DNA of 64,000 nucleotides from Paenibacillus graminis (GTDB taxonomy: Bacteria > Bacillota > Bacilli > Paenibacillales > Paenibacillaceae), in the NCBI RefSeq assembly GCF_000758705.1, contig NZ_CP009287.1:4216001-4280000 (forward strand), given 5' to 3'. Of this stretch, positions 1 to 64,000 are shown in pieces. The position numbers and the translations under genes were made by a program. The notes beneath the pieces are model-generated. The model was not told the origin of the DNA, did no database searches, and saw only the letters and a list, made by a program, of their open reading frames with translations. The first letter of the stretch is position 1; every line of letters begins with the position of its first letter.

Positions 1-881
1 GCCTTTGCAGGCAGATATGACTGATATTCTTCAATAATATCCGCAGCTCCGGTTACAAGCTTTGCTCCTTGTTTTATCAGGTCGAGCGCTCCCCGGCTTT
101 TGGGCGAAGTAATCGGTCCCGGTATGGCGAACACATCCCTTCCTGCCTCTAATGCGGCATCGGCGGTGATGAGAGACCCGCTACGGGTATCCGCCTCAAC
201 AACAAGCGTGCCCAAGGTGAGGCCAGCAATGATCCGGTTGCGCCGGGGGAACAGCCCCGGATGGCTTGTAGTGCCCAGAGGGTACTCGCTAATGACCAGC
301 CCTTGACGTGAAATCTGCTGCTCCAGCTCCCTGTTCTCAGGCGGGTATACCCTGTCGAGACCTGTCGCAACGACGGCAATGGTGCTGCCGGCATTTCCGA
401 GAGCAGCTTCATGGCAGACACTGTCAATTCCCCTGGCCAGCCCGCTCACTACCGTGAGACCCGCCGTACTCAGCTCCAAGGCCAGCATTCCCCCTACCTT
501 GCGTCCATAAGCTGTCGGCACCCGGGTGCCAACCATAGCGATGGCTGGGCGGCTCGCCCGCTCCAGACGGCCCCTGTAATACAATACCCACGGGGGCTCT
601 GGTGATTCTTTTAATAATTCAGGATAATCTTCATCGAGCAAAGTTACCGCCGCTACACCGCTTTCCTTCATTAAATTGCTGCGTGCATAAATCCACGCCT
701 GGTTAAAATCAGAAGCGAGCCAATGAGCAGTTTTCGCATTTATTCCCAATCTTCCCCAATCCTCAGCACTACAGAAAAATGCATTTTCCGTCAAAAGTCC
801 CTCCCGGCATATTCTGTCGATAGTTTTCCAGCCAATGCCCTCTACTTCATTGAATCCGATCAACAGTTCCCGTGTTTCCAT
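1..881 (-). CDS. dprA: DNA-processing protein DprA (3' end outside window)
   Basis: This is the single-strand DNA-binding RecA loader of natural transformation, also called Smf. The ATG at 881-879 follows a GGGAGAGAG ribosome binding site. The translation shows the N-terminal helical domain, then the Rossmann core: the VGTR segment near residue 116, SGLARGID with the following CHEAAL near residue 150, and the RNRIIAGL motif with VVEAD further on. About 293 codons are visible and the C-terminal part is cut by the window edge. It lies downstream of sucCD on the same strand, as in Bacillus, but a terminator separates them, so it probably has its own promoter. Family identity is very secure from these motifs. 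Confidence 0.95.
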   Translation of the reverse strand, partial: METRELLIGFNEVEGIGWKTIDRICREGLLTENAFFCSAEDWGRLGINAKTAHWLASDFNQAWIYARSNLMKESGVAAVTLLDEDYPELLKESPEPPWVLYYRGRLERASRPAIAMVGTRVPTAYGRKVGGMLALELSTAGLTVVSGLARGIDSVCHEAALGNAGSTIAVVATGLDRVYPPENRELEQQISRQGLVISEYPLGTTSHPGLFPRRNRIIAGLTLGTLVVEADTRSGSLITADAALEAGRDVFAIPGPITSPKSRGALDLIKQGAKLVTGAADIIEEYQSYLPAK

Positions 882-918
882 ATGTACTCTCTCTCCCTTC
901 TAAAAATGGCTGAACGCC

Positions 919-962
919 AAAAAAGCAACCTATTATTCCCATAAAGAGAACAAAAGGTTGCT
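919..962 (-). terminator. Rho-independent terminator after sucD
   Basis: Read on the minus strand, AGCAACCT and AGGTTGCT form an 8-bp stem with a 23-base AT-rich loop, followed by TTTTTT. It lies 52 bases after the sucD stop and before dprA. Confidence 0.85.
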
Positions 963-1013
963 TACCTTATAAGCTGATTATACCTAATCTGGACGCAATT
1001 GTATTGTGAATGT

Positions 1014-1943
1014 TCAGTGAGTCGTAAAAGCGTTCAGAATACCGCGTTCTTCGAGCACCTTGACAAGGGTTGAGCCCATTTCGGCAGGAGTAGGCGCCAC
1101 TTTGATTCCGCAGGATTCCAGCACCGCGATCTTCTCACTCGCTGTCCCTTTTCCTCCGGATATGATGGCCCCGGCATGACCCATCCGCTTGCCCGGAGGT
1201 GCGGTTACTCCGCCGATAAAGCCCACAACCGGCTTTGTCATATTTTCCTTGATCCATTCAGCCGCTTCTTCTTCCGCAGTACCGCCAATTTCCCCGATCA
1301 TAATCACGGCTTTGGTTCCCGGATCTTCATTAAACAGCTTCAGGATATCGATAAACTCCGAGCCTTTTACCGGGTCACCGCCGATACCGACTGCTGAAGA
1401 CTGCCCGATTCCTCGCTCAGTGAGCTGATGAACCGCCTCATAGGTCAGCGTTCCGCTGCGGGATACGACGCCCACATAACCAGGCATATGAATGTATCCC
1501 GGCATGATGCCTATTTTGCACTCGCCAGGGGTAATGACACCAGGACAGTTAGGACCGATCAGTACGGTAGAACGCCCTTCCATAAAGCGGGAAACCTTCA
1601 CCATATCCAATACAGGGATTCCTTCAGTGATACATATAACCAGTTCAAGACCGGCATCCACTGCCTCCATGATGGAGTCTGCGGCAAAAGCCGGCGGGAC
1701 ATAAATTACGCTTGCTGTCGCGCCCGTAGCCGCTTTGGCCGCAACCACAGTATCAAATACAGGCAGACTGACCTCACTGCCATTCTCCAAAGTGATGTTT
1801 ACAGCAGTTCCGCCTTTGCCGGGGGTAACCCCGCCTACCATCTGCGTACCGTAATCCAAGGCTCCTTTGGTATGGAACAAGCCGGTAGAGCCCGTGATTC
1901 CTTGCGTGATTACCTTCGTATTTTTATCTACAAGAATGCTCAT
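1014..1943 (-). CDS. sucD: Succinyl-CoA synthetase (ADP-forming) alpha subunit
   Basis: It forms the alpha subunit of the TCA-cycle enzyme that interconverts succinyl-CoA and succinate with substrate-level phosphorylation. At 309 residues it is slightly longer than the usual 290-300. The N-terminal CoA-binding Rossmann domain begins [15 protein letters not shown]. The phosphohistidine motif [12 protein letters not shown] puts the catalytic His at residue 256. The gene follows sucC by 31 bases on the same strand and ends at a terminator, so sucCD is a two-gene operon. Confidence 0.97.
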
Positions 1944-1974
1944 GCTATAGTCACATCCCTACTTAATTTGGTAG

Positions 1975-3132
1975 TTACACAAGAGCTACAATCTTACGGG
2001 CCCCGTCCGCCATTGAGTCTGCTGCCACAATATTCAGCCCCGAACCGGCAAGAATCTCTTTGCCCAGCGCAACATTGGTGCCTTCAAGGCGCACAACAAG
2101 CGGTTTGGTCAGGCCGAGCTGTCTGGCAGCCTCCACTACGCCGCTCGCAATGACATCACAGCGCATGATCCCGCCGAAAATATTGACGAATATTCCATTC
2201 ACCTTGTCATCGGACAAAATAATTTTGAAAGCCTCGGTAACCTTCTCAGTAGTGGCACCGCCCCCTACATCCAGGAAGTTGGCCGGCTCGCCTCCATAAT
2301 ATTTGATAATATCCATTGTAGCCATGGCCAGACCGGCACCGTTCACCATGCAGCCGATATTCCCGTCAAGTGCGATGTAGCTGAGATCGAATTTGGATGC
2401 TTCAATCTCCTTTGCATCCTCTTCATCAAGGTCGCGCAGCTCAAGAATATCCTTGTGCCGGAACAATGCATTGGAGTCAAAGTTCAGCTTGGCATCCAGT
2501 GCCATGACATTTCCATCCCCGGTCACAACCAGAGGGTTAATTTCGGCAATGGAGCAATCCTTATCCACAAAAGCTAAATAGAGCGCTTGCATGAACTTAA
2601 CCGCTTTATTGACCAGCTCCGTGGGAATCGCAATGCTGTACGCCAGTTTACGGGCTTGAAAAGTCTGCAGCCCTACTGCAGGATCAATAATTTCCTTAAA
2701 AATCTTCTCCGGATGCGTTGCCGCAACCTCTTCAATCTCTGTTCCGCCTTCCTCCGAAGCCATCATCACCACACGCCCGGAGCCACGGTCGACTACAAGT
2801 CCGATGTAGTATTCCTTAACAATCTGGCAGCCTTCTTCAATGAGAAGCCGTTTGACTACCTTCCCTTCCGGACCGGTCTGATGGGTAATCAGCGTCTTTC
2901 CGAGAATCTCTTCAGCATACGCCCGTACCTCTTCGCTTGATTTGGCGACCTTCACGCCTCCGGCCTTACCGCGCCCGCCAGCATGAATCTGCGCTTTTAC
3001 CACTACCACCGGGGTCCCCAGCGATGCTGCGGCTTCCACCGCTTCCTCCACTGTATAAGCTACTTTTCCGTTCGGTACGGCGACGCCGTACTTCTTAAGT
3101 ACTTCTTTTCCCTGATACTCGTGGATATTCAT
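1975..3132 (-). CDS. sucC: Succinyl-CoA synthetase (ADP-forming) beta subunit
   Basis: This is the nucleotide-binding subunit paired with SucD. The N terminus [17 protein letters not shown] opens an ATP-grasp fold, with the glycine-rich [15 protein letters not shown] segment near residue 47. The C-terminal ligase domain carries [11 protein letters not shown] and the GGGATTEKV and [10 protein letters not shown] motifs. At 385 residues it is full length. An AGGAGG-type site (complement of gcctcc) precedes the ATG. It is the first gene of sucCD. A possible promoter and catabolite-response-like element lie about 240-265 bases upstream. Confidence 0.97.
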
Positions 3133-3370
3133 ACCGGAAGCCTCCTAAAGTATTGCGGTGGCTATGCAGGCAGCCTGCTGCCATTCCGCTTTCCGTTTTG
3201 ATTGTCCAAAGCCGGGTCCAGACCGGTGAAAACTTACAATATCCCGGTACATACAGAATACCCATGCCGCATCATCCTGACAACGGCACAGGTTTCTGTC
3301 CATGGCTTCCGGGGACGAATAACCAGTGTGATCCGATTTTCACCCAGAGCCATAATATGAAACCCAGAAT

Positions 3371-3399
3371 ATTGTAACATGTTTTAAAAACGCTTTCCT
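3371..3399 (-). promoter_or_regulatory. Candidate sucC promoter with cre-like element
   Basis: On the minus strand an extended -10 (TGT followed by TACAAT, 3371-3376) lies just below AGGAAAGCGTTTTTAA (3384-3399). That second element matches the CcpA cre consensus except at about two positions. Catabolite control of TCA genes is known in Bacillus; here it is inferred from the motif only. The -35 is weak. Confidence 0.4.
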
Positions 3400-3483
3400 T
3401 AAAAACTTTCACGATTTATACATACATTTTCGCTCGATTTCATGCCGAAATGCGAACGATTGCATTGACTTTAGTCAAACAAG

Positions 3484-3948
3484 CTATTTTACAGCGTGGG
3501 TATTGGCTTCATGAACACGGGCAAGCAGGTCCTTAAATTGGCCCAGCAGACCCGCAAATTCATCTGCCGTCAGCATGGTTCCTTCCGCCATTTTGCCTGG
3601 GATGCACGCCGCTTCACTGCGGAGAGCCCTTCCCTGTTCGGTTAGTGAGATCAATACCTTACGCTCATCCTGAAGCGACCGTTCACGAAGAATCAGACCG
3701 GCAGCCTGCAGCCTCTTCAGCAGCGGTGTTAATGTACCCGAGTCTAAAAAAAGCGCTTCGCCCAGCTCTTTTACCGTACATTGGTTTCTTTCCCAAAGCA
3801 CAAGCATCACTAGGTATTGGGAATACGTGAGGCCAATCTTGTCCAGATGCGGCTGGTACAGCTTCGTAAATTCACGGGAACAGGCATAAATCGTAAAACA
3901 CAATTGATTTTCAAGCAGCAGTTCAGGGGTTGTATTTGTCTCTTGCAT
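3484..3948 (-). CDS. ohrR: Organic peroxide sensor, MarR family repressor
   Basis: This is a 154-residue winged-helix MarR protein of the OhrR type. Cys17 in the segment ENQLCF lies where the reactive cysteine of one-Cys OhrR proteins sits. A wing and recognition-helix region ([19 protein letters not shown], about residues 60-78) follows. OhrR proteins release DNA when this Cys is oxidised by organic hydroperoxides. It is divergent from ohr with a palindromic operator between them, which supports the assignment. The ATG at 3948 follows AGGTG. C-terminal cysteines for a two-Cys mechanism are limited to Cys117 or so in EAACIPG, so the oxidation chemistry is uncertain. Confidence 0.9.
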
Positions 3949-4023
3949 ATCATATTCACCTGCCTTTATGACATTATTTTATCACAATTCCTGTTTAATA
4001 TCATGTTAATAGCGGAAAATATA

Positions 4024-4051
4024 TTGACAATTATTTTAATTGTGTTAAATT
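4024..4051 (+). promoter_or_regulatory. ohr promoter with OhrR operator
   Basis: TTGACA (4024-4029) and a TG-extended TAAATT (4046-4051) form a promoter with a 16-base spacer toward ohr. It overlaps a perfect inverted repeat, ACAATTA-TTT-TAATTGT (4027-4043), which resembles the known OhrR operator (ACAATT/AATTGT type). A second imperfect copy (TTAAATTAAATTGTG) follows at 4045-4059. Binding would block both promoters. Confidence 0.8.
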
Positions 4052-4095
4052 AAATTGTGTAAAATACATTAACGAATGAACGGGAGCGATTAATT

Positions 4096-4524
4096 ATGAT
4101 GACTATTCAACAGAAAATGTACGAAACCACAGTAAAAGCAGTAGGCGGCAGAAGCGGCTATATCGAATCCGAGAGCCCTAAACTGAATCTTACCATCAGT
4201 ACTCCACGGGAAATGGGCGGTGCTGGCGGAGAAGGCACTAACCCTGAACAGCTGTTTGCAGCCGGTTATTCCGCTTGCTTCGACAGCGCGCTGAACATGG
4301 TTGCCCGTATGGGTAAAGTAAAAATTGAAGGCAGTGAAGTAACGGCTACTGTAAGCTTCGGTAAAGTTGAGGATGGCGGATTCGGCATCGCCGTGAAGCT
4401 TGATGTCCTGGTCAAAGGCGTTGATAAGGAAACCGCGGCCCAGTTGGTGGAAGCTGCTCACGGGGCATGTCCTTACTCCCGCGCAACCCGCGGAAATATC
4501 GTGGTCGAGTTGAATGTGCTGTAA
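4096..4524 (+). CDS. ohr: Organic hydroperoxide resistance protein, Ohr/OsmC family
   Basis: It is a thiol-dependent peroxidase that reduces organic hydroperoxides to alcohols in the cytoplasm. The two catalytic cysteines are visible: Cys61 in AAGYSACFDSAL and Cys125 in HGACPYSRATRGN. The length of 142 residues is typical. A GGGAG site precedes the ATG. It is divergently transcribed from ohrR and its promoter overlaps the OhrR operator, so it should be induced by organic peroxides. Confidence 0.96.
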   Translation: MMTIQQKMYETTVKAVGGRSGYIESESPKLNLTISTPREMGGAGGEGTNPEQLFAAGYSACFDSALNMVARMGKVKIEGSEVTATVSFGKVEDGGFGIAVKLDVLVKGVDKETAAQLVEAAHGACPYSRATRGNIVVELNVL

Positions 4525-4556
4525 GAAAGCCTGCTGCACATCTCGTTAATATAGCG

Positions 4557-4590
4557 CAAGCCATCCAGTTTTGAAGGGTGGCTTGTTTGG
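4557..4590 (+). terminator. Terminator after ohr
   Basis: CAAGCCATCC pairs with GGGTGGCTTG around a 9-base loop and is followed by TTT. It lies 33 bases after the ohr stop codon. Confidence 0.7.
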
Positions 4591-4773
4591 CTATATAAAT
4601 ATGTGTTATGGAATATAAAAAAATGAAGAAGGAGACTGAATTCCATGGAATAGGTAATTTTGAGCCGAAACCCAGAAATCTATCCTCTAAATTCATCCTC
4701 ACCTTATAGCATCTTAAAGGGAGCAGCTCTCAATGCGGACATGCGAGCTGAAATCCTGTTTACACAGAGTTGG

Positions 4774-6543
4774 TCACTCATCCATTACGACCTGCCGGTC
4801 CAGATTACGGTATTGGACAGCCTCGGCAAGATGCGCAGAGCTAATATCCGCAGCACCTTCAAGATCGGCAATCGTACGGGCCAGCTTAATGATCCGGTCA
4901 TGAGCACGCATGCTTAAACCCAGATTGTCCAGAATATCATTGAGCAGCTCTCTGCCGTCCTTCTGCAGCCTTGCATAATGGCGCAAAGCCGCCCCTGAAA
5001 GCTCACTGTTCCAGGAGATTGGAAGATTTCTGTAACGCTCCGCCTGAATAGCTTGCACTTTAAGCACTTCAGAACGCATCTCTGCCGAAGACAATGAAGG
5101 TCCCCGCCCCTCCCAGTCCGTTGGACGGGGAACATCTACCTGCATATCCATCCGGTCCAGCAGCGGACCGGAAATTTTGCCGCGGTATTGTGCGATCTTC
5201 GCCGGACTGCAGGTGCATCTCAGATGTGTTCCTCCGCTTCCCAAATACCCGCAGCTGCATGGATTCATCGAACAAGCAAGTAAAAGCTGCGCGGGAAATG
5301 TAAACGACGCCCGGGCGCGGCTGATCGTGACTACCCCATCCTCCAGAGGCTGGCGCAGCACTTCAAGCACATTGCGGGAGAACTCAGGCAGCTCATCCAA
5401 AAAGAGGACACCGCGGTGCGCCAGGCTAACTTCCCCCGGTTTCGGGACCCCGCCGCCCCCAATCAAACCTGCCGCCGAGATCGTATGGTGCGGGGACCGG
5501 AACGGGCGGCTGCGCATGAGTCCGCTGTGGGCATCCTTCAGCTTGCCTGCGGCACTGAAGATTTTGGTCACCTCCAGCGACTCCCTCTCGCTAAGTTCCG
5601 GAAGTATGCCTGGCAAGCGTTTGATCAGCATTGTTTTGCCCGTTCCGGGCGGACCGATCAGGATAATATTATGCATCCCGGCAGCTGCTATAATCAGTGC
5701 CCGCTTCACATGATTTTGTCCAAGCACATCCCTGTAGTCTTCCATCATTATGTTCACCCCGGTGCTGCCTGGATCTGTCCGCTTATATTCAACGGTATAC
5801 TTCAAATGCTCTAAGGTTAGCACATTAACCAAAGACTGCTCCGGCACAGCTGGGCCTGAACTAACCGTAACAGGAAAAGGGAGTTCGCTTAACAGCACAG
5901 GAGGAGATGGCATCGCCGAAGACTCCGATTCTGCTGGTGATAGTATTTCCGGTAAGCCGTCAAAACCTGCAGCGGATGCATCCTTAGACTCCGGCTTATG
6001 CTGTTTTGTTTTGCGGGGCACACCCAAGGGTTCACCCTCTGCCTGCGGCTGCGGCAGCTGCCGCAAATGTTCTGCAGCATATATGGTCATTCCGCTGATC
6101 AGCGCCGCTTCAGCGGCATTGCCTGCAGGTACAAGCACAGCCGTAAGGCCAGCGCGCCTGGCGGCTTCGACCATGGGCAGCACTCCGGTAACCGGCCGCA
6201 GACTGCCATCCAGCGCCAGCTCGCCGATGAGCAGCAAATTTTCCGCTTCGGGCATAACCAGCTGGCCGCTTGTGGTCAGGATGCCGAGCGCAATGGCCAG
6301 ATCAAAGGCGGACCCCTCTTTGCGGAGGTCAGCCGGAGCCAGATTGATTGTGACGCGCTGCTGAGGGTAACGGTAGCCGCAATTTTTGACGGCGGCGCGC
6401 ACTCTTTCTACGGCTTCTCTAATGGCTGAATCCGGCAATCCGATAATACTCGTCTGCGGCAGACCATTCGCCAGGTCAATTTCCACACCAATCATCACTC
6501 CTTCAATGCCGTACAGGCATGCGCTGTGCATTTTTCCATACAT
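4774..6543 (-). CDS. comM: ComM/YifB-family AAA+ ATPase (Mg-chelatase-like)
   Basis: It belongs to the YifB/ComM family. In Vibrio and Haemophilus, ComM is a helicase that drives branch migration during transformation. An N-terminal Lon-protease-like domain (GLPQTSIIGLPDSAIREAVER) is followed by a AAA+ core with Walker A GPPGTGKT, Walker B VLFLDELPEF and a C-terminal Mg-chelatase domain. A low-complexity insertion of about 90 residues joins the two domains (roughly residues 165-255), so the protein is 589 residues instead of about 510. I chose the ATG at 6543 because a GTG 12 bases upstream lies inside the GAGGTG ribosome binding site. Nearby dprA fits a competence role. Confidence 0.9.
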   Translation of the reverse strand: MYGKMHSACLYGIEGVMIGVEIDLANGLPQTSIIGLPDSAIREAVERVRAAVKNCGYRYPQQRVTINLAPADLRKEGSAFDLAIALGILTTSGQLVMPEAENLLLIGELALDGSLRPVTGVLPMVEAARRAGLTAVLVPAGNAAEAALISGMTIYAAEHLRQLPQPQAEGEPLGVPRKTKQHKPESKDASAAGFDGLPEILSPAESESSAMPSPPVLLSELPFPVTVSSGPAVPEQSLVNVLTLEHLKYTVEYKRTDPGSTGVNIMMEDYRDVLGQNHVKRALIIAAAGMHNIILIGPPGTGKTMLIKRLPGILPELSERESLEVTKIFSAAGKLKDAHSGLMRSRPFRSPHHTISAAGLIGGGGVPKPGEVSLAHRGVLFLDELPEFSRNVLEVLRQPLEDGVVTISRARASFTFPAQLLLACSMNPCSCGYLGSGGTHLRCTCSPAKIAQYRGKISGPLLDRMDMQVDVPRPTDWEGRGPSLSSAEMRSEVLKVQAIQAERYRNLPISWNSELSGAALRHYARLQKDGRELLNDILDNLGLSMRAHDRIIKLARTIADLEGAADISSAHLAEAVQYRNLDRQVVMDE

Positions 6544-6746
6544 AACAAAAAACACCTCTTCCCCTGAAATACGCCCACATGCAGGCGGACTAGATTCAAG
6601 AAAAAGGGTGCTTCCTCTATTTTCCGGCGATTCTATTATCCTCAGTATACTTAGCTTTCCATGCTATAATCAATAGCCTGGGTTCAAGCGAAGGGGAATT
6701 TCAAACATTTACATAAATATGCAAGCTATTTGAGATGAAAAATCCA

Positions 6747-7256
6747 TCACCCTTCCTCTTTCACTACAACTCTATCTGTGATTTGGGAAAAAGACAAAGG
6801 TGTATAGTCCCAGTGTTCTACGCAAATGTTAAAATGATTGTTTCCCTCATATCTCTGGCCATGGATATGCCCATGCACATTCACGTAAGGCATATGCTTG
6901 TTCATGTACATCGGTTCATGCGAGAGAAAGAAGAAATCCTTATACACTAGAGGGTATTCACTCACCTCATTAAACCCGGCGTTCAGCCACCAGTTCCGGC
7001 CACGGCTGCGGTCGTGATTGCCAAGAATCAGAATTTTATAACCATTCAGGTCAGAGACGATATCCCGCGTGCGTTCCAGGTTCAAGAAAGAGAAATCCCC
7101 TAAATGAAATACCGTGTCTTCTGCACCGACAACAGCATTCCACTTCCCGATCATTACCTGATCCATTTCTTCGACACTGCCGAAGGGCCGGGACTCAAAA
7201 TCAATAATCAGTTTGTGCCCAAAATGCTGGTCTGAAGTAAAAAATACATCCGGCAA
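6747..7256 (-). CDS. Calcineurin-like metallophosphoesterase
   Basis: This is a 169-residue cytosolic phosphoesterase. All the metal-binding motifs are visible: SDQHFGH at the N terminus (D-x-H), LGDFSFL, GNHDRSRG, and the C-terminal HGHIHG. The start appears to be TTG, four bases after GGGGAG. The compact length matches the single-domain bacterial family with GNHDR and HGHxH signatures. The substrate is unknown. It sits upstream of comM and downstream of a zinc-ribbon protein on the same strand, with no tight coupling. Confidence 0.85.
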   Translation of the reverse strand: MPDVFFTSDQHFGHKLIIDFESRPFGSVEEMDQVMIGKWNAVVGAEDTVFHLGDFSFLNLERTRDIVSDLNGYKILILGNHDRSRGRNWWLNAGFNEVSEYPLVYKDFFFLSHEPMYMNKHMPYVNVHGHIHGQRYEGNNHFNICVEHWDYTPLSFSQITDRVVVKEEG

Positions 7257-7272
7257 TCTGCTCCCCTACCTT

Positions 7273-7689
7273 TCAATCGCTCCAGTTCCGTTTGGCAGAG
7301 CGCTGGCTGTTCGTATCCAGCTTAATCAGCTCGGCTAATGGAGGTACTTCCTCATGTTCAATCAGCCACTGGCGCATCTCCTTGATCGCTTCCACTTGTC
7401 CATTGCCTTTGTCGCGCCAGGTCAACAGCTCTATTACCCGAATCACAAGCGACAGCAGGCTGCTATTGCTGCTCTGGGTCTTTTCGGCACGGATTTTTTG
7501 AAATAATGCTTCATTTTCCCAATCAATCAATATCTCCTCCGCTATGGCGGGCCGCATAACGGTAAAAGTCTTATTACATTTGCTGCAGCATACAACGGAT
7601 ACAGGCTCTCCGTCCAGCTCTACTGCGATTTTGTTGTCACAATATTGGCAAGTAAAACTTACCTGTATATTAAATGGTTGATTTTTCAC
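7273..7689 (-). CDS. Zinc-ribbon protein of unknown function
   Basis: This is a 138-residue protein with two CxxC knuckles near the N terminus (FTCQYCDNK and SVVCCSKCNKTF), which suggests a zinc ribbon. The remainder is mostly helical and ends in a basic tail. I chose the GTG at 7689 because GGAGG lies nine bases upstream; an ATG six codons earlier has no ribosome binding site. It ends 16 bases before the metallophosphoesterase and is probably co-transcribed with it. I do not recognise a named family. Confidence 0.65.
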   Translation of the reverse strand: MKNQPFNIQVSFTCQYCDNKIAVELDGEPVSVVCCSKCNKTFTVMRPAIAEEILIDWENEALFQKIRAEKTQSSNSSLLSLVIRVIELLTWRDKGNGQVEAIKEMRQWLIEHEEVPPLAELIKLDTNSQRSAKRNWSD

Positions 7690-7823
7690 TCGGACAGCCC
7701 TCCTCATGGTGGCATTAAAAAGTTACAATAATGTTTACCCATTTCCTCGAAGAAATGACCCATAGTGCGGAGGTTAAGTCAAGACTGAATGCTTGGAAAG
7801 ACAAAACAAATGAATATTATAGC

Positions 7824-8210
7824 TTAAAAAGCCTCCCGGATGTGGTGAAGGGACGTGATTCCCAAGTCCTCGTTCAGCATCACCGTGATGACGTCAAAAG
7901 AAACCCGGCGCTCCTCCTGGCCCTTCATATGCAGATATACCCGGGCGGTGGCCCGAACCTGGCGGATTTTCCGTTCATCCACAGATTCCTCCGGTGTCCC
8001 CTGAAGCGGACTCCCGCCACGGCTGCGTACTTCAACAAAAATAAGCACCTCACCGTATTCAGCAATAATGTCCAGTTCCCCGCTGCGGCAGCGCCAATTG
8101 CTGTCAATAATGTTGTAGCCTTGGGCAGACAAATATCGGACAGCGGCTTTTTCGCCGGCTGCCCCTTTTTGCTTGCGGGAATAAAACTCTTCAGGCGGCC
8201 CCCCGCTCAC
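7824..8210 (-). CDS. YraN/UPF0102 family endonuclease-like protein
   Basis: A 128-residue member of the UPF0102 (YraN) family, which has a restriction-endonuclease-like fold related to archaeal Holliday junction resolvases. The conserved N-terminal helix GAAGEKAAVRYLSAQGY is followed by the core W-R-C-R-SGELDIIAEYGEVLIFVEV, containing the E, D and ExK-like residues. Here the K of the usual VEVKxR is replaced by R (VEVRSR), as in many members. The GTG start overlaps the stop of the upstream gene (GTGA), so it is translationally coupled. Function in vivo is not established. Confidence 0.88.
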   Translation of the reverse strand: MSGGPPEEFYSRKQKGAAGEKAAVRYLSAQGYNIIDSNWRCRSGELDIIAEYGEVLIFVEVRSRGGSPLQGTPEESVDERKIRQVRATARVYLHMKGQEERRVSFDVITVMLNEDLGITSLHHIREAF

Positions 8211-8509
8211 TTCTGCCTCCGCTCTCCGGCAGAGCGGTCGCTCTGGTACACATAACTCAGGATTTCTGCCACCAGCTGATACAGCTGCGGAGGAATCTGC
8301 TGGTCAAGATCAAGCTTGGACAACACTTCTACCAGGGCGGCATCCTCTTGAACGGCCACCCCGCTGTCTTTGGCCATCTGCAGGATCTTGTCCGCTACTG
8401 CACCTTGTCCTTTGGCTACAACGACTGGAGCTTCACTCTGGCCAGGCGAATATTTCAGGGCTACCGCTTTTTTGAGGTTTGGAGAAATTTCATCAGCAGG
8501 CTCACTCAT
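8207..8509 (-). CDS. ylqH: FlhB C-terminus-like protein (YlqH type)
   Basis: This is a 100-residue protein resembling only the cytoplasmic C-terminal domain of FlhB, the flagellar export switch. The visible signature is AVALKYSPGQSEAPVVVAKGQG, then the segment LPEDAALVEVL-like (VQEDAALVEVLSKLD), then QLYQLVAEILSYVY. The autocleavage NPTH motif of FlhB is absent, which is normal for this stand-alone family. It is the second gene of a ylqG-ylqH-yraN run with ATGA/GTGA overlaps at both ends. A role in flagellar export is inferred from homology and from the FliK-like neighbour. Confidence 0.85.
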   Translation of the reverse strand: MSEPADEISPNLKKAVALKYSPGQSEAPVVVAKGQGAVADKILQMAKDSGVAVQEDAALVEVLSKLDLDQQIPPQLYQLVAEILSYVYQSDRSAGERRQK

Positions 8510-10656
8510 ATGCGGTAATCCACTCCTTTATAAGAATCCGGCACATAATCTGCCAGTTTGCCAACGCTGCCCGCAACTGAAGCAGACACTGCGCTTGGCT
8601 GGGGCAGAGGCTCCGTCCGCAGACTCAACAGCTGATAGCCTATCGATTCCACAGCTGCTTCAATCTCATCCTTGCGTTCTTCCAGCAGCTCCAGTACCCA
8701 GGGCGTATCATTATGCAGCTTCAGACTGACGATCCTGTCGACCACCTGCACATCTACCAGCGTCTGTCCCAGCTGCTTCATATCCAGGTCAAACCACAGG
8801 CGGCAGTTCGCTGCATCAAGCTCGCCTTTGCGGCCCCGTCTCGACTGGATATGGACGGAAGCCGTTTCCTGGCCGTCCGGCCCCCGCAGCGGCAGGAACA
8901 TCGTTACTTGCGCGAACGGAGCCGTACGGTCGGTATTCAGGAGCAGCTGCTGCCCTGTAAGCTGCTGCACCAGCTGGCCCGCGGCTTCCTTGACCGCGGG
9001 CGGCACCTCGCTGCTGCCCAGCACCTGCAGCAGCACGCCCTTCAGCGTATCGGCGGCTGCATCCCCGCCGTCAGCCGCACTGGCCAGCGCAGCCTGCGGC
9101 AGCGCCGCCCCAGGGGCATGCCCCGCTCCCGCCGCGCCGGCGGGCGGGGCCACGGCGAGCTGCTGCTGCGCACCGCCGCGAACAGCGTGCTGCTCGTGCT
9201 CCGCACCGAGCAGCTTCAGCACCCGCCCCACCCACGACTCCGTGTCGCGGGTGGCGGCGGTGCCCGTCGGCTGCGCCCCGGCCGCAGCCGCAGACGGGCC
9301 GTCCCCGCGCTGCCCGGCAGGCGCGGGGGCCGGCTCTTGCCCCGCTGCCGCTGGCGGGGCTGTGGTGCCCTGCTGCGGCTGTGCGGCCGCAGGGGCAGGG
9401 GTTTGCCCCGCAGCGTCAGCGGGCGGGGCTGCGGCGAGCTGCGGCAGCGTGCCGCGCAGCTCGGTGAGCACGCCCTGCAGCTTCGCGAGCAGGGCGGGAC
9501 CCTTGCCGGCAGCAGAAGCTTCTGCTGCCGGCACTGCACTTCGTTCCGGCTGCGGAACGGAACGCGGTTCCAGGCCTTCTGCCGGTTCCGCAGAAGGCAT
9601 ACCACCGTTCGCTGCAGCAGCTAATCCTGCAGCGGACGGCTGGGCATTGCCCGCCTTCGGAGCCGCCGCTGCTTCCGCAGCATCTCCATCCACAGGCGGC
9701 TGGGCCGGAGCTATTCCCGTCCGGTTAGCTGAAGCGGTAACCGGCGGCTCTGCATCGGCAGTTGGATTGCCGGCCGGAGCTGAAGCAGCGCTCCCGGCAG
9801 GCGGCTCCGTTTTTAGAGCGCCTGCCGGTGTCTTTCCCGGAATTTGAGCCGCCTCATCAGCAGACCCGGACTCAGCTGGAGCTACTGGTGCACGTAACGC
9901 ATCCATACCCTCTGCTTGACTAGCTGACGGAGGAACTGGTGACGCAGGCATTCCGCCTACAGACACCGCTTCGGCAGGAGCAGCCGTTCCAGCAGTAATC
10001 GATGATACAGGCTGGTTAAAACCGCTCGGCGCAGGACTTCCGCCTGCCGTATCGTTCTCCTGCTGTGCCCACAGGCCAATCGCCGTTTCAAGCTGAGCCA
10101 CAAGCTGATGCAGCTTGGGTCCAAACACCGCTTGCTGCAGCCCTCTCACACTTTCTGCTGTGACCGGAAGTCCGCGTTTTACCGAAATTACTGCCGCCTC
10201 CAGCCATTCCGATACCGGAACATTCGGCGGTTTGGCCTGCATTACAGCCTCCAGATTGGCTGCAGTTTCCTTGGTCAGCGCAATGCCGCCAGAGACCATA
10301 GCCTGTATAATTTCCTTGCCTGCCTTGGAATCCGTAAGCCCCAGCGATTCCAGCGCTTCCCCCATACTTTGTGGAGATGCCAATATCGCCTCACCCGGCG
10401 AAGCAGGCTTTAAAACAGGCAGCCCTCCGTCTCCCGGGGGAGCAACTTGCAGATTCAGTGTTTGTCCAGGCTGCAGCGGAGTCTCCAGCTCCGCACGGAC
10501 AGGTGTGCCCTGAATCTGAACGACCGCTTCTCTGCCGGATTCCGACACACTGAGCACCACACCCCGGACTACCTGGCCTTCTTTGAGCTCTACCGACTTG
10601 GGCTCGCCCGTTTTATTGTCTCCGAGCAATCCGCGAATCAGAGATCCGATGTTCAT
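8506..10656 (-). CDS. ylqG: FliK-like / YlqG-type protein with Ala-Pro-rich centre
   Basis: A 716-residue protein with three parts. The N-terminal region (about 1-190) has a beta-rich start (EGQVVRGVVLSVSESGREAVVQI). The middle is very long and disordered, rich in Ala, Pro and Gly (about 190-540). The C-terminal region (about 545-716) resembles flagellar hook-length control proteins (LPLRGPDGQETASVHIQSR, LDAANCRLWFDLDMKQLGQTLVDVQVV). The middle has very high GC content, which creates long spurious reading frames on the other strand. It sits in the ylqG position of the Bacillales cluster and overlaps ylqH. A flagellar or secretion ruler role is inferred. Confidence 0.75.
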   Translation of the reverse strand: MNIGSLIRGLLGDNKTGEPKSVELKEGQVVRGVVLSVSESGREAVVQIQGTPVRAELETPLQPGQTLNLQVAPPGDGGLPVLKPASPGEAILASPQSMGEALESLGLTDSKAGKEIIQAMVSGGIALTKETAANLEAVMQAKPPNVPVSEWLEAAVISVKRGLPVTAESVRGLQQAVFGPKLHQLVAQLETAIGLWAQQENDTAGGSPAPSGFNQPVSSITAGTAAPAEAVSVGGMPASPVPPSASQAEGMDALRAPVAPAESGSADEAAQIPGKTPAGALKTEPPAGSAASAPAGNPTADAEPPVTASANRTGIAPAQPPVDGDAAEAAAAPKAGNAQPSAAGLAAAANGGMPSAEPAEGLEPRSVPQPERSAVPAAEASAAGKGPALLAKLQGVLTELRGTLPQLAAAPPADAAGQTPAPAAAQPQQGTTAPPAAAGQEPAPAPAGQRGDGPSAAAAGAQPTGTAATRDTESWVGRVLKLLGAEHEQHAVRGGAQQQLAVAPPAGAAGAGHAPGAALPQAALASAADGGDAAADTLKGVLLQVLGSSEVPPAVKEAAGQLVQQLTGQQLLLNTDRTAPFAQVTMFLPLRGPDGQETASVHIQSRRGRKGELDAANCRLWFDLDMKQLGQTLVDVQVVDRIVSLKLHNDTPWVLELLEERKDEIEAAVESIGYQLLSLRTEPLPQPSAVSASVAGSVGKLADYVPDSYKGVDYRI

Positions 10657-10848
10657 GCCGTTCCCCCTCCCTACGATGCATCTTTCTATTTTATATCGGC
10701 AATTTCAAGGGATTCTTAAGAACCTCCCTTACTAGCGCTCCAGCACACCCAAGCTTTTAATTGAACTCATATAGAACAACTTCCAATAGGCCAAAGTCCG
10801 GTCTTTTACATTCACATCGCTTTATTCGGCTCCGCCAATCCGCCCAAC

Positions 10849-11475
10849 CTAAAACAAAACCGGTTCATCCGAGAGTATTTTCCCCAGGAAGCTGCGGCGG
10901 TGCATGGGAGTTGGCCCCAGCGCCAGGAGCTGCTCCCTGTGCAGTTTAGTTGCATAACCTTTATGTATTTTAATTCCGTAGTCCGGGTATAATTCCTCCC
11001 AGAGGCCTTCACACAGACGGTCGCGTGTAACTTTGGCCACGATAGAAGCAGCGGCAATGGACTGGCTGTTGGCATCCCCTTTAATAATCGCCTGCTGCGG
11101 CAGCGGAAGATCTACCTTTTCTGCATCAATCAGCATATAGTCAGGATGGCATTCCAAGCCTTCTACCGCTTTTTTCATCGCCAGTCTGGAGGCCTGCTTG
11201 ATGTTGATCTCATCAATTACGGCCGAGTCAACATGACCCACACTCACAGCCAGCGCCTGGTCCATAATCAGCTCGAACAGCATCTCCCGCTTCTTCGCGG
11301 TCAGCTTCTTGGAATCATCCACACCCTCTATGATCAGACCCTCCGGCAAAATAACCGCAGCGGCCACCACGTCGCCGAACAGACAGCCTCTTCCTACTTC
11401 GTCAACACCGGCAATACGGCGGTAATCCTGTTCCCAGCATCCTTTTTCATAGATTAACATATCCATTGAACTCAC
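10849..11475 (-). CDS. rnhB: Ribonuclease HII
   Basis: It removes RNA from RNA-DNA hybrids and single ribonucleotides from DNA. The catalytic motif GVDEVGRG puts Asp25 and Glu26 at the start, and the remaining acidic residues lie in VGHVDSAVIDEIN and YMLIDAEKVDLP. SIVAKVTRDRLC and the C-terminal HKGYATKLHREQL motif are also diagnostic. At 208 residues the size is typical. The start could be the GTG at 11475 or the ATG three codons later. It lies in the rbgA-rnhB order normal for Bacillales. Confidence 0.95.
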   Translation of the reverse strand: MSSMDMLIYEKGCWEQDYRRIAGVDEVGRGCLFGDVVAAAVILPEGLIIEGVDDSKKLTAKKREMLFELIMDQALAVSVGHVDSAVIDEINIKQASRLAMKKAVEGLECHPDYMLIDAEKVDLPLPQQAIIKGDANSQSIAAASIVAKVTRDRLCEGLWEELYPDYGIKIHKGYATKLHREQLLALGPTPMHRRSFLGKILSDEPVLF

Positions 11476-11610
11476 CGTTCATCCACCACCAATTCTAATC
11501 TCCCAGTTCCCTGTACCAGCCAGCTTATCATAAGAACACTCCGCGGTCATCCCACTTTATGCTCAAAATCCCCCTTCCAAATTCAGGCACCCCCTTCAGC
11601 CAGCACAACA

Positions 11611-11642
11611 AAAAACCACCCCAGATGCCCGGATGGTTTTTC
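11611..11642 (-). terminator. Terminator after rbgA
   Basis: On the minus strand AAAACCATCC pairs with GGGTGGTTTT around an 8-base loop and runs into TTTTTTG. It lies 21 bases after the rbgA stop. Confidence 0.75.
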
Positions 11643-11662
11643 CACTCCATATCAATCTCTGA

Positions 11663-12523
11663 TTAAGGTGTCTCCAGCGTAAAACGTCCCAGTTTGCCTG
11701 CCCGCAGGTCATGCAGCAGGATCCGCGAAGCCTTTTCCAGATCCACCCGTCCGCCGCTGATCAGGCAACCGCGTTTACGCCCTACAGCTTCCATAACCGC
11801 TACAATTTCATCCGGATTTTTCAAATCTTCAGGAAGCTTCTCGATTCCAAACCGTTCCTGGAAACTTGCGCCATAATCCTTAACCAAGTACTTCACCGCA
11901 AAAAAAGCGATATCCTCAATGTTCAGGATTTCCTCTTTGATTGCACCGGTTACCGCCAGACGGTAGCCGACTTCCTGGTCCTCGAATTTGGGCCACAGAA
12001 TCCCGGGAGTATCGAGAAGCTCCAGATTTCCGCCGGTCTTAATCCATTGCTGTCCTTTGGTCACACCCGGACGGTCACCGGTTGCAGCGATATTTTTGCC
12101 CGCCATGCGGTTGATGAGCGTAGATTTGCCCACATTGGGAATTCCAACGATCAGCGCCCGGCTGGGCCGCGGGTTCATCCCTTTAGCAATCTGCCGGTCG
12201 ATTTTGTCCTTAAGCAGCAGCTTCACCTGTTCGGGAATGTCTTTGATGCCTGTGCCTGTAGCCGCATCCACCGGATGGGCAACATGGCCTTCCGCTTTGA
12301 AAAAGGCCAGCCATTTCCGTGTAGCCTCAGGGTCTGCCAAGTCCGCCTTATTCAGAATAATCAGCCTTGGCTTGTCCCGCAAAATATCGTCAATCATCGG
12401 ATTGCGGCTGGAAAGCGGCAGACGGGAATCGAGCAGTTCTATACACACATCAATCAGCTTCAGCTTATCCTCGATTTGCCGCCTAGCCTTCGTCATATGA
12501 CCAGGAAACCATTGAATGGCCAT
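11663..12523 (-). CDS. rbgA: Ribosome biogenesis GTPase A
   Basis: This circularly permuted GTPase acts in late assembly of the 50S subunit. The G motifs occur in permuted order: NKADLAD (G4) comes before [12 protein letters not shown] (G1), and DTPGILWP (G3) follows. The conserved N terminus is [14 protein letters not shown] chose the ATG at 12523: a GTG nine bases upstream overlaps AGGAGGTG and so cannot use it. It follows lepB by 29 bases on the same strand. B. subtilis RbgA (YlqF) is essential and works with proteins of this neighbourhood. Confidence 0.96.
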
Positions 12524-12552
12524 TGCCGTCACCTCCTTTGACTTCCGTCAAC

Positions 12553-13173
12553 TTAATGGTTAATCACTGAAATATCCTTTACCGGCCAAAAGATCAGGTC
12601 CGCACGGCCGACAATATCACCCAGCGGCACATAACCGATCATGCGGCTGTCGGTACTGTCCGAACGGTTGTCTCCCATTACAAAGACATGCCCTTCCGGA
12701 ACGGTTCCATCCGTAAATTCTTCATTGGGGAAATTCTTGTTGTTATACAGTGCGTTGTTATTGTGCGCCTCGTCAATCGCGCCTTGAATATAACTTTCAT
12801 TCACCGGCTTGCCGTTCACAGTAACGACATCGCCTTCAACCTTCACCGTATCCCCGGCTACACCGATTACACGCTTAATGAAATCTCTTCCTTCAGAAGG
12901 CACATGGAACACAATGACCTCACCCCGCTGAGGCGAACGGATGTCGTATAAGATTTCATTGACGATCACACGCTCACCGGTATGAAAATTCGGCTGCATG
13001 GAAGGCCCATCCACAATAAACGGCTTGAACAAAAGCCAACGAATCAGAATCACCAGAACCAAAGCAATGGCAATGGCCTTCACCCATTCCAATACTTCAT
13101 TTTTGGGCTTGCGGGGATTCTTGCCGTCAGGCTCAACAACCTCACCTTGTCCCTGCTGCAAATCCTGCTGCAT
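12553..13173 (-). CDS. lepB: Type I signal peptidase
   Basis: A 206-residue membrane-bound signal peptidase of the SipS/LepB type. The single N-terminal membrane anchor (AIAIALVLVILIRWLLF, about residues 34-50) is followed by the catalytic Ser58 in DGPSMQP and the catalytic Lys100 in RDFIKRVIG. The C-terminal box GDNRSDSTDSR is present. It lies between rplS and rbgA, an arrangement common in Paenibacillus and related genera. Confidence 0.95.
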   Translation of the reverse strand: MQQDLQQGQGEVVEPDGKNPRKPKNEVLEWVKAIAIALVLVILIRWLLFKPFIVDGPSMQPNFHTGERVIVNEILYDIRSPQRGEVIVFHVPSEGRDFIKRVIGVAGDTVKVEGDVVTVNGKPVNESYIQGAIDEAHNNNALYNNKNFPNEEFTDGTVPEGHVFVMGDNRSDSTDSRMIGYVPLGDIVGRADLIFWPVKDISVINH

Positions 13174-13326
13174 AGTTCACCGTCCTCTCTATATGCTACC
13201 CTCACTATACAACAAAAAAACTCCTGCCAAAAACTCCTCCACGATTACTCCGTCAGGAGGCCTTTTCGGAGAAGCTGATCCTAAGGCATATATTATAATG
13301 AATCTTAGCTCTCTTCAAGAATAAAC

Positions 13327-13357
13327 GAAAGGGGCTTGAAATCAAGCCCCTTTCACT
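13327..13357 (-). terminator. Terminator after rplS
   Basis: Perfect 13-bp arms GAAAGGGGCTTGA and TCAAGCCCCTTTC flank a two-base loop. It lies 14 bases beyond the rplS stop; on the minus strand it is followed by GTTTATTC. The palindrome could act in both directions. Confidence 0.75.
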
Positions 13358-13367
13358 TGCCGCAATA

Positions 13368-13712
13368 CTAGCGACGGATTTCTTTGATTCTTGCAGCTTT
13401 ACCGCGCAGGTCACGAAGGTAATAGAGCTTCGCACGACGCACTTTACCACGGCGAGCCACTTCAATTTTCTCGATCTTAGGCGAGTTGATTGGGAAAGTT
13501 CTTTCCACACCAACACCGTAAGAGATTTTACGAACCGTAAAAGTCTCACTGATTCCACCGCCGCGGCGCTTGATTACAACGCCTTCGAACAACTGGATCC
13601 GTTCACGAGTTCCTTCAATAACTTTTACATGCACTTTCAAAGTGTCACCCGGGCGAAAACTCGGGATATCTTTGCGAAGCTGCTCTTGCGTAATTGCTTG
13701 TAGGATATTCAT
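13368..13712 (-). CDS. rplS: 50S ribosomal protein L19
   Basis: A 114-residue L19 protein at the 30S-50S interface. The N terminus [17 protein letters not shown], the central [16 protein letters not shown] and the C-terminal [15 protein letters not shown] segments are typical. The AGGAAG site is close to the ATG. It is preceded by its own promoter and a structured leader, and followed by a strong terminator, so it is transcribed alone. Confidence 0.98.
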
Positions 13713-13727
13713 TTAGGACTTCCTCCT

Positions 13728-13800
13728 TCCGTACAGGTGTTCATGCCTCTTCCGGAGAGATCATCGCTCTCCCTCATTATCCGCAGAGGACCACCGTATT
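13728..13800 (-). promoter_or_regulatory. Structured leader of rplS (L19-leader-like)
   Basis: On the minus strand the 5' untranslated region can fold into a nested structure: AGGTG-type ends with CACCT, then CCTCT with AGAGG, then an inner hairpin GGAGAG-CGATGAT-CTCTCC. Autoregulatory L19 leaders are known in Firmicutes. The match here is by position and fold, not by a covariance search. Confidence 0.5.
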
Positions 13801-13816
13801 CCACACAACAGAAATA

Positions 13817-13845
13817 ATATTACCATAAACGCCCTGTAAAGACAA
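13817..13845 (-). promoter_or_regulatory. rplS promoter
   Basis: On the minus strand TTGTCT (13840-13845) and TAATAT (13817-13822) are separated by 17 bases and lie just upstream of the rplS leader. Confidence 0.65.
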
Positions 13846-13860
13846 CCTATTTTTTTAGAT

Positions 13861-14160
13861 TCACAGGGGCAGCATATCGCGTTTTTTGGCCTTCGCTTTG
13901 CAGTCTTTGCATAAGCCTACTACCGTTCCATTATCCTGGGCATAGAAGATCAGCTTGCCGTTTTTCTTCTTGCACGATGAGCAAGGCTGTTCGACCGCAC
14001 TCTGCTTAGCCTTCCGGTGCCGGTCCATAGAAATCACATTACTGGCAGTGGTGCGCTTCGGTTCTGCGGGCTGCCCTTTCCGGCTCCGGTAACCAAAATA
14101 TACAATCACACCAACTAACAAGACCACTGCAATCGTCGCCGCATACTGCATCTGCATCAT
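13861..14160 (-). CDS. Membrane-anchored protein with CxxC pairs
   Basis: A 99-residue protein with one N-terminal transmembrane helix (about residues 5-24, AATIAVVLLVGVIVYFGY). A basic linker follows, then a C-terminal domain carrying two cysteine pairs (CSSC and CKDC) about 30 residues apart. The pairs suggest a small zinc ribbon on the cytosolic side. The start ATG follows GGGGAG. No family name is recognised. Confidence 0.65.
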   Translation of the reverse strand: MMQMQYAATIAVVLLVGVIVYFGYRSRKGQPAEPKRTTASNVISMDRHRKAKQSAVEQPCSSCKKKNGKLIFYAQDNGTVVGLCKDCKAKAKKRDMLPL

Positions 14161-14183
14161 CCGCTCCCCTGACTGGTATCAGT

Positions 14184-14306
14184 CTAATAGTAAACAGACT
14201 TTCCTTCATTCAAAGTATATATTAGCCGCTGCTCCTGCTGTGCCGCAAACCATAACTTCTTCTTCAAAACATCGGTTTCACCGTTTATTCTAGCATACCT
14301 CTTCAT
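14184..14306 (-). CDS. Possible 40-residue small protein
   Basis: A short reading frame whose second half looks protein-like (KKKLWFAAQQEQRLIYTL). No ribosome binding site is evident before the ATG at 14306. The longer open frame upstream overlaps the promoter and start of the lipoprotein gene on the other strand, so it is not favoured. Uncertain. Confidence 0.22.
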   Translation of the reverse strand: MKRYARINGETDVLKKKLWFAAQQEQRLIYTLNEGKSVYY

Positions 14307-14370
14307 TGAAATGTAGCTGATTGCACCATCCTGGACTTTAGTCCAGTACAGCAACCCGCCTCCAGCCTGT

Positions 14371-14398
14371 TTGTCAATTTTTTTCCATAATATATAGT
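14371..14398 (+). promoter_or_regulatory. Promoter of the DUF4097-type lipoprotein gene
   Basis: TTGTCA (14371-14376) and TATAGT (14393-14398) are separated by 16 bases, 46 bases before the TTG start codon. Confidence 0.6.
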
Positions 14399-14444
14399 AT
14401 GGATAATACATAAGACTAATCAAACTCTTAGGAGGATCTGAACA

Positions 14445-15392
14445 TTGAGCAAAAATCATAATATAGCAAAGCTTGCGGCCGTCGCCGTACTCTCTATTGC
14501 AATGCTGTCCGGGTGCCGTGAACTGCCGGGGAAGGAAGCTGCAGACAATCAGCTTGAACAGCGCTTAACCGGAAATACTCAGCAGGAAACTGCAGAGACT
14601 TTCAAACAAGGATTAAGTGAGATTACTTCTAACGTAGAGCAGGCTGTTCAGAATACTGCGGCGAAGGTGTCTGAAGAAATAAACTCTGACAGTATGAGCA
14701 AAGAGCTCGTAATTTCCCGCAAAGCTGATTCTTCCTCGGCAATCATTCTGGAGAACAGCGTCGGAGAAGTGAAAGTCACCTCTGGCGGCAGTGATTCCAT
14801 CACAGTAAAAGCAACGGTCATCACACACCTCGGCCTCAATAAAGAGACTGAACGCAAAATCCTCGACAACGCAGAGGTTACGGTCCAAGCGGACGGCGAT
14901 GAGCTTAAGGTGTCCACCCATGCCAAGAATGAACCTAAAAAAGATCTATGGGCCTGGGCACAGAAAAAGTACGGGGTCTCCAATTTTACGATCGATTATG
15001 AGATAGTGGTACCCGCTACTATTGGTGAATATAATATCAGCAACAATGTTGGAGCGATTCAGCTTCATGGCCTGCAAGGCACCTTCCATATTGCCAGCGA
15101 TGTTGGCACCATTGTTATGGACAATACCCGGTTCAGCGGAGAATCAACAGTGGAATCGAATACGGGAAGCATCAAACTGGACATCCGCGGCATGAAAACC
15201 GGCAGCACCCTTAAAGCACGCAGCGATATTGGCAAAGTTACGGCCGAACTTCAGGACAGCCTTAAGTGCACCGTATCCGCAAAAACCGAGCTCGGCCATA
15301 TCACCGGAACTGAATCCGGCAATACAGATATTAATGGCGGCGGGCCTCTGGTGTCATTGTCCACACAAATCGGTTCGATTACAGTACGGTAG
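14445..15392 (+). CDS. Lipoprotein with DUF4097-like beta-helix domain
   Basis: A 315-residue exported lipoprotein. It starts with TTG nine bases after AGGAGG. The signal peptide AAVAVLSIAMLSGC ends in a lipobox with Cys24. After a helical linker (about 25-95), the C-terminal region shows repeated beta-strand modules of the DUF4097 adhesin-like type (VGEVKVTSGGSDSITVKA, NVGAIQLHGLQGTFHIASD, VGTIVMDN, GSIKLDIRGM). Such domains form right-handed beta structures on the cell surface, often beside envelope-stress genes. No partner gene is adjacent. Function unknown. Confidence 0.75.
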   Translation: MSKNHNIAKLAAVAVLSIAMLSGCRELPGKEAADNQLEQRLTGNTQQETAETFKQGLSEITSNVEQAVQNTAAKVSEEINSDSMSKELVISRKADSSSAIILENSVGEVKVTSGGSDSITVKATVITHLGLNKETERKILDNAEVTVQADGDELKVSTHAKNEPKKDLWAWAQKKYGVSNFTIDYEIVVPATIGEYNISNNVGAIQLHGLQGTFHIASDVGTIVMDNTRFSGESTVESNTGSIKLDIRGMKTGSTLKARSDIGKVTAELQDSLKCTVSAKTELGHITGTESGNTDINGGGPLVSLSTQIGSITVR

Positions 15393-15428
15393 GAACCGGA
15401 ATCTGAAAGATGCACCCGCTTATTGCAA

Positions 15429-15477
15429 ACGCACAAAAGCAGCCAGTCTCGGGTTGAGATTGGCTGCTTTTGTGCGT
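15429..15477. terminator. Bidirectional terminator
   Basis: A perfect 17-bp inverted repeat (ACGCACAAAAGCAGCCA and its complement) surrounds a 15-base loop. Its internal A/T run gives a U-tract in both directions. It separates the plus-strand lipoprotein gene from the convergent Sm-like gene. Confidence 0.85.
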
Positions 15478-15483
15478 CTGAAT

Positions 15484-15735
15484 TTAGATCAGCGCGATGG
15501 CGAGCAGTGTGAACAAGCTTAATGTCAGGATCTCGCTTCCGTACCCGTAAAATCCGCCGTAATAATTTCCGTAAGGATTAAATGCTGAAGTCTTCATTTT
15601 TCCGTTGCCCTTTGTTTTCAAATACACGTTGTTTCTGTCCACATCCACAATGATTCCTTCATGCCGTTTACCGTCGTTAGTTAAGATCCGGACTTTTTTA
15701 TTCATACAATGCAGACAATTATAATAGGCTTCCAC
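15484..15735 (-). CDS. Small Sm-like protein with hydrophobic C-terminal tail
   Basis: An 83-residue protein. I chose the GTG at 15735 because GGGAGG lies nine bases upstream; the open frame extends further but without a ribosome binding site. The central part resembles an Sm-like barrel (KKVRILTNDGKRHEGIIVDV then DRNNVYLKT). A Gly/Tyr-rich stretch and a hydrophobic tail ending SLFTLLAIALI follow. The same architecture and tail occur in the protein at 30012-30371, so the two are paralogues. Related proteins are common in spore formers; their role is unknown. Confidence 0.65.
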   Translation of the reverse strand: MEAYYNCLHCMNKKVRILTNDGKRHEGIIVDVDRNNVYLKTKGNGKMKTSAFNPYGNYYGGFYGYGSEILTLSLFTLLAIALI

Positions 15736-15964
15736 CTGAGAACCCCTCCCCCATTCGTGATGGTGTATGGTATGCGGAGGGGGATAAGCCGGACACGGCG
15801 GTTGCCGTACCACAGATAGCAATAAATAAAATAGCTGTGAAACAAAGAACTTGTGAACATTGTGTATCAATTTAGATCAAAAAGGGTTATTATTAATATA
15901 ATATTCATAATTAGAACGCTTACGTACTATAGACAATTTCAATTCCGTAAAGGAGGCAGCTCTC

Positions 15965-16162
15965 ATGAGTGCAGCTGGTAAAAGATTTATCAATGAAGGA
16001 ATTCTCCGTATCGCCTGGTTTATTATTTTCGCATCACTTACCTATACTGTGCGCAACTACACATGGGTAGTGGTATTATTCTCGGCTGTGGCCCTTTATG
16101 CGCTTGGCTCAGGTATTGTAATGCTGGCCCGTGATCACCGCGAACAACGGGGCAGGGCTTAA
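15965..16162 (+). CDS. Small membrane protein, two helices
   Basis: A 65-residue protein with two transmembrane segments (IAWFIIFASLTYTV and VVVLFSAVALYALGSGIVML) and a basic C terminus. An AAAGGAGG site precedes the ATG and a terminator follows the stop. It stands alone between the Sm-like gene and tRNA-Pro. No family recognised. Confidence 0.65.
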   Translation: MSAAGKRFINEGILRIAWFIIFASLTYTVRNYTWVVVLFSAVALYALGSGIVMLARDHREQRGRA

Positions 16163-16186
16163 CAACCTCAACTCCTGTACTCTCAT

Positions 16187-16229
16187 AACACTTCCTCTGA
16201 ACCTTTGGTTCTGAGGGAGTGTTTTTTAT
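16187..16229 (+). terminator. Terminator after small membrane protein gene
   Basis: AACACTTCCTCTGAACC pairs with GGTTCTGAGGGAGTGTT (mismatched at two positions) and runs into TTTTTT. Confidence 0.8.
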
Positions 16230-16257
16230 TGTAATCACGGGCAGCTGTACGCCCACA

Positions 16258-16310
16258 ACAAAAAGAACCCCTTCGCTTCCGGACACTTGCCGGGCCGAAC
16301 GTGGTTCTCT
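16258..16310 (-). terminator. Terminator after tRNA-Pro
   Basis: On the minus strand AGAACC and GGTTCT close a long GC-rich hairpin followed by TTTTTG, about 20 bases after the tRNA 3' end. Confidence 0.6.
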
Positions 16311-16329
16311 TTGACTTGATTACGTATAA

Positions 16330-16403
16330 TCGGAGTAACAGGATTTGAACCTGCGACCTCACCCACCCCAAGGGTGCGCGCTACCAGGCTGCGCTATACC
16401 CCG
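16330..16403 (-). tRNA. tRNA-Pro (anticodon GGG)
   Basis: A complete cloverleaf reads on the minus strand. The acceptor stem is CGGGGTA with TACTCCG, the anticodon stem is CACCC/GGGTG around the loop TTGGGGT (anticodon GGG, codons CCC/CCU), and the T arm contains GGTTCAAATCC. The discriminator is A and the CCA end is not encoded. Confidence 0.95.
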
Positions 16404-16618
16404 ACACTTATGTACGACTGCTCATTTTTCAATATACGCCCTGTACTCAGAAATAGAACCGCCGCACAGGTGATGTTTTTACCTTCATTTAATATATACC
16501 GCAGATTAGTATTAGATTCAAGTAAAAATTATGCGAAGCAGATCGTTCGAAACAGAATAGCAAGAAAAATCAAACCTGCGATGAATAGGTACAGTATATT
16601 TATGCCAGAGAAAAGGAG

Positions 16619-17506
16619 GTGCCCAGGCTGTATTACGAAGTAATTCACAAAAGTATTGATTTTATTGAGCAGCATTTGGATGAGGAATTAAACTTGGACC
16701 GAATCGCGAGAGAAGCTGGCTTCTCTAAATTCCACTTCCACCGGATCTTTCAGAAATATGTGGGGAAAAGTCCGGCGGAATATATCCGCACCCGGAAGTT
16801 AAGCTCTGCCGCCCGTCTTCTGCTCTATTCCGAGGAACGGATTTTGGATATAGCAGTACATTACGGCTTTGAAAGCCAGGAGGCTTTTACAAGAGCGTTT
16901 AAAAGGCTTTATGCCCTCCCCCCTGCTGAGTATAGGGCACAAATGAAACTATTCATTCAAGAAAGAGAGGAATTCACTATGTCCGAAATTAAAGGTTGGC
17001 TCATCACCGGAACAGCCCCCGGCAATTACAAAGCATCGTTAGATATGCAAATTTATCACGGAGGCAGAAACTCCGTATCTTTGGAGCGAACAGCCGCTGA
17101 TTCGCCGGACGGGGCTGAATTCGGCACCTTAATGCAGCAGTTTGACGCTAAAAATTATTTGGGAAAACGGATGCGGTTTGCAGGTTTTATACGTACTTGC
17201 GAGGTCAGCGGCTGGTGCGGTTTATGGATGCGCATTGATGATAAGCTGCAAAATTTGCTCGGCTTTGACAATATGCAATACAGAAACATTAAAGGAACAA
17301 ATGACTGGAATTATTACGCTTGTGTCCTGGATATCCCGGAGGAGGCGGCTTGCATCAATATCGGCATTCTCCTTACGGGAAGCGGTAAAGTGTGGCTTGA
17401 TGATTGTACCTTTGAAGAGGTAGGGACGGACATTGCGGTTACCGACATCCGCACACGGACAGAAAACTTCCCACTGGAGCCCCAGAATCTCAAGTTTGAA
17501 GCTTAA
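16619..17506 (+). CDS. AraC-family transcriptional regulator
   Basis: A regulator of about 295 residues with its DNA-binding domain at the N terminus. Two helix-turn-helix motifs (LNLDRIAREAGFSKFHFHRIFQK and ILDIAVHYGFESQEAFTRAFKR) end with the AraC signature PPAEYR. The C-terminal half (about residues 120-295) is beta-rich and resembles carbohydrate-binding or GyrI-like sensor regions. The GTG at 16619 lies inside GGAGG, so the true start may be the CTG at 16628, eight bases from that site. The ligand and targets are unknown. Confidence 0.88.
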   Translation: MPRLYYEVIHKSIDFIEQHLDEELNLDRIAREAGFSKFHFHRIFQKYVGKSPAEYIRTRKLSSAARLLLYSEERILDIAVHYGFESQEAFTRAFKRLYALPPAEYRAQMKLFIQEREEFTMSEIKGWLITGTAPGNYKASLDMQIYHGGRNSVSLERTAADSPDGAEFGTLMQQFDAKNYLGKRMRFAGFIRTCEVSGWCGLWMRIDDKLQNLLGFDNMQYRNIKGTNDWNYYACVLDIPEEAACINIGILLTGSGKVWLDDCTFEEVGTDIAVTDIRTRTENFPLEPQNLKFEA

Positions 17507-17542
17507 TTTCAAGCACTGAACGAAGCTTTGGAGAGTGATCTA

Positions 17543-18118
17543 TTGTTTGTATTCATCGTAGAAATCATTAAAATATCCATTCAATTTATCGCCGATTTAA
17601 TATCCGGGGAGCTGCCTGGATATTTCTACATCTGGTGCGGTGTGTTTCTGGTCTATTCGTTCATCTATGCCTGCCTGGAGATGCGGACAAGGCTGACTGC
17701 TGCAGAATTGGCAGAAAGCTTCTTCCTTGAGTGTGCTTCACATCTTGCTGGCTGGATCATCGGTATCCTGGCGGCACGAGCATCCGTATACCTCATTGAG
17801 GATGGAATTTCTCAACACCACAAGCTTGCTCTCTATAAAATAGGCTTGCTGCTGCTGATTTCGTATGACTTTTCTGCGATCTTTTCGAGCGTTACTAACA
17901 AAGCTTTTGCCCAGCGAAATATTGCTGAAATATGCGCCTTTATTGTAGGTATGACTGCGACATATTTATTATTTATATTGTGCAGAGATTCCATTCTGCA
18001 AGGGCTCATCCTATCACAGACTTATGTCGTTACATTGTCCATCCTCAGCGGTGTTTTTGCACTTTTATACAAAATTTCATTGAGAACAGCTGGGGCACCA
18101 AAAAATTCCCAACTCTAA
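17543..18118 (+). CDS. Multi-spanning membrane protein of unknown function
   Basis: A 191-residue protein with about five or six predicted membrane helices (for example SIQFIADLI, YIWCGVFLVYSFIYACL, LAGWIIGILAARASVYLI, GMTATYLLFILC). The TTG start at 17543 follows GGAGAG by seven bases. It lies 36 bases after the AraC-type regulator on the same strand and may be co-transcribed with it. I do not recognise the family. Confidence 0.6.
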   Translation: MFVFIVEIIKISIQFIADLISGELPGYFYIWCGVFLVYSFIYACLEMRTRLTAAELAESFFLECASHLAGWIIGILAARASVYLIEDGISQHHKLALYKIGLLLLISYDFSAIFSSVTNKAFAQRNIAEICAFIVGMTATYLLFILCRDSILQGLILSQTYVVTLSILSGVFALLYKISLRTAGAPKNSQL

Positions 18119-18159
18119 AAAACTATTTTCTCTTAAAAATTATGGTTTTTTCGCTGAAG

Positions 18160-18334
18160 CTATGCTATACTCTTGGCACAAGGAAAGGAGGTGCGTTCAC
18201 ATCAATCATGACATGTTGAACGTATCCCTTACCCGGACCAACGGCTGATTTATTGGCCCTGGTGGCGCGGGATACGGATCAAATTTTTAATTAGCGCCTC
18301 GGGTAGAGAGACCGTCTTCGGACGGTCTTTTTTC
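18160..18334 (+). ncRNA. Candidate structured small RNA or leader with its own terminator
   Basis: An extended -10 (TGC-TATACT, 18166-18171) precedes a strong AAAGGAGGTG. The 8-base arms CGTATCCC (18221-18228) and GGGATACG (18269-18276) enclose a second stem (ACCA..GGC / GCC..TGGT). A GGCGC/GCGCC pair (18264-18268 and 18294-18298) crosses the first stem, giving a possible pseudoknot or switch. A terminator ends the unit. No full gene follows. A readable frame interrupted by one TGA spans the structure. Function is not known. Confidence 0.45.
18309..18334 (+). terminator. Terminator of the candidate small RNA
   Basis: AGACCGTC-TTCG-GACGGTCT is a perfect 8-bp stem with a stable tetraloop, followed by TTTTT. 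Confidence 0.9.
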
Positions 18335-18362
18335 ATTTTCCATTTATACAGGACTGCCTAAC

Positions 18363-18409
18363 AAAAAACCACTACGCCAGCTTCCGGGTCAGCTGAGGCA
18401 GTGGTTTTT
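18363..18409 (-). terminator. Terminator after the 38-residue ORF
   Basis: AAAAACCACT...CAGCT pairs with AGCTGAGGCAGTGGTTTTT. On the minus strand it ends in a T-run and lies 20 bases after the small ORF stop. Confidence 0.75.
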
Positions 18410-18428
18410 CGTTCATACTATATCGGTC

Positions 18429-18545
18429 TTATGATTTACGATTGGTATAAAAATCAATAATATCATTTACAGTGCGGAGCGGCTCCGCTTCCTTGTGGAC
18501 AGTGTCCACGTCTGGCTTGAGTTCTTCACGCGTATTCGTAGTCAC
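18429..18545 (-). CDS. Small acidic 38-residue protein
   Basis: A short reading frame starting with GTG after AAAGGAA. The product begins MTTNTREELKPDVDTV and ends DIIDFYTNRKS; it is hydrophilic with no membrane segment. A terminator follows its stop codon directly, which supports it as a real unit. I do not recognise it. Confidence 0.5.
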   Translation of the reverse strand: MTTNTREELKPDVDTVHKEAEPLRTVNDIIDFYTNRKS

Positions 18546-18750
18546 TATTGTTCATTCCTTTCGATAGTTGAAATAGCTGTATCTGGGCTGCAAGTATTTT
18601 TCGGCACCTCTAATATATACCCCAAAATCAGGATAGTAACGCACATCTGCTCGCATTTTTCAAAGTATTCTGTTTTTCTCATGTTCCTTTCAGCATTCGC
18701 TTAGATTTTTTGTTCACTTTCTTTTCCCGTAAAAAGGATATATTCACAAG
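18546..18750. other. Intergenic region, nothing recognised
   Basis: About 200 bases between the small ORF and the trmD terminator hold no supportable gene. A promoter for the small ORF must lie here but no good match to a sigma-A consensus is seen. Confidence 0.4.
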
Positions 18751-18790
18751 AAAAAGCGCCCCATCAACATAGTATACGTTAACAGGACGC
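18751..18790 (-). terminator. Terminator after trmD
   Basis: On the minus strand GCGTCC pairs with GGGGCGC-type sequence (one G-T pair) around a long loop and is followed by TTTTTC, 30 bases after trmD. Confidence 0.55.
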
Positions 18791-18819
18791 CAAATATTCC
18801 ATTTTATAGTAAATTTCCA

Positions 18820-19680
18820 CTAATTCTTATTGCTGCCTTGTTCTTTCAGGCGTTTGAGCGTCGCCTTGTCCTTTGCCGTTAGTTCAACTGTCTCCAGCAG
18901 ATCCGGCCGGCGCTCCAACGTCCGCTGCAGGGCCTGCTCCCGCCGCCACACTTCAATGTTGGCATGATGCCCGCTGAGCAGAATATCCGGCACCTTCCAG
19001 CCGCGGAACTCCGCCGGACGGGTATAATGCGGATACTCCAGCAGACCTGTGCTGAACGAATCTGTCACCGCTGAAGTCTCATTTCCCAGCGCCCCGGGCT
19101 GCAGCCGCACAATCGAGTCAATTACCGTCAGCGCAGGCAGCTCGCCCCCGGTCAGGACATAGTCCCCAATAGAGAGCTCATCGGTCACCAAATGTTCCCG
19201 GATCCGCTCATCATAACCTTCATAATGGCCACAGATAAAAATCAGATGCTCTTCCCGTGCCAATTCCTCGGCAATCTGCTGATTATAGGTCCGGCCTTGC
19301 GGACACATCAGAATGATGCGCGGCTGCGCCCGGGTGGTACTTCCCCCGTTAACAACAGCAGATTCTCCATTACCATGCGGGAGATGCACATTATTCGCTT
19401 CACCAACTTGTTCGCCTTCCCATCCAGACAGCTCCAGATTGCCGGAAGCGGCTAGCACATGCTCCACTGCGGCAAATATAGGGTCAGGCTTCAGCACCAT
19501 TCCCCCGCCGCCGCCATAAGGCGTATCATCAACACTGTTGTGTTTGTTCCCCGAGTAGTCACGGAAATTGACCGCATTCAGCGAGACGATGCCTTTTTCA
19601 CGGGCCTTGCCAAGAATACTAGTGCTGAATACGCCCTCACACATTTCCGGAAAAAGCGTCAGCACATCGATCCGCATCAT
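18820..19680 (-). CDS. trmD: tRNA (guanine-N1)-methyltransferase
   Basis: It methylates G37 next to the anticodon of several tRNAs using S-adenosylmethionine. The SPOUT trefoil-knot motifs are visible: [48 protein letters not shown] and [17 protein letters not shown]. At 286 residues it is about 40 longer than usual because of an insertion between EHV and PRIIL (roughly residues 72-110). The insertion includes repeated Gly, Asn and Ser. Its ATG overlaps the rimM stop by four bases. Confidence 0.96.
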
Positions 19681-20201
19681 GGCAGCAGCCCTTCCATCAG
19701 ATGCACCGTGATTTTTTTGGCCTGAATATCTACGTCGAGCACAACGTCGTTAATGACCGGAATCAGAATATCCTGACCTTTAGCCGGCTTCACCACCCAT
19801 ACATCATTGGCCCCGGGCTGCAGAATTTCTTTTATGGTGCCCAGCGGCTGACTGTCATCCTCATCAGTATACACCTCACAGCCAACGATCTGGTGGAAAT
19901 AATATTCATTTTCCGGCAGCTCCACCAAATCCCCGCTGGGGACCTTCAGGAGACTTCCTTTATATTTCTCGATCTGATTGATGTTGGTATATCCCATTAA
20001 TCTGACAATATACATCCCTTTATGCTCGCGGGAGGATTCCACCGTCACCTCGAATTTCGGGCTTCCATCGGCGGGAACCACGAGCAGCTTTTTGCCCGGT
20101 GCAAAACGGACCTCCGGAAAATCGGTGGAGGACAATATTTTGATCTCCCCGCGGATTCCATGTGTATTGACCAGCCTGCCTACGTTCAGCTCTTCCGTCA
20201 T
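19677..20201 (-). CDS. rimM: 16S rRNA processing protein RimM
   Basis: A 30S maturation factor that binds ribosomal protein S19. The RimM N-terminal barrel ([18 protein letters not shown]) and the PRC-barrel C-terminal domain ([41 protein letters not shown]) are both present in 174 residues. I chose the ATG at 20201 because GGAGAGG lies just upstream; the frame is open for 21 more codons without a site. It is coupled to trmD by a four-base overlap. Confidence 0.95.
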
Positions 20202-20311
20202 CTGATCCTCTCCTTCGTCTGTTCCTGTACAGCGTAAACTTAGCTCTTCTATATATTTCAACAAAAAGGAGCCGGGATATACTATCCCTAGCCCCTCATT
20301 GAACGCATTCT

Positions 20312-20542
20312 TTAAGATAAGATATCCACGGTAACGCGTTTATCGCTCTTGACTGCTGCAGATGTGACCACGGTACGAAGCGCTTTGGCGATTCTACCCT
20401 GTTTGCCAATGACCTTGCCGACATCCTCTGGATGTACCGACAGTTCATATACAATCAGGTGATCCTTCTCCACGGTCCGTACAGCCACATCTTCTGGATG
20501 ATCCACTAAAGCCTTAGCAATAACTCCAACTAATTCTTCCAT
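20312..20542 (-). CDS. khpA: KH-domain RNA-binding protein KhpA (YlqC)
   Basis: A 76-residue single KH-domain protein. The GxxG loop is in VGKVIGKQGRIAKALR. KhpA proteins bind RNA together with KhpB and affect cell division and envelope synthesis in Firmicutes. The ATG at 20542 follows GAGGG; an upstream TTG is less likely. It lies 22 bases after rpsP on the same strand. Confidence 0.92.
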   Translation of the reverse strand: MEELVGVIAKALVDHPEDVAVRTVEKDHLIVYELSVHPEDVGKVIGKQGRIAKALRTVVTSAAVKSDKRVTVDILS

Positions 20543-20564
20543 AGAGGACCCTCGCAATCAGTCA

Positions 20565-20837
20565 TTATTTCTGTTGCTTCAGCTCATGGAACTTCTTCAT
20601 CACGCCTGCTTTGGAAAGCAGATTGCGGACGGTGTCAGATGCCTGCGCACCTGTTTGAAGCCATTTAAGAGCTTTTTCCTCATCGATCTTAACTACTGCC
20701 GGTACTTCAATCGGATTATAATAACCGATTTCCTCGATAAAACGGCCGTCACGAGGGGACCGGGAATCGGAAACCACTACACGATAGAAAGGCGCTTTAT
20801 GTGCACCCATTCTTTTCAGACGAATACGTACTGCCAC
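20565..20837 (-). CDS. rpsP: 30S ribosomal protein S16
   Basis: A 90-residue S16 protein starting at GTG (20837) six bases after GGAGGTG. Typical segments are [38 protein letters not shown] and [11 protein letters not shown]. It leads the rpsP-khpA-rimM-trmD run. Confidence 0.97.
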
Positions 20838-20867
20838 GAAATTCACCTCCTTAAAATAGTTTCGATC

Positions 20868-21030
20868 CCTCCCAAACCCTCCCTTAGCCAAGGGAGGGCC
20901 CCAAGGGCTCTGCCCTCTGGACACCCGATTAAGTGCAACTGGCGTGGGCGTTCAGGCTGGCGGGACTTGGGTTATTGGGAGTAAGGACCGCTTGACGTCC
21001 CTGCGGGACACGCTTAACTGCGGCGGCACC
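20868..21030. repeat. Candidate dispersed intergenic repeat (REP/MITE-like)
   Basis: A GC-rich non-coding stretch unlike its surroundings. It starts with the palindrome CCCTCCCTTAGCCAAGGGAGGG, continues with CAAGGGCTCTGCCCTCTGG, and holds GTCCCTGCGGGAC. Such palindromic blocks are typical of dispersed repeats in Paenibacillus intergenic DNA. Only one copy is in this window, so this is a suspicion. Confidence 0.35.
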
Positions 21031-21087
21031 TTGGGACGGGTAAAGATTTAAAAATTGAGATCAAAAGACTAAAGATCAAAACCCTCT

Positions 21088-21259
21088 TGATCATCTGATG
21101 TTGTACTATGTCTGATCTTTATAAAGACTAAGATCAAAAGACTAAGATCAAAAGACTAAGATCAAAAGACTAAGATCAAAAGACTAAGATCAAAAGACTA
21201 AGATCAAGAGACTAAAATCAAAACCGTCTGATCATCTGATGTTGTACTATGTCTGATCT
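21088..21259. repeat. Tandem 14-bp repeats inside a 31-bp direct repeat
   Basis: Seven tandem copies of AGACTAAGATCAAA (21125-21222, the last two degenerate) are flanked by two exact 31-bp copies (21088-21118 and 21229-21259) that begin TGATCATCTGATGTTG. More degenerate copies of the 14-mer precede the first 31-mer. The block fills the gap downstream of ffh. Confidence 0.9.
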
Positions 21260-21278
21260 ATGGTAAAGCTTATTAAGA

Positions 21279-22664
21279 TCAGCGGAAAGGAAACTTCATG
21301 CCTTTGCCGCCAAGACCCTTGAGCTGCTTCATGGCGTTTTTCTTGCCGCCCTTCCCTCCGCCGCCCATCATGCCGGAGAACTGCTTCATCATCTTACGCA
21401 TTTCATCGAACTGTTTGATGAGTCGGTTGACCTCCGCCACGTTGGTACCGCTGCCGGCAGCGATGCGCTTACGGCGGTTGTGGTTGATGATCTCAGGCTG
21501 GGCTTTTTCAGCCTTGGTCATGGAATGAACAATGGCTTCGACGCGGCCCATCTGCTTGTCATCGACCTTGAGATCCTTCATGCCCTTGGCTTTGTTCATG
21601 CCAGGCAGCATGTCGAGAATCTGGTCGATCGGACCAAGTTTCTTGACCTGATCCATCTGTTCCAGGAAGTCGTCGAACGTAAATTCCGCATTGCGCATCT
21701 TACGTTCCATTTCCTTCGCTTTTTCGGTATCGATATTGGCCTGGGCCTTCTCGATCAGCGACAGCATATCGCCCATTCCGAGAATCCGCGATGCCATACG
21801 CTCCGGATGGAAAGGCTCCAGTGCATCAATCTTTTCGCCTAGTGCAGCGAATTTGATTGGGCAGCCCGTGACGGCCTTGACAGACAGCGCAGCACCGCCG
21901 CGGGTGTCGCCATCAAGCTTCGTCAGCACTACGCCGGTAAGCTCCAGCTGCTTGTTGAAGCTGTCCGCAACGTTGACGGCATCCTGACCGGTCATAGCAT
22001 CTACGACCAACAGCACTTCGTCAGGATTGGTAACAGTGTGGATCTGCTTCAGTTCGTCCATCAGCTCTTCATCAATATGCAGGCGGCCTGCCGTATCGAT
22101 AATTACGTAGTCCAGGTTGTTGTCCTTGGCATGCTGAACAGCTTGTCTGGCGATTTCCACCGGACTGGTCTGATCACCCAGCGTAAATACAGGAACCTTG
22201 ATCTGTTCTCCCAGTATCTGCAGCTGCTTAATCGCAGCCGGGCGGTAAATATCCCCCGCTACGAGCAGCGGGCGGTGGTTGCCCTTCTGCAGCAGCTTAG
22301 CCAGCTTGCCTGAAGTGGTCGTCTTTCCGGCCCCTTGCAGACCAGCCATCATAATTACTGTTGGCGGCTTGTTCGACTTGGCCAGCTTGGCCTGGCTTCC
22401 GCCCATCAGCTCGGTCAGTTCCTTGTTAACGATATCAATGATCACCATGCCGGGAGTAAAGCTGTCCATTACTTCCTTGCCGATGGACTTCTCCTTCACC
22501 TTGGACACGAAGTCCTTGACTACTTTGAAGTTAACATCGGCTTCCAGAAGCGCCAGCCGTACTTCACGCATGGCCTCGTTCACGTCATCTTCGGATACTT
22601 TACCTTTGCCGCGCAGCTTGCTGAACACATTCTGCAATCTTCCGGTTAATCCTTCAAACGCCAT
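21279..22664 (-). CDS. ffh: Signal recognition particle protein Ffh
   Basis: The SRP54 GTPase that directs nascent membrane proteins to FtsY and the translocon. N domain (FEGLTGRLQNVFSKL), Walker A GLQGAGKTTTSGKLA, DTAGRLHIDEELM and TKLDGDTRGGAAL are followed by the Met-rich M domain. The C-terminal end is Gly/Met/Lys-rich (FSGMMGGGGKGGKK). The length of 461 residues is typical. It lies 21 bases after ylxM. Confidence 0.98.
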   Translation of the reverse strand: MAFEGLTGRLQNVFSKLRGKGKVSEDDVNEAMREVRLALLEADVNFKVVKDFVSKVKEKSIGKEVMDSFTPGMVIIDIVNKELTELMGGSQAKLAKSNKPPTVIMMAGLQGAGKTTTSGKLAKLLQKGNHRPLLVAGDIYRPAAIKQLQILGEQIKVPVFTLGDQTSPVEIARQAVQHAKDNNLDYVIIDTAGRLHIDEELMDELKQIHTVTNPDEVLLVVDAMTGQDAVNVADSFNKQLELTGVVLTKLDGDTRGGAALSVKAVTGCPIKFAALGEKIDALEPFHPERMASRILGMGDMLSLIEKAQANIDTEKAKEMERKMRNAEFTFDDFLEQMDQVKKLGPIDQILDMLPGMNKAKGMKDLKVDDKQMGRVEAIVHSMTKAEKAQPEIINHNRRKRIAAGSGTNVAEVNRLIKQFDEMRKMMKQFSGMMGGGGKGGKKNAMKQLKGLGGKGMKFPFR

Positions 22665-22685
22665 ATGCAGCTTTCTCCCTTCATG

Positions 22686-23042
22686 CTACTCTAACCTCTG
22701 CAAACGGTCCACGAGCTCCGCGAACCGCAGTGTATATTGCTCAGGCAGCATCCCATTCTCCGGCAGTCTGCGCAGTTCTTCTAAGTATTTGTTGCGGCTC
22801 TCATGCTTCTTAAGCAATCCCAGCTTCTCTTCATAATTCTCCAGCACCTGTTCGGCACGCTTGATGTGCTCATATACGGCCTGGCGGCTGATCTCAAATT
22901 CAGCGGCGATTTCTCCCAGGGAGAAGTCATCGTGAAAATAATATTTAAGAAACGTTTGCTGCTTATCCGTAAGCAGCCGTTCATAAAAAGCAAATAACAA
23001 GTTAATCCGGTTGGTTTTCTCGAGCCTATTCTCCTGACTCAT
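22686..23042 (-). CDS. ylxM: YlxM/p13-like DNA-binding protein
   Basis: A 118-residue sigma-70-region-4-like helix-turn-helix protein ([26 protein letters not shown] then [13 protein letters not shown]). YlxM proteins are consistently encoded just before ffh and in Streptococcus modulate SRP activity. The ATG at 23042 follows AGGGAG by eight bases. Confidence 0.93.
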
Positions 23043-23203
23043 TAAGGGCACTCCCTTCGTCAAGGAAAAACACTTTACAGCTTCACAACGTCCCTTATGA
23101 TACCTAAAACAAAGAAAGATGTCAAGCCTTTTTGCTTGTCATCTTTTCCTTTGTCAAACAGCAGCGGTTTTATCGTCCAAATCCCTTGAGACAAAGCGCT
23201 ATT

Positions 23204-23851
23204 TCAGTGAATAGGCAGCACGTAAAGAAGGACTACAAAAAAGTGGACGACCGTCCCTCCGAGCACAAACAAATGCCAGATGGCATGATGATAAGGAAAT
23301 CCCCGCCACACATAAAAAACCGTTCCCAGGGTATACAGCAGACCGCCAACCAGCAGCAGGGTCATGCCCCCATCCGCCATCACCGCAGACAGCGGGTTCC
23401 AGGCGATCACAATCATCCAGCCCATGGCGATATAGAAAATAGTGGACATGAACAGGAATTTCTTGACGAAAAAGGCTTTGAAGAACACCCCGAACACTGC
23501 TACGCCCCAGGCAATGCCGAACAGGGTCCAGCCGAGTGTCCCCCGGATTGCCACCAGCATAAAGGGGGTGTAAGTACCGGCTATGAACAAGTAGATGGAG
23601 GAATGGTCCAGAAATTCAAAAAAATCCTTTGCTTTTCCTTCCCTAAGACTATGCACCATTGTTGAATTAATATACAGCAACAGCATCGTGGCACCGTAAA
23701 TGGAGAAGCTGACTACATGCCAGGCTGTACCGTTCTGTACAGCGAAGACAACCAACAGCACTAGCGCAGCTATGCTTAAGAGTACTCCAATCCCATGTGT
23801 TACCGCATTTGCAACCTCTTCCTTGCGGCTGTATGTGTGTGTATTAGCCAT
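23204..23851 (-). CDS. Hemolysin III / PAQR-family membrane protein
   Basis: A 215-residue protein with seven membrane helices of the HlyIII (YqfA, PAQR-related) family. Signature segments are EEVANAVTHGIGVLLS near the N terminus, INSTMVHSL with FFEFLDHSSIYLFIAGTYTPF, and the C-terminal YHHAIWHLFVLGGTVVHF; their Ser and His residues bind zinc in this family. I chose the ATG at 23851 for its AAGGA site. The physiological role is unclear despite the name. Confidence 0.92.
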   Translation of the reverse strand: MANTHTYSRKEEVANAVTHGIGVLLSIAALVLLVVFAVQNGTAWHVVSFSIYGATMLLLYINSTMVHSLREGKAKDFFEFLDHSSIYLFIAGTYTPFMLVAIRGTLGWTLFGIAWGVAVFGVFFKAFFVKKFLFMSTIFYIAMGWMIVIAWNPLSAVMADGGMTLLLVGGLLYTLGTVFYVWRGFPYHHAIWHLFVLGGTVVHFFVVLLYVLPIH

Positions 23852-23943
23852 CTCACTAATCCTTCCATTGTACGCTTTCCTTCTATTATATTCCTTTTGG
23901 CGAATACCTTCCACCTTGCTCTGGTTAGCGTGTCTTTAGCCGG

Positions 23944-25461
23944 CTATAGTTGATAAAGCTCTGTATATTTGGTTTCCAGATAATCGGCCAGATAATCGGG
24001 ATTCAGCGGCTCACCTGTTACCTGTTCAATAATTTGCGATGGGGTCAGGCTTTGACCATAACGGTAGATTTTCTCTGTAAGCCATTCCTTGACCGGCAGC
24101 AGATTCCCGGCGGCAATCAAATTTTCGAACTCCGGCAGCTCTTGGCGCAGCGTATTCAAAATTTGCGCGGCATACATATTGCCCAGGGAGTAGGAGGCAA
24201 AGTAACCGAAGTCCCCGCCGGACCAGTGAACATCCTGCAGCACGCCCAGCGCATTGCTTGGAGGTGTAATCCCAAGGTACTCCTGATACTTGGCATTCCA
24301 TACCCCAGGCAGATCTTTAACCTCCAGTCCTTCATTAAAAATCAGCTTCTCAATCTCATAACGGATAATGATATGCAGATTATAGGTCAGCTCGTCGGCT
24401 TCAATGCGGATGAAGGAATTCGCCACACTGTTGATCGCACGGTAGAAGTCCTCCATGTCCACACCGGCAAGCTGCTCGGGAAAATGCTGCTGCAGATCGC
24501 CATAGTAGCGGTGCCAGAAGGCGCGGCTGCGGCCGATCATATTTTCCCATAGTCTGGACTGGGATTCGTGGATGCCCATAGAAGCGCCCTGAGCCAGCGG
24601 TGTGCCGACAAGCTCCTTGCTGATGTTCTGTTCATAGAGTGCATGTCCGCCTTCGTGCAGCGAGCTGAATACAGCACTTGTAACATTGTCCGGCAAGTAG
24701 TTCGTCGTGATGCGGACATCCCCCGGATTGAGTCCGGTAGCGAACGGATGAACACTCTCGTCCAGGCGTCCGGCTTCAAAATCAAAACCCATTTGCTCAA
24801 GAATGAACAAACCGAACTTCTCCTGCTGCTCCTTCGGAAAAATCTGGGCAAGAAACTCCGTATCGGGCTTGTTCGGCGCAGCCGAAATAGCCTCCACAAG
24901 CGGAACGAGGCGGCTGCGCAGTCGGCCGAATATGTCGTCCAGCTTCTCTACCGTCAGGTCAGGCTCGTACATGTCAAGCAGGGTGTCATAACGGGAGTCT
25001 TTTACCCCCCAATGATCGATGAACTCCTGTGTAAAGGCTACGATTTTGCTCAAATAAGGCTCAAAGGAATTAAAATCGCCGCTCTCCTTGGCTTCCTCCC
25101 AAATGGTCTGCGCATGAGCGGTGAGTACGGAATACTCCTCATAGCTTTTGGCAGGAATGCTCTGGCTGCGCTCATACTCCTTGCGGCAATCCTTGACGAT
25201 TTTATTCTGGACGTCGCTCAACTGACTCATGACCTCCGGGCGGCTGAAAAATTGTGTGAACTCGCCCATTTCAGTTGAAGTCTGCAGTCTGAAGATTTCC
25301 CCGCTGATGAGCCCAATAGAATTGGAACGGGTCTCTACACCTTTGCGCGGCGCACCCGTCCGCAAATCCCAATGCATCAGGCTTATTGCCTCTGTGTACC
25401 CGCTAAGCTTAGATAACAGCCCGCTGAATTTCTCCCACTCTTCCTTGACCAGTTGTTCCAT
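23944..25461 (-). CDS. Carboxypeptidase Taq (M32 metallopeptidase)
   Basis: A 505-residue M32 zinc carboxypeptidase. The zinc motif HEGGH occurs in SSLHEGGHALYEQ, with the third ligand expected in the following helix (HESQSRLWEN). Other family segments are MHWDLRTGAPRKG, DVRITTNYLP and IRIEADELTYNLHIIIR. It removes C-terminal residues from peptides in the cytoplasm. It stands alone on the minus strand. Confidence 0.96.
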   Translation of the reverse strand: MEQLVKEEWEKFSGLLSKLSGYTEAISLMHWDLRTGAPRKGVETRSNSIGLISGEIFRLQTSTEMGEFTQFFSRPEVMSQLSDVQNKIVKDCRKEYERSQSIPAKSYEEYSVLTAHAQTIWEEAKESGDFNSFEPYLSKIVAFTQEFIDHWGVKDSRYDTLLDMYEPDLTVEKLDDIFGRLRSRLVPLVEAISAAPNKPDTEFLAQIFPKEQQEKFGLFILEQMGFDFEAGRLDESVHPFATGLNPGDVRITTNYLPDNVTSAVFSSLHEGGHALYEQNISKELVGTPLAQGASMGIHESQSRLWENMIGRSRAFWHRYYGDLQQHFPEQLAGVDMEDFYRAINSVANSFIRIEADELTYNLHIIIRYEIEKLIFNEGLEVKDLPGVWNAKYQEYLGITPPSNALGVLQDVHWSGGDFGYFASYSLGNMYAAQILNTLRQELPEFENLIAAGNLLPVKEWLTEKIYRYGQSLTPSQIIEQVTGEPLNPDYLADYLETKYTELYQL

Positions 25462-25608
25462 GGCCTAACACCCGCTTTCTCTATTTTTACCAGCTCCTCT
25501 TGATGATACTTTTTTAAATCTATATAATCAACAACACCTGCAAGAAATAGCTAACACGAGTCCAGGCCGTCAATTGCGGGTAGCACGATTCATCAAAAGC
25601 CCCCGAGG

Positions 25609-25731
25609 TCATCCCTGACTAGGCTCTTCTGCATACTCAATCAATTCAGAAATGCCTTTCAATTCTAAAGCAAACATAATATTTTCGGAGGACCCAGCTT
25701 TCGATCTATTATCAGCCATATGCACAATCAT
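25609..25731 (-). CDS. Small 40-residue protein
   Basis: A short frame with ATG at 25731 following GGGAAGG. The product has a basic polar start and an acidic amphipathic helix (ENIMFALELKGISELIEYAEE). The composition and ribosome binding site favour a real gene. Not recognised. Confidence 0.45.
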   Translation of the reverse strand: MIVHMADNRSKAGSSENIMFALELKGISELIEYAEEPSQG

Positions 25732-25780
25732 TCAATCCTTCCCTCTCATAAAGTATAGCATCTACTAAGAGTGAGGCTAG

Positions 25781-26233
25781 GTGAATATGATGAGTATTCA
25801 GTTTTTGGATATGCGCATCTCACAGGATAGTGCAGTGGATATACCAGGTATTAATTTGGTCCGTTCGGGTGCGATTTTCGGTGACATTGGACTACAAACC
25901 TCAAATGTCACACCTGCAAATGCAAGCCTGGTAAGAGTCACATTAAATGCTTATGTAAGGCTTAGTGTTGATGTTAGTGTTATAGTACAGAATGATGTTA
26001 CTTTTAGCATTTACCGCAATAATACATTAATCTTTAGTACAACGTACCCGGGAAACATCAATAATACAGTGACCCAATACGAAATGGTAGGAATAACCGC
26101 TGTTGACTTCCCCCCGGCTAGTGATGTGCTCACAGGCCAAATTCAATATACCATTTTAGCATCGGCCATTAGGACTGCAACTCTAGGAGCAAGAAGTTTC
26201 AGCGGAATTGCAGTAGCAGGTAATGGACAATGA
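25781..26233 (+). CDS. Beta-rich hypothetical protein, possibly spore surface
   Basis: A 150-residue, Cys-free protein made mostly of predicted beta strands (VRVTLNAYVRLSVDVSV, FSIYRNNTLIFSTTY) with abundant Asn, Thr and Val. The pattern recalls the C-terminal jelly-roll domains of BclA-type exosporium proteins, but no diagnostic motif is seen. GC content is lower than in neighbours, which may indicate transfer. It is followed closely by a second beta-rich gene. Confidence 0.5.
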   Translation: MNMMSIQFLDMRISQDSAVDIPGINLVRSGAIFGDIGLQTSNVTPANASLVRVTLNAYVRLSVDVSVIVQNDVTFSIYRNNTLIFSTTYPGNINNTVTQYEMVGITAVDFPPASDVLTGQIQYTILASAIRTATLGARSFSGIAVAGNGQ

Positions 26234-26242
26234 TCGTACAGA

Positions 26243-26581
26243 GTGTATTTCCCCGGAGGTTTCGGGATAAAACGGAAAAGTTTTAAATTAGTTGCAGCAA
26301 AAGCACGTATTACACAGAACCTTGGGAATGGCTTTCGACGTTTCGTATTTACTAGAAAGGTGATCGCACCAGGAGGTTCTGTAGAAATTAGTATGTTAGC
26401 TGGAGGAAATAGGAAGGTAATCTCTGGCGGTTGGTCAATTAGACCTGGTGATCCAAAAACTAAAGACGTGTTCTCAACAGAATCTTATCCTAGAACTGAT
26501 AACGAATGGGTGATAACTGTCTGGAATAATAGTACTGATTTTCAAATAGTCATCCCTTACTTAATTGATAAGAGAGGGTAA
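26243..26581 (+). CDS. Beta-rich hypothetical protein
   Basis: A 112-residue protein starting at GTG nine bases after the preceding gene. The middle contains a GGWSIRPGD segment followed by SYPRTDNEWVITVWN, a pattern (GG-x-S, then SYP, then W-x-V-x-N) seen at the C termini of some secreted or phage-tail beta domains. Low GC, as for its neighbour. Function unknown. Confidence 0.45.
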   Translation: MYFPGGFGIKRKSFKLVAAKARITQNLGNGFRRFVFTRKVIAPGGSVEISMLAGGNRKVISGGWSIRPGDPKTKDVFSTESYPRTDNEWVITVWNNSTDFQIVIPYLIDKRG

Positions 26582-26597
26582 GGAGTTTGTTCCCTGG

Positions 26598-26629
26598 AGC
26601 CGCCCCGGATCATTTCTGTGGCGGCTTTG
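26598..26629 (+). terminator. Possible terminator after the beta-rich pair
   Basis: AGCCGCC and GGCGGCT form a 7-bp stem with a 15-base loop, followed by a short TT. Confidence 0.45.
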
Positions 26630-26639
26630 CTACGTGCTC

Positions 26640-27180
26640 AAATATCCCCTTCCAGAATCCACACTTTGACCCGTCAGGGCCGGAGGCCGCTGAACAAAAT
26701 GGCCTTTAAATCGAAACATTGTGGGTAAAGTGCGGGAAACGTTTTCGAAAAAACTAAGAATACCGCGGGTCCTTGACGCCTGTTCATTATAATCCGTATA
26801 ATCAACTTCAGAAGAATTTATTTTCAATTTGAAATACTGAAAGTTATACTATATAGAAGGAGTGTGAGCAGCCCATGACCATTCAGATAACACCTCCTGC
26901 CGAGAGCACGCTAAGGGCAAATTCTGAAGGAGCAACCGGCGATATTCAAGCTTTTTAATTATGGAACGTGTCCCAGCATGCTGCCGGAACGCTGTCTAGC
27001 GTGTCCACCAGCAACTTGTAAACATCTTGTTTCGTGACTAAATGTTTCGAAATGAGTCTTAAGGGAGTATATTAAGAGTTAGCAATTACGGAGCAGGATG
27101 CTCCCACAACTAGGCGTATACGTTTGAAGCAAGTTTTCCGAAGTAAATCCGGGAATCTATGCTATCAAAACTTTAAGGAG
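26640..27180. other. Intergenic region upstream of carbonic anhydrase
   Basis: No convincing gene. One short frame at 26875-26958 (27 residues, MTIQITPPAES at the start) has GGAG 12 bases upstream and a TATACT box before it, but support is weak. Confidence 0.35.
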
Positions 27181-27190
27181 GCCGCAGGTC

Positions 27191-27769
27191 ATGAGTCAAA
27201 TCACAGATATTATGGAGTTTAACAAGAAATTCGTCGAACAAAAAGAATACGAAGCCTATCTGACCAGCCGCTTTCCTGACAAAAAGATGCTGATCATCAC
27301 CTGCATGGACACACGGCTCGTTGAGCTTTTGCCCAAGGCTATGAATTTCAAGAACGGGGACGTCAAAATCATCAAAAATGCCGGTGCGATCATTTCCCAG
27401 CCTTTTGGAAGCGTAATGCGCAGCGTTATGGTAGCCCTGTATGAGCTGGATGCGGATGAGGTCATTGTCGTCGGCCACTATGAATGCGGGATGGCATCGC
27501 TGAATGCTGACAGAATGATCAACTCGATTAAAGAACGCGGGGTTTCCGAGGAGGTTCTCTCCACTTTGGAGAATTCGGGCATTAAGCTGACCAAGTGGCT
27601 GCGCGGGTTTGACAATGTGGAAGAAGGGGTAATTCAGACTGTGGAGCTGATTAAGCGCCATCCTTTACTCCCCCCAAACGTACCTGTTCACGGCATGATC
27701 ATCGATCCGGCCACCGGAGCGCTTGAGCTGGTGTCTGACGGGTATGTGGAGAACAAGGCAACTCTCTGA
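27191..27769 (+). CDS. Beta-class carbonic anhydrase
   Basis: A 192-residue zinc enzyme that hydrates CO2. The zinc ligands are Cys38 (ITCMDTRL), His96 and Cys99 (GHYECGM), with the Asp40-Arg42 dyad of the active site. AAGGAGG precedes the ATG and a strong terminator follows. It resembles the YtiB-type enzymes of Bacillus. Confidence 0.93.
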   Translation: MSQITDIMEFNKKFVEQKEYEAYLTSRFPDKKMLIITCMDTRLVELLPKAMNFKNGDVKIIKNAGAIISQPFGSVMRSVMVALYELDADEVIVVGHYECGMASLNADRMINSIKERGVSEEVLSTLENSGIKLTKWLRGFDNVEEGVIQTVELIKRHPLLPPNVPVHGMIIDPATGALELVSDGYVENKATL

Positions 27770-27781
27770 AAAACTGCTGTG

Positions 27782-27811
27782 GCGCGGATCTTGGATCCGC
27801 GTATTTTTTTT
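27782..27811 (+). terminator. Terminator after carbonic anhydrase
   Basis: CGCGGATC and GATCCGCG form an 8-bp stem with loop TT, then TATTTTTTTT. Confidence 0.9.
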
Positions 27812-27940
27812 GCCCTCATCCTCATCCTCTTCCACTTCCTGTATACCAGCAATTGTGATATTTCAAATTGAAACTTTCTACCGTGTGCTGCGTATTACCG
27901 GGCAGATACACAAATACTTATAGGAGGGTACTTGTACTCA

Positions 27941-28378
27941 ATGAAACCAATGAAACGTGTAATGATGATTCTCATGGCCTTTACCCTATTCTTCGCTGTC
28001 ACTGCTCCTGACTTTGCGGATGCGAGACGTGGAGGGGGCGGCTTCAAATCCGGTACCCGCGGATACACCACTACGCCGAAGAAATCAACCACAGATAACG
28101 TGAAACAAAGCGATAGCAGCACAGGAACAAAAGCCGGCACCGCGTCCAAAGCAAACCGTGGATTTTTCAGCGGCGGCAGCTTAATGAAAGGCCTGATGAT
28201 CGGCGGGATTGCCGGCTTCCTCTTCGGCGGCATGTTCGCCGGGATGGGCGCCTTCGGGAATCTGCTTGGCTTCGCCGTCAACATGCTGGCCATCTACCTC
28301 GTCGTAATGCTGATAATGTCCTTCTTCCGCCGCAGAAAGGAACGCCGCAGACTTCAGGAACGGGATGGTCGATACTAA
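27941..28378 (+). CDS. Exported/membrane Gly-rich protein
   Basis: A 145-residue protein with an N-terminal signal or membrane segment (VMMILMAFTLFFAVTAP), a polar Ser/Thr/Lys linker, then a Gly/Met/Phe-rich double membrane hairpin (about residues 84-130), and a basic RRRKERRR tail. The start may be the TTG at 27932 instead. The architecture resembles Tim44-like or YtxH-like membrane proteins without the soluble domain. It overlaps the following DUF2653 gene. Confidence 0.65.
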   Translation: MKPMKRVMMILMAFTLFFAVTAPDFADARRGGGGFKSGTRGYTTTPKKSTTDNVKQSDSSTGTKAGTASKANRGFFSGGSLMKGLMIGGIAGFLFGGMFAGMGAFGNLLGFAVNMLAIYLVVMLIMSFFRRRKERRRLQERDGRY

Positions 28379-28667
28379 TATGGCATTGACTGTTCTAAGC
28401 ATGGATGAAATCATTAACGCTATCTGCCTGCATATGGCTGAACGCAAGGGCGTCCGGGTGCAGGAGGTACAGGTGGAGCTTAGCTGGGAGGAAGACACAG
28501 GCTATTCCGCAGAGGTGTGGGTCCAGGGCCGGAGCCAGTATCTGGTCGAGTCCAATATGATCGAAGCCGTCCTCCGCTATTTGCACAGTGAGTATGGCAT
28601 CCGTGCTTACCGTGAGGATGTGCGGCTGGAACTGGACGAGGAGATTACGGCGGTTGTGGATACGTAA
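28365..28667 (+). CDS. DUF2653 protein (YxcD-like)
   Basis: A 100-residue cytosolic protein. MDEIINAICLHMAERKGVRVQEVQVELSWEEDTGYSAEVW is characteristic of the YxcD/DUF2653 family of Bacillales. It overlaps the preceding membrane-protein gene by 14 bases, so the two are one unit. A second in-frame ATG occurs at codon 6. Function unknown. Confidence 0.75.
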   Translation: MVDTNMALTVLSMDEIINAICLHMAERKGVRVQEVQVELSWEEDTGYSAEVWVQGRSQYLVESNMIEAVLRYLHSEYGIRAYREDVRLELDEEITAVVDT

Positions 28668-28690
28668 ATAGTTCTGTAGACTGCTCATGA

Positions 28691-28740
28691 AAAAACAAAG
28701 GGTGTTCCAAGCCATTTCCGGCTTGAAACGCCCTTTTATT
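28691..28740 (+). terminator. Terminator after DUF2653 gene
   Basis: AAAGGGTGTT-CCAAGCC pairs with GGCTTG-AAACGCCCTTT and runs into TTATTTT. Confidence 0.8.
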
Positions 28741-28909
28741 TTGGAAACTAATGATTTCCCCTTCATAAGGCAGAAAAAATCGGCATAGCTTCCGGCAAAT
28801 TTTCCTACGTTATGGGCGCAATCCCAATAAAATTACCGGTGAAGCCTCCAGAGTATATCCTAGCTTCTGCAGTGCATACAGCCCCGGTTATACCTTTAAA
28901 TATAACCTC

Positions 28910-29863
28910 CTATTCATTAAAATACTGTGTTATTGTTCCTTCGCCGCCGGCCACATGCACTTCAGCGTATGCTCCATTGATCAATGTCATTTGCGGAGGA
29001 ACATGGCCGTAGTCCAAATCATATACAACCGGCACTTGGAGTTCTTCGGACAGCTCTCTGTATACATCCTCCGCCGTATAATTTTCCATGGGCGTATTGG
29101 ACCCGCTTCTGCCGAACATGACACCGGAGCAGTTCTCGAACCAGCCCGCCAGCTTCATCTGCACCAGGGACCGCCGCAAGTCTGCTGTGTTCAGTTCACA
29201 ATTCTCTAAATACCACAGGATGGGTTCCTGATGAATGAAGTTTTCTTGAAAATGCCGCACATCGCCGTAGGGTGTACCTATAATATGCCGGATGATATCA
29301 ATGCAGCCGCCAAGCAGCCGGCCTTTAAGCGTGACCGAATTGCCGGATACCGTCTTCCAGTCTGTGGGTGAGGAGCGCTGGATGACGGAATCTCCGCTTA
29401 CTGTGGATAAAACCCTCTCCCACATCGCCGTAGTCTCATCTGCAACTTCCGCACGCAAATCCCCCAGACTGGGTCCATGCGCTGTCGCGTTTCCCGTCCG
29501 GAGTGTGATCACCAGCAGCAGCAGGCTGATATCGGAAAAGCCCATAATCCACTTGCTCTTCACCTGGCTGAAATCGATATGCTCCAGCATCTCGATCAGC
29601 AGCTCCCCGCCCCAGGGCGGAATGATCAGATCAACCTTATCATTGCTCATCATCTGATTAAATTCTTTGCCGCGCACTAGACCGGAGGCTGATTTCGCCT
29701 TGTCATGCCGGAAGACGGTATCTCCACAAAGAATATGATAACCTTTTTCCTCCAAGCGGGTGCAGGCTTGTCCGAATACCCCCACAGATTGGGGGCCAAC
29801 CCCTGCAGAGGCAGCAGTTACGCCTATGGTCGCCTCTTTTTTAGTAACCGGGTATGTAATCAT
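28910..29863 (-). CDS. S66-family peptidase (LD-carboxypeptidase / MccF-like)
   Basis: A 317-residue serine peptidase of the LdcA/MccF family. The nucleophile is in WIMGFSDISLL; the family triad is completed by a Glu and His near the C terminus (EPILWYLENCEL and DYGHVPPQM). The DLIIPPWGGELL segment is also typical. Members cleave murein tetrapeptides or microcin C. The ATG at 29863 has AGGAGG six bases upstream; longer forms lack one. The frame stays open for 34 codons after the TAG stop. Confidence 0.88.
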   Translation of the reverse strand: MITYPVTKKEATIGVTAASAGVGPQSVGVFGQACTRLEEKGYHILCGDTVFRHDKAKSASGLVRGKEFNQMMSNDKVDLIIPPWGGELLIEMLEHIDFSQVKSKWIMGFSDISLLLLVITLRTGNATAHGPSLGDLRAEVADETTAMWERVLSTVSGDSVIQRSSPTDWKTVSGNSVTLKGRLLGGCIDIIRHIIGTPYGDVRHFQENFIHQEPILWYLENCELNTADLRRSLVQMKLAGWFENCSGVMFGRSGSNTPMENYTAEDVYRELSEELQVPVVYDLDYGHVPPQMTLINGAYAEVHVAGGEGTITQYFNE

Positions 29864-29930
29864 CTTAAGCCTCCTGTAACTTACTAATCTTTCTTCATAG
29901 TTTATCATTCTTCCCTGGCCCGGGAAAAGA

Positions 29931-29975
29931 AAAACCGTTTCCACCAAGCGCTCTGCCTGAATGGAGACGGTCTAT
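29931..29975 (-). terminator. Terminator after the Sm-like gene at 30012
   Basis: On the minus strand ACCGTCTCCA pairs with TGGAAACGGT and is followed by TTTTCTTTT. Confidence 0.7.
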
Positions 29976-30011
29976 TGCGGTTACAGCACCGGCCAGTACC
30001 ATAACACATGA

Positions 30012-30371
30012 TCAGATCAAGGAAATGGCCAGCAGCTCGAACAAGACCAGAGGCAGGATCGCATTGCCCGGGTATGGATACGGATAGGGATAAGGATAAC
30101 CCGGGCCTGGATAAGGCTTGTAATAGGGATTGTAGTAACCCCGCACCATATCCGTGGAACCTGCAACCATAAGATACATATGCTTGTTGTCCATTCCGGC
30201 AATGGTTCCTTCATGCACCTGACCGTCAATCGTCTGAACGCTGACTTTGTGGTTTAAGTATGGCTTACACGAGTGATGCAGCGATTCGCGGACTCCGTGC
30301 AGATGCTGTACAACGGCCGGATCGGCCTGATAGATAACCGTCGCAGGCTGGCCTGACTGATAGAATGACAT
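30012..30371 (-). CDS. Sm-like protein with Pro/Tyr-rich region, paralogue of 15484-15735
   Basis: A 119-residue protein. The central barrel-like part KVSVQTIDGQVHEGTIAGMD with KHMYLMVAG matches the protein at 15484-15735. It is followed by a Pro/Tyr/Gly-rich stretch with PYPYPYPYPG and the same hydrophobic end (PLVLFELLAISLI). The Pro-Tyr repeats resemble spore coat proteins. A coat or membrane-associated role is inferred only. Confidence 0.6.
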   Translation of the reverse strand: MSFYQSGQPATVIYQADPAVVQHLHGVRESLHHSCKPYLNHKVSVQTIDGQVHEGTIAGMDNKHMYLMVAGSTDMVRGYYNPYYKPYPGPGYPYPYPYPYPGNAILPLVLFELLAISLI

Positions 30372-30451
30372 CGCTTGATGACCTCCGTAATTGGATTTGC
30401 TCCATTCTATGCGGATGCCCAGAGCACGGTGCCTGATTCAGGGCAGCAGAT

Positions 30452-30799
30452 TTACGGAAGAACCAGCTTCTCGACCCGGATGTTCACTACGCCAAGCGTC
30501 AGGCCGAGCATATTCTCTACTGCACTGCGGACGTTCTGCTGCACGCTTTTGCATACCTCTTGGATCGCGTATCCGTAGTTGACAATGATTTGCAGATGAA
30601 TGGCAACATCCTCTTCCGTAACTTCCACAGACAATCCTTTTTTGCTGATTTTTCCGCCCAGGCGTTTGGCCAGATTTCCGGTAACCGTACTGCCGGACAT
30701 GCCTGCAATTCCCGGAGTATCCATCACCGCATAGCCAATAATAGCCGATATCACCCGATCGGAAATATTCACCAGGCCTTTGTGAGAACCTTGTTCCAT
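30452..30799 (-). CDS. Asp23/Gls24 family envelope stress protein
   Basis: A 115-residue Asp23-family protein (PF03780 type). ISDRVISAIIGYAVMDTPGIAGMSG and VSVEVTEEDVAIHLQIIVNYGYAIQEVCKSVQQNVRSAVENMLGL are typical. Family members sit near the membrane and respond to alkaline or envelope stress. It lies 45 bases downstream of the AI-2E-type permease gene's stop region on the same strand. Confidence 0.9.
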   Translation of the reverse strand: MEQGSHKGLVNISDRVISAIIGYAVMDTPGIAGMSGSTVTGNLAKRLGGKISKKGLSVEVTEEDVAIHLQIIVNYGYAIQEVCKSVQQNVRSAVENMLGLTLGVVNIRVEKLVLP

Positions 30800-30844
30800 T
30801 CCTATTCCTCCTTAAGTAGGGTTAGGCATTGCCCCTGCCCCGTT

Positions 30845-31951
30845 TTAATCCCCTGAATCCGCAGACAGCTGCGGTTCCTCCGGCCAGCGCTGGCGCATAT
30901 ACAGCTGATGCAGCTTGACCGTTATAATCTTGAGCATCATATAGACCGGAATAATCAGCAGTATCCCGATAATACCGCCAAAATCTCCTCCGGCCAGCAC
31001 CAGAATGATCGTAGTCAGCGGATGGATATCCAGGCTTTTCCCAAAAATATAGGGTGCCACCAGATTATCCTGAATCTGCTGTGCGACAAGCACAACCACG
31101 ATGGACCAGACCGCAGTCGAAGGCGACTCGATTAGTCCGATAATGAAGATGGGCACGGCGGACAGAATAGCTCCGATAAAAGGGATAAAGTTCATCAGTA
31201 CAGCCACCACTGTCAACAGCAGGGCATATGGAAGACCAATGAGCAGAAAACCGAGATACATCAAAACACCGAGCGCCAGATTCACCAGTACTCTGCCTAC
31301 GATGAAATTGCTCATCGCCTCATCAATGTCAGCAACGACTCCCTCACCTTCCTTATGGAAGCGTTTGGGGAAGAAGCTCACCACCTTTACGCCGAACTTT
31401 CCGCCTTCCTTAAGCATATAGAATAACAGAATCGGGAAGGTAAAGAGCACTACTGCGAAACTGGATACAAAAGAGAACAGCTCAGACATAGAATTCGACA
31501 ATAGCGAAAACCCTTTATTTAAGTAGTTCATCAGTTGTCCTGCCGGATTCATATCCGCCGGAATCAGTGAAGACAGCATCTTGCTGTCCTCCAGCTTCGT
31601 GAGCTGTTCACCCAGCGCATTGAACACACTTGGCATATTGTTGCCGAGATTCACCAATTGGCTTTTTAATGAAGGCCAGACCCCTACACTGAAAGCCAGG
31701 AGCAGAACTGCAATGCTCAGATAGACCAGCAGGATGGCTACCGTCCGGTTCAGCTTGCGTGACTCCAGCCAGTTGATCAGCGGCCGCAGCAGATAAAAAA
31801 AGAACACCGCCAGCATCAGCGGCACGATGACCACACGGAACAAAGACAGAATGGGTGTAAAAATGAATTTTACCTGAGTGCCTAAGTAGACAATGCCCAG
31901 CACCAGCAGAACGGCAATACAAATGCGGATAAACAAATTTAATTTGGCCAT
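30845..31951 (-). CDS. AI-2E family transporter-like membrane protein
   Basis: A 368-residue PerM/YdbI-family permease with about seven or eight membrane helices, including the N-terminal pair (IRICIAVLLVLGIVYLG, LFRVVIVPLMLAVFFFYLL) and the characteristic VLMNFIPFIGAILSAVPI and DNLVAPYIFGKSLDIHPLTTIILVLAGG segments. Substrates in this family range from AI-2 to sodium/proton exchange; the one here is unknown. Confidence 0.88.
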   Translation of the reverse strand: MAKLNLFIRICIAVLLVLGIVYLGTQVKFIFTPILSLFRVVIVPLMLAVFFFYLLRPLINWLESRKLNRTVAILLVYLSIAVLLLAFSVGVWPSLKSQLVNLGNNMPSVFNALGEQLTKLEDSKMLSSLIPADMNPAGQLMNYLNKGFSLLSNSMSELFSFVSSFAVVLFTFPILLFYMLKEGGKFGVKVVSFFPKRFHKEGEGVVADIDEAMSNFIVGRVLVNLALGVLMYLGFLLIGLPYALLLTVVAVLMNFIPFIGAILSAVPIFIIGLIESPSTAVWSIVVVLVAQQIQDNLVAPYIFGKSLDIHPLTTIILVLAGGDFGGIIGILLIIPVYMMLKIITVKLHQLYMRQRWPEEPQLSADSGD

Positions 31952-31985
31952 GATCCTCTCCCGTTTCTAAATTCATCCGTCCGCA

Positions 31986-33407
31986 CTACTTCGGAACCCG
32001 GATGGTAAATACCGTCGGTTCTCCCTCCCTGCTCGCAAGCTCCAGTGAACCGCCCATCTTCTCGGCGTTTTTCTTCGCGATGGATAACCCCAGCCCGGTT
32101 CCGCCGCTTGCTGTACTGCGGGCTTCGTCTCCCCGGACGAACGGGTCAAAAATCGTCGACCAGAGCTCCTTCGGAATGCCCACGCCATTGTCGGCAATCT
32201 CAATACGAATCTCTGTGTCCTCCGGGAAGACGCTTACCCGCAGGTGTGTGCCATTGGGATTGTAAGCCAGCGCATTTGAGATCAGATTATTGACAACACT
32301 TGCGAACAGCTCCGGATCATAATGGGCATACATTTCCTCATCTGGAACCTGAAGCTGAAGCTGGAAGTCTTTTTGCTCGATTTCGCCGTAGGTGTCGGCA
32401 ACAATCTCCCGCAGGTGATCCCCGAGCTCAAGCCGTTCCGTGCGGAGAATGAAATCCGGTGAGTCCAGCTTCAGCAGCTCCAGCATATGCTGGATCAGCT
32501 TCGTCACCTGCACGGATTTGTTGTAAATATAATTCAGGTATTTTGTCTGCCGTTCAGGGTCGGTCCCCCGCCCCTCCATTAAGGCCTGTGCATAACCCTG
32601 GATACTCGTAATCGGTGTTTTCAGATCATGGGACAGGTCTACCATCAGCCGCTGTTTGCTTTTCTCGGCCCGCCGCTTCTCTTCTGTAGTCTTCTCAATC
32701 ACATCCGCCATGTAATTGAAGCTTTCCCCGATCCTCAGGAATTCCGTCTCCGCGTACAAGGCAATCCGCGTGCTGTAATGCCCCTCCATCATCTGCTTCA
32801 GTCCGAGATTCAGAACCCGCAGCGGCTTCTTGATACGTCTGGTGACCCAATAGCTATATACAAAGATCAGCATCAGTATGAGCCCGCTGACCAAAAATAC
32901 GTAGAAAAATACAGAATGGTTCAAATAGGAGACCAGCATTGCATTATCAATGGACACTTTGACCACATCGCGGGGGATTTTGAGCAGCAGCCAGGCCGCC
33001 TGCCCGTCTCCGTCTATTTTGGCAATCGAATAATAGTAAGGCTGATCCGTGCGGTTCTCCAGCTCCAGAAATAAACGGTCTTCATCATAGGACTGGATCT
33101 GGTCCTCCTTGTTTCCAATGACCCGAATCACTTGCTTATTGGAATCAAGCAGCTCCAGCCAGCCTCCGCTGTGCAGCAGCTGGGTGCTTCGCGGGCCGTC
33201 GCCCAGCTCTTCGAGATAATGACCAGCTTCGACCGAAAGATTGGGGTCCGTAAGCCGCTTGTCAAGGATCATGTGGGTAATATCCTTCTGGATAAAAAGA
33301 TAGACTCCAAGCACGAGCAGCAGCAGCATGCAGTTGAACAGCAAAAAATCCAGGGTGAGTGATGTCTGCAGCGGGCGGTTGTCTCTACTTTTCCACGGGT
33401 GCTTCAA
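31986..33407 (-). CDS. Sensor histidine kinase
   Basis: A 473-residue membrane kinase. Two helices (about residues 22-44 and 163-186) flank an extracytoplasmic sensor of about 115 residues, followed by HAMP. The H-box is SHDLKTPITSIQGYAQAL, the N-box NNLISNALAYN, and the G-boxes DNGVGIP and GGTGLGLSIAKKNAEKMGG. The start is TTG inside the last codons of the response regulator gene (23-base overlap), so the two are coupled. The signal is unknown; the VanS/YycG-like architecture is general. Confidence 0.93.
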   Translation of the reverse strand: MKHPWKSRDNRPLQTSLTLDFLLFNCMLLLLVLGVYLFIQKDITHMILDKRLTDPNLSVEAGHYLEELGDGPRSTQLLHSGGWLELLDSNKQVIRVIGNKEDQIQSYDEDRLFLELENRTDQPYYYSIAKIDGDGQAAWLLLKIPRDVVKVSIDNAMLVSYLNHSVFFYVFLVSGLILMLIFVYSYWVTRRIKKPLRVLNLGLKQMMEGHYSTRIALYAETEFLRIGESFNYMADVIEKTTEEKRRAEKSKQRLMVDLSHDLKTPITSIQGYAQALMEGRGTDPERQTKYLNYIYNKSVQVTKLIQHMLELLKLDSPDFILRTERLELGDHLREIVADTYGEIEQKDFQLQLQVPDEEMYAHYDPELFASVVNNLISNALAYNPNGTHLRVSVFPEDTEIRIEIADNGVGIPKELWSTIFDPFVRGDEARSTASGGTGLGLSIAKKNAEKMGGSLELASREGEPTVFTIRVPK

Positions 33408-34089
33408 TTTTGTACCCCAATCCCCTGATCGTCTTCAGGTATTCCGGCTTCTTGGAATCGCGCTCGATCTTGTCGCGGATATTGCTGATATGCACCATAA
33501 TACTGTTGTCTTCATAGACATAGAAGTCTTCCCAGACGGCTTCATAAATTTTTTTGCGGGTGAACACCCGGCCCGGCTGCTCCATTAGAAGCTCCAGAAT
33601 TTTGTACTCCGTAGAGGTCAGTGCAACCGGTTCTCCGGCCACTTCAACCTGACAGCTGCTCCGGTCAAGCAGCAACCGTCCGAGCACAATCTGCTCCTTC
33701 TTCTTCTCTTGGACTGCCGGAGCATCGAACTCATGAACCCGCCGCAGCATGGAACCTACACGGGCAACGATTTCCAGCGGATTGAACGGTTTGGAGATAT
33801 AATCATCCGCTCCCAGCTCAAGGCCCAGAATTTTATCATGGTATTGGCTTTTGGCCGATAGAAACAGCACTGGAAAATGATCGTTTTCACGGATTCGCTT
33901 GAGCAGCTGCAGCCCGTCCATACCCGGCATCATAATATCAAGAATCGCCAGGTCCACGGTGTGGCTCTGCATCAGCTTTAAGGCCTCGTTCCCGTTCTGC
34001 GCTTGCAAAATGTTGTATTCCTTCTCCAGATACAGCTGCAGAAGTTCAACAATTTCCAATTCATCGTCGGCAATCAGAATGGTATACAT
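33385..34089 (-). CDS. OmpR-family response regulator
   Basis: A 234-residue regulator with a receiver domain (phosphoacceptor Asp in LAILDIMMPGMDG near residue 52, Lys in YISKPFNP) and a C-terminal winged helix (LTSTEYKILELLMEQPGRVFTRKKIYEAVW, YEDNSIMVHISNIRDKIE). It is the first gene of the two-component operon with the kinase downstream. Confidence 0.95.
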   Translation of the reverse strand: MYTILIADDELEIVELLQLYLEKEYNILQAQNGNEALKLMQSHTVDLAILDIMMPGMDGLQLLKRIRENDHFPVLFLSAKSQYHDKILGLELGADDYISKPFNPLEIVARVGSMLRRVHEFDAPAVQEKKKEQIVLGRLLLDRSSCQVEVAGEPVALTSTEYKILELLMEQPGRVFTRKKIYEAVWEDFYVYEDNSIMVHISNIRDKIERDSKKPEYLKTIRGLGYKIEAPVEK

Positions 34090-34197
34090 TATGAATCCCC
34101 CTCTATCTTCTCCCGCAAGGCGCGTTAATTGTAACTATAGCCTGCCATTCTTAATCCAGTCTAAACCAAATCTAAAGAATAGATAAAGTTTTGTGAT

Positions 34198-34240
34198 GCA
34201 AAAAAACCGCACACCGGGCGGGTCTCCGGGTACGGCCTTC
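34198..34240 (-). terminator. Terminator after degV
   Basis: On the minus strand a GC-rich imperfect hairpin (CCGTACCCGG with CCGGTGTGCGG) is followed by TTTTTTT, 20 bases after the degV stop. Confidence 0.65.
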
Positions 34241-34262
34241 CTGACAGCGTTGAAAGCGGATG

Positions 34263-35102
34263 TTAAAAAGCCACGCCGATTCCGCCTTCGCCCGCATAGG
34301 TGCCCATAACAGGTCCCATACTGGAAAATAGGATCTCTTTGAAGGGATGCTTTTCCAGAATCCGCTCCTTGATTTCCAGCGCAAGCTTCTCGCAATTGCT
34401 GTGCACAATGGCAATCACCGCTTTTTCGTAATCATGCTGCTTACTCTCCAGCTTCGCCAGCAGGTGACTCAACGCTTTGGGAAGCCCGCGTGTTTTTTCT
34501 ACTACCTCTACAGTCCCTTCGTCGCTGATTTTCAGCAGCAGCTTGATGTTCAGCACGGAAGCCACTGCGCCGGACAGCCGGTTCAGCCGCCCGCCCTTGA
34601 TCACATTCTCCAGCGTATCCAGCGTAAAGTATGCGTTCACTTCCCCGATCTTATCCAGAACCATCTGCTTGAGCTCCGCCAGACTGGAGCAGGTCAGCGA
34701 CCATTTGGCCGTTAGAGCAACAATGAGGGACAGGCCCCCGGAAAAGTTCTTCGAATCTATAATCTCAATTGCACCCGGATGGCCTTCTTCTTCGTACATT
34801 TCCTTGGCAATCACTGCAGTCTGATATGTGCTGCTTATATTGGAGGACATACAGACGACCATAATATCGGTGCCTGGTTCCACTTGTTTGAATTTGTTCA
34901 GGAACACCTGCGGACTGGGGCTGGCTGTCTTGGGCAGCTCCTTGGATTCACGCATTTTGGCATAAAAAGCCCGGGTATCCATACCTTCCGGCATCAGCTC
35001 ATGCTCAAAGTGAACCGGCAAATGAACGATGTCAACGTTATATTTATCTGCATACTCCTGGGGTAAATCCGAACCGCTATCGGTAATAATCTTGATGGGC
35101 AT
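34263..35102 (-). CDS. DegV family fatty-acid-binding protein
   Basis: A 279-residue DegV protein. KIITDSGSDLPQEYADKYNVDIVHLPV opens the fold; SSNISSTYQTAVIAKEM and DSKNFSGGLSLIV are family signatures. FakB-type DegV proteins present fatty acids to the kinase FakA; whether this one does is not shown. GGAGAG precedes the ATG. Confidence 0.93.
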   Translation of the reverse strand: MPIKIITDSGSDLPQEYADKYNVDIVHLPVHFEHELMPEGMDTRAFYAKMRESKELPKTASPSPQVFLNKFKQVEPGTDIMVVCMSSNISSTYQTAVIAKEMYEEEGHPGAIEIIDSKNFSGGLSLIVALTAKWSLTCSSLAELKQMVLDKIGEVNAYFTLDTLENVIKGGRLNRLSGAVASVLNIKLLLKISDEGTVEVVEKTRGLPKALSHLLAKLESKQHDYEKAVIAIVHSNCEKLALEIKERILEKHPFKEILFSSMGPVMGTYAGEGGIGVAF

Positions 35103-35267
35103 CAGAGTGCTCTCCTTTCAATTCTATTTCATTATAGTTACCCTAAAGGGCGATCAATAGTACATTTTATAACTTGTCAAACTGTCTGTTTTATGCTACC
35201 AGATCTTTCTTAACGTATCCTGATGTGATAAGGTGGAAGCATAAGCCTACAGAAATGGAGTGTAATC

Positions 35268-35483
35268 ATGAGCAAGGGAAGAGTATGGAACAAAGGCAAG
35301 CATAACGGGCGGGGGCTGTTGAAGAAAAATACAGAGGTGCCGGAAAGCGGGGATCAGCACCAGCCGGATCAGGCCGCCGAGGAAAGCTTCATTCCGCGCA
35401 TCGATACGGTTAAGCCGATGAACCGCAGCAACTGGGTAACCCGGCCGTCACGGGTGGTGCCGAAGGAACCGGAGAAGAAATAA
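35268..35483 (+). CDS. Small basic hypothetical protein
   Basis: A 71-residue hydrophilic, Lys/Arg-rich protein (MSKGRVWNKGKHNGRGLLKK at the start, RPSRVVPKEPEKK at the end) with no hydrophobic segment. GGAGTG precedes the ATG. Likely disordered. Not recognised. Confidence 0.5.
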   Translation: MSKGRVWNKGKHNGRGLLKKNTEVPESGDQHQPDQAAEESFIPRIDTVKPMNRSNWVTRPSRVVPKEPEKK

Positions 35484-35727
35484 GGGTCCTATGCGGACTA
35501 ACATTTACAAATGAAGAACAAAGCGGCTATATAGATTGAACCTGAAGTCGGCAGTCTGCAGATTGGTTAACAATTGTGGATTTTTCACCTGACTGTACTT
35601 AGTGCAGTAGAATATGGTAAGACCTGATGTGAAAGTATTCGTCCCCCCATATCCGTTCGGTCAGTTTTTTCGCAAAATAGGATATTCTCTGTCCGTTTCA
35701 CACTGAACTCAGCCAATATAACCCCAA
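35484..35727. other. Intergenic region, nothing recognised
   Basis: No supportable gene or RNA was found in these bases between the small basic protein and the terminator of the hydrolase gene. Confidence 0.4.
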
Positions 35728-35759
35728 AAAAAGAACACCACCGAAGTGATGTTCTTTTT
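35728..35759. terminator. Terminator after the UPF0173 hydrolase gene
   Basis: AAAGAACACCAC and GTGATGTTCTTT (one mismatch) form a stem around CGAA, with A/T runs on both sides, so it can act in either direction. Confidence 0.8.
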
Positions 35760-35803
35760 CCTTAATCATTCACTTGTGCCGTCACAGATCAATCGACTAT
35801 CGT

Positions 35804-36493
35804 CTACAGCTCCAGTGACTCTCCATAGGCAAGCACCGTGCCTTGAATTCCTTCTTCCCCAAGCGCCCGCACAAATGCATCCGCATCCTGCACGATAGGC
35901 GGGAAGGTGTTGTAGTGAATCGGAAGCACCTGCTTGGCTCCCAGCCATTTGGCGGCGATCAGCGCATGCTCCGGTCCCATGGTGTAATGCCCCCCGATAG
36001 GCAGAATCGCCAGATCGATGTCATACAGCTCGCCGAACATTTTCAGATCCCCGAACAGTCCGGTGTCTCCCGTATGCACAACGGTGCGTCCCTCCGCCTG
36101 AATAATGAACCCCGCAGGCATGCCTCCATAAATCGCTTTCTGCCCATCCTCCAGCGTAATGCCGGAGCTGTGAAACGCATGAATCATCGTCGCCTTGGCA
36201 AAACCAAGATCAACCGTCCCCCCGATGTTCATCCCGATGGTCTGGACGCCTTGTCCCTCCATATAGCCAGCCAATTCCACGTTCGCCACAACTGGTACAT
36301 TATTCTGCAGCGCAATCGGAGCGGCATCCAGAATATGATCCACGTGGGCATGCGTCAGCAGCACCATATCTGTCTTGACATCCTCCGGTTTGGTGACTGC
36401 TGCGGGGTTGCCTCTAAGGAACGGATCGATAATCAGCGACTTGCCGTTCACCTCAATCTGAATGCAGGAATGGCCGTGGTAAATGATTTTCAT
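35804..36493 (-). CDS. Metal-dependent hydrolase, UPF0173 (metallo-beta-lactamase fold)
   Basis: A 229-residue MBL-fold hydrolase of the UPF0173 family (YtkL-like). The metal motif is LLTHAHVDHIL; further ligands are in HAFHSSG, VVHTGDTGLF and LPIGGHYTMGPEHA. The N terminus MKIIYHGHSCIQIE is characteristic. Physiological substrate unknown. Confidence 0.92.
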   Translation of the reverse strand: MKIIYHGHSCIQIEVNGKSLIIDPFLRGNPAAVTKPEDVKTDMVLLTHAHVDHILDAAPIALQNNVPVVANVELAGYMEGQGVQTIGMNIGGTVDLGFAKATMIHAFHSSGITLEDGQKAIYGGMPAGFIIQAEGRTVVHTGDTGLFGDLKMFGELYDIDLAILPIGGHYTMGPEHALIAAKWLGAKQVLPIHYNTFPPIVQDADAFVRALGEEGIQGTVLAYGESLEL

Positions 36494-36633
36494 AGGTTAT
36501 CTCTCCTTTTCCTGTATACTCATTTCACTTACGAACGTATGAATTAATAATATATTTCAACTTCATCACCTGTCAAAAAACGTAAGGCAAGCGGCGCCGG
36601 AACCCGTGCTCACATATGGAATTTCTCAGCGCA

Positions 36634-37809
36634 TTACAGCTTGTGTTCGACCGCAGTTTTTCTTACGGCTCCAAGACGATATAAAATCAGCGTTATACTA
36701 ATCGCCAAAAACACACCAGCCGCACCGATCCACGTAACCGAAGACAGCGCAATCTGTTGGACCGCAAGTCCTCCAATCCCAGCTCCAGCGGCCATTGCCA
36801 GCTGCATCACCGACTGGTTCAGGCCGAGCATCACCCCCGACGCTTCCGGTTTCAAGGTAGTGATATGGTACTGTTGGGTCGGTCCGGTTGACCAGGCAGC
36901 AAAAGACCAGAGCAGCAGCACTGCCAGTACACCGACAACAGTATGGGTGACAAGAGATAGGAGGATAAGCATCACTATATGCAGCAGCATTCCGCCAAAT
37001 AACGTAGGATACACTCCCCAGCGATCCGCACTGAAGCCGCCAATTTTCGAACCAACCATGCTGGCGATACCGAAGATCAACAGCGCACCGCTGATGTAGC
37101 TGTCGTTAATTCCCGAAATCGAAATCAGGTAAGGAGATAAATAGGTGTACGCGATAGAATATCCTCCGAGCCAGAAGAACGAAATAGCTAATCCCAATGC
37201 CACTTTCGGTTCCTTCAGCAAAGCAAGCTGCTGCGGCAACGGAATGGGCTCATCTCCCTTGATACGTGGAATCGTAAGGAAAATGATCAGCATGGCAATC
37301 AGCCCCAGCAACGCAATTCCGATGAAAATAAACTTCCATCCGACGGCATCCGCTGTCATTCTTCCCAGAGGAACGCCAATAATCAAAGAAGCTGTGAATC
37401 CCATGACCACCGTTGCGATAGAGCTCGCCTGCCGGCCTTCCCGGGCGATTTTGGCTGCAATATTCAGTGCCGTAACAACGACTATTCCCGCTCCAAGCGC
37501 CATAATAATACGTGCGGCCACGAATAACCCATACCCGGGCAGAACAAAGGATAGAAGGTTGGCAGCAACAAACAGGCCCAGACCATATAAAATCAAGCTG
37601 CGTCTGTCCATGCTTGCCGTCAATGCCATAAGAATGGGTGTACAGATGGCATATACGAGCGAGAAGATCGTGATTAATTGCCCGGCAGAAGCCAGTGAAA
37701 CGCCGAATGAAAAGGAAATGCGATCTAAAATTCCGGACACAATATACTCAGACGTCCCCACCAAAAAACTAATAATAGCCAAAATATAAACTTTCCAGCT
37801 AACCGGCAT
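36634..37809 (-). CDS. MFS efflux transporter
   Basis: A 391-residue major facilitator protein with 12 predicted helices. SFLVGTSEYIVSGILDRIS opens the first helix, and MDRRSLILYGLGLFVAANLLS is the loop 2-3 region of drug:H+ antiporters related to AraJ/YdhP. It is preceded by an ArsR-type repressor gene, and copies of the same operator motif surround its -10 box, so expression is probably controlled by that repressor. The exported compound is unknown. Confidence 0.9.
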   Translation of the reverse strand: MPVSWKVYILAIISFLVGTSEYIVSGILDRISFSFGVSLASAGQLITIFSLVYAICTPILMALTASMDRRSLILYGLGLFVAANLLSFVLPGYGLFVAARIIMALGAGIVVVTALNIAAKIAREGRQASSIATVVMGFTASLIIGVPLGRMTADAVGWKFIFIGIALLGLIAMLIIFLTIPRIKGDEPIPLPQQLALLKEPKVALGLAISFFWLGGYSIAYTYLSPYLISISGINDSYISGALLIFGIASMVGSKIGGFSADRWGVYPTLFGGMLLHIVMLILLSLVTHTVVGVLAVLLLWSFAAWSTGPTQQYHITTLKPEASGVMLGLNQSVMQLAMAAGAGIGGLAVQQIALSSVTWIGAAGVFLAISITLILYRLGAVRKTAVEHKL

Positions 37810-37847
37810 GAATCGTTCAACCCCTTATTTTACTTTTATATAAAGAT

Positions 37848-37903
37848 ATATCGCGAATTGTTAATGTGTTAGAGTATAACATAAACAAATCGCGAATTAT
37901 CGA
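37848..37903 (-). promoter_or_regulatory. Promoter and ArsR-type operators of the MFS gene
   Basis: Two copies of a motif (ATATCGCGAATTG at 37848-37860; ATCGCGAATTATCGA at 37889-37903) flank a -10 box TATACT (37873-37878 on the minus strand). The same motif overlaps the arsR promoter. Confidence 0.65.
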
Positions 37904-37957
37904 ATTGTTGTGGCGAAAAAGAAACTGAATCCTCCGAACAAGAATTCAGTTTATAGG

Positions 37958-38260
37958 CTATACCTCATCCTTCATAAAAGCAGCCAATTGACGAATTGCT
38001 TCCTCGTCTCTTTGGTAATACGTAAATTTGCCAATCCGTTTCGTTGTAATCAGCCCGGCCCGCTGCAGCATCGCAAGATACTGGGAAGCCGTCGACTGCG
38101 TCATGTTCAGCTTGTTCGTAATCTGGCTTACACATACCCCAACTTCAGTCATATCAATCCCTTCATGGGGTGTAAAATGGAGGTTCGGTTCTTTGAGCCA
38201 CTGCAGGATCTGATAACGGGATTCATTCGACAAAGCCTTAAATACTTCGATAGGGTTCAT
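37958..38260 (-). CDS. ArsR-family repressor, probably leaderless mRNA
   Basis: A 100-residue winged-helix repressor (NPIEVFKALSNESRYQILQWL, then VSQITNKLNMTQSTASQYLAMLQRAGLI). The frame is open 20 codons further upstream, but a perfect TTGACA/TATAAT promoter lies in those codons. Transcription would start at or one base before the ATG at 38260, so I place the start there and infer a leaderless message. No classical metal Cys motif is seen; a His/Asp-rich segment near FTPHEGIDMTEVGVCV is possible for sensing. It likely regulates itself and the MFS gene. Confidence 0.85.
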   Translation of the reverse strand: MNPIEVFKALSNESRYQILQWLKEPNLHFTPHEGIDMTEVGVCVSQITNKLNMTQSTASQYLAMLQRAGLITTKRIGKFTYYQRDEEAIRQLAAFMKDEV

Positions 38261-38267
38261 AACCATC

Positions 38268-38295
38268 ATTATATCGATAATTCCCGATATGTCAA
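38268..38295 (-). promoter_or_regulatory. arsR promoter with palindromic operator
   Basis: On the minus strand TTGACA (38290-38295), 16 bases, then TATAAT (38268-38273). The spacer contains ATATCG-GGAATTAT-CGATAT (38271-38290), a perfect 6-bp inverted repeat matching the operators before the MFS gene. Confidence 0.85.
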
Positions 38296-38368
38296 ACTCA
38301 AAGTTAGAGATCCTTCGCAAGACTGGATATTCCGGTGAAGATGCATGAAGCCTGCCCGATTGGTAAAA

Positions 38369-38403
38369 GCAAAAAGCAGCCCTGGTGACAGGCTGCTTTT
38401 TGA
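38369..38403. terminator. Terminator after yyaL
   Basis: AAAAAGCAGCC and GGCTGCTTTTT form an 11-bp stem with loop CTGGTGACA. It is symmetric and serves the minus-strand yyaL. Confidence 0.85.
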
Positions 38404-38412
38404 CGTTCCTTT

Positions 38413-40546
38413 CTAAGCCTCACGCGAACTGGAGGCTAAAAGCTCCCTGACCGCCTCCATGCTCGTGACCGGCGCGCGGCAGGCGAAGTTCCGGCAGACA
38501 TAAGCTGTAGCTCCACCGTTAATCGCCGGTTTGTCCGCGAGGTGGGGAAGCAGACGGAGAATCCCTTCTGCATCTCCTTCCCAGTGGACAATCAGCGCAG
38601 CGTCCGGCAGATACGCCTGCTGCACCTGGGCCAGCATACCATGCAGCGCGGAATCGTCCCGCTTCCCGGACAGCACCCATTCCCGGCCGCCTGAAGCCAT
38701 CGCCAGATGGGCCTGCAAATACATCGCATATCCCGGAGGGTACTCCGATGCTGCTGTAGCCATTACCGCTGCCGTACGCTCAGCGGCCGTCTTCAGCTCC
38801 ACATCCTGAGTCATCACCGACAGCTTCCACAGCAGCTTCGCTGCCACCGAGTTCCCCGAAGGAAGCGCACCGTCATACAGCTCCTTGGAACGGATCGGCA
38901 GCTCTTCCCCGTCATGACCGGTGAAAAAGAACCCGCCGCCTTCCCGATCGGCGAACAGCTCCAGCAGTCCATCCTTAAGCGTCAACGCCCGCTCCAAATG
39001 AACGGCTTGGCCTGTAGCTTCGTACAGCTCGGTCAGTCCCCAGAGCAGGAACGTGTAGTCGTCCAGATAAGCAGGAATCGCGGCATCGCCATCCCGGTAG
39101 CGGGCCAGCAGCCTGCCGTCCTCACGGCGGCGCAGCTTATGCCAGATAAAGTCCGCCGCCGCGGCTGCGGCTCCAGCGTACTCCGGCTTTTGCAGCGCTT
39201 TGGCTCCCTTTGCCAGCGCGGCGATCATCAGCCCGTTCCAGGCCGTAAGCACCTTATCATCCTTCGACGGATGAATGCGCTGCTCCCGGTAGGCGAACAG
39301 CTTCTCGCGCCATTCCTCCATCCGGGTCCGCAGTCCCAGCGGATTCATGCCCATCCGTTCCGCCATGTCGTCCGGCAATCCTTGCAGCAGATTCGGGATA
39401 TTGGCACCTTCAAAATTCCCCTCAGGTGTAATTCCGTACACATGGCAATAGGAGTGCATATCCTCCAGGCCAAGCGCCTCCTCGATCTCCTCACGGGAGA
39501 AGACGTAGAACTTCCCTTCCACCCCTTCGGAATCGGCATCCTCCGCAGAGTAAAAGGCCCCTTCCGGCGAAGTCATATCCCGTTGCACATACGTGAAGAT
39601 TTGCTCCGCGATCTCCGCATAGAGTAGTTTCCCCGTGATCTGGTACGCCTCTAAATAAGCAATAGCCAGCAGCGCATTGTCGTAGAGCATTTTCTCAAAA
39701 TGCGGCACCAGCCACTCCCGGTCCGTGGAATAACGCGAGAACCCGTAGCCCACATGGTCGTACATGCCGCCCCGGTACATCGACTCCAGCGTCTTCTCTA
39801 CCATACGCAGCGCTTCCGGCTGGTTATACATCTGGCTGTACGCCAGCAGAAAAGACAGATTATGCGGCGAAGGAAACTTCGGCGCATTGCCGAACCCGCC
39901 GTATTCTTCATCGAACTGGCGGCGGTACAGCGCATACGCTTCATGCAGCAGCTCCTCTCCGGGAACTCCTGCCCCGCCTTCTCCGGCACGTCCGGAATTC
40001 TTACGGTCCAGCGATTGAAGATCCGCCAGCAGTTCGTCCCCGAGCTGGTCCAGCGCTTCGCAGTCCTGCTCCCATTTACGGTGAATCTGCTCCAGTACAT
40101 CCATCAGCCCAATCCGCCCGAACATCTGCCGCTTGGGAAAATACGTCCCCGCATAAAACGGCTTCTTCTCCGGCGTCAGCAGCACCGTTAACGGCCACCC
40201 CCCGCTCCACGTCAGCGCCTGACACACCGACATATACAGCGCATCAATATCCGGCCGCTCTTCACGGTCTACCTTGATCGCGACATAGTTATCGTTAAGG
40301 AGCTGTGCTACTTCTTGGTCTTCGAAGCTTTCGCGCTCCATTACATGACACCAATGACAAGTTGACTTAAGCCTCAGACTAGGAATAACCTACTGACAGG
40401 AACACAGGCTTGCTTTCTCTCTTTGCTTTTGCAAAGGCTTCTTCTCCCCAAGTCATCCAATTCACAGGATTGTGGGCATGCTGAAGTAAATAAGGTGATT
40501 TTTCATGAATTAGACTGTTTGTATGCTTTACTGTTTTATCTCGCAT
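38413..40546 (-). pseudogene. yyaL: Thioredoxin-domain protein YyaL (DUF255), frameshifted near the 5' end
   Basis: A DUF255 protein of the YyaL/spermatogenesis-associated type, normally about 690 residues: a thioredoxin-like N-terminal domain and an (alpha/alpha)6 barrel. The 5' part (40379-40546, from an ATG after AAGGAG) encodes [17 protein letters not shown] and ends at VGYS with a TAG. The rest is in another frame and encodes TCHWCHVMERESFE through to the C terminus (38413-40341 from its first ATG). Exactly 19 extra bases at 40363-40381 cause the break. The 5' part is AT-rich unlike the rest. It forms the left boundary of the prophage region. Confidence 0.85.
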
Positions 40547-40600
40547 AAGAACAACTCCTTTTGGTTTGATACAGTTAATATACCCCAATCCAAACATAAT

Positions 40601-40630
40601 AAAAAAAAGGACCTCATTTAGAGATCCTCT
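40601..40630 (-). terminator. Terminator at the end of the phage early operon
   Basis: On the minus strand AGGATCTC-TAAAT-GAGGTCCT (one G-T pair) is followed by TTTTTTTT. It overlaps the stop of the last phage ORF and separates it from yyaL. Confidence 0.85.
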
Positions 40631-40824
40631 TGTGGATTGAATTTATAGAACATTTCGTTATAAAGTTTATTCGCTGCTTCGATTGCTTCATCAGAGGGTT
40701 GATTAATGATTACACCTGTTATCTTTAATCCCCAGCGTTGGTATTTTACGACCTTTTGCCCCTTATCATTAAAGCTGATGATCGGAGGGGTATCATTTAA
40801 ATTTTCAATCTTTTTCTCTCCCAT
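40618..40824 (-). CDS. Small phage protein of unknown function
   Basis: A 68-residue protein (start ATG at 40824, GGAGATGGAGGGG upstream). It has a mixed alpha/beta look ([39 protein letters not shown]). It overlaps the 3' end of the ArpU gene and is last in the operon. Confidence 0.55.
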
Positions 40825-41281
40825 CCCCTCCATCTCCTTTCGTTACAATAAGCCTTAAATCAGAGGCTAGTTTATAAAAAGCTCGCCATCTAATTTTACT
40901 GTACGTTGGCTCACTGATTGGTGGGTCAAAGATAAAACTGTAAACCCTTTGATCAGTAATATAGTCGTATTCAATGGTCATGTATCTCTCTTTAATCAAT
41001 AGAGCTTCTTTTTTCGGCATGCGTCCGACTACTCTTTCAATACGTTCACAATACTCCTTACGTGCTGCCTGGCTATCCACATTATAAATCGCTATATTTG
41101 CGGTTTGATCCGATATTACTCCCGTGAATCCTTTTGGAGTGTTGGACCATGCTGTCGTTGTCGTCGCCTCACGATCCTCATAGGTCAAAAACTTATTAAT
41201 CCTATATTTCTCAAGGGCTGCCTCAACCGCTGCCTGCGTCTTTTTTCGGTCTATCTCTGGCAGAAAGCTTTGTTGACCCAC
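40805..41281 (-). CDS. ArpU-family phage transcriptional regulator
   Basis: A 158-residue protein of the ArpU family, regulators that in many Firmicute phages lie between early and late genes and switch on late transcription. The C-terminal region has sigma-like helix-turn-helix character (KKEALLIKERYMTIEYDYITDQRVYSF and ISEPTYSKIRWRAFYKLASDLRL). The start is GTG after AGGTG. In an intact phage, terminase would follow; here the element ends. Confidence 0.85.
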   Translation of the reverse strand: MGQQSFLPEIDRKKTQAAVEAALEKYRINKFLTYEDREATTTTAWSNTPKGFTGVISDQTANIAIYNVDSQAARKEYCERIERVVGRMPKKEALLIKERYMTIEYDYITDQRVYSFIFDPPISEPTYSKIRWRAFYKLASDLRLIVTKGDGGDGREKD

Positions 41282-41339
41282 CTGATAATCACCTCATTTT
41301 GCAAAAGGTTCCCCGACCGAAGCCGGGGAGTGTGCTTAT

Positions 41340-41879
41340 TTAGAACGGCAGATCGTCCGCATCATCTGGCATTGGCGGGCCGTTCTTATCGTCCGGATAT
41401 TCCTTGGCTGGGTCTTCCTGTTCATCTTCTTCAGATTCATTGTCTGCTGCTGCTTCTTCCATGGTGACCTGATTCGGATCGTCCACATCAACTGTGCCGT
41501 CCCCATTGATCTTCCCGCGAACGCCTTCCCGGGGCTCGTTAAACTCCTCAATGCTCATTTGGCTGGGGGCGACGCCGAGCGTTACATTTCGGCCTGCGAA
41601 TTTATAGAGCTGCTGCGCTTTGTCGTCTCTGTCGCCTTTGATGCCGAATTTCATAACTGTTTTCTTGCTGTCGCGTTGCATGGAGACGAATTCTGCTGAC
41701 AAATCGCCGCACACATCATTGCCGCCGGATTCCAGGGAAAGAACAACAATGCTGCCGGACAATTCAAACAAATCAATTTCATCGCCTGCATCTTCCGTTC
41801 CCTTGATCTCAAATTTCAAAATCTCCTTTTTGTCGTCCTTCTGCATCGACTTAAACAGCACGTTCATTGTGGTTTTCAT
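41340..41879 (-). CDS. Duplicated beta-domain protein with SSB-like acidic tail
   Basis: A 179-residue phage protein. Two similar units of about 45 residues are visible: SMQKDDKKEILKFEIKG...GSIVVLSL (near residues 11-50) and SMQRDSKKTVMKFGIKG...GRNVTLGV (near residues 67-105). A disordered acidic tail follows and ends PDDADDLPF. That ending matches the C-terminal tip of bacterial SSB proteins (DDDLPF), which recruits repair and replication enzymes. No OB-fold SSB gene is otherwise seen in this replication module. An SSB-like role is inferred. Confidence 0.6.
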   Translation of the reverse strand: MKTTMNVLFKSMQKDDKKEILKFEIKGTEDAGDEIDLFELSGSIVVLSLESGGNDVCGDLSAEFVSMQRDSKKTVMKFGIKGDRDDKAQQLYKFAGRNVTLGVAPSQMSIEEFNEPREGVRGKINGDGTVDVDDPNQVTMEEAAADNESEEDEQEDPAKEYPDDKNGPPMPDDADDLPF

Positions 41880-41953
41880 TTATAATTGCTCCTCTCGGAA
41901 TATAATTTGGAATAATTCCTGCTCGTTTTCCTGTATATCCTCCCTTAGTGGGA

Positions 41954-41973
41954 GAGTAGGGTTACTCCTACTC
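41954..41973 (-). promoter_or_regulatory. Hairpin in the leader of the SSB-tail gene
   Basis: GAGTAGG and CCTACTC form a 7-bp stem with a 6-base loop in the 150-base gap between two phage genes. There is no T-run, so it may be an RNA processing or stability element. Confidence 0.35.
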
Positions 41974-42029
41974 CCTTAATGATCTGGTTCGGCCCCCGCG
42001 TTGCTGGGTTATTTAGTCGAATTGGTGGC

Positions 42030-42344
42030 CTATCGGCCTGTACCAAGCACTCCAGCAATCGCCTCAAGCGCCCTCTTTTCAGCATGGTTGCGTTCCTCAT
42101 TCGCCAGATGTTCAAAATTTGGATGGAAATATACCTCCGGCTTATGTCCTTCTCTTTTTTTGTGACCAAGTTCGCCAGCCTTAACAGCTGCATTAAGCAC
42201 GGTTCGAACATTGGCGTCTAACTTAGTCACCACCGCAAATCGAGCCATCCTTACCTTCAGCACATTCGCTTCGTCGGCTGTTATCTCTCTACGCTGGACT
42301 AAATCTATTAAGTGTTCCATATCGTTCTGCGATAGCTTATTCAT
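42030..42344 (-). CDS. Phage protein of unknown function
   Basis: A 104-residue, mainly helical, basic protein (MNKLSQNDMEHLIDLVQRRE at the start; HAEKRALEAIAGVL near the end). GGGGAA precedes the ATG and it overlaps the upstream gene by four bases. Not recognised. Confidence 0.6.
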   Translation of the reverse strand: MNKLSQNDMEHLIDLVQRREITADEANVLKVRMARFAVVTKLDANVRTVLNAAVKAGELGHKKREGHKPEVYFHPNFEHLANEERNHAEKRALEAIAGVLGTGR

Positions 42345-42712
42345 GTCCGTTCCCCCTGCATCGTGATATATGCCGCCTCTGCCCTCTCTCGGGGTGTGGC
42401 GGTGGCTATCCGTACGCCTTCTTTTCGACTAATAATTTTGCCGCCTACCCAGCCCTGAATAATTGCTAATTCCCAAATGTAGCGCTCTCCGTCCACTTTG
42501 CATGCTGCTGTCTGTACCTCTAGAGAGGCAGCAGGGTCGTTGCAGTAGTCTGGAGCGTCTGCCCACGCGTACGACTCATCAGCCTGCCATTGTCCATATG
42601 AGGGACCTTTTATGATCTGATAGCAATTCGCCGATTTTCTTACGCTGTACCCCATCAACTCCGCAAGCTTACGGTTAAGCTCCTGGTTGCTCCATTCCTT
42701 TACCTGTGTCAT
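42341..42712 (-). CDS. Phage ABA-sandwich-domain-like protein
   Basis: A 123-residue protein from the ATG at 42712 (GGGGAG upstream). The segment DAPDYCNDPAASLEVQTAACK and the ending TPRERAEAAYITMQGER are typical of small phage proteins of the ABA-sandwich family. Function unknown. Confidence 0.65.
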   Translation of the reverse strand: MTQVKEWSNQELNRKLAELMGYSVRKSANCYQIIKGPSYGQWQADESYAWADAPDYCNDPAASLEVQTAACKVDGERYIWELAIIQGWVGGKIISRKEGVRIATATPRERAEAAYITMQGERT

Positions 42713-43086
42713 GGCTGTGTCTCCCCTTCCCCACTTCCAATTGCATTGACGGCCCATTCAGGCAATCCAGTAGCAATCAGTGCCTCCCTTTGTCGGGCTA
42801 TGGTCTGTTGTGCCTCCTGGTGTGCTCTGGCTAGTACGCTGTGTTTATTAAGAAGGAAATCATACTCTCTACGGCTTACACAGTAACCCTGAAGATCCTC
42901 ATACGCCGCATACGCTAACTGCGCTTGTTGTTGTGCCTCTTCTAGAGCAGCCAGCAACCCGCCTATCACTTTCTGGGGAGCAAACCTTCCGATCTCCGTG
43001 CTAAATGTGTAACCCTCTTCCCAAAGCAAACGTATCTCTTCAATTTGGCCTGGAGTAGGTAAGGAAACTTTTCCTGCTTCACTCAT
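42709..43086 (-). CDS. Phage protein with central coiled coil
   Basis: A 125-residue protein starting at ATG 43086 after AAGGGGAA. Residues about 45-105 (ALEEAQQQAQLAYAAYEDLQ, KHSVLARAHQEAQQTIARQRE) are predicted coiled coil. It overlaps neighbours by four bases at both ends. Function unknown. Confidence 0.6.
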   Translation of the reverse strand: MSEAGKVSLPTPGQIEEIRLLWEEGYTFSTEIGRFAPQKVIGGLLAALEEAQQQAQLAYAAYEDLQGYCVSRREYDFLLNKHSVLARAHQEAQQTIARQREALIATGLPEWAVNAIGSGEGETQP

Positions 43087-43538
43087 AACTGTTCCCCTTC
43101 CCAGTTCCATAAACCTTGCTGTCCCTTCGCGGGTACCGGCTCCGGCAGCCGCTTAACGTCTCCCAACTCCCAGGCGTAACGGCCGTCATCATACCAGCCG
43201 AAAGCTTCTTCCTTTTTACTGATGGGGTCCTCTCGCATCGTATTGCCGCCGTCCTTTTCAAGCACTACATCCCCGCGTAAGCAGCGGCTGACCTCCCAGC
43301 ATTCCTCAAGCTTTGTGACGGCCACAACCGCCCCGGTCGGCAGGTTATCTGCTGTGTACCCGTGCCGAGCCAGCGCTGCTTTTATATCCGGCTGCTGGCA
43401 GGCTTTTCGGTTCACATTCTTCCCAGCATGGATCGCCAATTCGCCCCGGTGCTTGGTTGCCCAACCTCTGGTTTCAAAATGTTTCTCTCCGATGGCTATC
43501 AGTTGGGCCCAAGGTTGAATCACTGTAATGGCTCGCAT
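43083..43538 (-). CDS. ASCH-domain protein
   Basis: A 151-residue protein with the ASCH/PUA-like fold: MRAITVIQPWAQLIAIGEKHFETRGWATKHRGELAIHAGK is the family start, with the conserved GEKxxETR and IHA elements. ASCH proteins may bind or process RNA or modified nucleosides; phages often carry one. It overlaps the next gene by 19 bases. Confidence 0.85.
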   Translation of the reverse strand: MRAITVIQPWAQLIAIGEKHFETRGWATKHRGELAIHAGKNVNRKACQQPDIKAALARHGYTADNLPTGAVVAVTKLEECWEVSRCLRGDVVLEKDGGNTMREDPISKKEEAFGWYDDGRYAWELGDVKRLPEPVPAKGQQGLWNWEGEQL

Positions 43539-43831
43539 TTCGCATCATCCCATCCGAGCTTAAAGCTCTTTAATGTGTATCCGATTTTGACCCAGCCTGC
43601 ATGCCGCTTTCGCTTCTGCCGGACCAGGACCTCCCAGCATTCAATGTTTTTATATCTTGGGAGATTGACGGGGTACAGCCCCCATCCTCCCAGCTCTTCG
43701 TAATATCCATGGTGCCGGGTCTCGCCCATCGTGGTAGCCTGGACCTGCAAGGGCTGTCCGAAATATCCCTCGACTGTCATGGTGATTCGGGTCCCAGCAG
43801 GTAATTCCTTAATTGCCTCGGCGGGCTTCAT
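43520..43831 (-). CDS. Phage protein of unknown function
   Basis: A 103-residue beta-rich protein (GTRITMTVEGYFGQPLQVQATT then YKNIECWEVLVRQKRKRHAGW). It overlaps the YopX gene stop by four bases. Not recognised. Confidence 0.55.
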   Translation of the reverse strand: MKPAEAIKELPAGTRITMTVEGYFGQPLQVQATTMGETRHHGYYEELGGWGLYPVNLPRYKNIECWEVLVRQKRKRHAGWVKIGYTLKSFKLGWDDAKCEPLQ

Positions 43832-44301
43832 GCCTTCGCCGCCTCTCCCCCGAGCAGTGCCGGGTTCTCGTAGATGTTGTCGATTACCTCAGCTCTCTTG
43901 CCAGAAACCTTTTTGTACATTTTGGTAGGCTCCGTTTCATCTGTTTCAAGCGAGTATCTTATAGGGTGCTTCATAACTATTCCGGCGCCGGGCGTGAGCA
44001 TCACCGGGCCAATATGCCATCCATCGAAGGATACCAACTCATGGTTTTCGTCTCTTCCCTCTGCATGGTATGTCTGCTTGGTGATATCACCCTCGAAAAT
44101 TTCCCGGCCGTGAAGATCGCAACGGCCAGTATATTGCATCAATTCAAAATCGGACATCCGGAGCTCATGGTAACCCTTGCCGTCCATTTCCAAGTACACG
44201 CCCAGTACCTTAGTGTCAAAGTTGATCATGACCAGATTTTCCGGCTCAATCATCACGCCCAGCGGCTTATACCAGGCGCGGTATTTCGGTATTCTGCTCA
44301 T
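43828..44301 (-). CDS. YopX-family phage protein
   Basis: A 157-residue YopX-domain protein. RIPKYRAWYKPLGVMIEPENL and the later LMQYTGRCDLHGREIFEGDI match the YopX family (named from SP-beta). Such proteins are common in Firmicute phages; their role is unknown. AGG-AGG-type site precedes ATG. Confidence 0.85.
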   Translation of the reverse strand: MSRIPKYRAWYKPLGVMIEPENLVMINFDTKVLGVYLEMDGKGYHELRMSDFELMQYTGRCDLHGREIFEGDITKQTYHAEGRDENHELVSFDGWHIGPVMLTPGAGIVMKHPIRYSLETDETEPTKMYKKVSGKRAEVIDNIYENPALLGGEAAKA

Positions 44302-44306
44302 ACTGG

Positions 44307-44654
44307 TTATGCCTCCCTTGCAGTGGATTTCCTAAAGCGATCCACTCCGGCCAAATTCCCAAAAATCAACTCTTGGTCGAGTGGGGGCGTATATGGATTA
44401 TTTCCATCCTGTGAGTGATGCAGATAGGCCGCAACACTGGATGCCTTGTATCTCTCCATAGCCAGTTTGTAATCAAGGATCATGTTGGCAATCTCTTGTG
44501 GACTCTCCTTAACCAACGCATGCCCGGCTCCGGGAATCGTAACATCGGTAAATACTTTGTATGTTCTGAACACTACATCTACCGGAATGAATACGGAATT
44601 TTCACTTGCAATTTCTCCATTTCCATTCAGAAGAATCTCTGTTAGTTTCAGCAT
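44307..44654 (-). CDS. Phage protein of unknown function
   Basis: A 115-residue protein (ATG 44654 after AGAGGAG). MLKLTEILLNGNGEIASENS begins it; the ending is LIFGNLAGVDRFRKSTAREA. No family recognised. Confidence 0.6.
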   Translation of the reverse strand: MLKLTEILLNGNGEIASENSVFIPVDVVFRTYKVFTDVTIPGAGHALVKESPQEIANMILDYKLAMERYKASSVAAYLHHSQDGNNPYTPPLDQELIFGNLAGVDRFRKSTAREA

Positions 44655-44688
44655 GCTTATCAGCTCCTCTTTATAGGGGAGAGGGTGG

Positions 44689-44817
44689 TTAACCCTCTGG
44701 ATACATTTCGTTTGCTTCCAGGTGCTCTGTGCACTCATTGTCAGTCAAACCGGCAAGAACCTGTTCCTCGTAGCCATAAACTTCCCGCAGTATCTCGCGG
44801 CTGCTTTTTTCGCTCAT
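44689..44817 (-). CDS. Small phage protein, 42 residues
   Basis: A short acidic frame (MSEKSSREILREVYGYEEQV at the start) with AAGGAGAG eight bases before the ATG at 44817. The site and acidic helical composition make it credible. Confidence 0.55.
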   Translation of the reverse strand: MSEKSSREILREVYGYEEQVLAGLTDNECTEHLEANEMYPEG

Positions 44818-44931
44818 CGCTCGTTCTCTCCTTATAGGGGCTATGCCCCGATTAATTAATGAAGGTGATTTGGAATATAATGTCGAACCCTTATTATGGA
44901 ACTACTCATAATTAGAAAGGGAATGATTTAT

Positions 44932-45189
44932 ATGACAAGCGCTGATCTCGTATATCAGATTCTTAAAGTTATTGAGCAAGGAAAGGAACCTAAGTTTCAA
45001 GAAATGGGCATTAACAAAAATGATTTTCACGCTGTTATTGAACAAATTGACGAAGCAGGATTGGCCTCTAATCTCGTCATCCGCAGAGGTGGACAGGGAA
45101 ATCCAATATTAATGGTTCAAGCAAATGGGAGTAGATTAACCCCTGCTGGTCGTAACTTCATTGCTGAGTATGAAAGTAGAGTTAAATAG
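44932..45189 (+). CDS. YjcQ-family protein
   Basis: An 85-residue winged-helix-like protein (TSADLVYQILKVIEQGKEPKF, then LTPAGRNFIAEYE) of the YjcQ family found in phages. I chose the ATG at 44932 because AAAGGGA precedes it. It is the only plus-strand gene inside the early operon and is convergent with the PAPS-reductase-like gene, overlapping it by eight bases. Confidence 0.7.
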   Translation: MTSADLVYQILKVIEQGKEPKFQEMGINKNDFHAVIEQIDEAGLASNLVIRRGGQGNPILMVQANGSRLTPAGRNFIAEYESRVK

Positions 45190-46006
45190 CAGAACATCCG
45201 CTAATATCTTCTAATGGACGAGTACCAAGTAATTTCTTAGCCTGCGCCCAAAAGGTCGCGGGCTTTGTTTTTTCATCAGCCTGGATGCCGAGCTTCTGCA
45301 TGGCTGCAAATTTCGGCTCCAGCTCCCGCAGAAACATCGGCTTGTTATTGACCCGCAGGATGCTGTACCCGATTACATCCTCAGCATGTTTTGCCTTGAC
45401 CCAGACATCCGGCCTCCGGCAGTACACTACATACCAGTGCTGCTGCCCCGCCCGCAGGCATCCGGCGCAGTTCGCATGTTTCCAAATCTCATAAGTCACC
45501 GGCGGCTCTATGCCGACATCCATGGTGCTGCTGATCAGGTCCGGCCACTCCGCCAGAGGGAAGCAGGTCTGATATCCCTTTGCCCGCAGAATGATACGGC
45601 GCCGCTCTACGCGGGCAGTCTCTCCAGCTTCAAAACCGTAATAGATCGTCACATCGTCTCGGCAGCTCCCTGGCTCCACAGGATAAGTCTCAGCCAGCCA
45701 CTTGTGAAACGGCGCTGTCTTGAGCCGGTTGGTACAAAGGGGATGCACGCCCACTTTGAAGGCCTTGGCCTCCATGCAAACGTCAAATTGATCCTTTTGA
45801 TCCCATCCGGCCATATTTGCATATGTGATGGGTATGCCCAGATAATCCGCAACCTCGGCCTTGAATCGCTTGATATCCCAATGCTCGACCCAGGGGTTTA
45901 TATCATGGTTAATTAGGATTACATTCTCCGGTCCGTATCTGGCAGCGACCTCGACTGCCACGATGCCCGATGTTTCCCCGCCGCTGTAGCAGACGATATG
46001 CTGCAT
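45182..46006 (-). CDS. PAPS-reductase-like (adenine nucleotide alpha hydrolase) phage protein
   Basis: A 274-residue protein with the PP-loop CYSGGETSGIVAVE near the N terminus, HPLCTNRLKTAPFHKW (the second ATP-pyrophosphatase motif), and a later Cys pair in HANCAGCLRAGQQHWY. Such phosphoadenosine phosphosulfate reductase-like proteins are frequent in phages and may act in sulfur transfer or nucleic-acid modification. It lies next to the methyltransferase, which is suggestive only. Confidence 0.8.
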   Translation of the reverse strand: MQHIVCYSGGETSGIVAVEVAARYGPENVILINHDINPWVEHWDIKRFKAEVADYLGIPITYANMAGWDQKDQFDVCMEAKAFKVGVHPLCTNRLKTAPFHKWLAETYPVEPGSCRDDVTIYYGFEAGETARVERRRIILRAKGYQTCFPLAEWPDLISSTMDVGIEPPVTYEIWKHANCAGCLRAGQQHWYVVYCRRPDVWVKAKHAEDVIGYSILRVNNKPMFLRELEPKFAAMQKLGIQADEKTKPATFWAQAKKLLGTRPLEDISGCSAI

Positions 46007-46056
46007 GTCTGTTCCCTCCCTGGGGCTATGACAGCCCCTTTATTTATAGTTACATC

Positions 46057-47565
46057 CTATAGGCTGAATTCCATCTGCCCCGCAGCAGGCTTGTATCTCT
46101 CCAGGGACAGCGCCCGACCAGAGCCAACACACAATTCCGGCACGCTTGCCTGAACCATAGCTCTCGCCATTTGAGGCGAAACAGAATTGCCGCATTTGGC
46201 TACTTGCTGATGTTTCTGAACAGGGCGACCATTTGCCCGGTAGCCATCAATGATATAGGTACTGGGGAATCCTTGAGCCGCATAAAGCTCCCCAGGAGTC
46301 AACATTCGGAACCCGATATCTACCACCACATACGGTTGACCATGTAAATGCACAATTACCAATCCAAAACGGTCATGTGTCGGTATTGTATGCAGTGGGC
46401 TATTTAAGCTCTGACCGATACTCGCCCCGTAATACTCCACCAGAAACGCATATACCAGGCCGTGGTGATTGCCACCGGCTGTTATGGTATGGAGGGGTTC
46501 GTTTACAGACTGACCAATGTTTGTGCCTCGGAACTTGATGATATTCGCAGTGACCAGCCCGAACCGATTGGAGGTATCCAGCGTAAGCAGAGGACTATCA
46601 AGTGTCTGTCCGCGAGCCTCTTGTCCTTTAATCTCCCCGTGATATTTCGTAAGGAAGGGGAGCACTAGGCCATACCCGTTTTTCGATGTCACTGTTCCGA
46701 GCGGTTGGTCAATACCCTGGCCTCTAAATCCATCACCGGAATGATTAACTGTTACGATAAATGGATTAGGGTTATCGAAACCGAACTTCACAAGACCATG
46801 AGCGATACGCCGTTGCGTGCTATCTGCCAATGGGCGCTTCACTTTCAATCCGTAATTCCGTTCGATCTCTTTGTCTGAATCAAAGATGCTAGGGCATGGA
46901 AGGGACCAGTCAATAATTTCAGCAGCGGTCCGCCATGGCTTCCGTTTACCAGCCTGCACCTCCAGGCTGTCAGGCGCTCCGTGTGTGGGTTCCGGCCAGA
47001 CAATGGGTTTGCCATCACGCCGCATTTCCATGCATAGCCGCTTGCGGGAAGTAGGGGCGCCATAATCACACGCCACCAGTTCGCGCCATTCAACCACATA
47101 ACCAAGCTGCCGCAGGCACTCAACAAACGATTCAAAGGTACGCCCTTTCTCTCCTGGGATCGGCTGCCCCTCCTCATCCAACGGGCCCCAGTCTTGAAAT
47201 TCCTCTACGTTTTCAAGAATGATAACCCTCGGCTGCACTGCAATAGCCCATCGGATTACTACCCAGGCAAGGCCACGTATTTTCTTCTCACGTGGCTTCC
47301 CGCCTCGTGCTTTACTGTGATGTGTGCAGTCTGGAGAGAACCAGGCCAGACCAACCGGACGCCCGCGCGTTGCCTTTACGGGGTCAACATCCCAAACATC
47401 CTCACAGTAATGTTCAGTTTCTGGGTGATTTGCCTTGTGCATAGCAATAGCTTCCGGGTCATGGTTGATTGCGATGTCTGGGCTGTAGCCTAACGCAAGT
47501 TCCATCCCAGTACTTGCCCCGCCGCCCCCGGCGAAGGAATCGACTATGATCTCTCTCATATCCAT
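46057..47565 (-). CDS. DNA (cytosine-5)-methyltransferase
   Basis: A 502-residue C5-methyltransferase. Motif I is DSFAGGGGASTG, the catalytic Cys motif IV is FSPDCTHHSKA, and ENVEEF is motif VI. Between about residues 270 and 410 four similar units of roughly 45 residues (each with a GQ..-PL-T...GLV core) probably make up an expanded target-recognition region. Phage methyltransferases protect DNA from host restriction. No cognate restriction gene is nearby. Confidence 0.92.
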   Translation of the reverse strand: MDMREIIVDSFAGGGGASTGMELALGYSPDIAINHDPEAIAMHKANHPETEHYCEDVWDVDPVKATRGRPVGLAWFSPDCTHHSKARGGKPREKKIRGLAWVVIRWAIAVQPRVIILENVEEFQDWGPLDEEGQPIPGEKGRTFESFVECLRQLGYVVEWRELVACDYGAPTSRKRLCMEMRRDGKPIVWPEPTHGAPDSLEVQAGKRKPWRTAAEIIDWSLPCPSIFDSDKEIERNYGLKVKRPLADSTQRRIAHGLVKFGFDNPNPFIVTVNHSGDGFRGQGIDQPLGTVTSKNGYGLVLPFLTKYHGEIKGQEARGQTLDSPLLTLDTSNRFGLVTANIIKFRGTNIGQSVNEPLHTITAGGNHHGLVYAFLVEYYGASIGQSLNSPLHTIPTHDRFGLVIVHLHGQPYVVVDIGFRMLTPGELYAAQGFPSTYIIDGYRANGRPVQKHQQVAKCGNSVSPQMARAMVQASVPELCVGSGRALSLERYKPAAGQMEFSL

Positions 47566-47696
47566 AAGAGCACCAACCCGAGCAGCAGCGCCAGGCTAAA
47601 ATCCCAGAGTACTTCGATGGCCTCCGGCTGCCGTTCCGCCCGCGCCGTGCCGATAATGCGCCCATTGTCGTCCCGTAGGCGAATGACTGTTTTCAT
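47556..47696 (-). CDS. Small phage membrane protein
   Basis: A 46-residue frame whose C-terminal half is one hydrophobic helix (FSLALLLGLVLLWI). Its ATG overlaps the upstream stop (ATGA) and its end overlaps the methyltransferase start by ten bases, which supports coupled translation. Confidence 0.5.
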   Translation of the reverse strand: MKTVIRLRDDNGRIIGTARAERQPEAIEVLWDFSLALLLGLVLLWI

Positions 47697-47857
47697 TTGG
47701 GGTACACCGCCTTAATTTTGTGATTCACCCTGCCCCAGCGTCTCTGCCGTCTCCGCTCAATTTCCGCCTGGGCATTACGCTTGTAGATCGCTGCTGCTCC
47801 TTCGTCGTTATAGGCAATCTCATAGAGCTGACCTAGAGTCGCTTTTTTCCAGTGCAA
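47693..47857 (-). CDS. Small basic phage protein, 54 residues
   Basis: A TTG start six bases after GAGGTG. The product begins LHWKKATLGQLYEIAYNDEG and is Arg-rich toward the end (IERRRQRRWGRV). Possibly DNA-binding; function unknown. Confidence 0.5.
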   Translation of the reverse strand: MHWKKATLGQLYEIAYNDEGAAAIYKRNAQAEIERRRQRRWGRVNHKIKAVYPK

Positions 47858-47871
47858 TGCGTCCACCTCGC

Positions 47872-48501
47872 TTAAAATAAGAGCGTCTGTTCTGTATTTT
47901 GGGTGTGACTTCCCGCCGCCGCAGGCTTCCCGGGGCGTTTGCTTGGTTTAGATTTCGTTTTAGGTTCGGGTTCAAGAATGGCCTTGATTACTTCGTACTG
48001 GAACAAAGGCGTTTTCTTGATGTATCCTGTCCTTCGCGCTTCCTCCAACTCCATAGCGATCCGAGCGAGGATATAAGCATCAGTCACGTTGTCGCTGCTG
48101 TGCTGGTATCCGTAGTGCTCCAGGACGCCTGCGGCAATGTGCTTCTTTTTCTCCGATGTCGGTACCCGCTGATTCCGATTGACAAACTTCTTTGTCCGCT
48201 GCGGGTTGACGTCTATATATTCAAGCCCCTTTCGGTAAATCATTGACCTCAGCCCGCCGTGAATCATACCAGTCGTCACTGCCATCTGGGTGCCAACTGC
48301 TGGCTGCTCTATTGTGATAATGTCACCTGGCTTGAGTAGTGAGTAAACCTTGTTCTCCAGCGATACCAGCATGCTTGTGCTGATCCCTCCGGGCACTCGC
48401 TTCCCTTCGCCTCTGACATCAGTAGCCACAAGGACGTTTCCATCCTCGTCCAGTGCGACAAAGCCGGTGGTCGTGGCGGGATCAATACCCACAAATCTCA
48501 T
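47872..48501 (-). CDS. RuvC-fold Holliday-junction resolvase-like protein
   Basis: A 209-residue protein with the RNase-H-like RuvC fold: first Asp in RFVGIDPATTTGFVAL, Glu in DIITIEQPAVG, and the C-terminal acidic pair in SDNVTDAYILARIAMEL. Its lysine-rich C terminus is disordered. It probably resolves recombination or replication intermediates of the phage. Confidence 0.85.
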   Translation of the reverse strand: MRFVGIDPATTTGFVALDEDGNVLVATDVRGEGKRVPGGISTSMLVSLENKVYSLLKPGDIITIEQPAVGTQMAVTTGMIHGGLRSMIYRKGLEYIDVNPQRTKKFVNRNQRVPTSEKKKHIAAGVLEHYGYQHSSDNVTDAYILARIAMELEEARRTGYIKKTPLFQYEVIKAILEPEPKTKSKPSKRPGKPAAAGSHTQNTEQTLLF

Positions 48502-48505
48502 GCCC

Positions 48506-48697
48506 TCACTCCTTCCGGCTCCAAGGGATCAGCGGCATGATGCCCATGTAAAAATGACGCATATGATAAGTGATTTTCCGGTTGTAGTATTGTGCAGTTT
48601 CGGCTCGTACCGCTTCCCTGTGGTGTTCACACAACGGTACTAGAGCCCATGTCTCCGTAGCTGCTGCTTTGCAATCGGGATATTGGCAGTCTCCCAT
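48506..48697 (-). CDS. Small zinc-finger phage protein
   Basis: A 63-residue protein with CQYPDCKAAATETWALVPLC followed by EHH, giving a Cys3His-type zinc site. GGGAGGGG precedes the ATG. Four bases from the next gene. Confidence 0.6.
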   Translation of the reverse strand: MGDCQYPDCKAAATETWALVPLCEHHREAVRAETAQYYNRKITYHMRHFYMGIMPLIPWSRKE

Positions 48698-48958
48698 CTA
48701 TAGCCCCTCCCTTTTGAATTCCTGATACTCAACCCCTGCTGCCTTATACACCTTTTTGAGGCTTGGATACAGCAGCACCATCTGGCCGCGCTTGTATTCA
48801 TGGATACGTTGCTCTGTGACCGCGTATATTCTCTTGATTTTTTCTATGTCATGCTTCGGATCTGGCAATGGATCATCAAGGATAGGTCCATGTTCAGTCA
48901 AATAATCAATCGCAGTCTTATAACCATCCTCATCTTCGATGCGTTTTTTGCTGCTCAT
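48698..48958 (-). CDS. Phage protein of unknown function
   Basis: An 86-residue helical protein (KHDIEKIKRIYAVTEQRIHEYKRG). Its start lies inside the end of dnaB (29-base overlap). Not recognised. Confidence 0.55.
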   Translation of the reverse strand: MSSKKRIEDEDGYKTAIDYLTEHGPILDDPLPDPKHDIEKIKRIYAVTEQRIHEYKRGQMVLLYPSLKKVYKAAGVEYQEFKREGL

Positions 48959-50279
48959 GTTCTCTCACCTTCTCGGCAAGCTTGTATTTCTCGTCTTTGG
49001 TCAAATTGATGAACCTACTGATACCCGGCGTGAATCCCATATCAAACGTGCCTGTTCCGATCTTCCTCCCTTTGGCGACAATGATTTCAGCGAATCCCTT
49101 TTTGGGGCTATCCGGGTAGTAGTAATCATCTCGGTAGATAAAGGTCACGATATCCGCATCTGATTCGATATCCCCGGAATCACGCAAATCAGACATCAGC
49201 GGACGTTTATCCGGGCGCTGCTCGCAGTTCCGGCCCACCGCCGATAAGCAGACGACACACACTTGCAATTCCTTTGCCATGCGTTTGAGGTACTTTGTGA
49301 TGTAGCCGATCCGCTCTTTGGTGGTGCTGAAATTTTTCTCCGTTTGGATGAATTGCAAGAAGTCGATATGGATAACCCAGCGCTTTCCAGGGTGCTTCTT
49401 CTTCAACTTTTTCACTTGCCGTCGGATGTACTCCACCGTCGCGCCAGCTTTATCATCGATGTATAAGGTTCGGCCAGCTATGATTTCCAAAGCATCTCCG
49501 TATCGTATCCAGTCGTTATCCGACATCTGACCAGAAGCTATGCGGTCCCTCTTAATGCCTCCGATGCAAGAAGCCATCTGTTCGACGATTTCCAACGCAC
49601 CCATCTCCAAGGAGAATATTGCATCTCCCCAGCCGCACGCAGTCACAGCGTCCACATCATTAGACATGTAGAGTGTTTTCCCCATGGAAGGTCTGCCAGC
49701 CAGGATCTCCAAATCGCCTTCCTGATGACCTTTACTCAACTGAGTGAATTCTTCACTTGCTGCCCTTGCCCCGGTGATTCCCCCGCTGTTGGCCCGTTTT
49801 GCAATGACTCTCTCATGCCCTTCAAGCAGCTGGGCCATGTGGATGGGGCCTCCGCTCTCTCCTTGCAGCAGTTCTTCCAATTGCTCCATCTTAGCTTTTA
49901 GCTCAGCGATGTCTCCGCCGCCATTCGTGGCGATCTGACGGCCCAACTGAACCAGGTCATTCTGTATTCGATCTGTCCGAACTGCTCGCTGGTAGTAAAG
50001 GAAGCTGTCGGAGCTAGGGACGGCGTCCCGCAAGGCCATGAGCCTTGTTAAACCACCAATCCGTTGCAGCCTGGCTCCCCATCTTGATACCAGCACAATT
50101 GGGTCGAAAGGATCGGCTGCGCCTTCAGCATTTTCTTTCGCGTACTGCAGCACCTTGTAAATCAGCCGATTGTCTTCTTCGTTTTCTGTAAAGTCATCTG
50201 GGCTGAGGAAGCAGTCATCCATCAGCGAGTGATCTTTAAGCAGTGACCCGAGCACCGCCCTTTCAGCATCAAGATTCAT
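48930..50279 (-). CDS. Replicative DNA helicase, DnaB family
   Basis: A 449-residue phage DnaB-type helicase. N-terminal domain starts NLDAERAVLGSLL; the RecA-like core has Walker A AGRPSMGKT, and SLEMGALEIVEQM, IDFLQFIQTEKN and SGDIESDADIVTFIYRDDYY as later motifs. It is paired with the upstream loader and O-type initiator and should load at the iteron origin inside the initiator gene. Confidence 0.94.
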   Translation of the reverse strand: MNLDAERAVLGSLLKDHSLMDDCFLSPDDFTENEEDNRLIYKVLQYAKENAEGAADPFDPIVLVSRWGARLQRIGGLTRLMALRDAVPSSDSFLYYQRAVRTDRIQNDLVQLGRQIATNGGGDIAELKAKMEQLEELLQGESGGPIHMAQLLEGHERVIAKRANSGGITGARAASEEFTQLSKGHQEGDLEILAGRPSMGKTLYMSNDVDAVTACGWGDAIFSLEMGALEIVEQMASCIGGIKRDRIASGQMSDNDWIRYGDALEIIAGRTLYIDDKAGATVEYIRRQVKKLKKKHPGKRWVIHIDFLQFIQTEKNFSTTKERIGYITKYLKRMAKELQVCVVCLSAVGRNCEQRPDKRPLMSDLRDSGDIESDADIVTFIYRDDYYYPDSPKKGFAEIIVAKGRKIGTGTFDMGFTPGISRFINLTKDEKYKLAEKVREHEQQKTHRR

Positions 50280-50658
50280 CCTCAGTCACCCGCACTTTCT
50301 GGAAGATGGCATCGAGTTTCTGTCGTACATGTTCCGGCGGTGGTCCGACCTGCTCATTCTCGTGATATTCCTTCAGCTCTAGCATGCGCTGCTCATGCTC
50401 CTGCTGCTGGATCTGGTAGACGGTCAGTTCCGTCTCACGCTCAATGCATGCTAGATATATATCTGCTGGGTCTGGAGCAAACTTTGGTCTTACCCTGCAA
50501 AGTTCTCTCACGGCTTTATAAGCCACCTCATTTGGAATATCCTGAAGGATGTCCTGCCAAGTGGTTATGACCGCATCTATCTCATTGCCATCAATCACAA
50601 AGCTGCGGTATGCCGAGCGGAGATACTTCAGAATAGCCGTCACGCCGATCCGATCCAC
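50269..50658 (-). CDS. Phage helicase loader/inhibitor (G39P-like)
   Basis: A 129-residue helical protein between initiator and dnaB. DAVITTWQDILQDIPNEVAYKAVRELCRVRPKFAPDPADIYLA resembles the loader-inhibitor family typified by SPP1 gp39. The C terminus is a coiled coil. It overlaps dnaB by 11 bases. The position and pattern support a helicase-loading role. Confidence 0.75.
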   Translation of the reverse strand: MDRIGVTAILKYLRSAYRSFVIDGNEIDAVITTWQDILQDIPNEVAYKAVRELCRVRPKFAPDPADIYLACIERETELTVYQIQQQEHEQRMLELKEYHENEQVGPPPEHVRQKLDAIFQKVRVTEDES

Positions 50659-51514
50659 TATTGTTCAACTCCCTCTGCATAGCGCGGTCAATCACATCGC
50701 CTGTGTTTTTGGTTTCCAGTATAGCGGGCTTCAGCAAGCCTTCCGGGTCCACCACTGTATAATCCTCATAACGCTTCTGGTTTAAAAAGGTGGAAGGGTG
50801 TGGGATGTACTTCTTTTCCGTTTGAAGCAGCTTGCAGGTCTCCGTGAAATTGGCGGTATTCTGTATGACCATATCCGTATCAAGACCTTCGATTTTGCAC
50901 AGCTTCTCCCATGCCTTTTTTGCAGCATCCTTTGATACCTTGCGAGGGTAGTTTTGATAGAAATCATCAAACCTCGCTATTTTTTCTTTAAAGCTTTTCT
51001 TTAAGATCTTTATTTCTTTTAATGGGGGTCGGATCTGATACCTCGAAACGTCTACTTGGGGGCTCAAATCTGATACCTCGGGGGTATCAAATCTGATACC
51101 TCGGATTTCAGAATCTTCGGATTCTGGAGGGTTCAAATCTGATACCTCGGATGACGTAAACAAGTCATGTTCCTGTTCCATCTCATCACCGCTTTTCTGT
51201 ATAATCCATTGCTCATAATGTTTATTGAATGATAGCCTTCGGGGCAGCACGCTCGTTTCTTTCTGGGTGACTATGAGAACTGCCGATTTAATCAGCAGCC
51301 CCACCTCCCTCTTAACAGTACTGGCAGGGAGGCTGGTGAGCTGCTGCAGGAACGTTAGAGCAAAGTCGTGATCTTTCCGGCGGTAACCATAGGTGTACCG
51401 CCAGATAATCATGATGATTCGTAACTGAGTGGCGTTGAACTTCCTTCTTGCCACCTGCTCCAAAATTTCATTAGCTACCCTGGTGTAACCATCCTCTAGT
51501 TGTGGCCCTTCCAT
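50591..51514 (-). CDS. Phage replication protein O (initiator), N-terminal O domain
   Basis: A 307-residue initiator. The N-terminal O domain is clear (QLEDGYTRVANEILEQVARRKFNATQLRIIMIIWRYTYGYRRKD). A linker (about residues 120-175) coincides with iterons at the DNA level, and the C-terminal part (FDDFYQNYPRKVSKDAAKKAWEKL) resembles DnaD-like or lambda O C-terminal partners. It overlaps the helicase loader gene by 68 bases. Confidence 0.85.
   Translation of the reverse strand: MEGPQLEDGYTRVANEILEQVARRKFNATQLRIIMIIWRYTYGYRRKDHDFALTFLQQLTSLPASTVKREVGLLIKSAVLIVTQKETSVLPRRLSFNKHYEQWIIQKSGDEMEQEHDLFTSSEVSDLNPPESEDSEIRGIRFDTPEVSDLSPQVDVSRYQIRPPLKEIKILKKSFKEKIARFDDFYQNYPRKVSKDAAKKAWEKLCKIEGLDTDMVIQNTANFTETCKLLQTEKKYIPHPSTFLNQKRYEDYTVVDPEGLLKPAILETKNTGDVIDRAMQRELNNSGSDRRDGYSEVSPLGIPQLCD
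51033..51149. other. Candidate phage replication origin: four iterons
   Basis: Four exact copies of ATCTGATACCTCG (51033, 51068, 51091, 51137) lie inside the initiator gene in three different reading frames, so the conservation is at the DNA level. One copy forms the inverted repeat GGTATCA-AATC-TGATACC. An AT-rich stretch (about 50985-51025) adjoins, as in lambda-type origins. Confidence 0.8.
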
Positions 51515-51532
51515 AACCTCACCTGCTTTGCA

Positions 51533-51739
51533 TTAAGAAGACTGAACCAAATCCCCATTAATCAATGTTGCTACAGCTTGGCGCAACTTTTCGTTGTATT
51601 CTTTCAGCCGTGCAATTTCTTTGTCTTTTTCCACTATGACGCGACCAGATTCGGCCAATGCTTCGATCAACTTCCCATTTAAGTCCAATCCAATCCCCTC
51701 ACTTCCGGCGTTTTCTCTTGGTCTTATTAAGTTGTTCAT
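51533..51739 (-). CDS. Small coiled-coil phage protein
   Basis: A 68-residue protein with a heptad-like segment (LIEALAESGRVIVEKDKEIARLKEYNEKLRQ). It overlaps the upstream zinc-ribbon gene by 41 bases; a downstream TTG could be the real start. Function unknown. Confidence 0.5.
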   Translation of the reverse strand: MNNLIRPRENAGSEGIGLDLNGKLIEALAESGRVIVEKDKEIARLKEYNEKLRQAVATLINGDLVQSS

Positions 51740-51866
51740 AGCAGCGAGGACATACCCGCGTCCGGCCTATATACTCCTCCCGGTCTGGATTGATCTCGCT
51801 ACCGCATACCTGGCAGTCCAGCAGCCGGAGGTGGATTTCTACGGACAGTGCCTTGTTATCGTCCAT
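51699..51866 (-). CDS. Small zinc-ribbon phage protein
   Basis: A 55-residue protein (ATG 51866 after GGGAG) with CQVCGSE and CPRCYEQ knuckles and a basic end (KTKRKRRK). Probably nucleic-acid binding. Confidence 0.6.
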   Translation of the reverse strand: MDDNKALSVEIHLRLLDCQVCGSEINPDREEYIGRTRVCPRCYEQLNKTKRKRRK

Positions 51867-52185
51867 ACAGGCGCTCCCGGAAGTCGTAGCCCCATTGCTT
51901 CCCTTCCTTTGTGTAATCCACGTAATGGTGACAGGTGCCGCTGTTAACGCTGGGACCGCATAGCATCGCCACATCATTCACCATGGTTTCTCCCTCGATC
52001 TGCCAGCGCCGGAGAAGGTGAGCACACTGTAACTCCCCTGCCTTTCCGCAACGTTCACAGCGACCGCCTGAACGTTCCATAGCCGCAGCATATACATCTT
52101 TTGATATCAGGCCCCGCTGCTTGGCTGTGGGCTTGTTGCGCTTGTGCTTTGGCTTCTGCACTGGATGAAAGCCGAAGGCGCTCAT
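51856..52185 (-). CDS. HNH-like / RecA-NinG-type zinc nuclease protein
   Basis: A 109-residue protein with GRCERCGKAGELQCAHLLRRW and a later CHHYVDY. This Cys-Cys-His arrangement resembles HNH or NinG-like junction nucleases of phages. Its ATG shares one base with the RecE-like stop. The catalytic assignment is tentative. Confidence 0.65.
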   Translation of the reverse strand: MSAFGFHPVQKPKHKRNKPTAKQRGLISKDVYAAAMERSGGRCERCGKAGELQCAHLLRRWQIEGETMVNDVAMLCGPSVNSGTCHHYVDYTKEGKQWGYDFRERLYGR

Positions 52186-53012
52186 TAGTAAAGACTCAAT
52201 TCAGAGAAGTGTTTAATCCGGGTGATCTTCTTTGTCTGCCTGCAGTACTCACACGTACCGCACGGTACCGGTTCGACCTCCCCAGCCTTGACCTGCTTCA
52301 CCCGTTCGATATGATTGCCCACAACGCGAAGGCTTGCTGCAATGGCGTCAAAATCGAAGAATAGGATTTCATGGTCCGGCGGGTCTTGCTTTGTAACAAC
52401 AACCATATGCGGGAGCAGCCATTCCTCCGGTTTACGCCCCTTCGCCTTCCGTTCAACTTCGGCATAGACTGCCATCTGTAAGCCATACCCATAGTGCTCT
52501 ATAAAATTTTCATAGGCCTGAGCCTCTTTATTCCAGTGCTTGCTGTCCATGTCTTTCATAGCCTTCAGGTCAGCAAATACTATCCCTGGCTGATAACTGT
52601 CCAGCATCACTTTCCACTGGATACCGAATAACTCTGCCGTCAGGATGACCTCTTTCTGCCCGGCAAGCACCTTGAGGACCATTGGATCGGATTCAAGCAC
52701 CTCGATCATAGTAAGGCATCTCTTGAAATTGGATTTGAGTTCCCCTTTAGTAGCACCACGGCTGCTGTACATCTGCGGGTTATTCGCTTTGAATTCCTCA
52801 AGAGCGCCTTCGTTCCATGCGTGAATGAATTTACCTTCTTCCAGCGCATCCTTATCGGGTTCTTCCCACTCTCCGGCCAGCTTCGCCATAGCAGCAGCCT
52901 CGCAGCCGCCGTAGGCTGGGACGAATCCTTTGAACTGGCTGACGCTCATATATGCCCTACTGGCTTCCAGCGAAAAGTAATTATCCTTGGTCAGTTTCAG
53001 CAGCTCGGTCAT
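52185..53012 (-). CDS. RecE/Cas4-like PD-(D/E)XK exonuclease with Fe-S cysteines
   Basis: A 275-residue nuclease. GKFIHAW, MLDSYQPGIVFADLKAMKD (the D...D-x-K core) and YGYGLQMAVYAEVE (the Q-x3-Y helix) are the catalytic elements. Cys37 plus Cys251, Cys254 and Cys257 give the one-plus-three cysteine pattern of the Fe-S clamp in AddB and Cas4 nucleases. It pairs with RecT, whose gene overlaps it by 32 bases. It should resect double-strand ends for annealing. Confidence 0.88.
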   Translation of the reverse strand: MTELLKLTKDNYFSLEASRAYMSVSQFKGFVPAYGGCEAAAMAKLAGEWEEPDKDALEEGKFIHAWNEGALEEFKANNPQMYSSRGATKGELKSNFKRCLTMIEVLESDPMVLKVLAGQKEVILTAELFGIQWKVMLDSYQPGIVFADLKAMKDMDSKHWNKEAQAYENFIEHYGYGLQMAVYAEVERKAKGRKPEEWLLPHMVVVTKQDPPDHEILFFDFDAIAASLRVVGNHIERVKQVKAGEVEPVPCGTCEYCRQTKKITRIKHFSELSLY

Positions 53013-53742
53013 TCTGGATCACCTCGCTTTCCTCTGGAGGATTGAACGGGCTCTGCTGCCGGGATCGTGTCGGCTGCTTGGTGAATTCAAATGCCCCGCC
53101 CATTTCATAGATAAGGCGCTGCTCTGCATCAAAGTCCGTTTCAATCGTCTTGCACAACCGGCGGAGCACCGTCCGTTTGTACATTTCACCTTGGCTCTTT
53201 TCCCAGGCGTCCCCGAGGGATTTGCCGTAGTTCTTGCGAATCTCCTCAATTTCCCCTGCCGGAATTGATTCATAGACCATGCCGCCGTCCTGGAAGAGGG
53301 CAATTGCAAAACTACCAATGATCTTGCTGGCGTTGAACGGCAGTGGATCGAAATGAATTGCCGGGCGACCTTCAATGATCTGTTCCCGAAATATGTCGCC
53401 TTCCCGTACGTTTTTGGCGTATACGTCCAGCATTGGGCGGACACTGTATTTCTTGGTGAGCTTCATTTCGCCTTTGTAGTCCGTCTGAAATTTGAGGTCG
53501 ACGCCTCCCGTAATCAGGTGGCACTCTTTAGCCAGGAAGTCCAGCCCCAATACCGCGCCTTTGAACAGATTAGCTACAATATCATCGATGGTGTATTTAT
53601 GAAGGTCCTTTTCCTCGGCCACATACACCTTGCAGTTTTCCGAAAACCGTTTCTTTTTGAAGTCACTCGGAAGCGCGTCGTGCTTGGAATCAAGTATTCT
53701 ATCCAAGGTCTCTTGGACTTGGGTTTCAATAGCTACGGTCAC
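52981..53742 (-). CDS. recT: RecT-family single-strand annealing protein
   Basis: A 253-residue RecT protein. VYVAEEKDLHKYTIDDIVANLFKGAVLGLDFLAKECHLI and TDYKGEMKLTKKY are characteristic. It starts with GTG after GGAGGG. It coats single strands made by the RecE-like nuclease and anneals homologous DNA. Confidence 0.94.
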   Translation of the reverse strand: MTVAIETQVQETLDRILDSKHDALPSDFKKKRFSENCKVYVAEEKDLHKYTIDDIVANLFKGAVLGLDFLAKECHLITGGVDLKFQTDYKGEMKLTKKYSVRPMLDVYAKNVREGDIFREQIIEGRPAIHFDPLPFNASKIIGSFAIALFQDGGMVYESIPAGEIEEIRKNYGKSLGDAWEKSQGEMYKRTVLRRLCKTIETDFDAEQRLIYEMGGAFEFTKQPTRSRQQSPFNPPEESEVIQNDRAAETDQG

Positions 53743-53745
53743 GGT

Positions 53746-55377
53746 TTATCCCTCCAAGGTTTCAATTTCCAGGTCTTTGCCCTTTACAGTAGAGAGCAAG
53801 AAATACTGATAATCATCGTGCTGTGCAGACTCCAGGATCTCCTGCTGCTTGCTGCCGAGGTTCTGGTATCCATCAATGCAGATCACCTTCAATGGTCCTG
53901 ACTGAGCCTTGGCAAGCTTGAACGCGAAGTCCAGCGCCTCACCTTCAGACAAACCGTCTATAAGCGTGTCATTAATTCGGATACGGCCTTTGTCATCTAC
54001 CGTCAGCCCATCTACCGGCAGTGCGGCGGTCTTAAGCAGTTCCTTTGGCAGCTCGCGCGCCTTTTCAATCTTCGCGGTCAGGTCCGCAGCCCGCGCTTCC
54101 TTCGGAGCCAACTTCTCCCGGATGATGTCGTTCATCCGTTCCCACTCTCTCAGAAACTCTTTCATCTGTGTGGCTTCATCCGCTGCCGCCTTCAGAGGAG
54201 CCGGATCAGACCATTCTGTTTCAGCTACTACCTGCTGAGCATTACCAGTCTTCGTCTGCTCCAGTTCGATCTGCTGCTGCTCGTATTCGTCGATACGCTC
54301 AATATCCTTGCGTTCCAGAGCTTCTACATTGCCCAGCTTGGTGCCGGCCTCTGAAAGCTGGCTTTGATATTCAGAAATGAAGGCTCGGGACTGGTCGGCT
54401 TCCTGCTGGATGGTATCCTTCGCCACTTGCTTTTTCGCGGTAAACTGAGCTTTAAGACGCTCAATCTCCTGTTGCAGCTGATTATCTAGCCGGATATGCT
54501 CGTCACTGATCCGGCGGTCTACAGCGTCAATTTTGGCCTGCTCATCCTCAATGGTGCGGATGATTACAGAGATTGATGTGTGCAAGCTATCCCGCTGCCG
54601 TTTGTACTCCAAGCGCTTGCCTTCCCGCACTGTAGCCGCCCGCTGCCGGATGTCGTCCATACGCAGAGCCAGGCTATCCACAAGACGCTGAGCTTCTTCC
54701 AGCCGCTTATTGGCATCCTCTGCATTAGACAGCTTCCGATAGAGCTCCTGCAGGTTAACCCCACGCCATATTTCACCGTCATAGTTCGGGGGAAGGTCGC
54801 GCTTAATCCCTTCGATATTCGCCCGCAGCAGGTTGATTTCGCGGTTGATGCTGGACCGCTCTTCGAAATATGCTGATTCGATCTGCTGCAAAATCTGAAG
54901 GATATGCAATTGGTAGTCAGCCTCCGGCATCTCCCCAAACCATGACTTGATATCCTCAACCGTCCAGTCAATCTGCAGCATGTTCAGGATGATTTTCGTT
55001 TGCTCCTTTACATCCTTCTGCACAAACTCAATCGGCCGGAAAATTTCGCCGTTAATCAGTTTCCGCAAGAAGCCCTCCGTGCTGTTCACAGCTTTGCTAT
55101 CGTGCTTAACCTTGAGATAGTCAGCCTTTTCAGCCCGGACCTTCCGGGTAATCTGCAAGCCGTCTGTCAGTTCAACGAACAGTTCAGCCTCTTCCTGCCC
55201 GTGGCTGATGACCTCCGTGCGCCGGCTGTTATTCGTCAGGGCCTTCTCCAGTCCCTCAATGAGGCTGGTCTTGCCTGCGCCGGAATCACCATCCACTTTA
55301 TTGATCTTGCCTGGGGATACGTTCAGCTCTTTGATCCCCAGCCAATCCTTGATTTCAATGCGCTTAATATGGAGCAT
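53746..55377 (-). CDS. SbcC/Rad50-like phage ATPase
   Basis: A 543-residue SMC-type ATPase. Walker A is DGDSGAGKTSLIEG at residues 30-43; a long coiled coil spans about 160-440; the C-terminal half has the signature-like LIDGLSEGEALDFAFKLA and Walker B-like PLKVICIDGYQ. Upstream of RecT and nuclease genes, it probably assists phage recombination. A hairpin lies in its 5' leader. Confidence 0.85.
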   Translation of the reverse strand: MLHIKRIEIKDWLGIKELNVSPGKINKVDGDSGAGKTSLIEGLEKALTNNSRRTEVISHGQEEAELFVELTDGLQITRKVRAEKADYLKVKHDSKAVNSTEGFLRKLINGEIFRPIEFVQKDVKEQTKIILNMLQIDWTVEDIKSWFGEMPEADYQLHILQILQQIESAYFEERSSINREINLLRANIEGIKRDLPPNYDGEIWRGVNLQELYRKLSNAEDANKRLEEAQRLVDSLALRMDDIRQRAATVREGKRLEYKRQRDSLHTSISVIIRTIEDEQAKIDAVDRRISDEHIRLDNQLQQEIERLKAQFTAKKQVAKDTIQQEADQSRAFISEYQSQLSEAGTKLGNVEALERKDIERIDEYEQQQIELEQTKTGNAQQVVAETEWSDPAPLKAAADEATQMKEFLREWERMNDIIREKLAPKEARAADLTAKIEKARELPKELLKTAALPVDGLTVDDKGRIRINDTLIDGLSEGEALDFAFKLAKAQSGPLKVICIDGYQNLGSKQQEILESAQHDDYQYFLLSTVKGKDLEIETLEG

Positions 55378-55438
55378 CTTTACAGCCTCCTAATATTTGT
55401 GTTATATTGACCGTGAATTTTTGAATAAGGGTTTGCTT

Positions 55439-55466
55439 AACGCTCCTGGTTGCAGCCAGGGGCGTT
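55439..55466 (-). promoter_or_regulatory. Stable hairpin upstream of the SbcC-like gene
   Basis: AACGCTCCTGG and CCAGGGGCGTT form an 11-bp stem (one G-T pair) with loop TTGCAG, between two phage genes. The T-run is absent on the minus strand, so it may be a weak terminator or an mRNA processing site. Confidence 0.45.
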
Positions 55467-55647
55467 ATTCGTCTATTACATCTACTAAGTCAGGCTTTAC
55501 AGGTTCGGCCTCCCAGGGGTCCAGCGTGCGGACCAGAACCGGGATTGGAACGTCCACCGCCTCCAACATGCAAAGCAGGCACTTGGGCTGGGCATCATCG
55601 TGAACTGCGTAATCTGCTTTGTTGCCGCAGCTGCATTTTTTACTCAT
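55465..55647 (-). CDS. Small zinc-ribbon phage protein
   Basis: A 60-residue protein with CSCGNKADYAV and KCLLCML, giving a two-knuckle zinc site, and an acidic C terminus. GGAGAAG precedes the ATG. Confidence 0.6.
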   Translation of the reverse strand: MSKKCSCGNKADYAVHDDAQPKCLLCMLEAVDVPIPVLVRTLDPWEAEPVKPDLVDVIDE

Positions 55648-55727
55648 TGGATCAACTTCTCCCTACGTTTTTGGGCTCAAAACCCCGATTTTGGCAAAAA
55701 AATAATAGCGGTTATGAAATCCGCGTT

Positions 55728-55892
55728 TTAAAACAGTGATACATTGCCATCCTTTTCGACCCAAAACTCATTCCCATGGTCATCCTTTACCAGGACATCA
55801 ATTGTGCCGTCTTCCGCTTCCACGGCTCCCATTACTGTGATGGACTGTATGAGTGTTCCTGTTTTACCGATCAGTTCAGTGACTTCCTTCAT
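55728..55892 (-). CDS. Small beta-rich phage protein, 54 residues
   Basis: ATG at 55892 follows AGGGGG by eight bases. The product (MKEVTELIGKTGTLIQSITV at the start; NEFWVEKDGNVSLF at the end) looks like a small beta barrel. Not recognised. Confidence 0.55.
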   Translation of the reverse strand: MKEVTELIGKTGTLIQSITVMGAVEAEDGTIDVLVKDDHGNEFWVEKDGNVSLF

Positions 55893-55920
55893 CGTGTTCA
55901 CCCCCTTTCAAGTAGGAAAT

Positions 55921-56196
55921 TCATTTCCGCTTACTCCTGGATGACCTCATATCCTTCGCCTGACTTGAATCGCTAGGGTATCCAGTATTCAGAGGCGGGG
56001 CTGCCACATGGCCCTCAAGGTTCTTCTTAGCGGCTGTGGTATCGAATCCGACTCCTTGCGGCTTGCCGTACCGCCCAAACAGTTCCTTACGCTCCATAGC
56101 GTGAGCTCTGCGGCAATGCAAATTTGTGATTACATCGCCTGTGTGACCGCAATTAGGATAAGGACATTTGACTGTGCTGCGGATTATGATTGTCAT
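55921..56196 (-). CDS. Phage zinc-finger protein
   Basis: A 91-residue protein with a Cys2His2 site (VKCPYPNCGHTGDVITNLHCRRAH) followed by the MxxxELFGRYGKPQG motif of phage HCRRAH zinc proteins. The C terminus is basic and disordered. Possible DNA-binding regulator. Confidence 0.65.
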   Translation of the reverse strand: MTIIIRSTVKCPYPNCGHTGDVITNLHCRRAHAMERKELFGRYGKPQGVGFDTTAAKKNLEGHVAAPPLNTGYPSDSSQAKDMRSSRSKRK

Positions 56197-56276
56197 GGCT
56201 TTCCTCCGTCATTGATGCCATGTTCGCGCCGGAAGGTGAGGACTTCTTGTTCTGTGATGTATCCAGCTTTGATCAT
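56193..56276 (-). CDS. Possible 27-residue coupled ORF
   Basis: ATG overlaps the stop of the helix-turn-helix gene (ATGA) and the TGA overlaps the next ATG. The product begins MIKAGYITEQEVLTFRREHG. The tight overlaps suggest coupling, but nothing else supports it. Confidence 0.35.
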   Translation of the reverse strand: MIKAGYITEQEVLTFRREHGINDGGKP

Positions 56277-56476
56277 GAGGCCGGGTGAGTAACGCCTAAT
56301 GATTCGGATAACTTTCTAATCATCTGGGGACTTGTTCCAATTTCGCCGGATTCGATCCTGCTAATGGTCGCATTTGATATGCCTACTTTTCTGGCGAACA
56401 TTCTGGCAGTTTTGAATCCTTTGGCCTTCCTGAGTTGCTTAAGATATTCACCGAATGACAGAGCACTCATACACAC
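56273..56476 (-). CDS. XRE-family helix-turn-helix protein
   Basis: A 67-residue DNA-binding protein (FGEYLKQLRKAKGFKTARMF, then VGISNATISRIESGEIG). The start is GTG at 56476 or ATG at 56470. It lies in the early operon and may regulate it. Confidence 0.75.
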   Translation of the reverse strand: MCMSALSFGEYLKQLRKAKGFKTARMFARKVGISNATISRIESGEIGTSPQMIRKLSESLGVTHPAS

Positions 56477-56658
56477 ACCGCCAGTTGTTCAGCAGGCGAG
56501 GCCCATAGTGCGAGAACAGCATCTGTGTGTTTCCGGCGCTCTCTGATAGCTTGCTGTTCCATGTTCTGGTCACCAGCTTCCTTGGCTGCATGTAATACTT
56601 TCAACCAGTTAGCCATCTGCTCACGGTGGTAACGGATTTCCGCTTGCTCTACGTTCAC
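56467..56658 (-). CDS. Small helical phage protein
   Basis: A 63-residue helical protein (QAEIRYHREQMANWLKVLHAAKEAGD). The GTG start overlaps the preceding stop (GTGA). Function unknown. Confidence 0.55.
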   Translation of the reverse strand: MNVEQAEIRYHREQMANWLKVLHAAKEAGDQNMEQQAIRERRKHTDAVLALWASPAEQLAVCV

Positions 56659-56834
56659 GCCATTCCCTCCAGTTCCAGTTGCAGCGACTCTACCACTACA
56701 AGCATTCCTGTGTTACCAGACCAGTACGCCCGAGCCCGATCTATAAATTCTTGAATTTGGTCTTTGCTGCATTTGCGCCTTTTGCAATCCTGCATAATGT
56801 TTGATAAATCCGATGAAGCATTCATTGTACTCAT
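56655..56834 (-). CDS. Small phage protein, 59 residues
   Basis: ATG at 56834 overlaps the upstream stop (ATGA) with GGAGAA before it. It begins MSTMNASSDLSNIMQDCKRR and contains IQEFIDRARAYWSGNTGM. Not recognised. Confidence 0.55.
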   Translation of the reverse strand: MSTMNASSDLSNIMQDCKRRKCSKDQIQEFIDRARAYWSGNTGMLVVVESLQLELEGMA

Positions 56835-57268
56835 TGGGATTCTCCTTTCTCCAGATCTTCAAAGTCGAAGAAATTGAACAGGTTAGGATCATTAATAAGC
56901 TTCTCTTTTCTGGCCTTTGCCTTTTGGATCAGCTTATCTGCACCATCACGATTTCTTACCATGTTAAAAATCTGCCTATCAAGAATCTTAGTGTCGTTAC
57001 AACTGTCAATTACCTGGTAGACCATCCGCCGCGGTTCATTATCTGCGGCCTCATCATATGCAGCAATTAATCGAACACCATCACCGTCTTTGAAGCTACC
57101 GATCAACTGCCGCGCCTTCGCCCTGATTGCATCCCTACGCATCTTTTCCTCGTCAAGTGTTATTCTCTCTTCGAGAAAAGAGACAACCTCGTCTATGGTG
57201 AACTTCCTGCTCATGAATCCGAGAATGAATTCCGTCCGGTCCTCCCGATCAAGATTATGTTTTTCCAT
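56831..57268 (-). CDS. Phage protein of unknown function
   Basis: A 145-residue, charged, mainly helical protein (FTIDEVVSFLEERITLDEEKMRRDAIRAKARQ). It lies two bases after the ParB-like gene on the same strand, so probably functions with it. No family recognised. Confidence 0.6.
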   Translation of the reverse strand: MEKHNLDREDRTEFILGFMSRKFTIDEVVSFLEERITLDEEKMRRDAIRAKARQLIGSFKDGDGVRLIAAYDEAADNEPRRMVYQVIDSCNDTKILDRQIFNMVRNRDGADKLIQKAKARKEKLINDPNLFNFFDFEDLEKGESQ

Positions 57269-57269
57269 G

Positions 57270-58220
57270 TTATTTCCCCACCCTTCGAGGGCCTTTTAGT
57301 GCCGCCTTCATTTGATCTTTCAATCTTTGAAATTCGTCGATTCCACCTTGAACCTGGCTCATGCTAAGCTCAATTTCACTACGATCACGCCTAGTCTCCA
57401 TCCAATTCATCATTCGTTCTTCTGTCACCGTTCCGCGAATTCTCACGGCAGCGTCAATTAAGTTGTTTATGATCTTAGCGTCCCTGTATTGCTCATCAAT
57501 CAACTGCTTGCGAAGCTCAAACTTCTTCTCGTCGGCGGTCAATTTATCCAGTCTTTCCTTTGCCATCTCCGGCGGTGCCTGGCGAAGCTTTTCAGCTCCA
57601 CTGATAGCTAAGTCAACTGGAACCTTCGCTTCTGCAAGCTGCGGGAAGTCTTCAATTGCCTTCTGATACTGCTCTGCCTTTTCAGGATCACGCGCTGTAA
57701 TGATGGCTTCGATCTTGTTTAGGTTCTCAAGCGCTGGGTATTTTTCGACTGCATTTACATGCTGTTTTGCATCATTGATAGTTTGGCGGGGCACGCCCAG
57801 CCTTTCAGCAACCTTCGCTTCAGAATCAGGTTTTGCTGGCCTACCTCCCTCTGGGGGGTTATTGCCGATCTTCGGCAAAAACTCTTCTCTCAGTACATCC
57901 TTTGCCGCTTCAGCTAATTCTGTAAGATTCTTTGATGCCTCAAACTCTGTCAACGCCTTGCGCTTCGTGTTCTCCTCCAGTTCGATCAGACGCTTTTCCC
58001 TCTCTGTTAAATCAGCCAGAGTGCGGGTCTCAACTTCCTCCCGGCCCAGCAGCTTGTGAGCTTCCAGTCTGCGGTGTCCGGCGATTAGATTCCCAGCCTC
58101 ATCAATGATGATGGGGTGCAGCAGCCCACGGGCTTGAATGCTCTCTGCCAATCCGGCGATGTCGCCCATATCTTCCCGGATGCGAGTACCGATATTGATG
58201 CTCTTTATTGGTGTGAGCAA
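57270..58220 (-). CDS. ParB/Spo0J-like nuclease-domain protein
   Basis: A 316-residue protein with the ParB N-terminal domain (RIREDMGDIAGLAESIQARGLLHPIIIDEAGNLIAGHRRLEAHK) containing the GHRR CTP/DNA-contact motif, then a helix-turn-helix (VAERLGVPRQTINDAK) and a helical C-terminal region. It starts with TTG. Phages use such proteins for partition or regulation. No ParA gene is present. Confidence 0.85.
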   Translation of the reverse strand: MLTPIKSINIGTRIREDMGDIAGLAESIQARGLLHPIIIDEAGNLIAGHRRLEAHKLLGREEVETRTLADLTEREKRLIELEENTKRKALTEFEASKNLTELAEAAKDVLREEFLPKIGNNPPEGGRPAKPDSEAKVAERLGVPRQTINDAKQHVNAVEKYPALENLNKIEAIITARDPEKAEQYQKAIEDFPQLAEAKVPVDLAISGAEKLRQAPPEMAKERLDKLTADEKKFELRKQLIDEQYRDAKIINNLIDAAVRIRGTVTEERMMNWMETRRDRSEIELSMSQVQGGIDEFQRLKDQMKAALKGPRRVGK

Positions 58221-58277
58221 GGTTGTTCACCATCCTTTCTGATAATTTGAATTCAGTTTTCAAGGAACGGTATGGCA

Positions 58278-58523
58278 CTACACAGTCTTTCTTTGATAAA
58301 GACGTTTTCTAAATCCGGTTTTTACGGATTCTTTACCCAAAAAAATATGCTCATCCGGCACATCATAAAGATCCAGTAATTCAAGGAGGAATGCGTGTGG
58401 TATGTTAGTAGAGTCTTCTTCGTATTTTTGAACAGTATCAACGCTCTTGTTAACTTCCACCGCCACTTCACCTTGACTCATCCCCTTATTGACTCTTGCC
58501 GCTCGAAGTGTAATCTTGAACAT
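58278..58523 (-). CDS. Cro-like XRE regulator
   Basis: An 81-residue helix-turn-helix protein (MFKITLRAARVNKGMSQGEVAVEVNKSVDTVQKYE). It is the first gene of the early operon, divergent from the CI-like gene, so a Cro-type role is inferred. An early promoter with TTGACA lies upstream. Confidence 0.8.
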   Translation of the reverse strand: MFKITLRAARVNKGMSQGEVAVEVNKSVDTVQKYEEDSTNIPHAFLLELLDLYDVPDEHIFLGKESVKTGFRKRLYQRKTV

Positions 58524-58553
58524 TTCGTCCCTCCTTCCTCTTGGTGTAACCCT

Positions 58554-58597
58554 ATATTATTCCCCTAAAACCGGATTGTCAACCGGATAAACCGGAT
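58554..58597 (-). promoter_or_regulatory. Early promoter and operator repeats
   Basis: On the minus strand TTGACA (58577-58582) and TAATAT (58554-58559) are 17 bases apart. Three direct repeats of ACCGGAT (58570, 58582, 58591) overlap the -35 region. A plus-strand promoter for the CI-like gene (TTGTTT 58606-58611, 16 bases, TATAAT 58628-58633) is next to it. Confidence 0.75.
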
Positions 58598-58605
58598 TTT
58601 TTTAG

Positions 58606-58633
58606 TTGTTTTTTTGGAAAATTGCGCTATAAT
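58606..58633 (+). promoter_or_regulatory. Promoter of the CI-like repressor gene
   Basis: TTGTTT (58606-58611), a 16-base spacer and TATAAT (58628-58633), about 50 bases before the GTG start. Confidence 0.6.
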
Positions 58634-58683
58634 GAAGTAGAAAATCCTGTTAAAGCGGACGAGGAAAGGAATGGATAAATAAA

Positions 58684-59103
58684 GTGCGTAGAAAACTCAC
58701 GGATGTAGATAAAAAACTTATGGAGAAAATGGCTAGTAACTTAAAGGCGGTTCTCGAGAAACAGGGAATAACTCAAAAAGAGCTATCTGAAAAGTCTGGA
58801 ATTTCAACAAGTGCGATATCTGAATATGCAAACGGGAAAACACTAATGACTCCCAGTACAGTTTTTCTCTTCGCCGAGAAACTCGGAGTAGCCAATGGGG
58901 ATATTGACCCAAGATTTAGAGACACGGAGAAAATAAAAAAAGACCTCCCCATTAACTTAACTGGGGCGGCCTTAGACGAACTACCAATCGAAACTTTAGA
59001 CATACATAATCTGACAAAAAACGGAATTCCGCTTACTGAGAAACAGAAGAAGAACCTTGTGAAAATTTTGAATTCTGCTCTTGATCTGATGGACCTGGAA
59101 TAG
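58684..59103 (+). CDS. CI-like XRE repressor
   Basis: A 139-residue helix-turn-helix protein (NLKAVLEKQGITQKELSEKSGISTSAISEYANGKTLMTPSTV). The C-terminal part (about 90-139) has no peptidase motif, so it is not an autocleaving repressor. It diverges from the Cro-like gene. GTG start at 58684; AAGGAA lies 12 bases upstream. Confidence 0.8.
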   Translation: MRRKLTDVDKKLMEKMASNLKAVLEKQGITQKELSEKSGISTSAISEYANGKTLMTPSTVFLFAEKLGVANGDIDPRFRDTEKIKKDLPINLTGAALDELPIETLDIHNLTKNGIPLTEKQKKNLVKILNSALDLMDLE

Positions 59104-59300
59104 AATTTAAGTATTTTTCCGCTTCGGTTATGTCGATACCACGGGCACTAAGGCGTTGTAAAAGTTCTTCGGTACTGATGGTGTAGATTATTGTGATAAG
59201 TCATCACTCCCTGTTATGGAAATTTCCGCCGCGATAATATAAGACGAGCATACCATAAATGCGAACAGAATACGAACGATTTTCAAGAAAGGAGAACAGC

Positions 59301-59528
59301 ATGGCATACCTGCTCGGGGAATGCCTGCTACCAGACCGTTTAAAAGAAAAAGGTATTAAACCAGTCGATTTTGCTCGGCACATGAAATGTTCCCGCTCCT
59401 TTGTGAGCCAATTGATTTCTGGAGAATCCAAAATGTCACTAGAATTTGCGATCAATGCGGCCCATTATCTTAATTGCCGGGTAACTGACTTATATGTATT
59501 GAATTGGTCTGGTAACAGGTCAGAGTAG
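59301..59528 (+). CDS. XRE-family regulator
   Basis: A 75-residue helix-turn-helix protein (ECLLPDRLKEKGIKPVDFARHMKCSRSFVSQLISGESKMS). ATG at 59301 has AAAGGAG upstream. It follows the CI-like gene on the same strand and precedes the quorum-sensing operon, which is convergent. Confidence 0.75.
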   Translation: MAYLLGECLLPDRLKEKGIKPVDFARHMKCSRSFVSQLISGESKMSLEFAINAAHYLNCRVTDLYVLNWSGNRSE

Positions 59529-59554
59529 TTTTTCTACTCTCCCTTGAACAGGAC

Positions 59555-59571
59555 GTTAAGTAACACTTAAC
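59555..59571. repeat. Inverted repeat GTTAAGT-AAC-ACTTAAC
   Basis: Perfect 7-base arms with a 3-base spacer in the gap between a regulator and the LytTR gene. A candidate operator. Confidence 0.4.
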
Positions 59572-59772
59572 ATTCTGTCTTATAAATTAAGGCAACTTCC
59601 TGTATTACCACAGGTCTTATTATTAGTCAATACTTTTTCACCGTGTGAACTCCTTTACAATTACTATTAAATCCCATTACAAGATTTATGTAAATGTTTA
59701 GTCGTCATATGAATTCTATGACAGTCCTTTCAAATTTCGACAGACTTTGCGTCATCCACATGTTATAATCCT

Positions 59773-59801
59773 CAAAAAAATAAACCGCCTTTGGCGGTCT
59801 A
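59773..59801 (-). terminator. Terminator of the agr-like operon
   Basis: On the minus strand ACCGCC-AAA-GGCGGT is followed by TTATTTTTTT. It overlaps the stop of the LytTR gene. Confidence 0.85.
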
Positions 59802-60164
59802 GGAAAATATACAGTTTAACTGTAATGCCAATATTTCCTTCATCAGAGTCTTATACCCCTTCTCCGATAACATGCATTTTTCATCTCCATCAAAAAAAGC
59901 CGTTTTGGAAAAACGATCCACTTGAACGACTTTCATCAAGTTAATAGATGCTGTCCGGTCCGCAAGAGAAAATCTAAAACCACTATTGTTGATGACCTCA
60001 GTCCAATAATTCAATGTACCTGTTGTATAATACTCCCGTACCGCTGTAGTGACAACCACACACCTGTATTTGCTACTAAATCTCAAATAAAGAATGTCCT
60101 CGACAGGCAAAGGATATAATCCACGTTTTCCGGCATGGTCTTTAGTAACACTTAAAATGACCAT
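59799..60164 (-). CDS. Stand-alone LytTR DNA-binding regulator
   Basis: A 121-residue protein made of a LytTR domain only. PLPVEDILYLRFSSKYRCVVVTT, YYTTGTLNYWTEVIN, FRFSLADRTASINLMKVVQVDRFSKTAFF and the final KTLMKEIL follow the LytTR fold. There is no receiver domain before it. ATG at 60164 lies nine bases after GGGAG and 17 bases beyond agrD. In streptococcal LytTR systems such proteins are held inactive by a membrane partner; here the seven-helix protein is the candidate. Confidence 0.8.
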   Translation of the reverse strand: MVILSVTKDHAGKRGLYPLPVEDILYLRFSSKYRCVVVTTAVREYYTTGTLNYWTEVINNSGFRFSLADRTASINLMKVVQVDRFSKTAFFDGDEKCMLSEKGYKTLMKEILALQLNCIFS

Positions 60165-60181
60165 TGATACCAACTCCCGAT

Positions 60182-60307
60182 TTATTTCAATAACTCTTCT
60201 GGCACTTCAGGTTGATGGATATACAATATACTTGCAGTATTCACAAATGCAAATGCAACCAGGGAAAGAACAGTTGCCAGACTATGGGCAATTCGTTTTT
60301 TAATCAT
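60182..60307 (-). CDS. agrD: AgrD-like autoinducer precursor, cysteine-free
   Basis: A 41-residue peptide with an amphipathic basic leader (MIKKRIAHSLATVLSL), a hydrophobic stretch (VAFAFVNTA) and the charged AgrD-type tail QPEVPEELLK. The ring-forming position normally held by Cys is Ser26, giving a predicted core around SILYI. There is no Cys in the peptide, so a lactone and not a thiolactone is expected. The ATG overlaps the end of agrB by eight bases, with AAAGGAGG inside agrB. Confidence 0.85.
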   Translation of the reverse strand: MIKKRIAHSLATVLSLVAFAFVNTASILYIHQPEVPEELLK

Positions 60308-60830
60308 GAATGTCACCTCCTTTCAAGCGAATAAGCGTCAATGACTGAACAAAAAAACTTAATGATAATGCGGAATAGTCAACAAAAAAAGCCACACTCA
60401 CCACCAAAACACCGGCTAATTTTAGTATCGGATAATACCTTTTTGGAATCCTGCTTTGTCGCTCAATTCTAGATGGAGCAAAAATAACTACGCAAAATAT
60501 GCTTATAATCGACATGTAAAAATTCATTTTCCGACTCATTTCGACAAAAGAAAACAATGTGAACATTGTTGTCGTTGTTAATACACAGAGAACTCCGGAT
60601 CTTAAATGAACTCCTCCAGTAATTTGACGAAGAACAGCGAATGATAAGAGCATTACAGAAACTTCTGAAATCTTTCTTGTTAGAAGTGATATAGTCAAGG
60701 TTAAAACTAGAATAAAGACTACGTTATATACACCTTCTAAGGCAAACTTCAAAACTGCCTCACTTGCTCGATGATCGGGTGCGGCTCTCTTAATGGCTCT
60801 GGCCGTTACAATGGATAACCTTTCAATCAT
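60300..60830 (-). CDS. agrB: AgrB-type peptide-processing membrane protease
   Basis: A 176-residue AgrB protein with several membrane helices. The catalytic His and Cys of the family lie in LRQITGGVHLRSGVLC (His near residue 77, Cys near 84). It cleaves the C-terminal tail of AgrD and forms the ring. The ATG at 60830 follows AAGGA and overlaps the upstream sensor gene by eight bases. Together with agrD it makes the signal-producing half of the module. Confidence 0.9.
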   Translation of the reverse strand: MIERLSIVTARAIKRAAPDHRASEAVLKFALEGVYNVVFILVLTLTISLLTRKISEVSVMLLSFAVLRQITGGVHLRSGVLCVLTTTTMFTLFSFVEMSRKMNFYMSIISIFCVVIFAPSRIERQSRIPKRYYPILKLAGVLVVSVAFFVDYSALSLSFFVQSLTLIRLKGGDIHD

Positions 60831-61446
60831 TCTCTCGATCCTTCCGTGTTGCATAATAGAGCAAATAAGCCGATATAGCGGTGAAGAATAAAATATTTAT
60901 GTATATCTCGTTGTAAAACATAAGCAACGAAATTCCTATGAAAAAGAGTATGATAAGCAGTACAACCATAATATCTTCAAATTTAAATCGAAGTCTATGG
61001 AGTTCAAATGTGAATCCATGGCCTGTACGATAAAATAACCATGACAGAATCATAATCACTGAACCACTTGCCAACTGCAATACATATCCATTCGAATCAG
61101 TAGCCTGAGCCTCACCAATTGATCCAAAAAATAAAATGGCTAATCCAGTTTGAACAACACCAAAAATCACGTAACCACTAATGGTTAAAATAATCGAAAA
61201 CCCCAAAGGAATCCTTACAAAAATTGCGAAAAACAGTATAAAGTAAAATATTGTTACTATAGGCATTATGCCTCCAAGCTGAAATTCATTTCTTAAAATA
61301 AAGCTCTGAAGATTGATAAGAAGAACCAGAACCAACGCTTGCCAGGCATGTTCTTCCCATCTGAACCTGAAAAGACACATAATCAAAAAGTAAAGCGAAA
61401 AAGCTTCAACCGTGGAAAAAAACAAAAACAAGATTGAATCCCACAT
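60823..61446 (-). CDS. Seven-helix AgrC-like sensor without kinase domain
   Basis: A 207-residue protein with about seven predicted membrane helices (for example MWDSILFLFFSTVEAFSLYF, FYFILFFAIFV, FGVVQTGLAILFF, IMILSWLFY, DIMVVLLIILFFIGISLLMF, ILFFTAISAYLLYY) and a short basic tail (ATRKDREND). This is the size and layout of an AgrC N-terminal sensor, but no histidine kinase follows. I chose ATG 61446 (GGGCGGTG upstream). A sensor role is inferred from operon position. Confidence 0.6.
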   Translation of the reverse strand: MWDSILFLFFSTVEAFSLYFLIMCLFRFRWEEHAWQALVLVLLINLQSFILRNEFQLGGIMPIVTIFYFILFFAIFVRIPLGFSIILTISGYVIFGVVQTGLAILFFGSIGEAQATDSNGYVLQLASGSVIMILSWLFYRTGHGFTFELHRLRFKFEDIMVVLLIILFFIGISLLMFYNEIYINILFFTAISAYLLYYATRKDREND

Positions 61447-61525
61447 TACAACACCGCCCACTTCATAATCTTTCGACATAATTATATATCCGAAGACCTA
61501 TTAGCGTATAGTAATATTTCCCTGC

Positions 61526-61560
61526 ATCTGATAGACTGATTTTGTTAATTATTATCAGAT
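61526..61560. promoter_or_regulatory. Inverted repeat between the agr-like operon and 61578 gene
   Basis: ATCTGATA (61526-61533) and TATCAGAT (61553-61560) are perfect 8-bp arms with a 19-base spacer in the divergent promoter region. A possible binding site for the LytTR regulator or a phage repressor. Confidence 0.45.
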
Positions 61561-61577
61561 TTAGGGGATGAGATGTC

Positions 61578-61853
61578 ATGGTTAAAGCTTTAAAGTGGGT
61601 GGGCTATATCGTGCTAGGATTAGCTATTATCGGTGGAATTGTTGCGGGAAAAACTTATGGACCTGAACCGGAGTATTCATTCGAGGATAAAAAATTCGCT
61701 TGGAGCTATATGCTAATGTTTTGGGCTGCTGGAGGGGTTTCGGCAATCTTCACTCTTGCCTTTGCTGCTTTACTTGATCATGTAAAAGAAATTTCAGACA
61801 GAATGGAAAAAGTTGAACGAACAACAGAGAGATTATATAATAAAACTTCCTAA
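61578..61853 (+). CDS. Small two-helix membrane protein
   Basis: A 91-residue protein with two membrane helices (WVGYIVLGLAIIGGIVAG and WSYMLMFWAAGGVSAIFTLAFAALL) and a coiled C terminus (EISDRMEKVERTTERLY). It is divergent from the agr-like operon across a palindrome, so it may be co-regulated with it. Not recognised. Confidence 0.6.
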   Translation: MVKALKWVGYIVLGLAIIGGIVAGKTYGPEPEYSFEDKKFAWSYMLMFWAAGGVSAIFTLAFAALLDHVKEISDRMEKVERTTERLYNKTS

Positions 61854-61898
61854 GCAAATATTACGAACAACCTAGGAATCAGATGAAGAAGCATCAAC

Positions 61899-61944
61899 AA
61901 AAAAAGCCCTGCAGACCACTTCACTACGTCCAGCAGGGCATTAT
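61899..61944 (-). terminator. Terminator of the WYL-like operon
   Basis: On the minus strand GCCCTGC...GCAGGGC is followed by TTTTTTT. It also faces the plus-strand gene ending at 61853. Confidence 0.8.
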
Positions 61945-62418
61945 TTATGTTGTAGGCTCTTTTAATATGGCACCGATCTCCGCTGTGTACTTGGTCAGCC
62001 GCAGGCTAATCTCGGTACGCATAACATCCCTCGTCAATCCAAACCGTTCCTGATATCCTCTGCAAAAGATTTTGTGATATAGGATAAATTCGTCCTGCTC
62101 ATCCGCCAGCACCTTGATATTCCGCTGCTTCAGCTCTTTTTGCAACCGATAAGTATCTTGCATAATCCGGCGCTGGATAGCTTGGCCGGCCATTGAATAA
62201 GCGCGTTTCAGAATGTTGCCGGAGTGTTCAAGCTCCTTCAGGCTCTTGCCAACCATCGTATCTATGTAAGGGAGCAAGATGAAGTCTCGGACCATCGTCC
62301 TCTCGTCAATCGTTATCATATTACTTCCGGCATTACGCTGCTGCTCCTCGAACTGCTCCACATGCTCAGTCATGATCATTTTTGTTTTCCACCGCTCGTT
62401 GCCCTCCAATTTGGACAC
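61945..62418 (-). CDS. Helical protein of unknown function
   Basis: A 157-residue, highly charged helical protein. GTG start follows AGGAGGGG. The central part (FILLPYIDTMVGKSLKELEHS, QDTYRLQKELKQRNIKVLADEQ) suggests a coiled-coil core. It is the last gene of a three-gene unit. Not recognised. Confidence 0.6.
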   Translation of the reverse strand: MSKLEGNERWKTKMIMTEHVEQFEEQQRNAGSNMITIDERTMVRDFILLPYIDTMVGKSLKELEHSGNILKRAYSMAGQAIQRRIMQDTYRLQKELKQRNIKVLADEQDEFILYHKIFCRGYQERFGLTRDVMRTEISLRLTKYTAEIGAILKEPTT

Positions 62419-62430
62419 GGTGACCCCTCC

Positions 62431-62730
62431 TTAATGATACAGCCAGTAATCTATGTTAGTGCCACCTCTAGCGTTCTGAGCGCCTCCCTGCGGCGCTGTA
62501 TCGCATGGAATGTTGCGTTCCCACGCTTCTAGTATAACCGCCTTCTGGATAGGTTCAGACACGCTCCATTGTATGTAATTTTCGGCGGCCAACACTTTTA
62601 ATCCCTTGAATATCTCCGCTGGTCGCCGCCCGCTTAACCGCCTCAACTCTGGAAGAGTCGGCATCCGTTTGAAGTGATAACGAAACTGTACGATGATCCG
62701 CAGCAGCTTACGCGGGGTATCGTCAAGCAT
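62431..62730 (-). CDS. Winged-helix-like regulator
   Basis: A 99-residue protein with a LexA/GntR-like start (PRKLLRIIVQFRYHFKRMPTLPELRRLSGRRPAEIFKGLKVL), suggestive of a DNA-binding winged helix. ATG at 62730 overlaps the upstream stop, with AGGAG seven bases before it. It is the second gene of the WYL-like unit. Confidence 0.6.
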   Translation of the reverse strand: MLDDTPRKLLRIIVQFRYHFKRMPTLPELRRLSGRRPAEIFKGLKVLAAENYIQWSVSEPIQKAVILEAWERNIPCDTAPQGGAQNARGGTNIDYWLYH

Positions 62731-62914
62731 ATCTACGCTCCTGCACTGACTGCCAAGCGAGGATGTTGGCGACCAGAAATACCCGGGGCGCACCGGTGGA
62801 AAGGCAGGTCGCGCGTATACGGCCATTACGGATGCCGTGTACTTCAATCTTCCTCTGCGTGATCTTCCCCGCTTTGTCCATATATACGATTTCAACGGTT
62901 TGACCAATGTGCAT
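62723..62914 (-). CDS. WYL-like mini-protein
   Basis: A 63-residue protein that resembles the strand-rich half of a WYL domain (VEIVYMDKAGKITQRKIEVHGIRNGRIRATC and FLVANILAW). Full WYL regulators also have a winged helix, here encoded separately by the next gene. GGGAGG precedes the ATG at 62914. The ligand is unknown. Confidence 0.6.
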   Translation of the reverse strand: MHIGQTVEIVYMDKAGKITQRKIEVHGIRNGRIRATCLSTGAPRVFLVANILAWQSVQERRYA

Positions 62915-63125
62915 TTGATCGCCTCCCATTAAATAAGAACATTTGTTTGTATTATAACCAAACGTACGTTCTATATACAATATGTAAGATACTCTTTTAC
63001 TAGGATAAAAAAGATTTTCATCATATTTACTCACTTTATTACATATATAGGCATATTTGTTTAGACAATCTTTCTTTGTTTTTGTAAAGTCAGGTAGCAT
63101 TAATACATAATAAGGAGTGTACCGA

Positions 63126-64000
63126 ATGAAGAAAATCAAAATAATATTAATGTTTTTGCTTATTTTCGCAGCTTTTCCTATTTCCAACATCTTAGCCGCA
63201 AATGAAGATTTATTGTCGGGCAAGTTATTTGTTTCACCTAATAATAAAGTTAGCAATCTAGCTTATATCACTGACAATAAAGACAGTACAACATCATGGT
63301 GGACTGGAATTGAAACTATTTATTATGAATTCTCTGAGCCAGTTAACATTTCTAGTGGTAGATTTATACTTAATACTTCAAACTCTAAAGCTGGAGTTAA
63401 ATTATATGATGATACGGGAGCACAAATATATTATTCAAACTCTTCGGCTGGTACATATACCATTGGGGCGCTATCTAATGTAAAACGTATTGAGGTTATA
63501 GGTACATATTCCAACGACTTCGGTGGATCAAGCATTGCGGATTTTAAACTTTATGGATCTGTGACTGTTCCAACACCGACGCCAACAGTAACGCCTACAC
63601 CTACAGCAACACCTACTGCAACACCAACACCAACACCAACACCAACACCGACAGCAACACCAACAGCAACACCAACACCTACTGCAACACCAACACCGAC
63701 AGCAACACCGACAGCAACACCAACACCTACTGCAACACCAACACCGACAGCAACACCGACAGCAACACCAACACCGACAGCAACGGCAACAGCAACACCT
63801 ACACCAGCGCTTGATCCTACTCTTGATGTAGCCATCGCTCCCGAAAAAATCGGTGTAGGCAAAGAGTTTACTGCTGATATTTCACTTAAGAACGTGAAGG
63901 ATATTTATGCTGAAGACTTCGAAATCAGATATGACAATAAGCTTCTCCAATACCTAGGCTTTGAAGAAGTAACTGGCTATAAGGTATATAACAATCCAAC
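63126..64000 (+). CDS. Secreted protein with Thr-Pro repeats and cohesin-like domain (partial)
   Basis: The ATG at 63126 follows AAGGAG. A signal peptide ([20 protein letters not shown]) precedes a beta-rich domain of about 120 residues with discoidin-like character ([21 protein letters not shown]). A very regular Thr-Pro/Thr-Ala repeat (roughly 63568-63804) follows, then a cohesin-type start ([40 protein letters not shown]). The gene runs off the window. Cohesin-like domains act in extracellular assemblies or surface proteins. No stop is reached. Confidence 0.8.
63568..63804 (+). repeat. ACA-CCA-type tandem repeats coding for Thr-Pro/Thr-Ala
   Basis: The units acacca, acaccg and acagca repeat about 40 times with little variation. 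The codon choice varies slightly, so slippage during replication is likely to change its length. Confidence 0.9.

Follow-up and report, generated by a model that had tools for sequence, protein, structure and literature searches.

The window, the whole 64,000-nucleotide stretch of Paenibacillus graminis DNA that was analysed, contains at 59799-61446 on the minus strand a cassette of four genes in the order P1-agrB-agrD-LytTR gene, with all four frames open. The cassette, its flanking elements and its neighbours are as follows.

61481..61510, minus strand: promoter-like conserved element TATACG-N18-TATAAT, 5' of P1, conserved before many Ser-type cassettes
60823..61446, minus strand: P1, a membrane protein and presumed peptide sensor without a kinase, 207 aa (218 aa if an upstream ATG is used)
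60300..60830, minus strand: AgrB, the AgrD-processing membrane peptidase (PF04647, E 9.4e-17), with its ATG at 60830 in an ORF that opens at 60854
60182..60307, minus strand: AgrD precursor of the Ser type (TIGR04223, E 3.7e-13, from a scan of 60182-60304 with the first codon left off)
59799..60164, minus strand: receiver-less LytTR DNA-binding protein (PF04397, E 6.3e-10), 121 aa from the ATG at 60164 or 124 aa from a TTG at 60173
59781..59801, minus strand: terminator-like stem-loop (9 pairs) with a run of T behind it, directly 3' of the LytTR gene
58278-58523 (minus strand), 58684-59103 (plus strand) and 59259-59528 (plus strand): Cro/CI-like HTH genes, neighbours outside the cassette, with HTH_3 and HTH_31 or HTH_26 matches

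P1 and agrB overlap by 8 bases, as do agrB and agrD, and a gap of 17 bases separates agrD from the ATG of the LytTR gene. With its open frames and close spacing, the locus bears out the packed four-gene minus-strand unit that a sequence-only reading of this DNA had described.

The cassette is part of a prophage's regulator region. Phage genes, including those for an ArpU-type activator (phrog_248), DnaB, RecT and a ParB-like protein, occupy 40.8-58.2 kb of the window and are followed at 58.3-59.5 kb by the Cro/CI-like genes, of which 58684-59103 matches phage repressor PHROGs. Endolysin and tail genes lie to the right of the cassette, and a 504-codon frame at genome position 4314743 has a serine-recombinase match. 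The prophage is perhaps 58 kb in size, a provisional figure with approximate ends and with annotation covering the genes outside 4300-4314 kb. The window copy adjoins Cro/CI-like genes, and the copies in the phages and at a paralogous locus (L018) are close to integrase and XRE-type genes, a position that makes a possible part in lysogeny plausible. Also to the right are three similar tandem proteins of secreted type with Pro-Thr repeats (770-1636, 2367-3218 and 3697-4704 of L021, the first 11 kb to the right); the VGVG frame at window 63551-63862 is probably the opposite strand of this repeat. An Rfam search of window 40-64 kb gave 0 matches at E 0.05.

Profile scans agreed with the proposal of the sequence-only reading that a membrane protein lacking a kinase and a LytTR protein lacking a receiver are combined here with agrBD, in a prophage and near CI/Cro-like genes. 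By Pfam, the 124 aa form of the cassette LytTR protein contained a LytTR domain alone and no receiver. The LytTR family set matched the DNA-binding domain of AgrA (4xqj, E 8e-7), with the LytTR proteins of phages Emery and Davies and of locus L001 scoring below the Pfam cut-off. A second short LytTR gene (L018:6731-7144, PF04397 E 1.2e-7) was found between the integrase and the third-paralogue cassette of P. graminis.

A kinase or receiver gene split off nearby that completes a normal AgrC/AgrA pair was looked for and not found. HATPase and receiver families were absent among the 25 listed of the 49 Pfam families matched by 45 proteins from window 36-63 kb and L021. A HATPase profile run over the whole window matched one ORF only (31989-33434), outside the prophage part, and matched none in L021 and L281; within the stretches searched, a split-off kinase for the window cassette finds no support. 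With no receiver in the LytTR protein and no kinase in P1, the LytTR protein would not be controllable by phosphotransfer in the known way.

P1 belongs to no described family. Pfam gave no family for the window protein at E up to 1 or for any of the 4 P1 proteins scanned, NCBIfam gave no meaningful match, and among phage families there was a weak match to phrog_15604, annotated "membrane protein" (E 9.7e-9). Its hydropathy profile has 8 peaks, two of which are just 10 residues apart, suggesting about seven helices. A single residue, Gln124, is invariant among 96 aligned P1 sequences. The sequence-only reading had named membership of an unrelated transporter family as grounds against its case; neither Pfam nor NCBIfam pointed to such a family, and the best solved structure was TehA, a partial match at E 0.095, so that a known transporter was rejected.

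Two genomes of another family encode HATPase_c proteins of 452-469 aa whose N-terminal half is the P1 domain, and for some of these the stretch includes AgrB as well; the four that were scanned matched HATPase_c at E 2.8e-19 to 1.9e-21. Such P1-kinase loci lie near AgrB in Chengkuizengella-type genomes (L221, L223, L231, L234 and L235), and the P1 part of one was 100% identical over 99% to a Chengkuizengella marina protein named "sensor histidine kinase"; that search gave no other match. An hhalign comparison of P1 with the N-terminal half of the Chengkuizengella kinases gave 99.7% probability (E 2e-26, 206 columns). Against the sensor parts of AgrC-type kinases of Paenibacillus the probability was 0.4% and 1.9%, with 0.3% for an AgrB control; the comparison covered AgrC-type kinases of the genus and the AgrB-linked kinases of Chengkuizengella. 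Judged by these alignments, P1 is the sensor-type domain that certain AgrB-linked kinases carry and is not detectably the usual AgrC sensor. The description of P1 as an AgrC-like sensor was therefore upheld in one respect, as natural P1-histidine-kinase proteins occur beside AgrB, and not in another, as no homology to the AgrC-type kinase sensors of the genus was detectable. Because the same domain fronts AgrB-linked histidine kinases in Chengkuizengella, P1 is most likely a sensor.

In a P1 tree of 87 rows, whose root is not fixed, the kinase-bearing forms grouped (100/98) within kinase-less ones; three further rows were copies or cut pieces of P1 kinases. P1 matched 12 and 18 times in two genomes of one family (f4), often in tandem runs (L219-L220, L228-L248). 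These runs surround AgrB and LytTR genes, some with a Cys-type AgrD.

The cassette layout is not confined to the window prophage. P. graminis has four AgrB genes, every one within a P1-AgrB-AgrD-LytTR cassette; the three paralogues lie close to genes for a tyrosine integrase, an XRE-type protein and the second LytTR protein (L018), between a DinB-type gene and sda (L019), and behind a Y-family polymerase gene (L020). AgrB was found in 85 of 100 Paenibacillus genomes. We examined the neighbourhoods of 149 AgrB rows plus the window out of 171 AgrB matches, the weaker remainder being left out together with repeat records of a place already counted and loci from the LytTR search. P1 was present in 123 of the 149 rows, and a short LytTR gene in 110 of these 123, with no LytTR detected in the other 13. 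The full layout without a kinase passed a strict automatic test in 90/149 rows and in 3/3 phages, and it was the commonest AgrB context in the genus sample. The profiles for P1, AgrB and LytTR were each built from seven sequences (window, three paralogues and three phages), so that recovery of these seven loci is by construction, and the counts include related genomes and are not independent. Some cassettes look decayed, as in L105, L112 and L091, where LytTR is missing.

In the order Paenibacillales as a whole, the P1 profile matched 190 of 296 genomes, spread over 35 of the 48 genera, and among 20 distant P1 stretches from other families of the order, AgrB was present in 18 and LytTR in 17. 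The Brevibacillus phages Davies, Emery and Abouo carry this four-gene set close to their integrases. Among viral contigs, window P1 found no relative, and the Abouo query found one 100% identical locus, presumably Abouo itself; a search of genome contigs matched 6 named Paenibacillus loci. A layout unique to the window prophage was rejected on the paralogues, the genus rows and the order-wide occurrence of P1, and the strict-test recurrence in the genus and the phages argues that the layout is not due to chance.

P1 and a kinase are mutually exclusive at AgrB loci of the genus. The neighbourhood survey found a HATPase ORF in 22 of the 26 AgrB rows without P1 and in none of the 123 with it, counted within the fetched stretches with a broad profile, a narrower kinase profile having missed the Chengkuizengella kinases. 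In 21 of the 123 P1 rows the sequence covered on one side of AgrB is shorter than 2 kb, and beside some loci it is only ~1.5 kb. Among the distant stretches, L210 contained a weak HATPase match (155 aa, E 0.0024), and in L224 a 386 aa kinase is encoded on its own upstream of the cassette.

The His and Cys of the AgrB H-x6-C motif, which we take to be the catalytic pair, are present in the window and in 127/127 P1-linked AgrBs (window, 3 phages and 123 genus rows). Window AgrD carries a Ser at -10, with positions counted here and below from the P of PxEL, and its peptide should be a Ser lactone with the predicted ring S-I-L-Y-I. Across the 127 P1 rows, Ser -10 occurred in 55, Cys -10 in 3 (one of which has Lys at -9 too) and Lys -9 without either of them in 63; a further 6 rows gave no AgrD, and no other pattern was seen. 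The genus rows alone gave 54 Ser, 3 Cys, 60 Lys and 6 without a detected AgrD.

Lys at -9 is invariant in the AgrDs without Ser or Cys at -10 (e.g., L002:2010-2129). It is conceivable that its side chain is closed on residue -6 to form a 16-atom lactam ring, the usual Cys/Ser ring size by a simple atom count on the predicted lactam. Lys-type AgrDs also occur in other families of the order, although some of the matches there are false and at several loci there was no match. The Lys types cluster in the P1 tree, indicating that they are not independent events. A divergent P1-AgrB group with a LytTR-like protein of 131-153 aa (L053, L073, L104 and L119) yielded no AgrD with the PxEL pattern. Two AgrB-AgrD pairs (L165:3116-3631 and L166:2976-3491) are without P1, LytTR and kinase, and are flanked by host genes similar to the ones at 1.9-6.5 kb of the window.

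The Lys-type loci of the genus lie beside a sporulation gene. An Sda match was found directly downstream in 60/60 non-phage Lys-type genus rows; a stricter Sda motif picked out 44 of the 63 Lys rows and none of the 54 Ser rows, and Pfam confirmed Sda at two Lys-type loci. All 20 extended Lys-type regions (L261-L280) contained Sda, and 16 of them had a strong Spo0A match, which in three of these 16 was partial in the best piece. In P. graminis this linkage concerns L019, a paralogue of the window cassette and not the window copy, where sda is at L019:9194-9373 and Pfam confirmed Spo0A, SpoIVB and a RecN-type gene. A leader element around GAATGACAGGAGACGG and the palindrome AAATGGTACCATTT is strongly conserved ~60-150 bases before sda (L019, 9194) in 60 Lys-type loci; Rfam gave 3 matches around it, all under the family cut-off.

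Upstream regions are conserved within each type, with TATACG-N18-TATAAT before many Ser-type cassettes, the window included, and TGTTGTTG-N17-TATAAT before Lys-type cassettes. A sigma-70 consensus scan did not list the window element. Genome-wide, its pattern had 6 matches, 2 of which were cassettes, vs 4 for the reversed control, which gives no support for further genes driven by this element. Across 127 upstream regions, some with called starts too far upstream, direct repeats showed no clear excess at spacings 20-22 (z -0.3, 1.3 and -0.9; 11 pairs vs 6.3 expected at spacing 21), the largest excess being at spacing 10 (z 4.1). Direct repeats of the LytTR-system kind are thus not in evidence upstream of the cassettes.

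Because the unit contains neither a kinase nor a receiver, we propose that P1 acts on the LytTR protein directly, and we lean toward reading the cassette as a phosphorylation-free agr variant in which P1 gates LytTR. AgrB would trim AgrD and close a five-residue ring through Ser, giving the predicted S-I-L-Y-I lactone, and the peptide would be secreted and detected by P1. In its simplest form, P1 would hold LytTR at the membrane until the peptide binds; freed LytTR would then act on DNA, perhaps at the conserved promoter of its own cassette and at a phage target that may bear on lysogeny. The sensor step is supported by the linkage, the P1/kinase exclusion and the P1-kinase proteins. The reading as a whole is favoured by these points and by the short LytTR in 110 of the 123 P1 rows, the placement of all four P. 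graminis AgrB genes in this cassette, the AgrB His and Cys in every P1-linked row, the match of LytTR to the AgrA domain, the type-conserved promoters, the same gene order in other families, and the four strong GHKL kinases of the genome, which sit by full-length LytTR regulators and not by AgrB. It is weakened by the lack of detectable similarity to AgrC sensors of the genus and of a clear sign of LytTR-type repeats, the 13 of 123 rows without a detected LytTR and the decayed cassettes, and also by the short flanks at some loci, the sub-cut-off LytTR scores in Emery, Davies and L001, and the kinase matches at L210 and L224.

Three other explanations were weighed. P1 might be an accessory of AgrB in export, processing or immunity rather than a receptor, with LytTR a constitutive autoregulator or a responder to another signal. 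That P1 directly precedes AgrB with overlapping frames and has no known family agrees with this account; however, P1 takes the place of the kinase at AgrB loci and is kinase-fused elsewhere, and the 12 and 18 P1 matches in two genomes, many in tandem, suit receptor diversification better than export. We consider an accessory role unlikely. Somewhat less probable still is that P1 pairs or works with a histidine kinase encoded elsewhere and that LytTR is controlled indirectly. Outside the cassette the P. graminis genome does contain 18 GHKL matches, of which four are strong, but these four all adjoin full-length LytTR regulators of their own and none adjoins AgrB; moreover, the LytTR protein of the cassette offers a kinase no receiver as its target, and the phage copies would require such a kinase in every host.

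It is very improbable that the cassette is a degenerate agr remnant that lost its kinase and receiver, with a non-working prophage copy. Decayed relatives such as L105, L112 and L091, from which LytTR is absent, do exist, but the window has four open frames, the compact order recurs in 90/149 genus rows and in phages, the AgrB His and Cys are kept, and the promoter is conserved.

A broader reading, which joins direct gating by P1 with the signal types and their loci, is offered as a tentative possibility that we rate below an even chance. Agr systems of Paenibacillales would often be phosphorylation-free, with a kinase-less receptor directly gating LytTR. One large class would make a predicted Lys -9 lactam over four residues, with a 16-membered ring. 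In the genus sample this class occupies a chromosomal position next to sda, often with spo0A close by, which hints at a cell-density signal for sporulation; in phages and prophages, both Lys and Ser forms would be found in the lysogeny regions. If true, a widespread branch of agr, the textbook Gram-positive two-component quorum sensor, works without histidine kinase or phosphorelay, and direct membrane control of LytTR regulators gains a testable peptide input, placed here in a prophage regulator region. The Lys-type AgrDs predict a natural lactam autoinducer that can be checked by mass spectrometry, and the neighbouring sda, often with spo0A, makes a link to sporulation testable for the Lys type.

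In the titles and abstract openings covered, a part of the literature, no description of the chromosomal kinase-free system or of a Lys-type autoinducer was found. The LytTR partner, the chromosomal spread, the Lys -9 AgrDs and the fixed place beside sda of the Lys-type loci of the genus are apparently new, no account of them having been found. The kinase-less AgrC-like genes of three phages are already known: the consulted part of Hargreaves et al. 2014 (PMC3901668) describes AgrB, AgrD and kinase-lacking AgrC-like membrane proteins in phages Davies, Emery and Abouo, and both of the paper's "LytTR" mentions concern other things than these phages. The earlier statement that no example with this layout was known is not supported, given this report and the standing of the layout in the genus survey. 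An agr-like cassette in P. polymyxa is mentioned in the consulted part of Voichek et al. 2020 (PMC7425212).

The three phages share with the window the four genes of the cassette, which in the phages lie near an integrase; they differ in having a Lys-type rather than a Ser-type AgrD and a P1 placed elsewhere in the tree. The P1 histidine kinases of Chengkuizengella have the same sensor domain beside AgrB, but fused to a HATPase. Clostridioides difficile phage phiCDHM1 also carries agrB, agrD and a sensor gene, but in the accounts consulted its agrC product is a full-length kinase of 453 or 445 aa and its agr3 locus is described without a LytTR gene.

With the HdrRM and BrsRM systems, the cassette shares a small receiver-less LytTR protein and a membrane protein without a kinase, here in one operon although the two genes are not directly adjacent. 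In those systems the membrane protein inhibits the regulator, which is under positive autoregulation. The consulted part of Zou et al. 2018 (PMC6193735) gives the membrane protein as DUF3021 or DUF2154 and places 9-bp direct repeats ~12 bp apart upstream of the -35 element. P1 is unrelated, with no DUF3021 or DUF2154 match in the 4 P1 proteins scanned; agrBD is included; and the membrane gene comes first in the cassette, whereas the regulator gene is upstream in HdrRM/BrsRM. Of the features described for the streptococcal LytTR systems to which the cassette had been likened, neither the domains (Pfam) nor the gene order was found here, and 9-bp repeats showed no clear excess over 127 upstream regions. 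With the canonical agr system (AgrBDCA, Staphylococcus type), the cassette shares AgrB with its His and Cys, AgrD with a PxEL tail and a ring-forming Ser at -10, and a LytTR DNA-binding domain related to that of AgrA; it differs in being without the AgrC kinase and the AgrA receiver and in its order, P1-B-D-LytTR.
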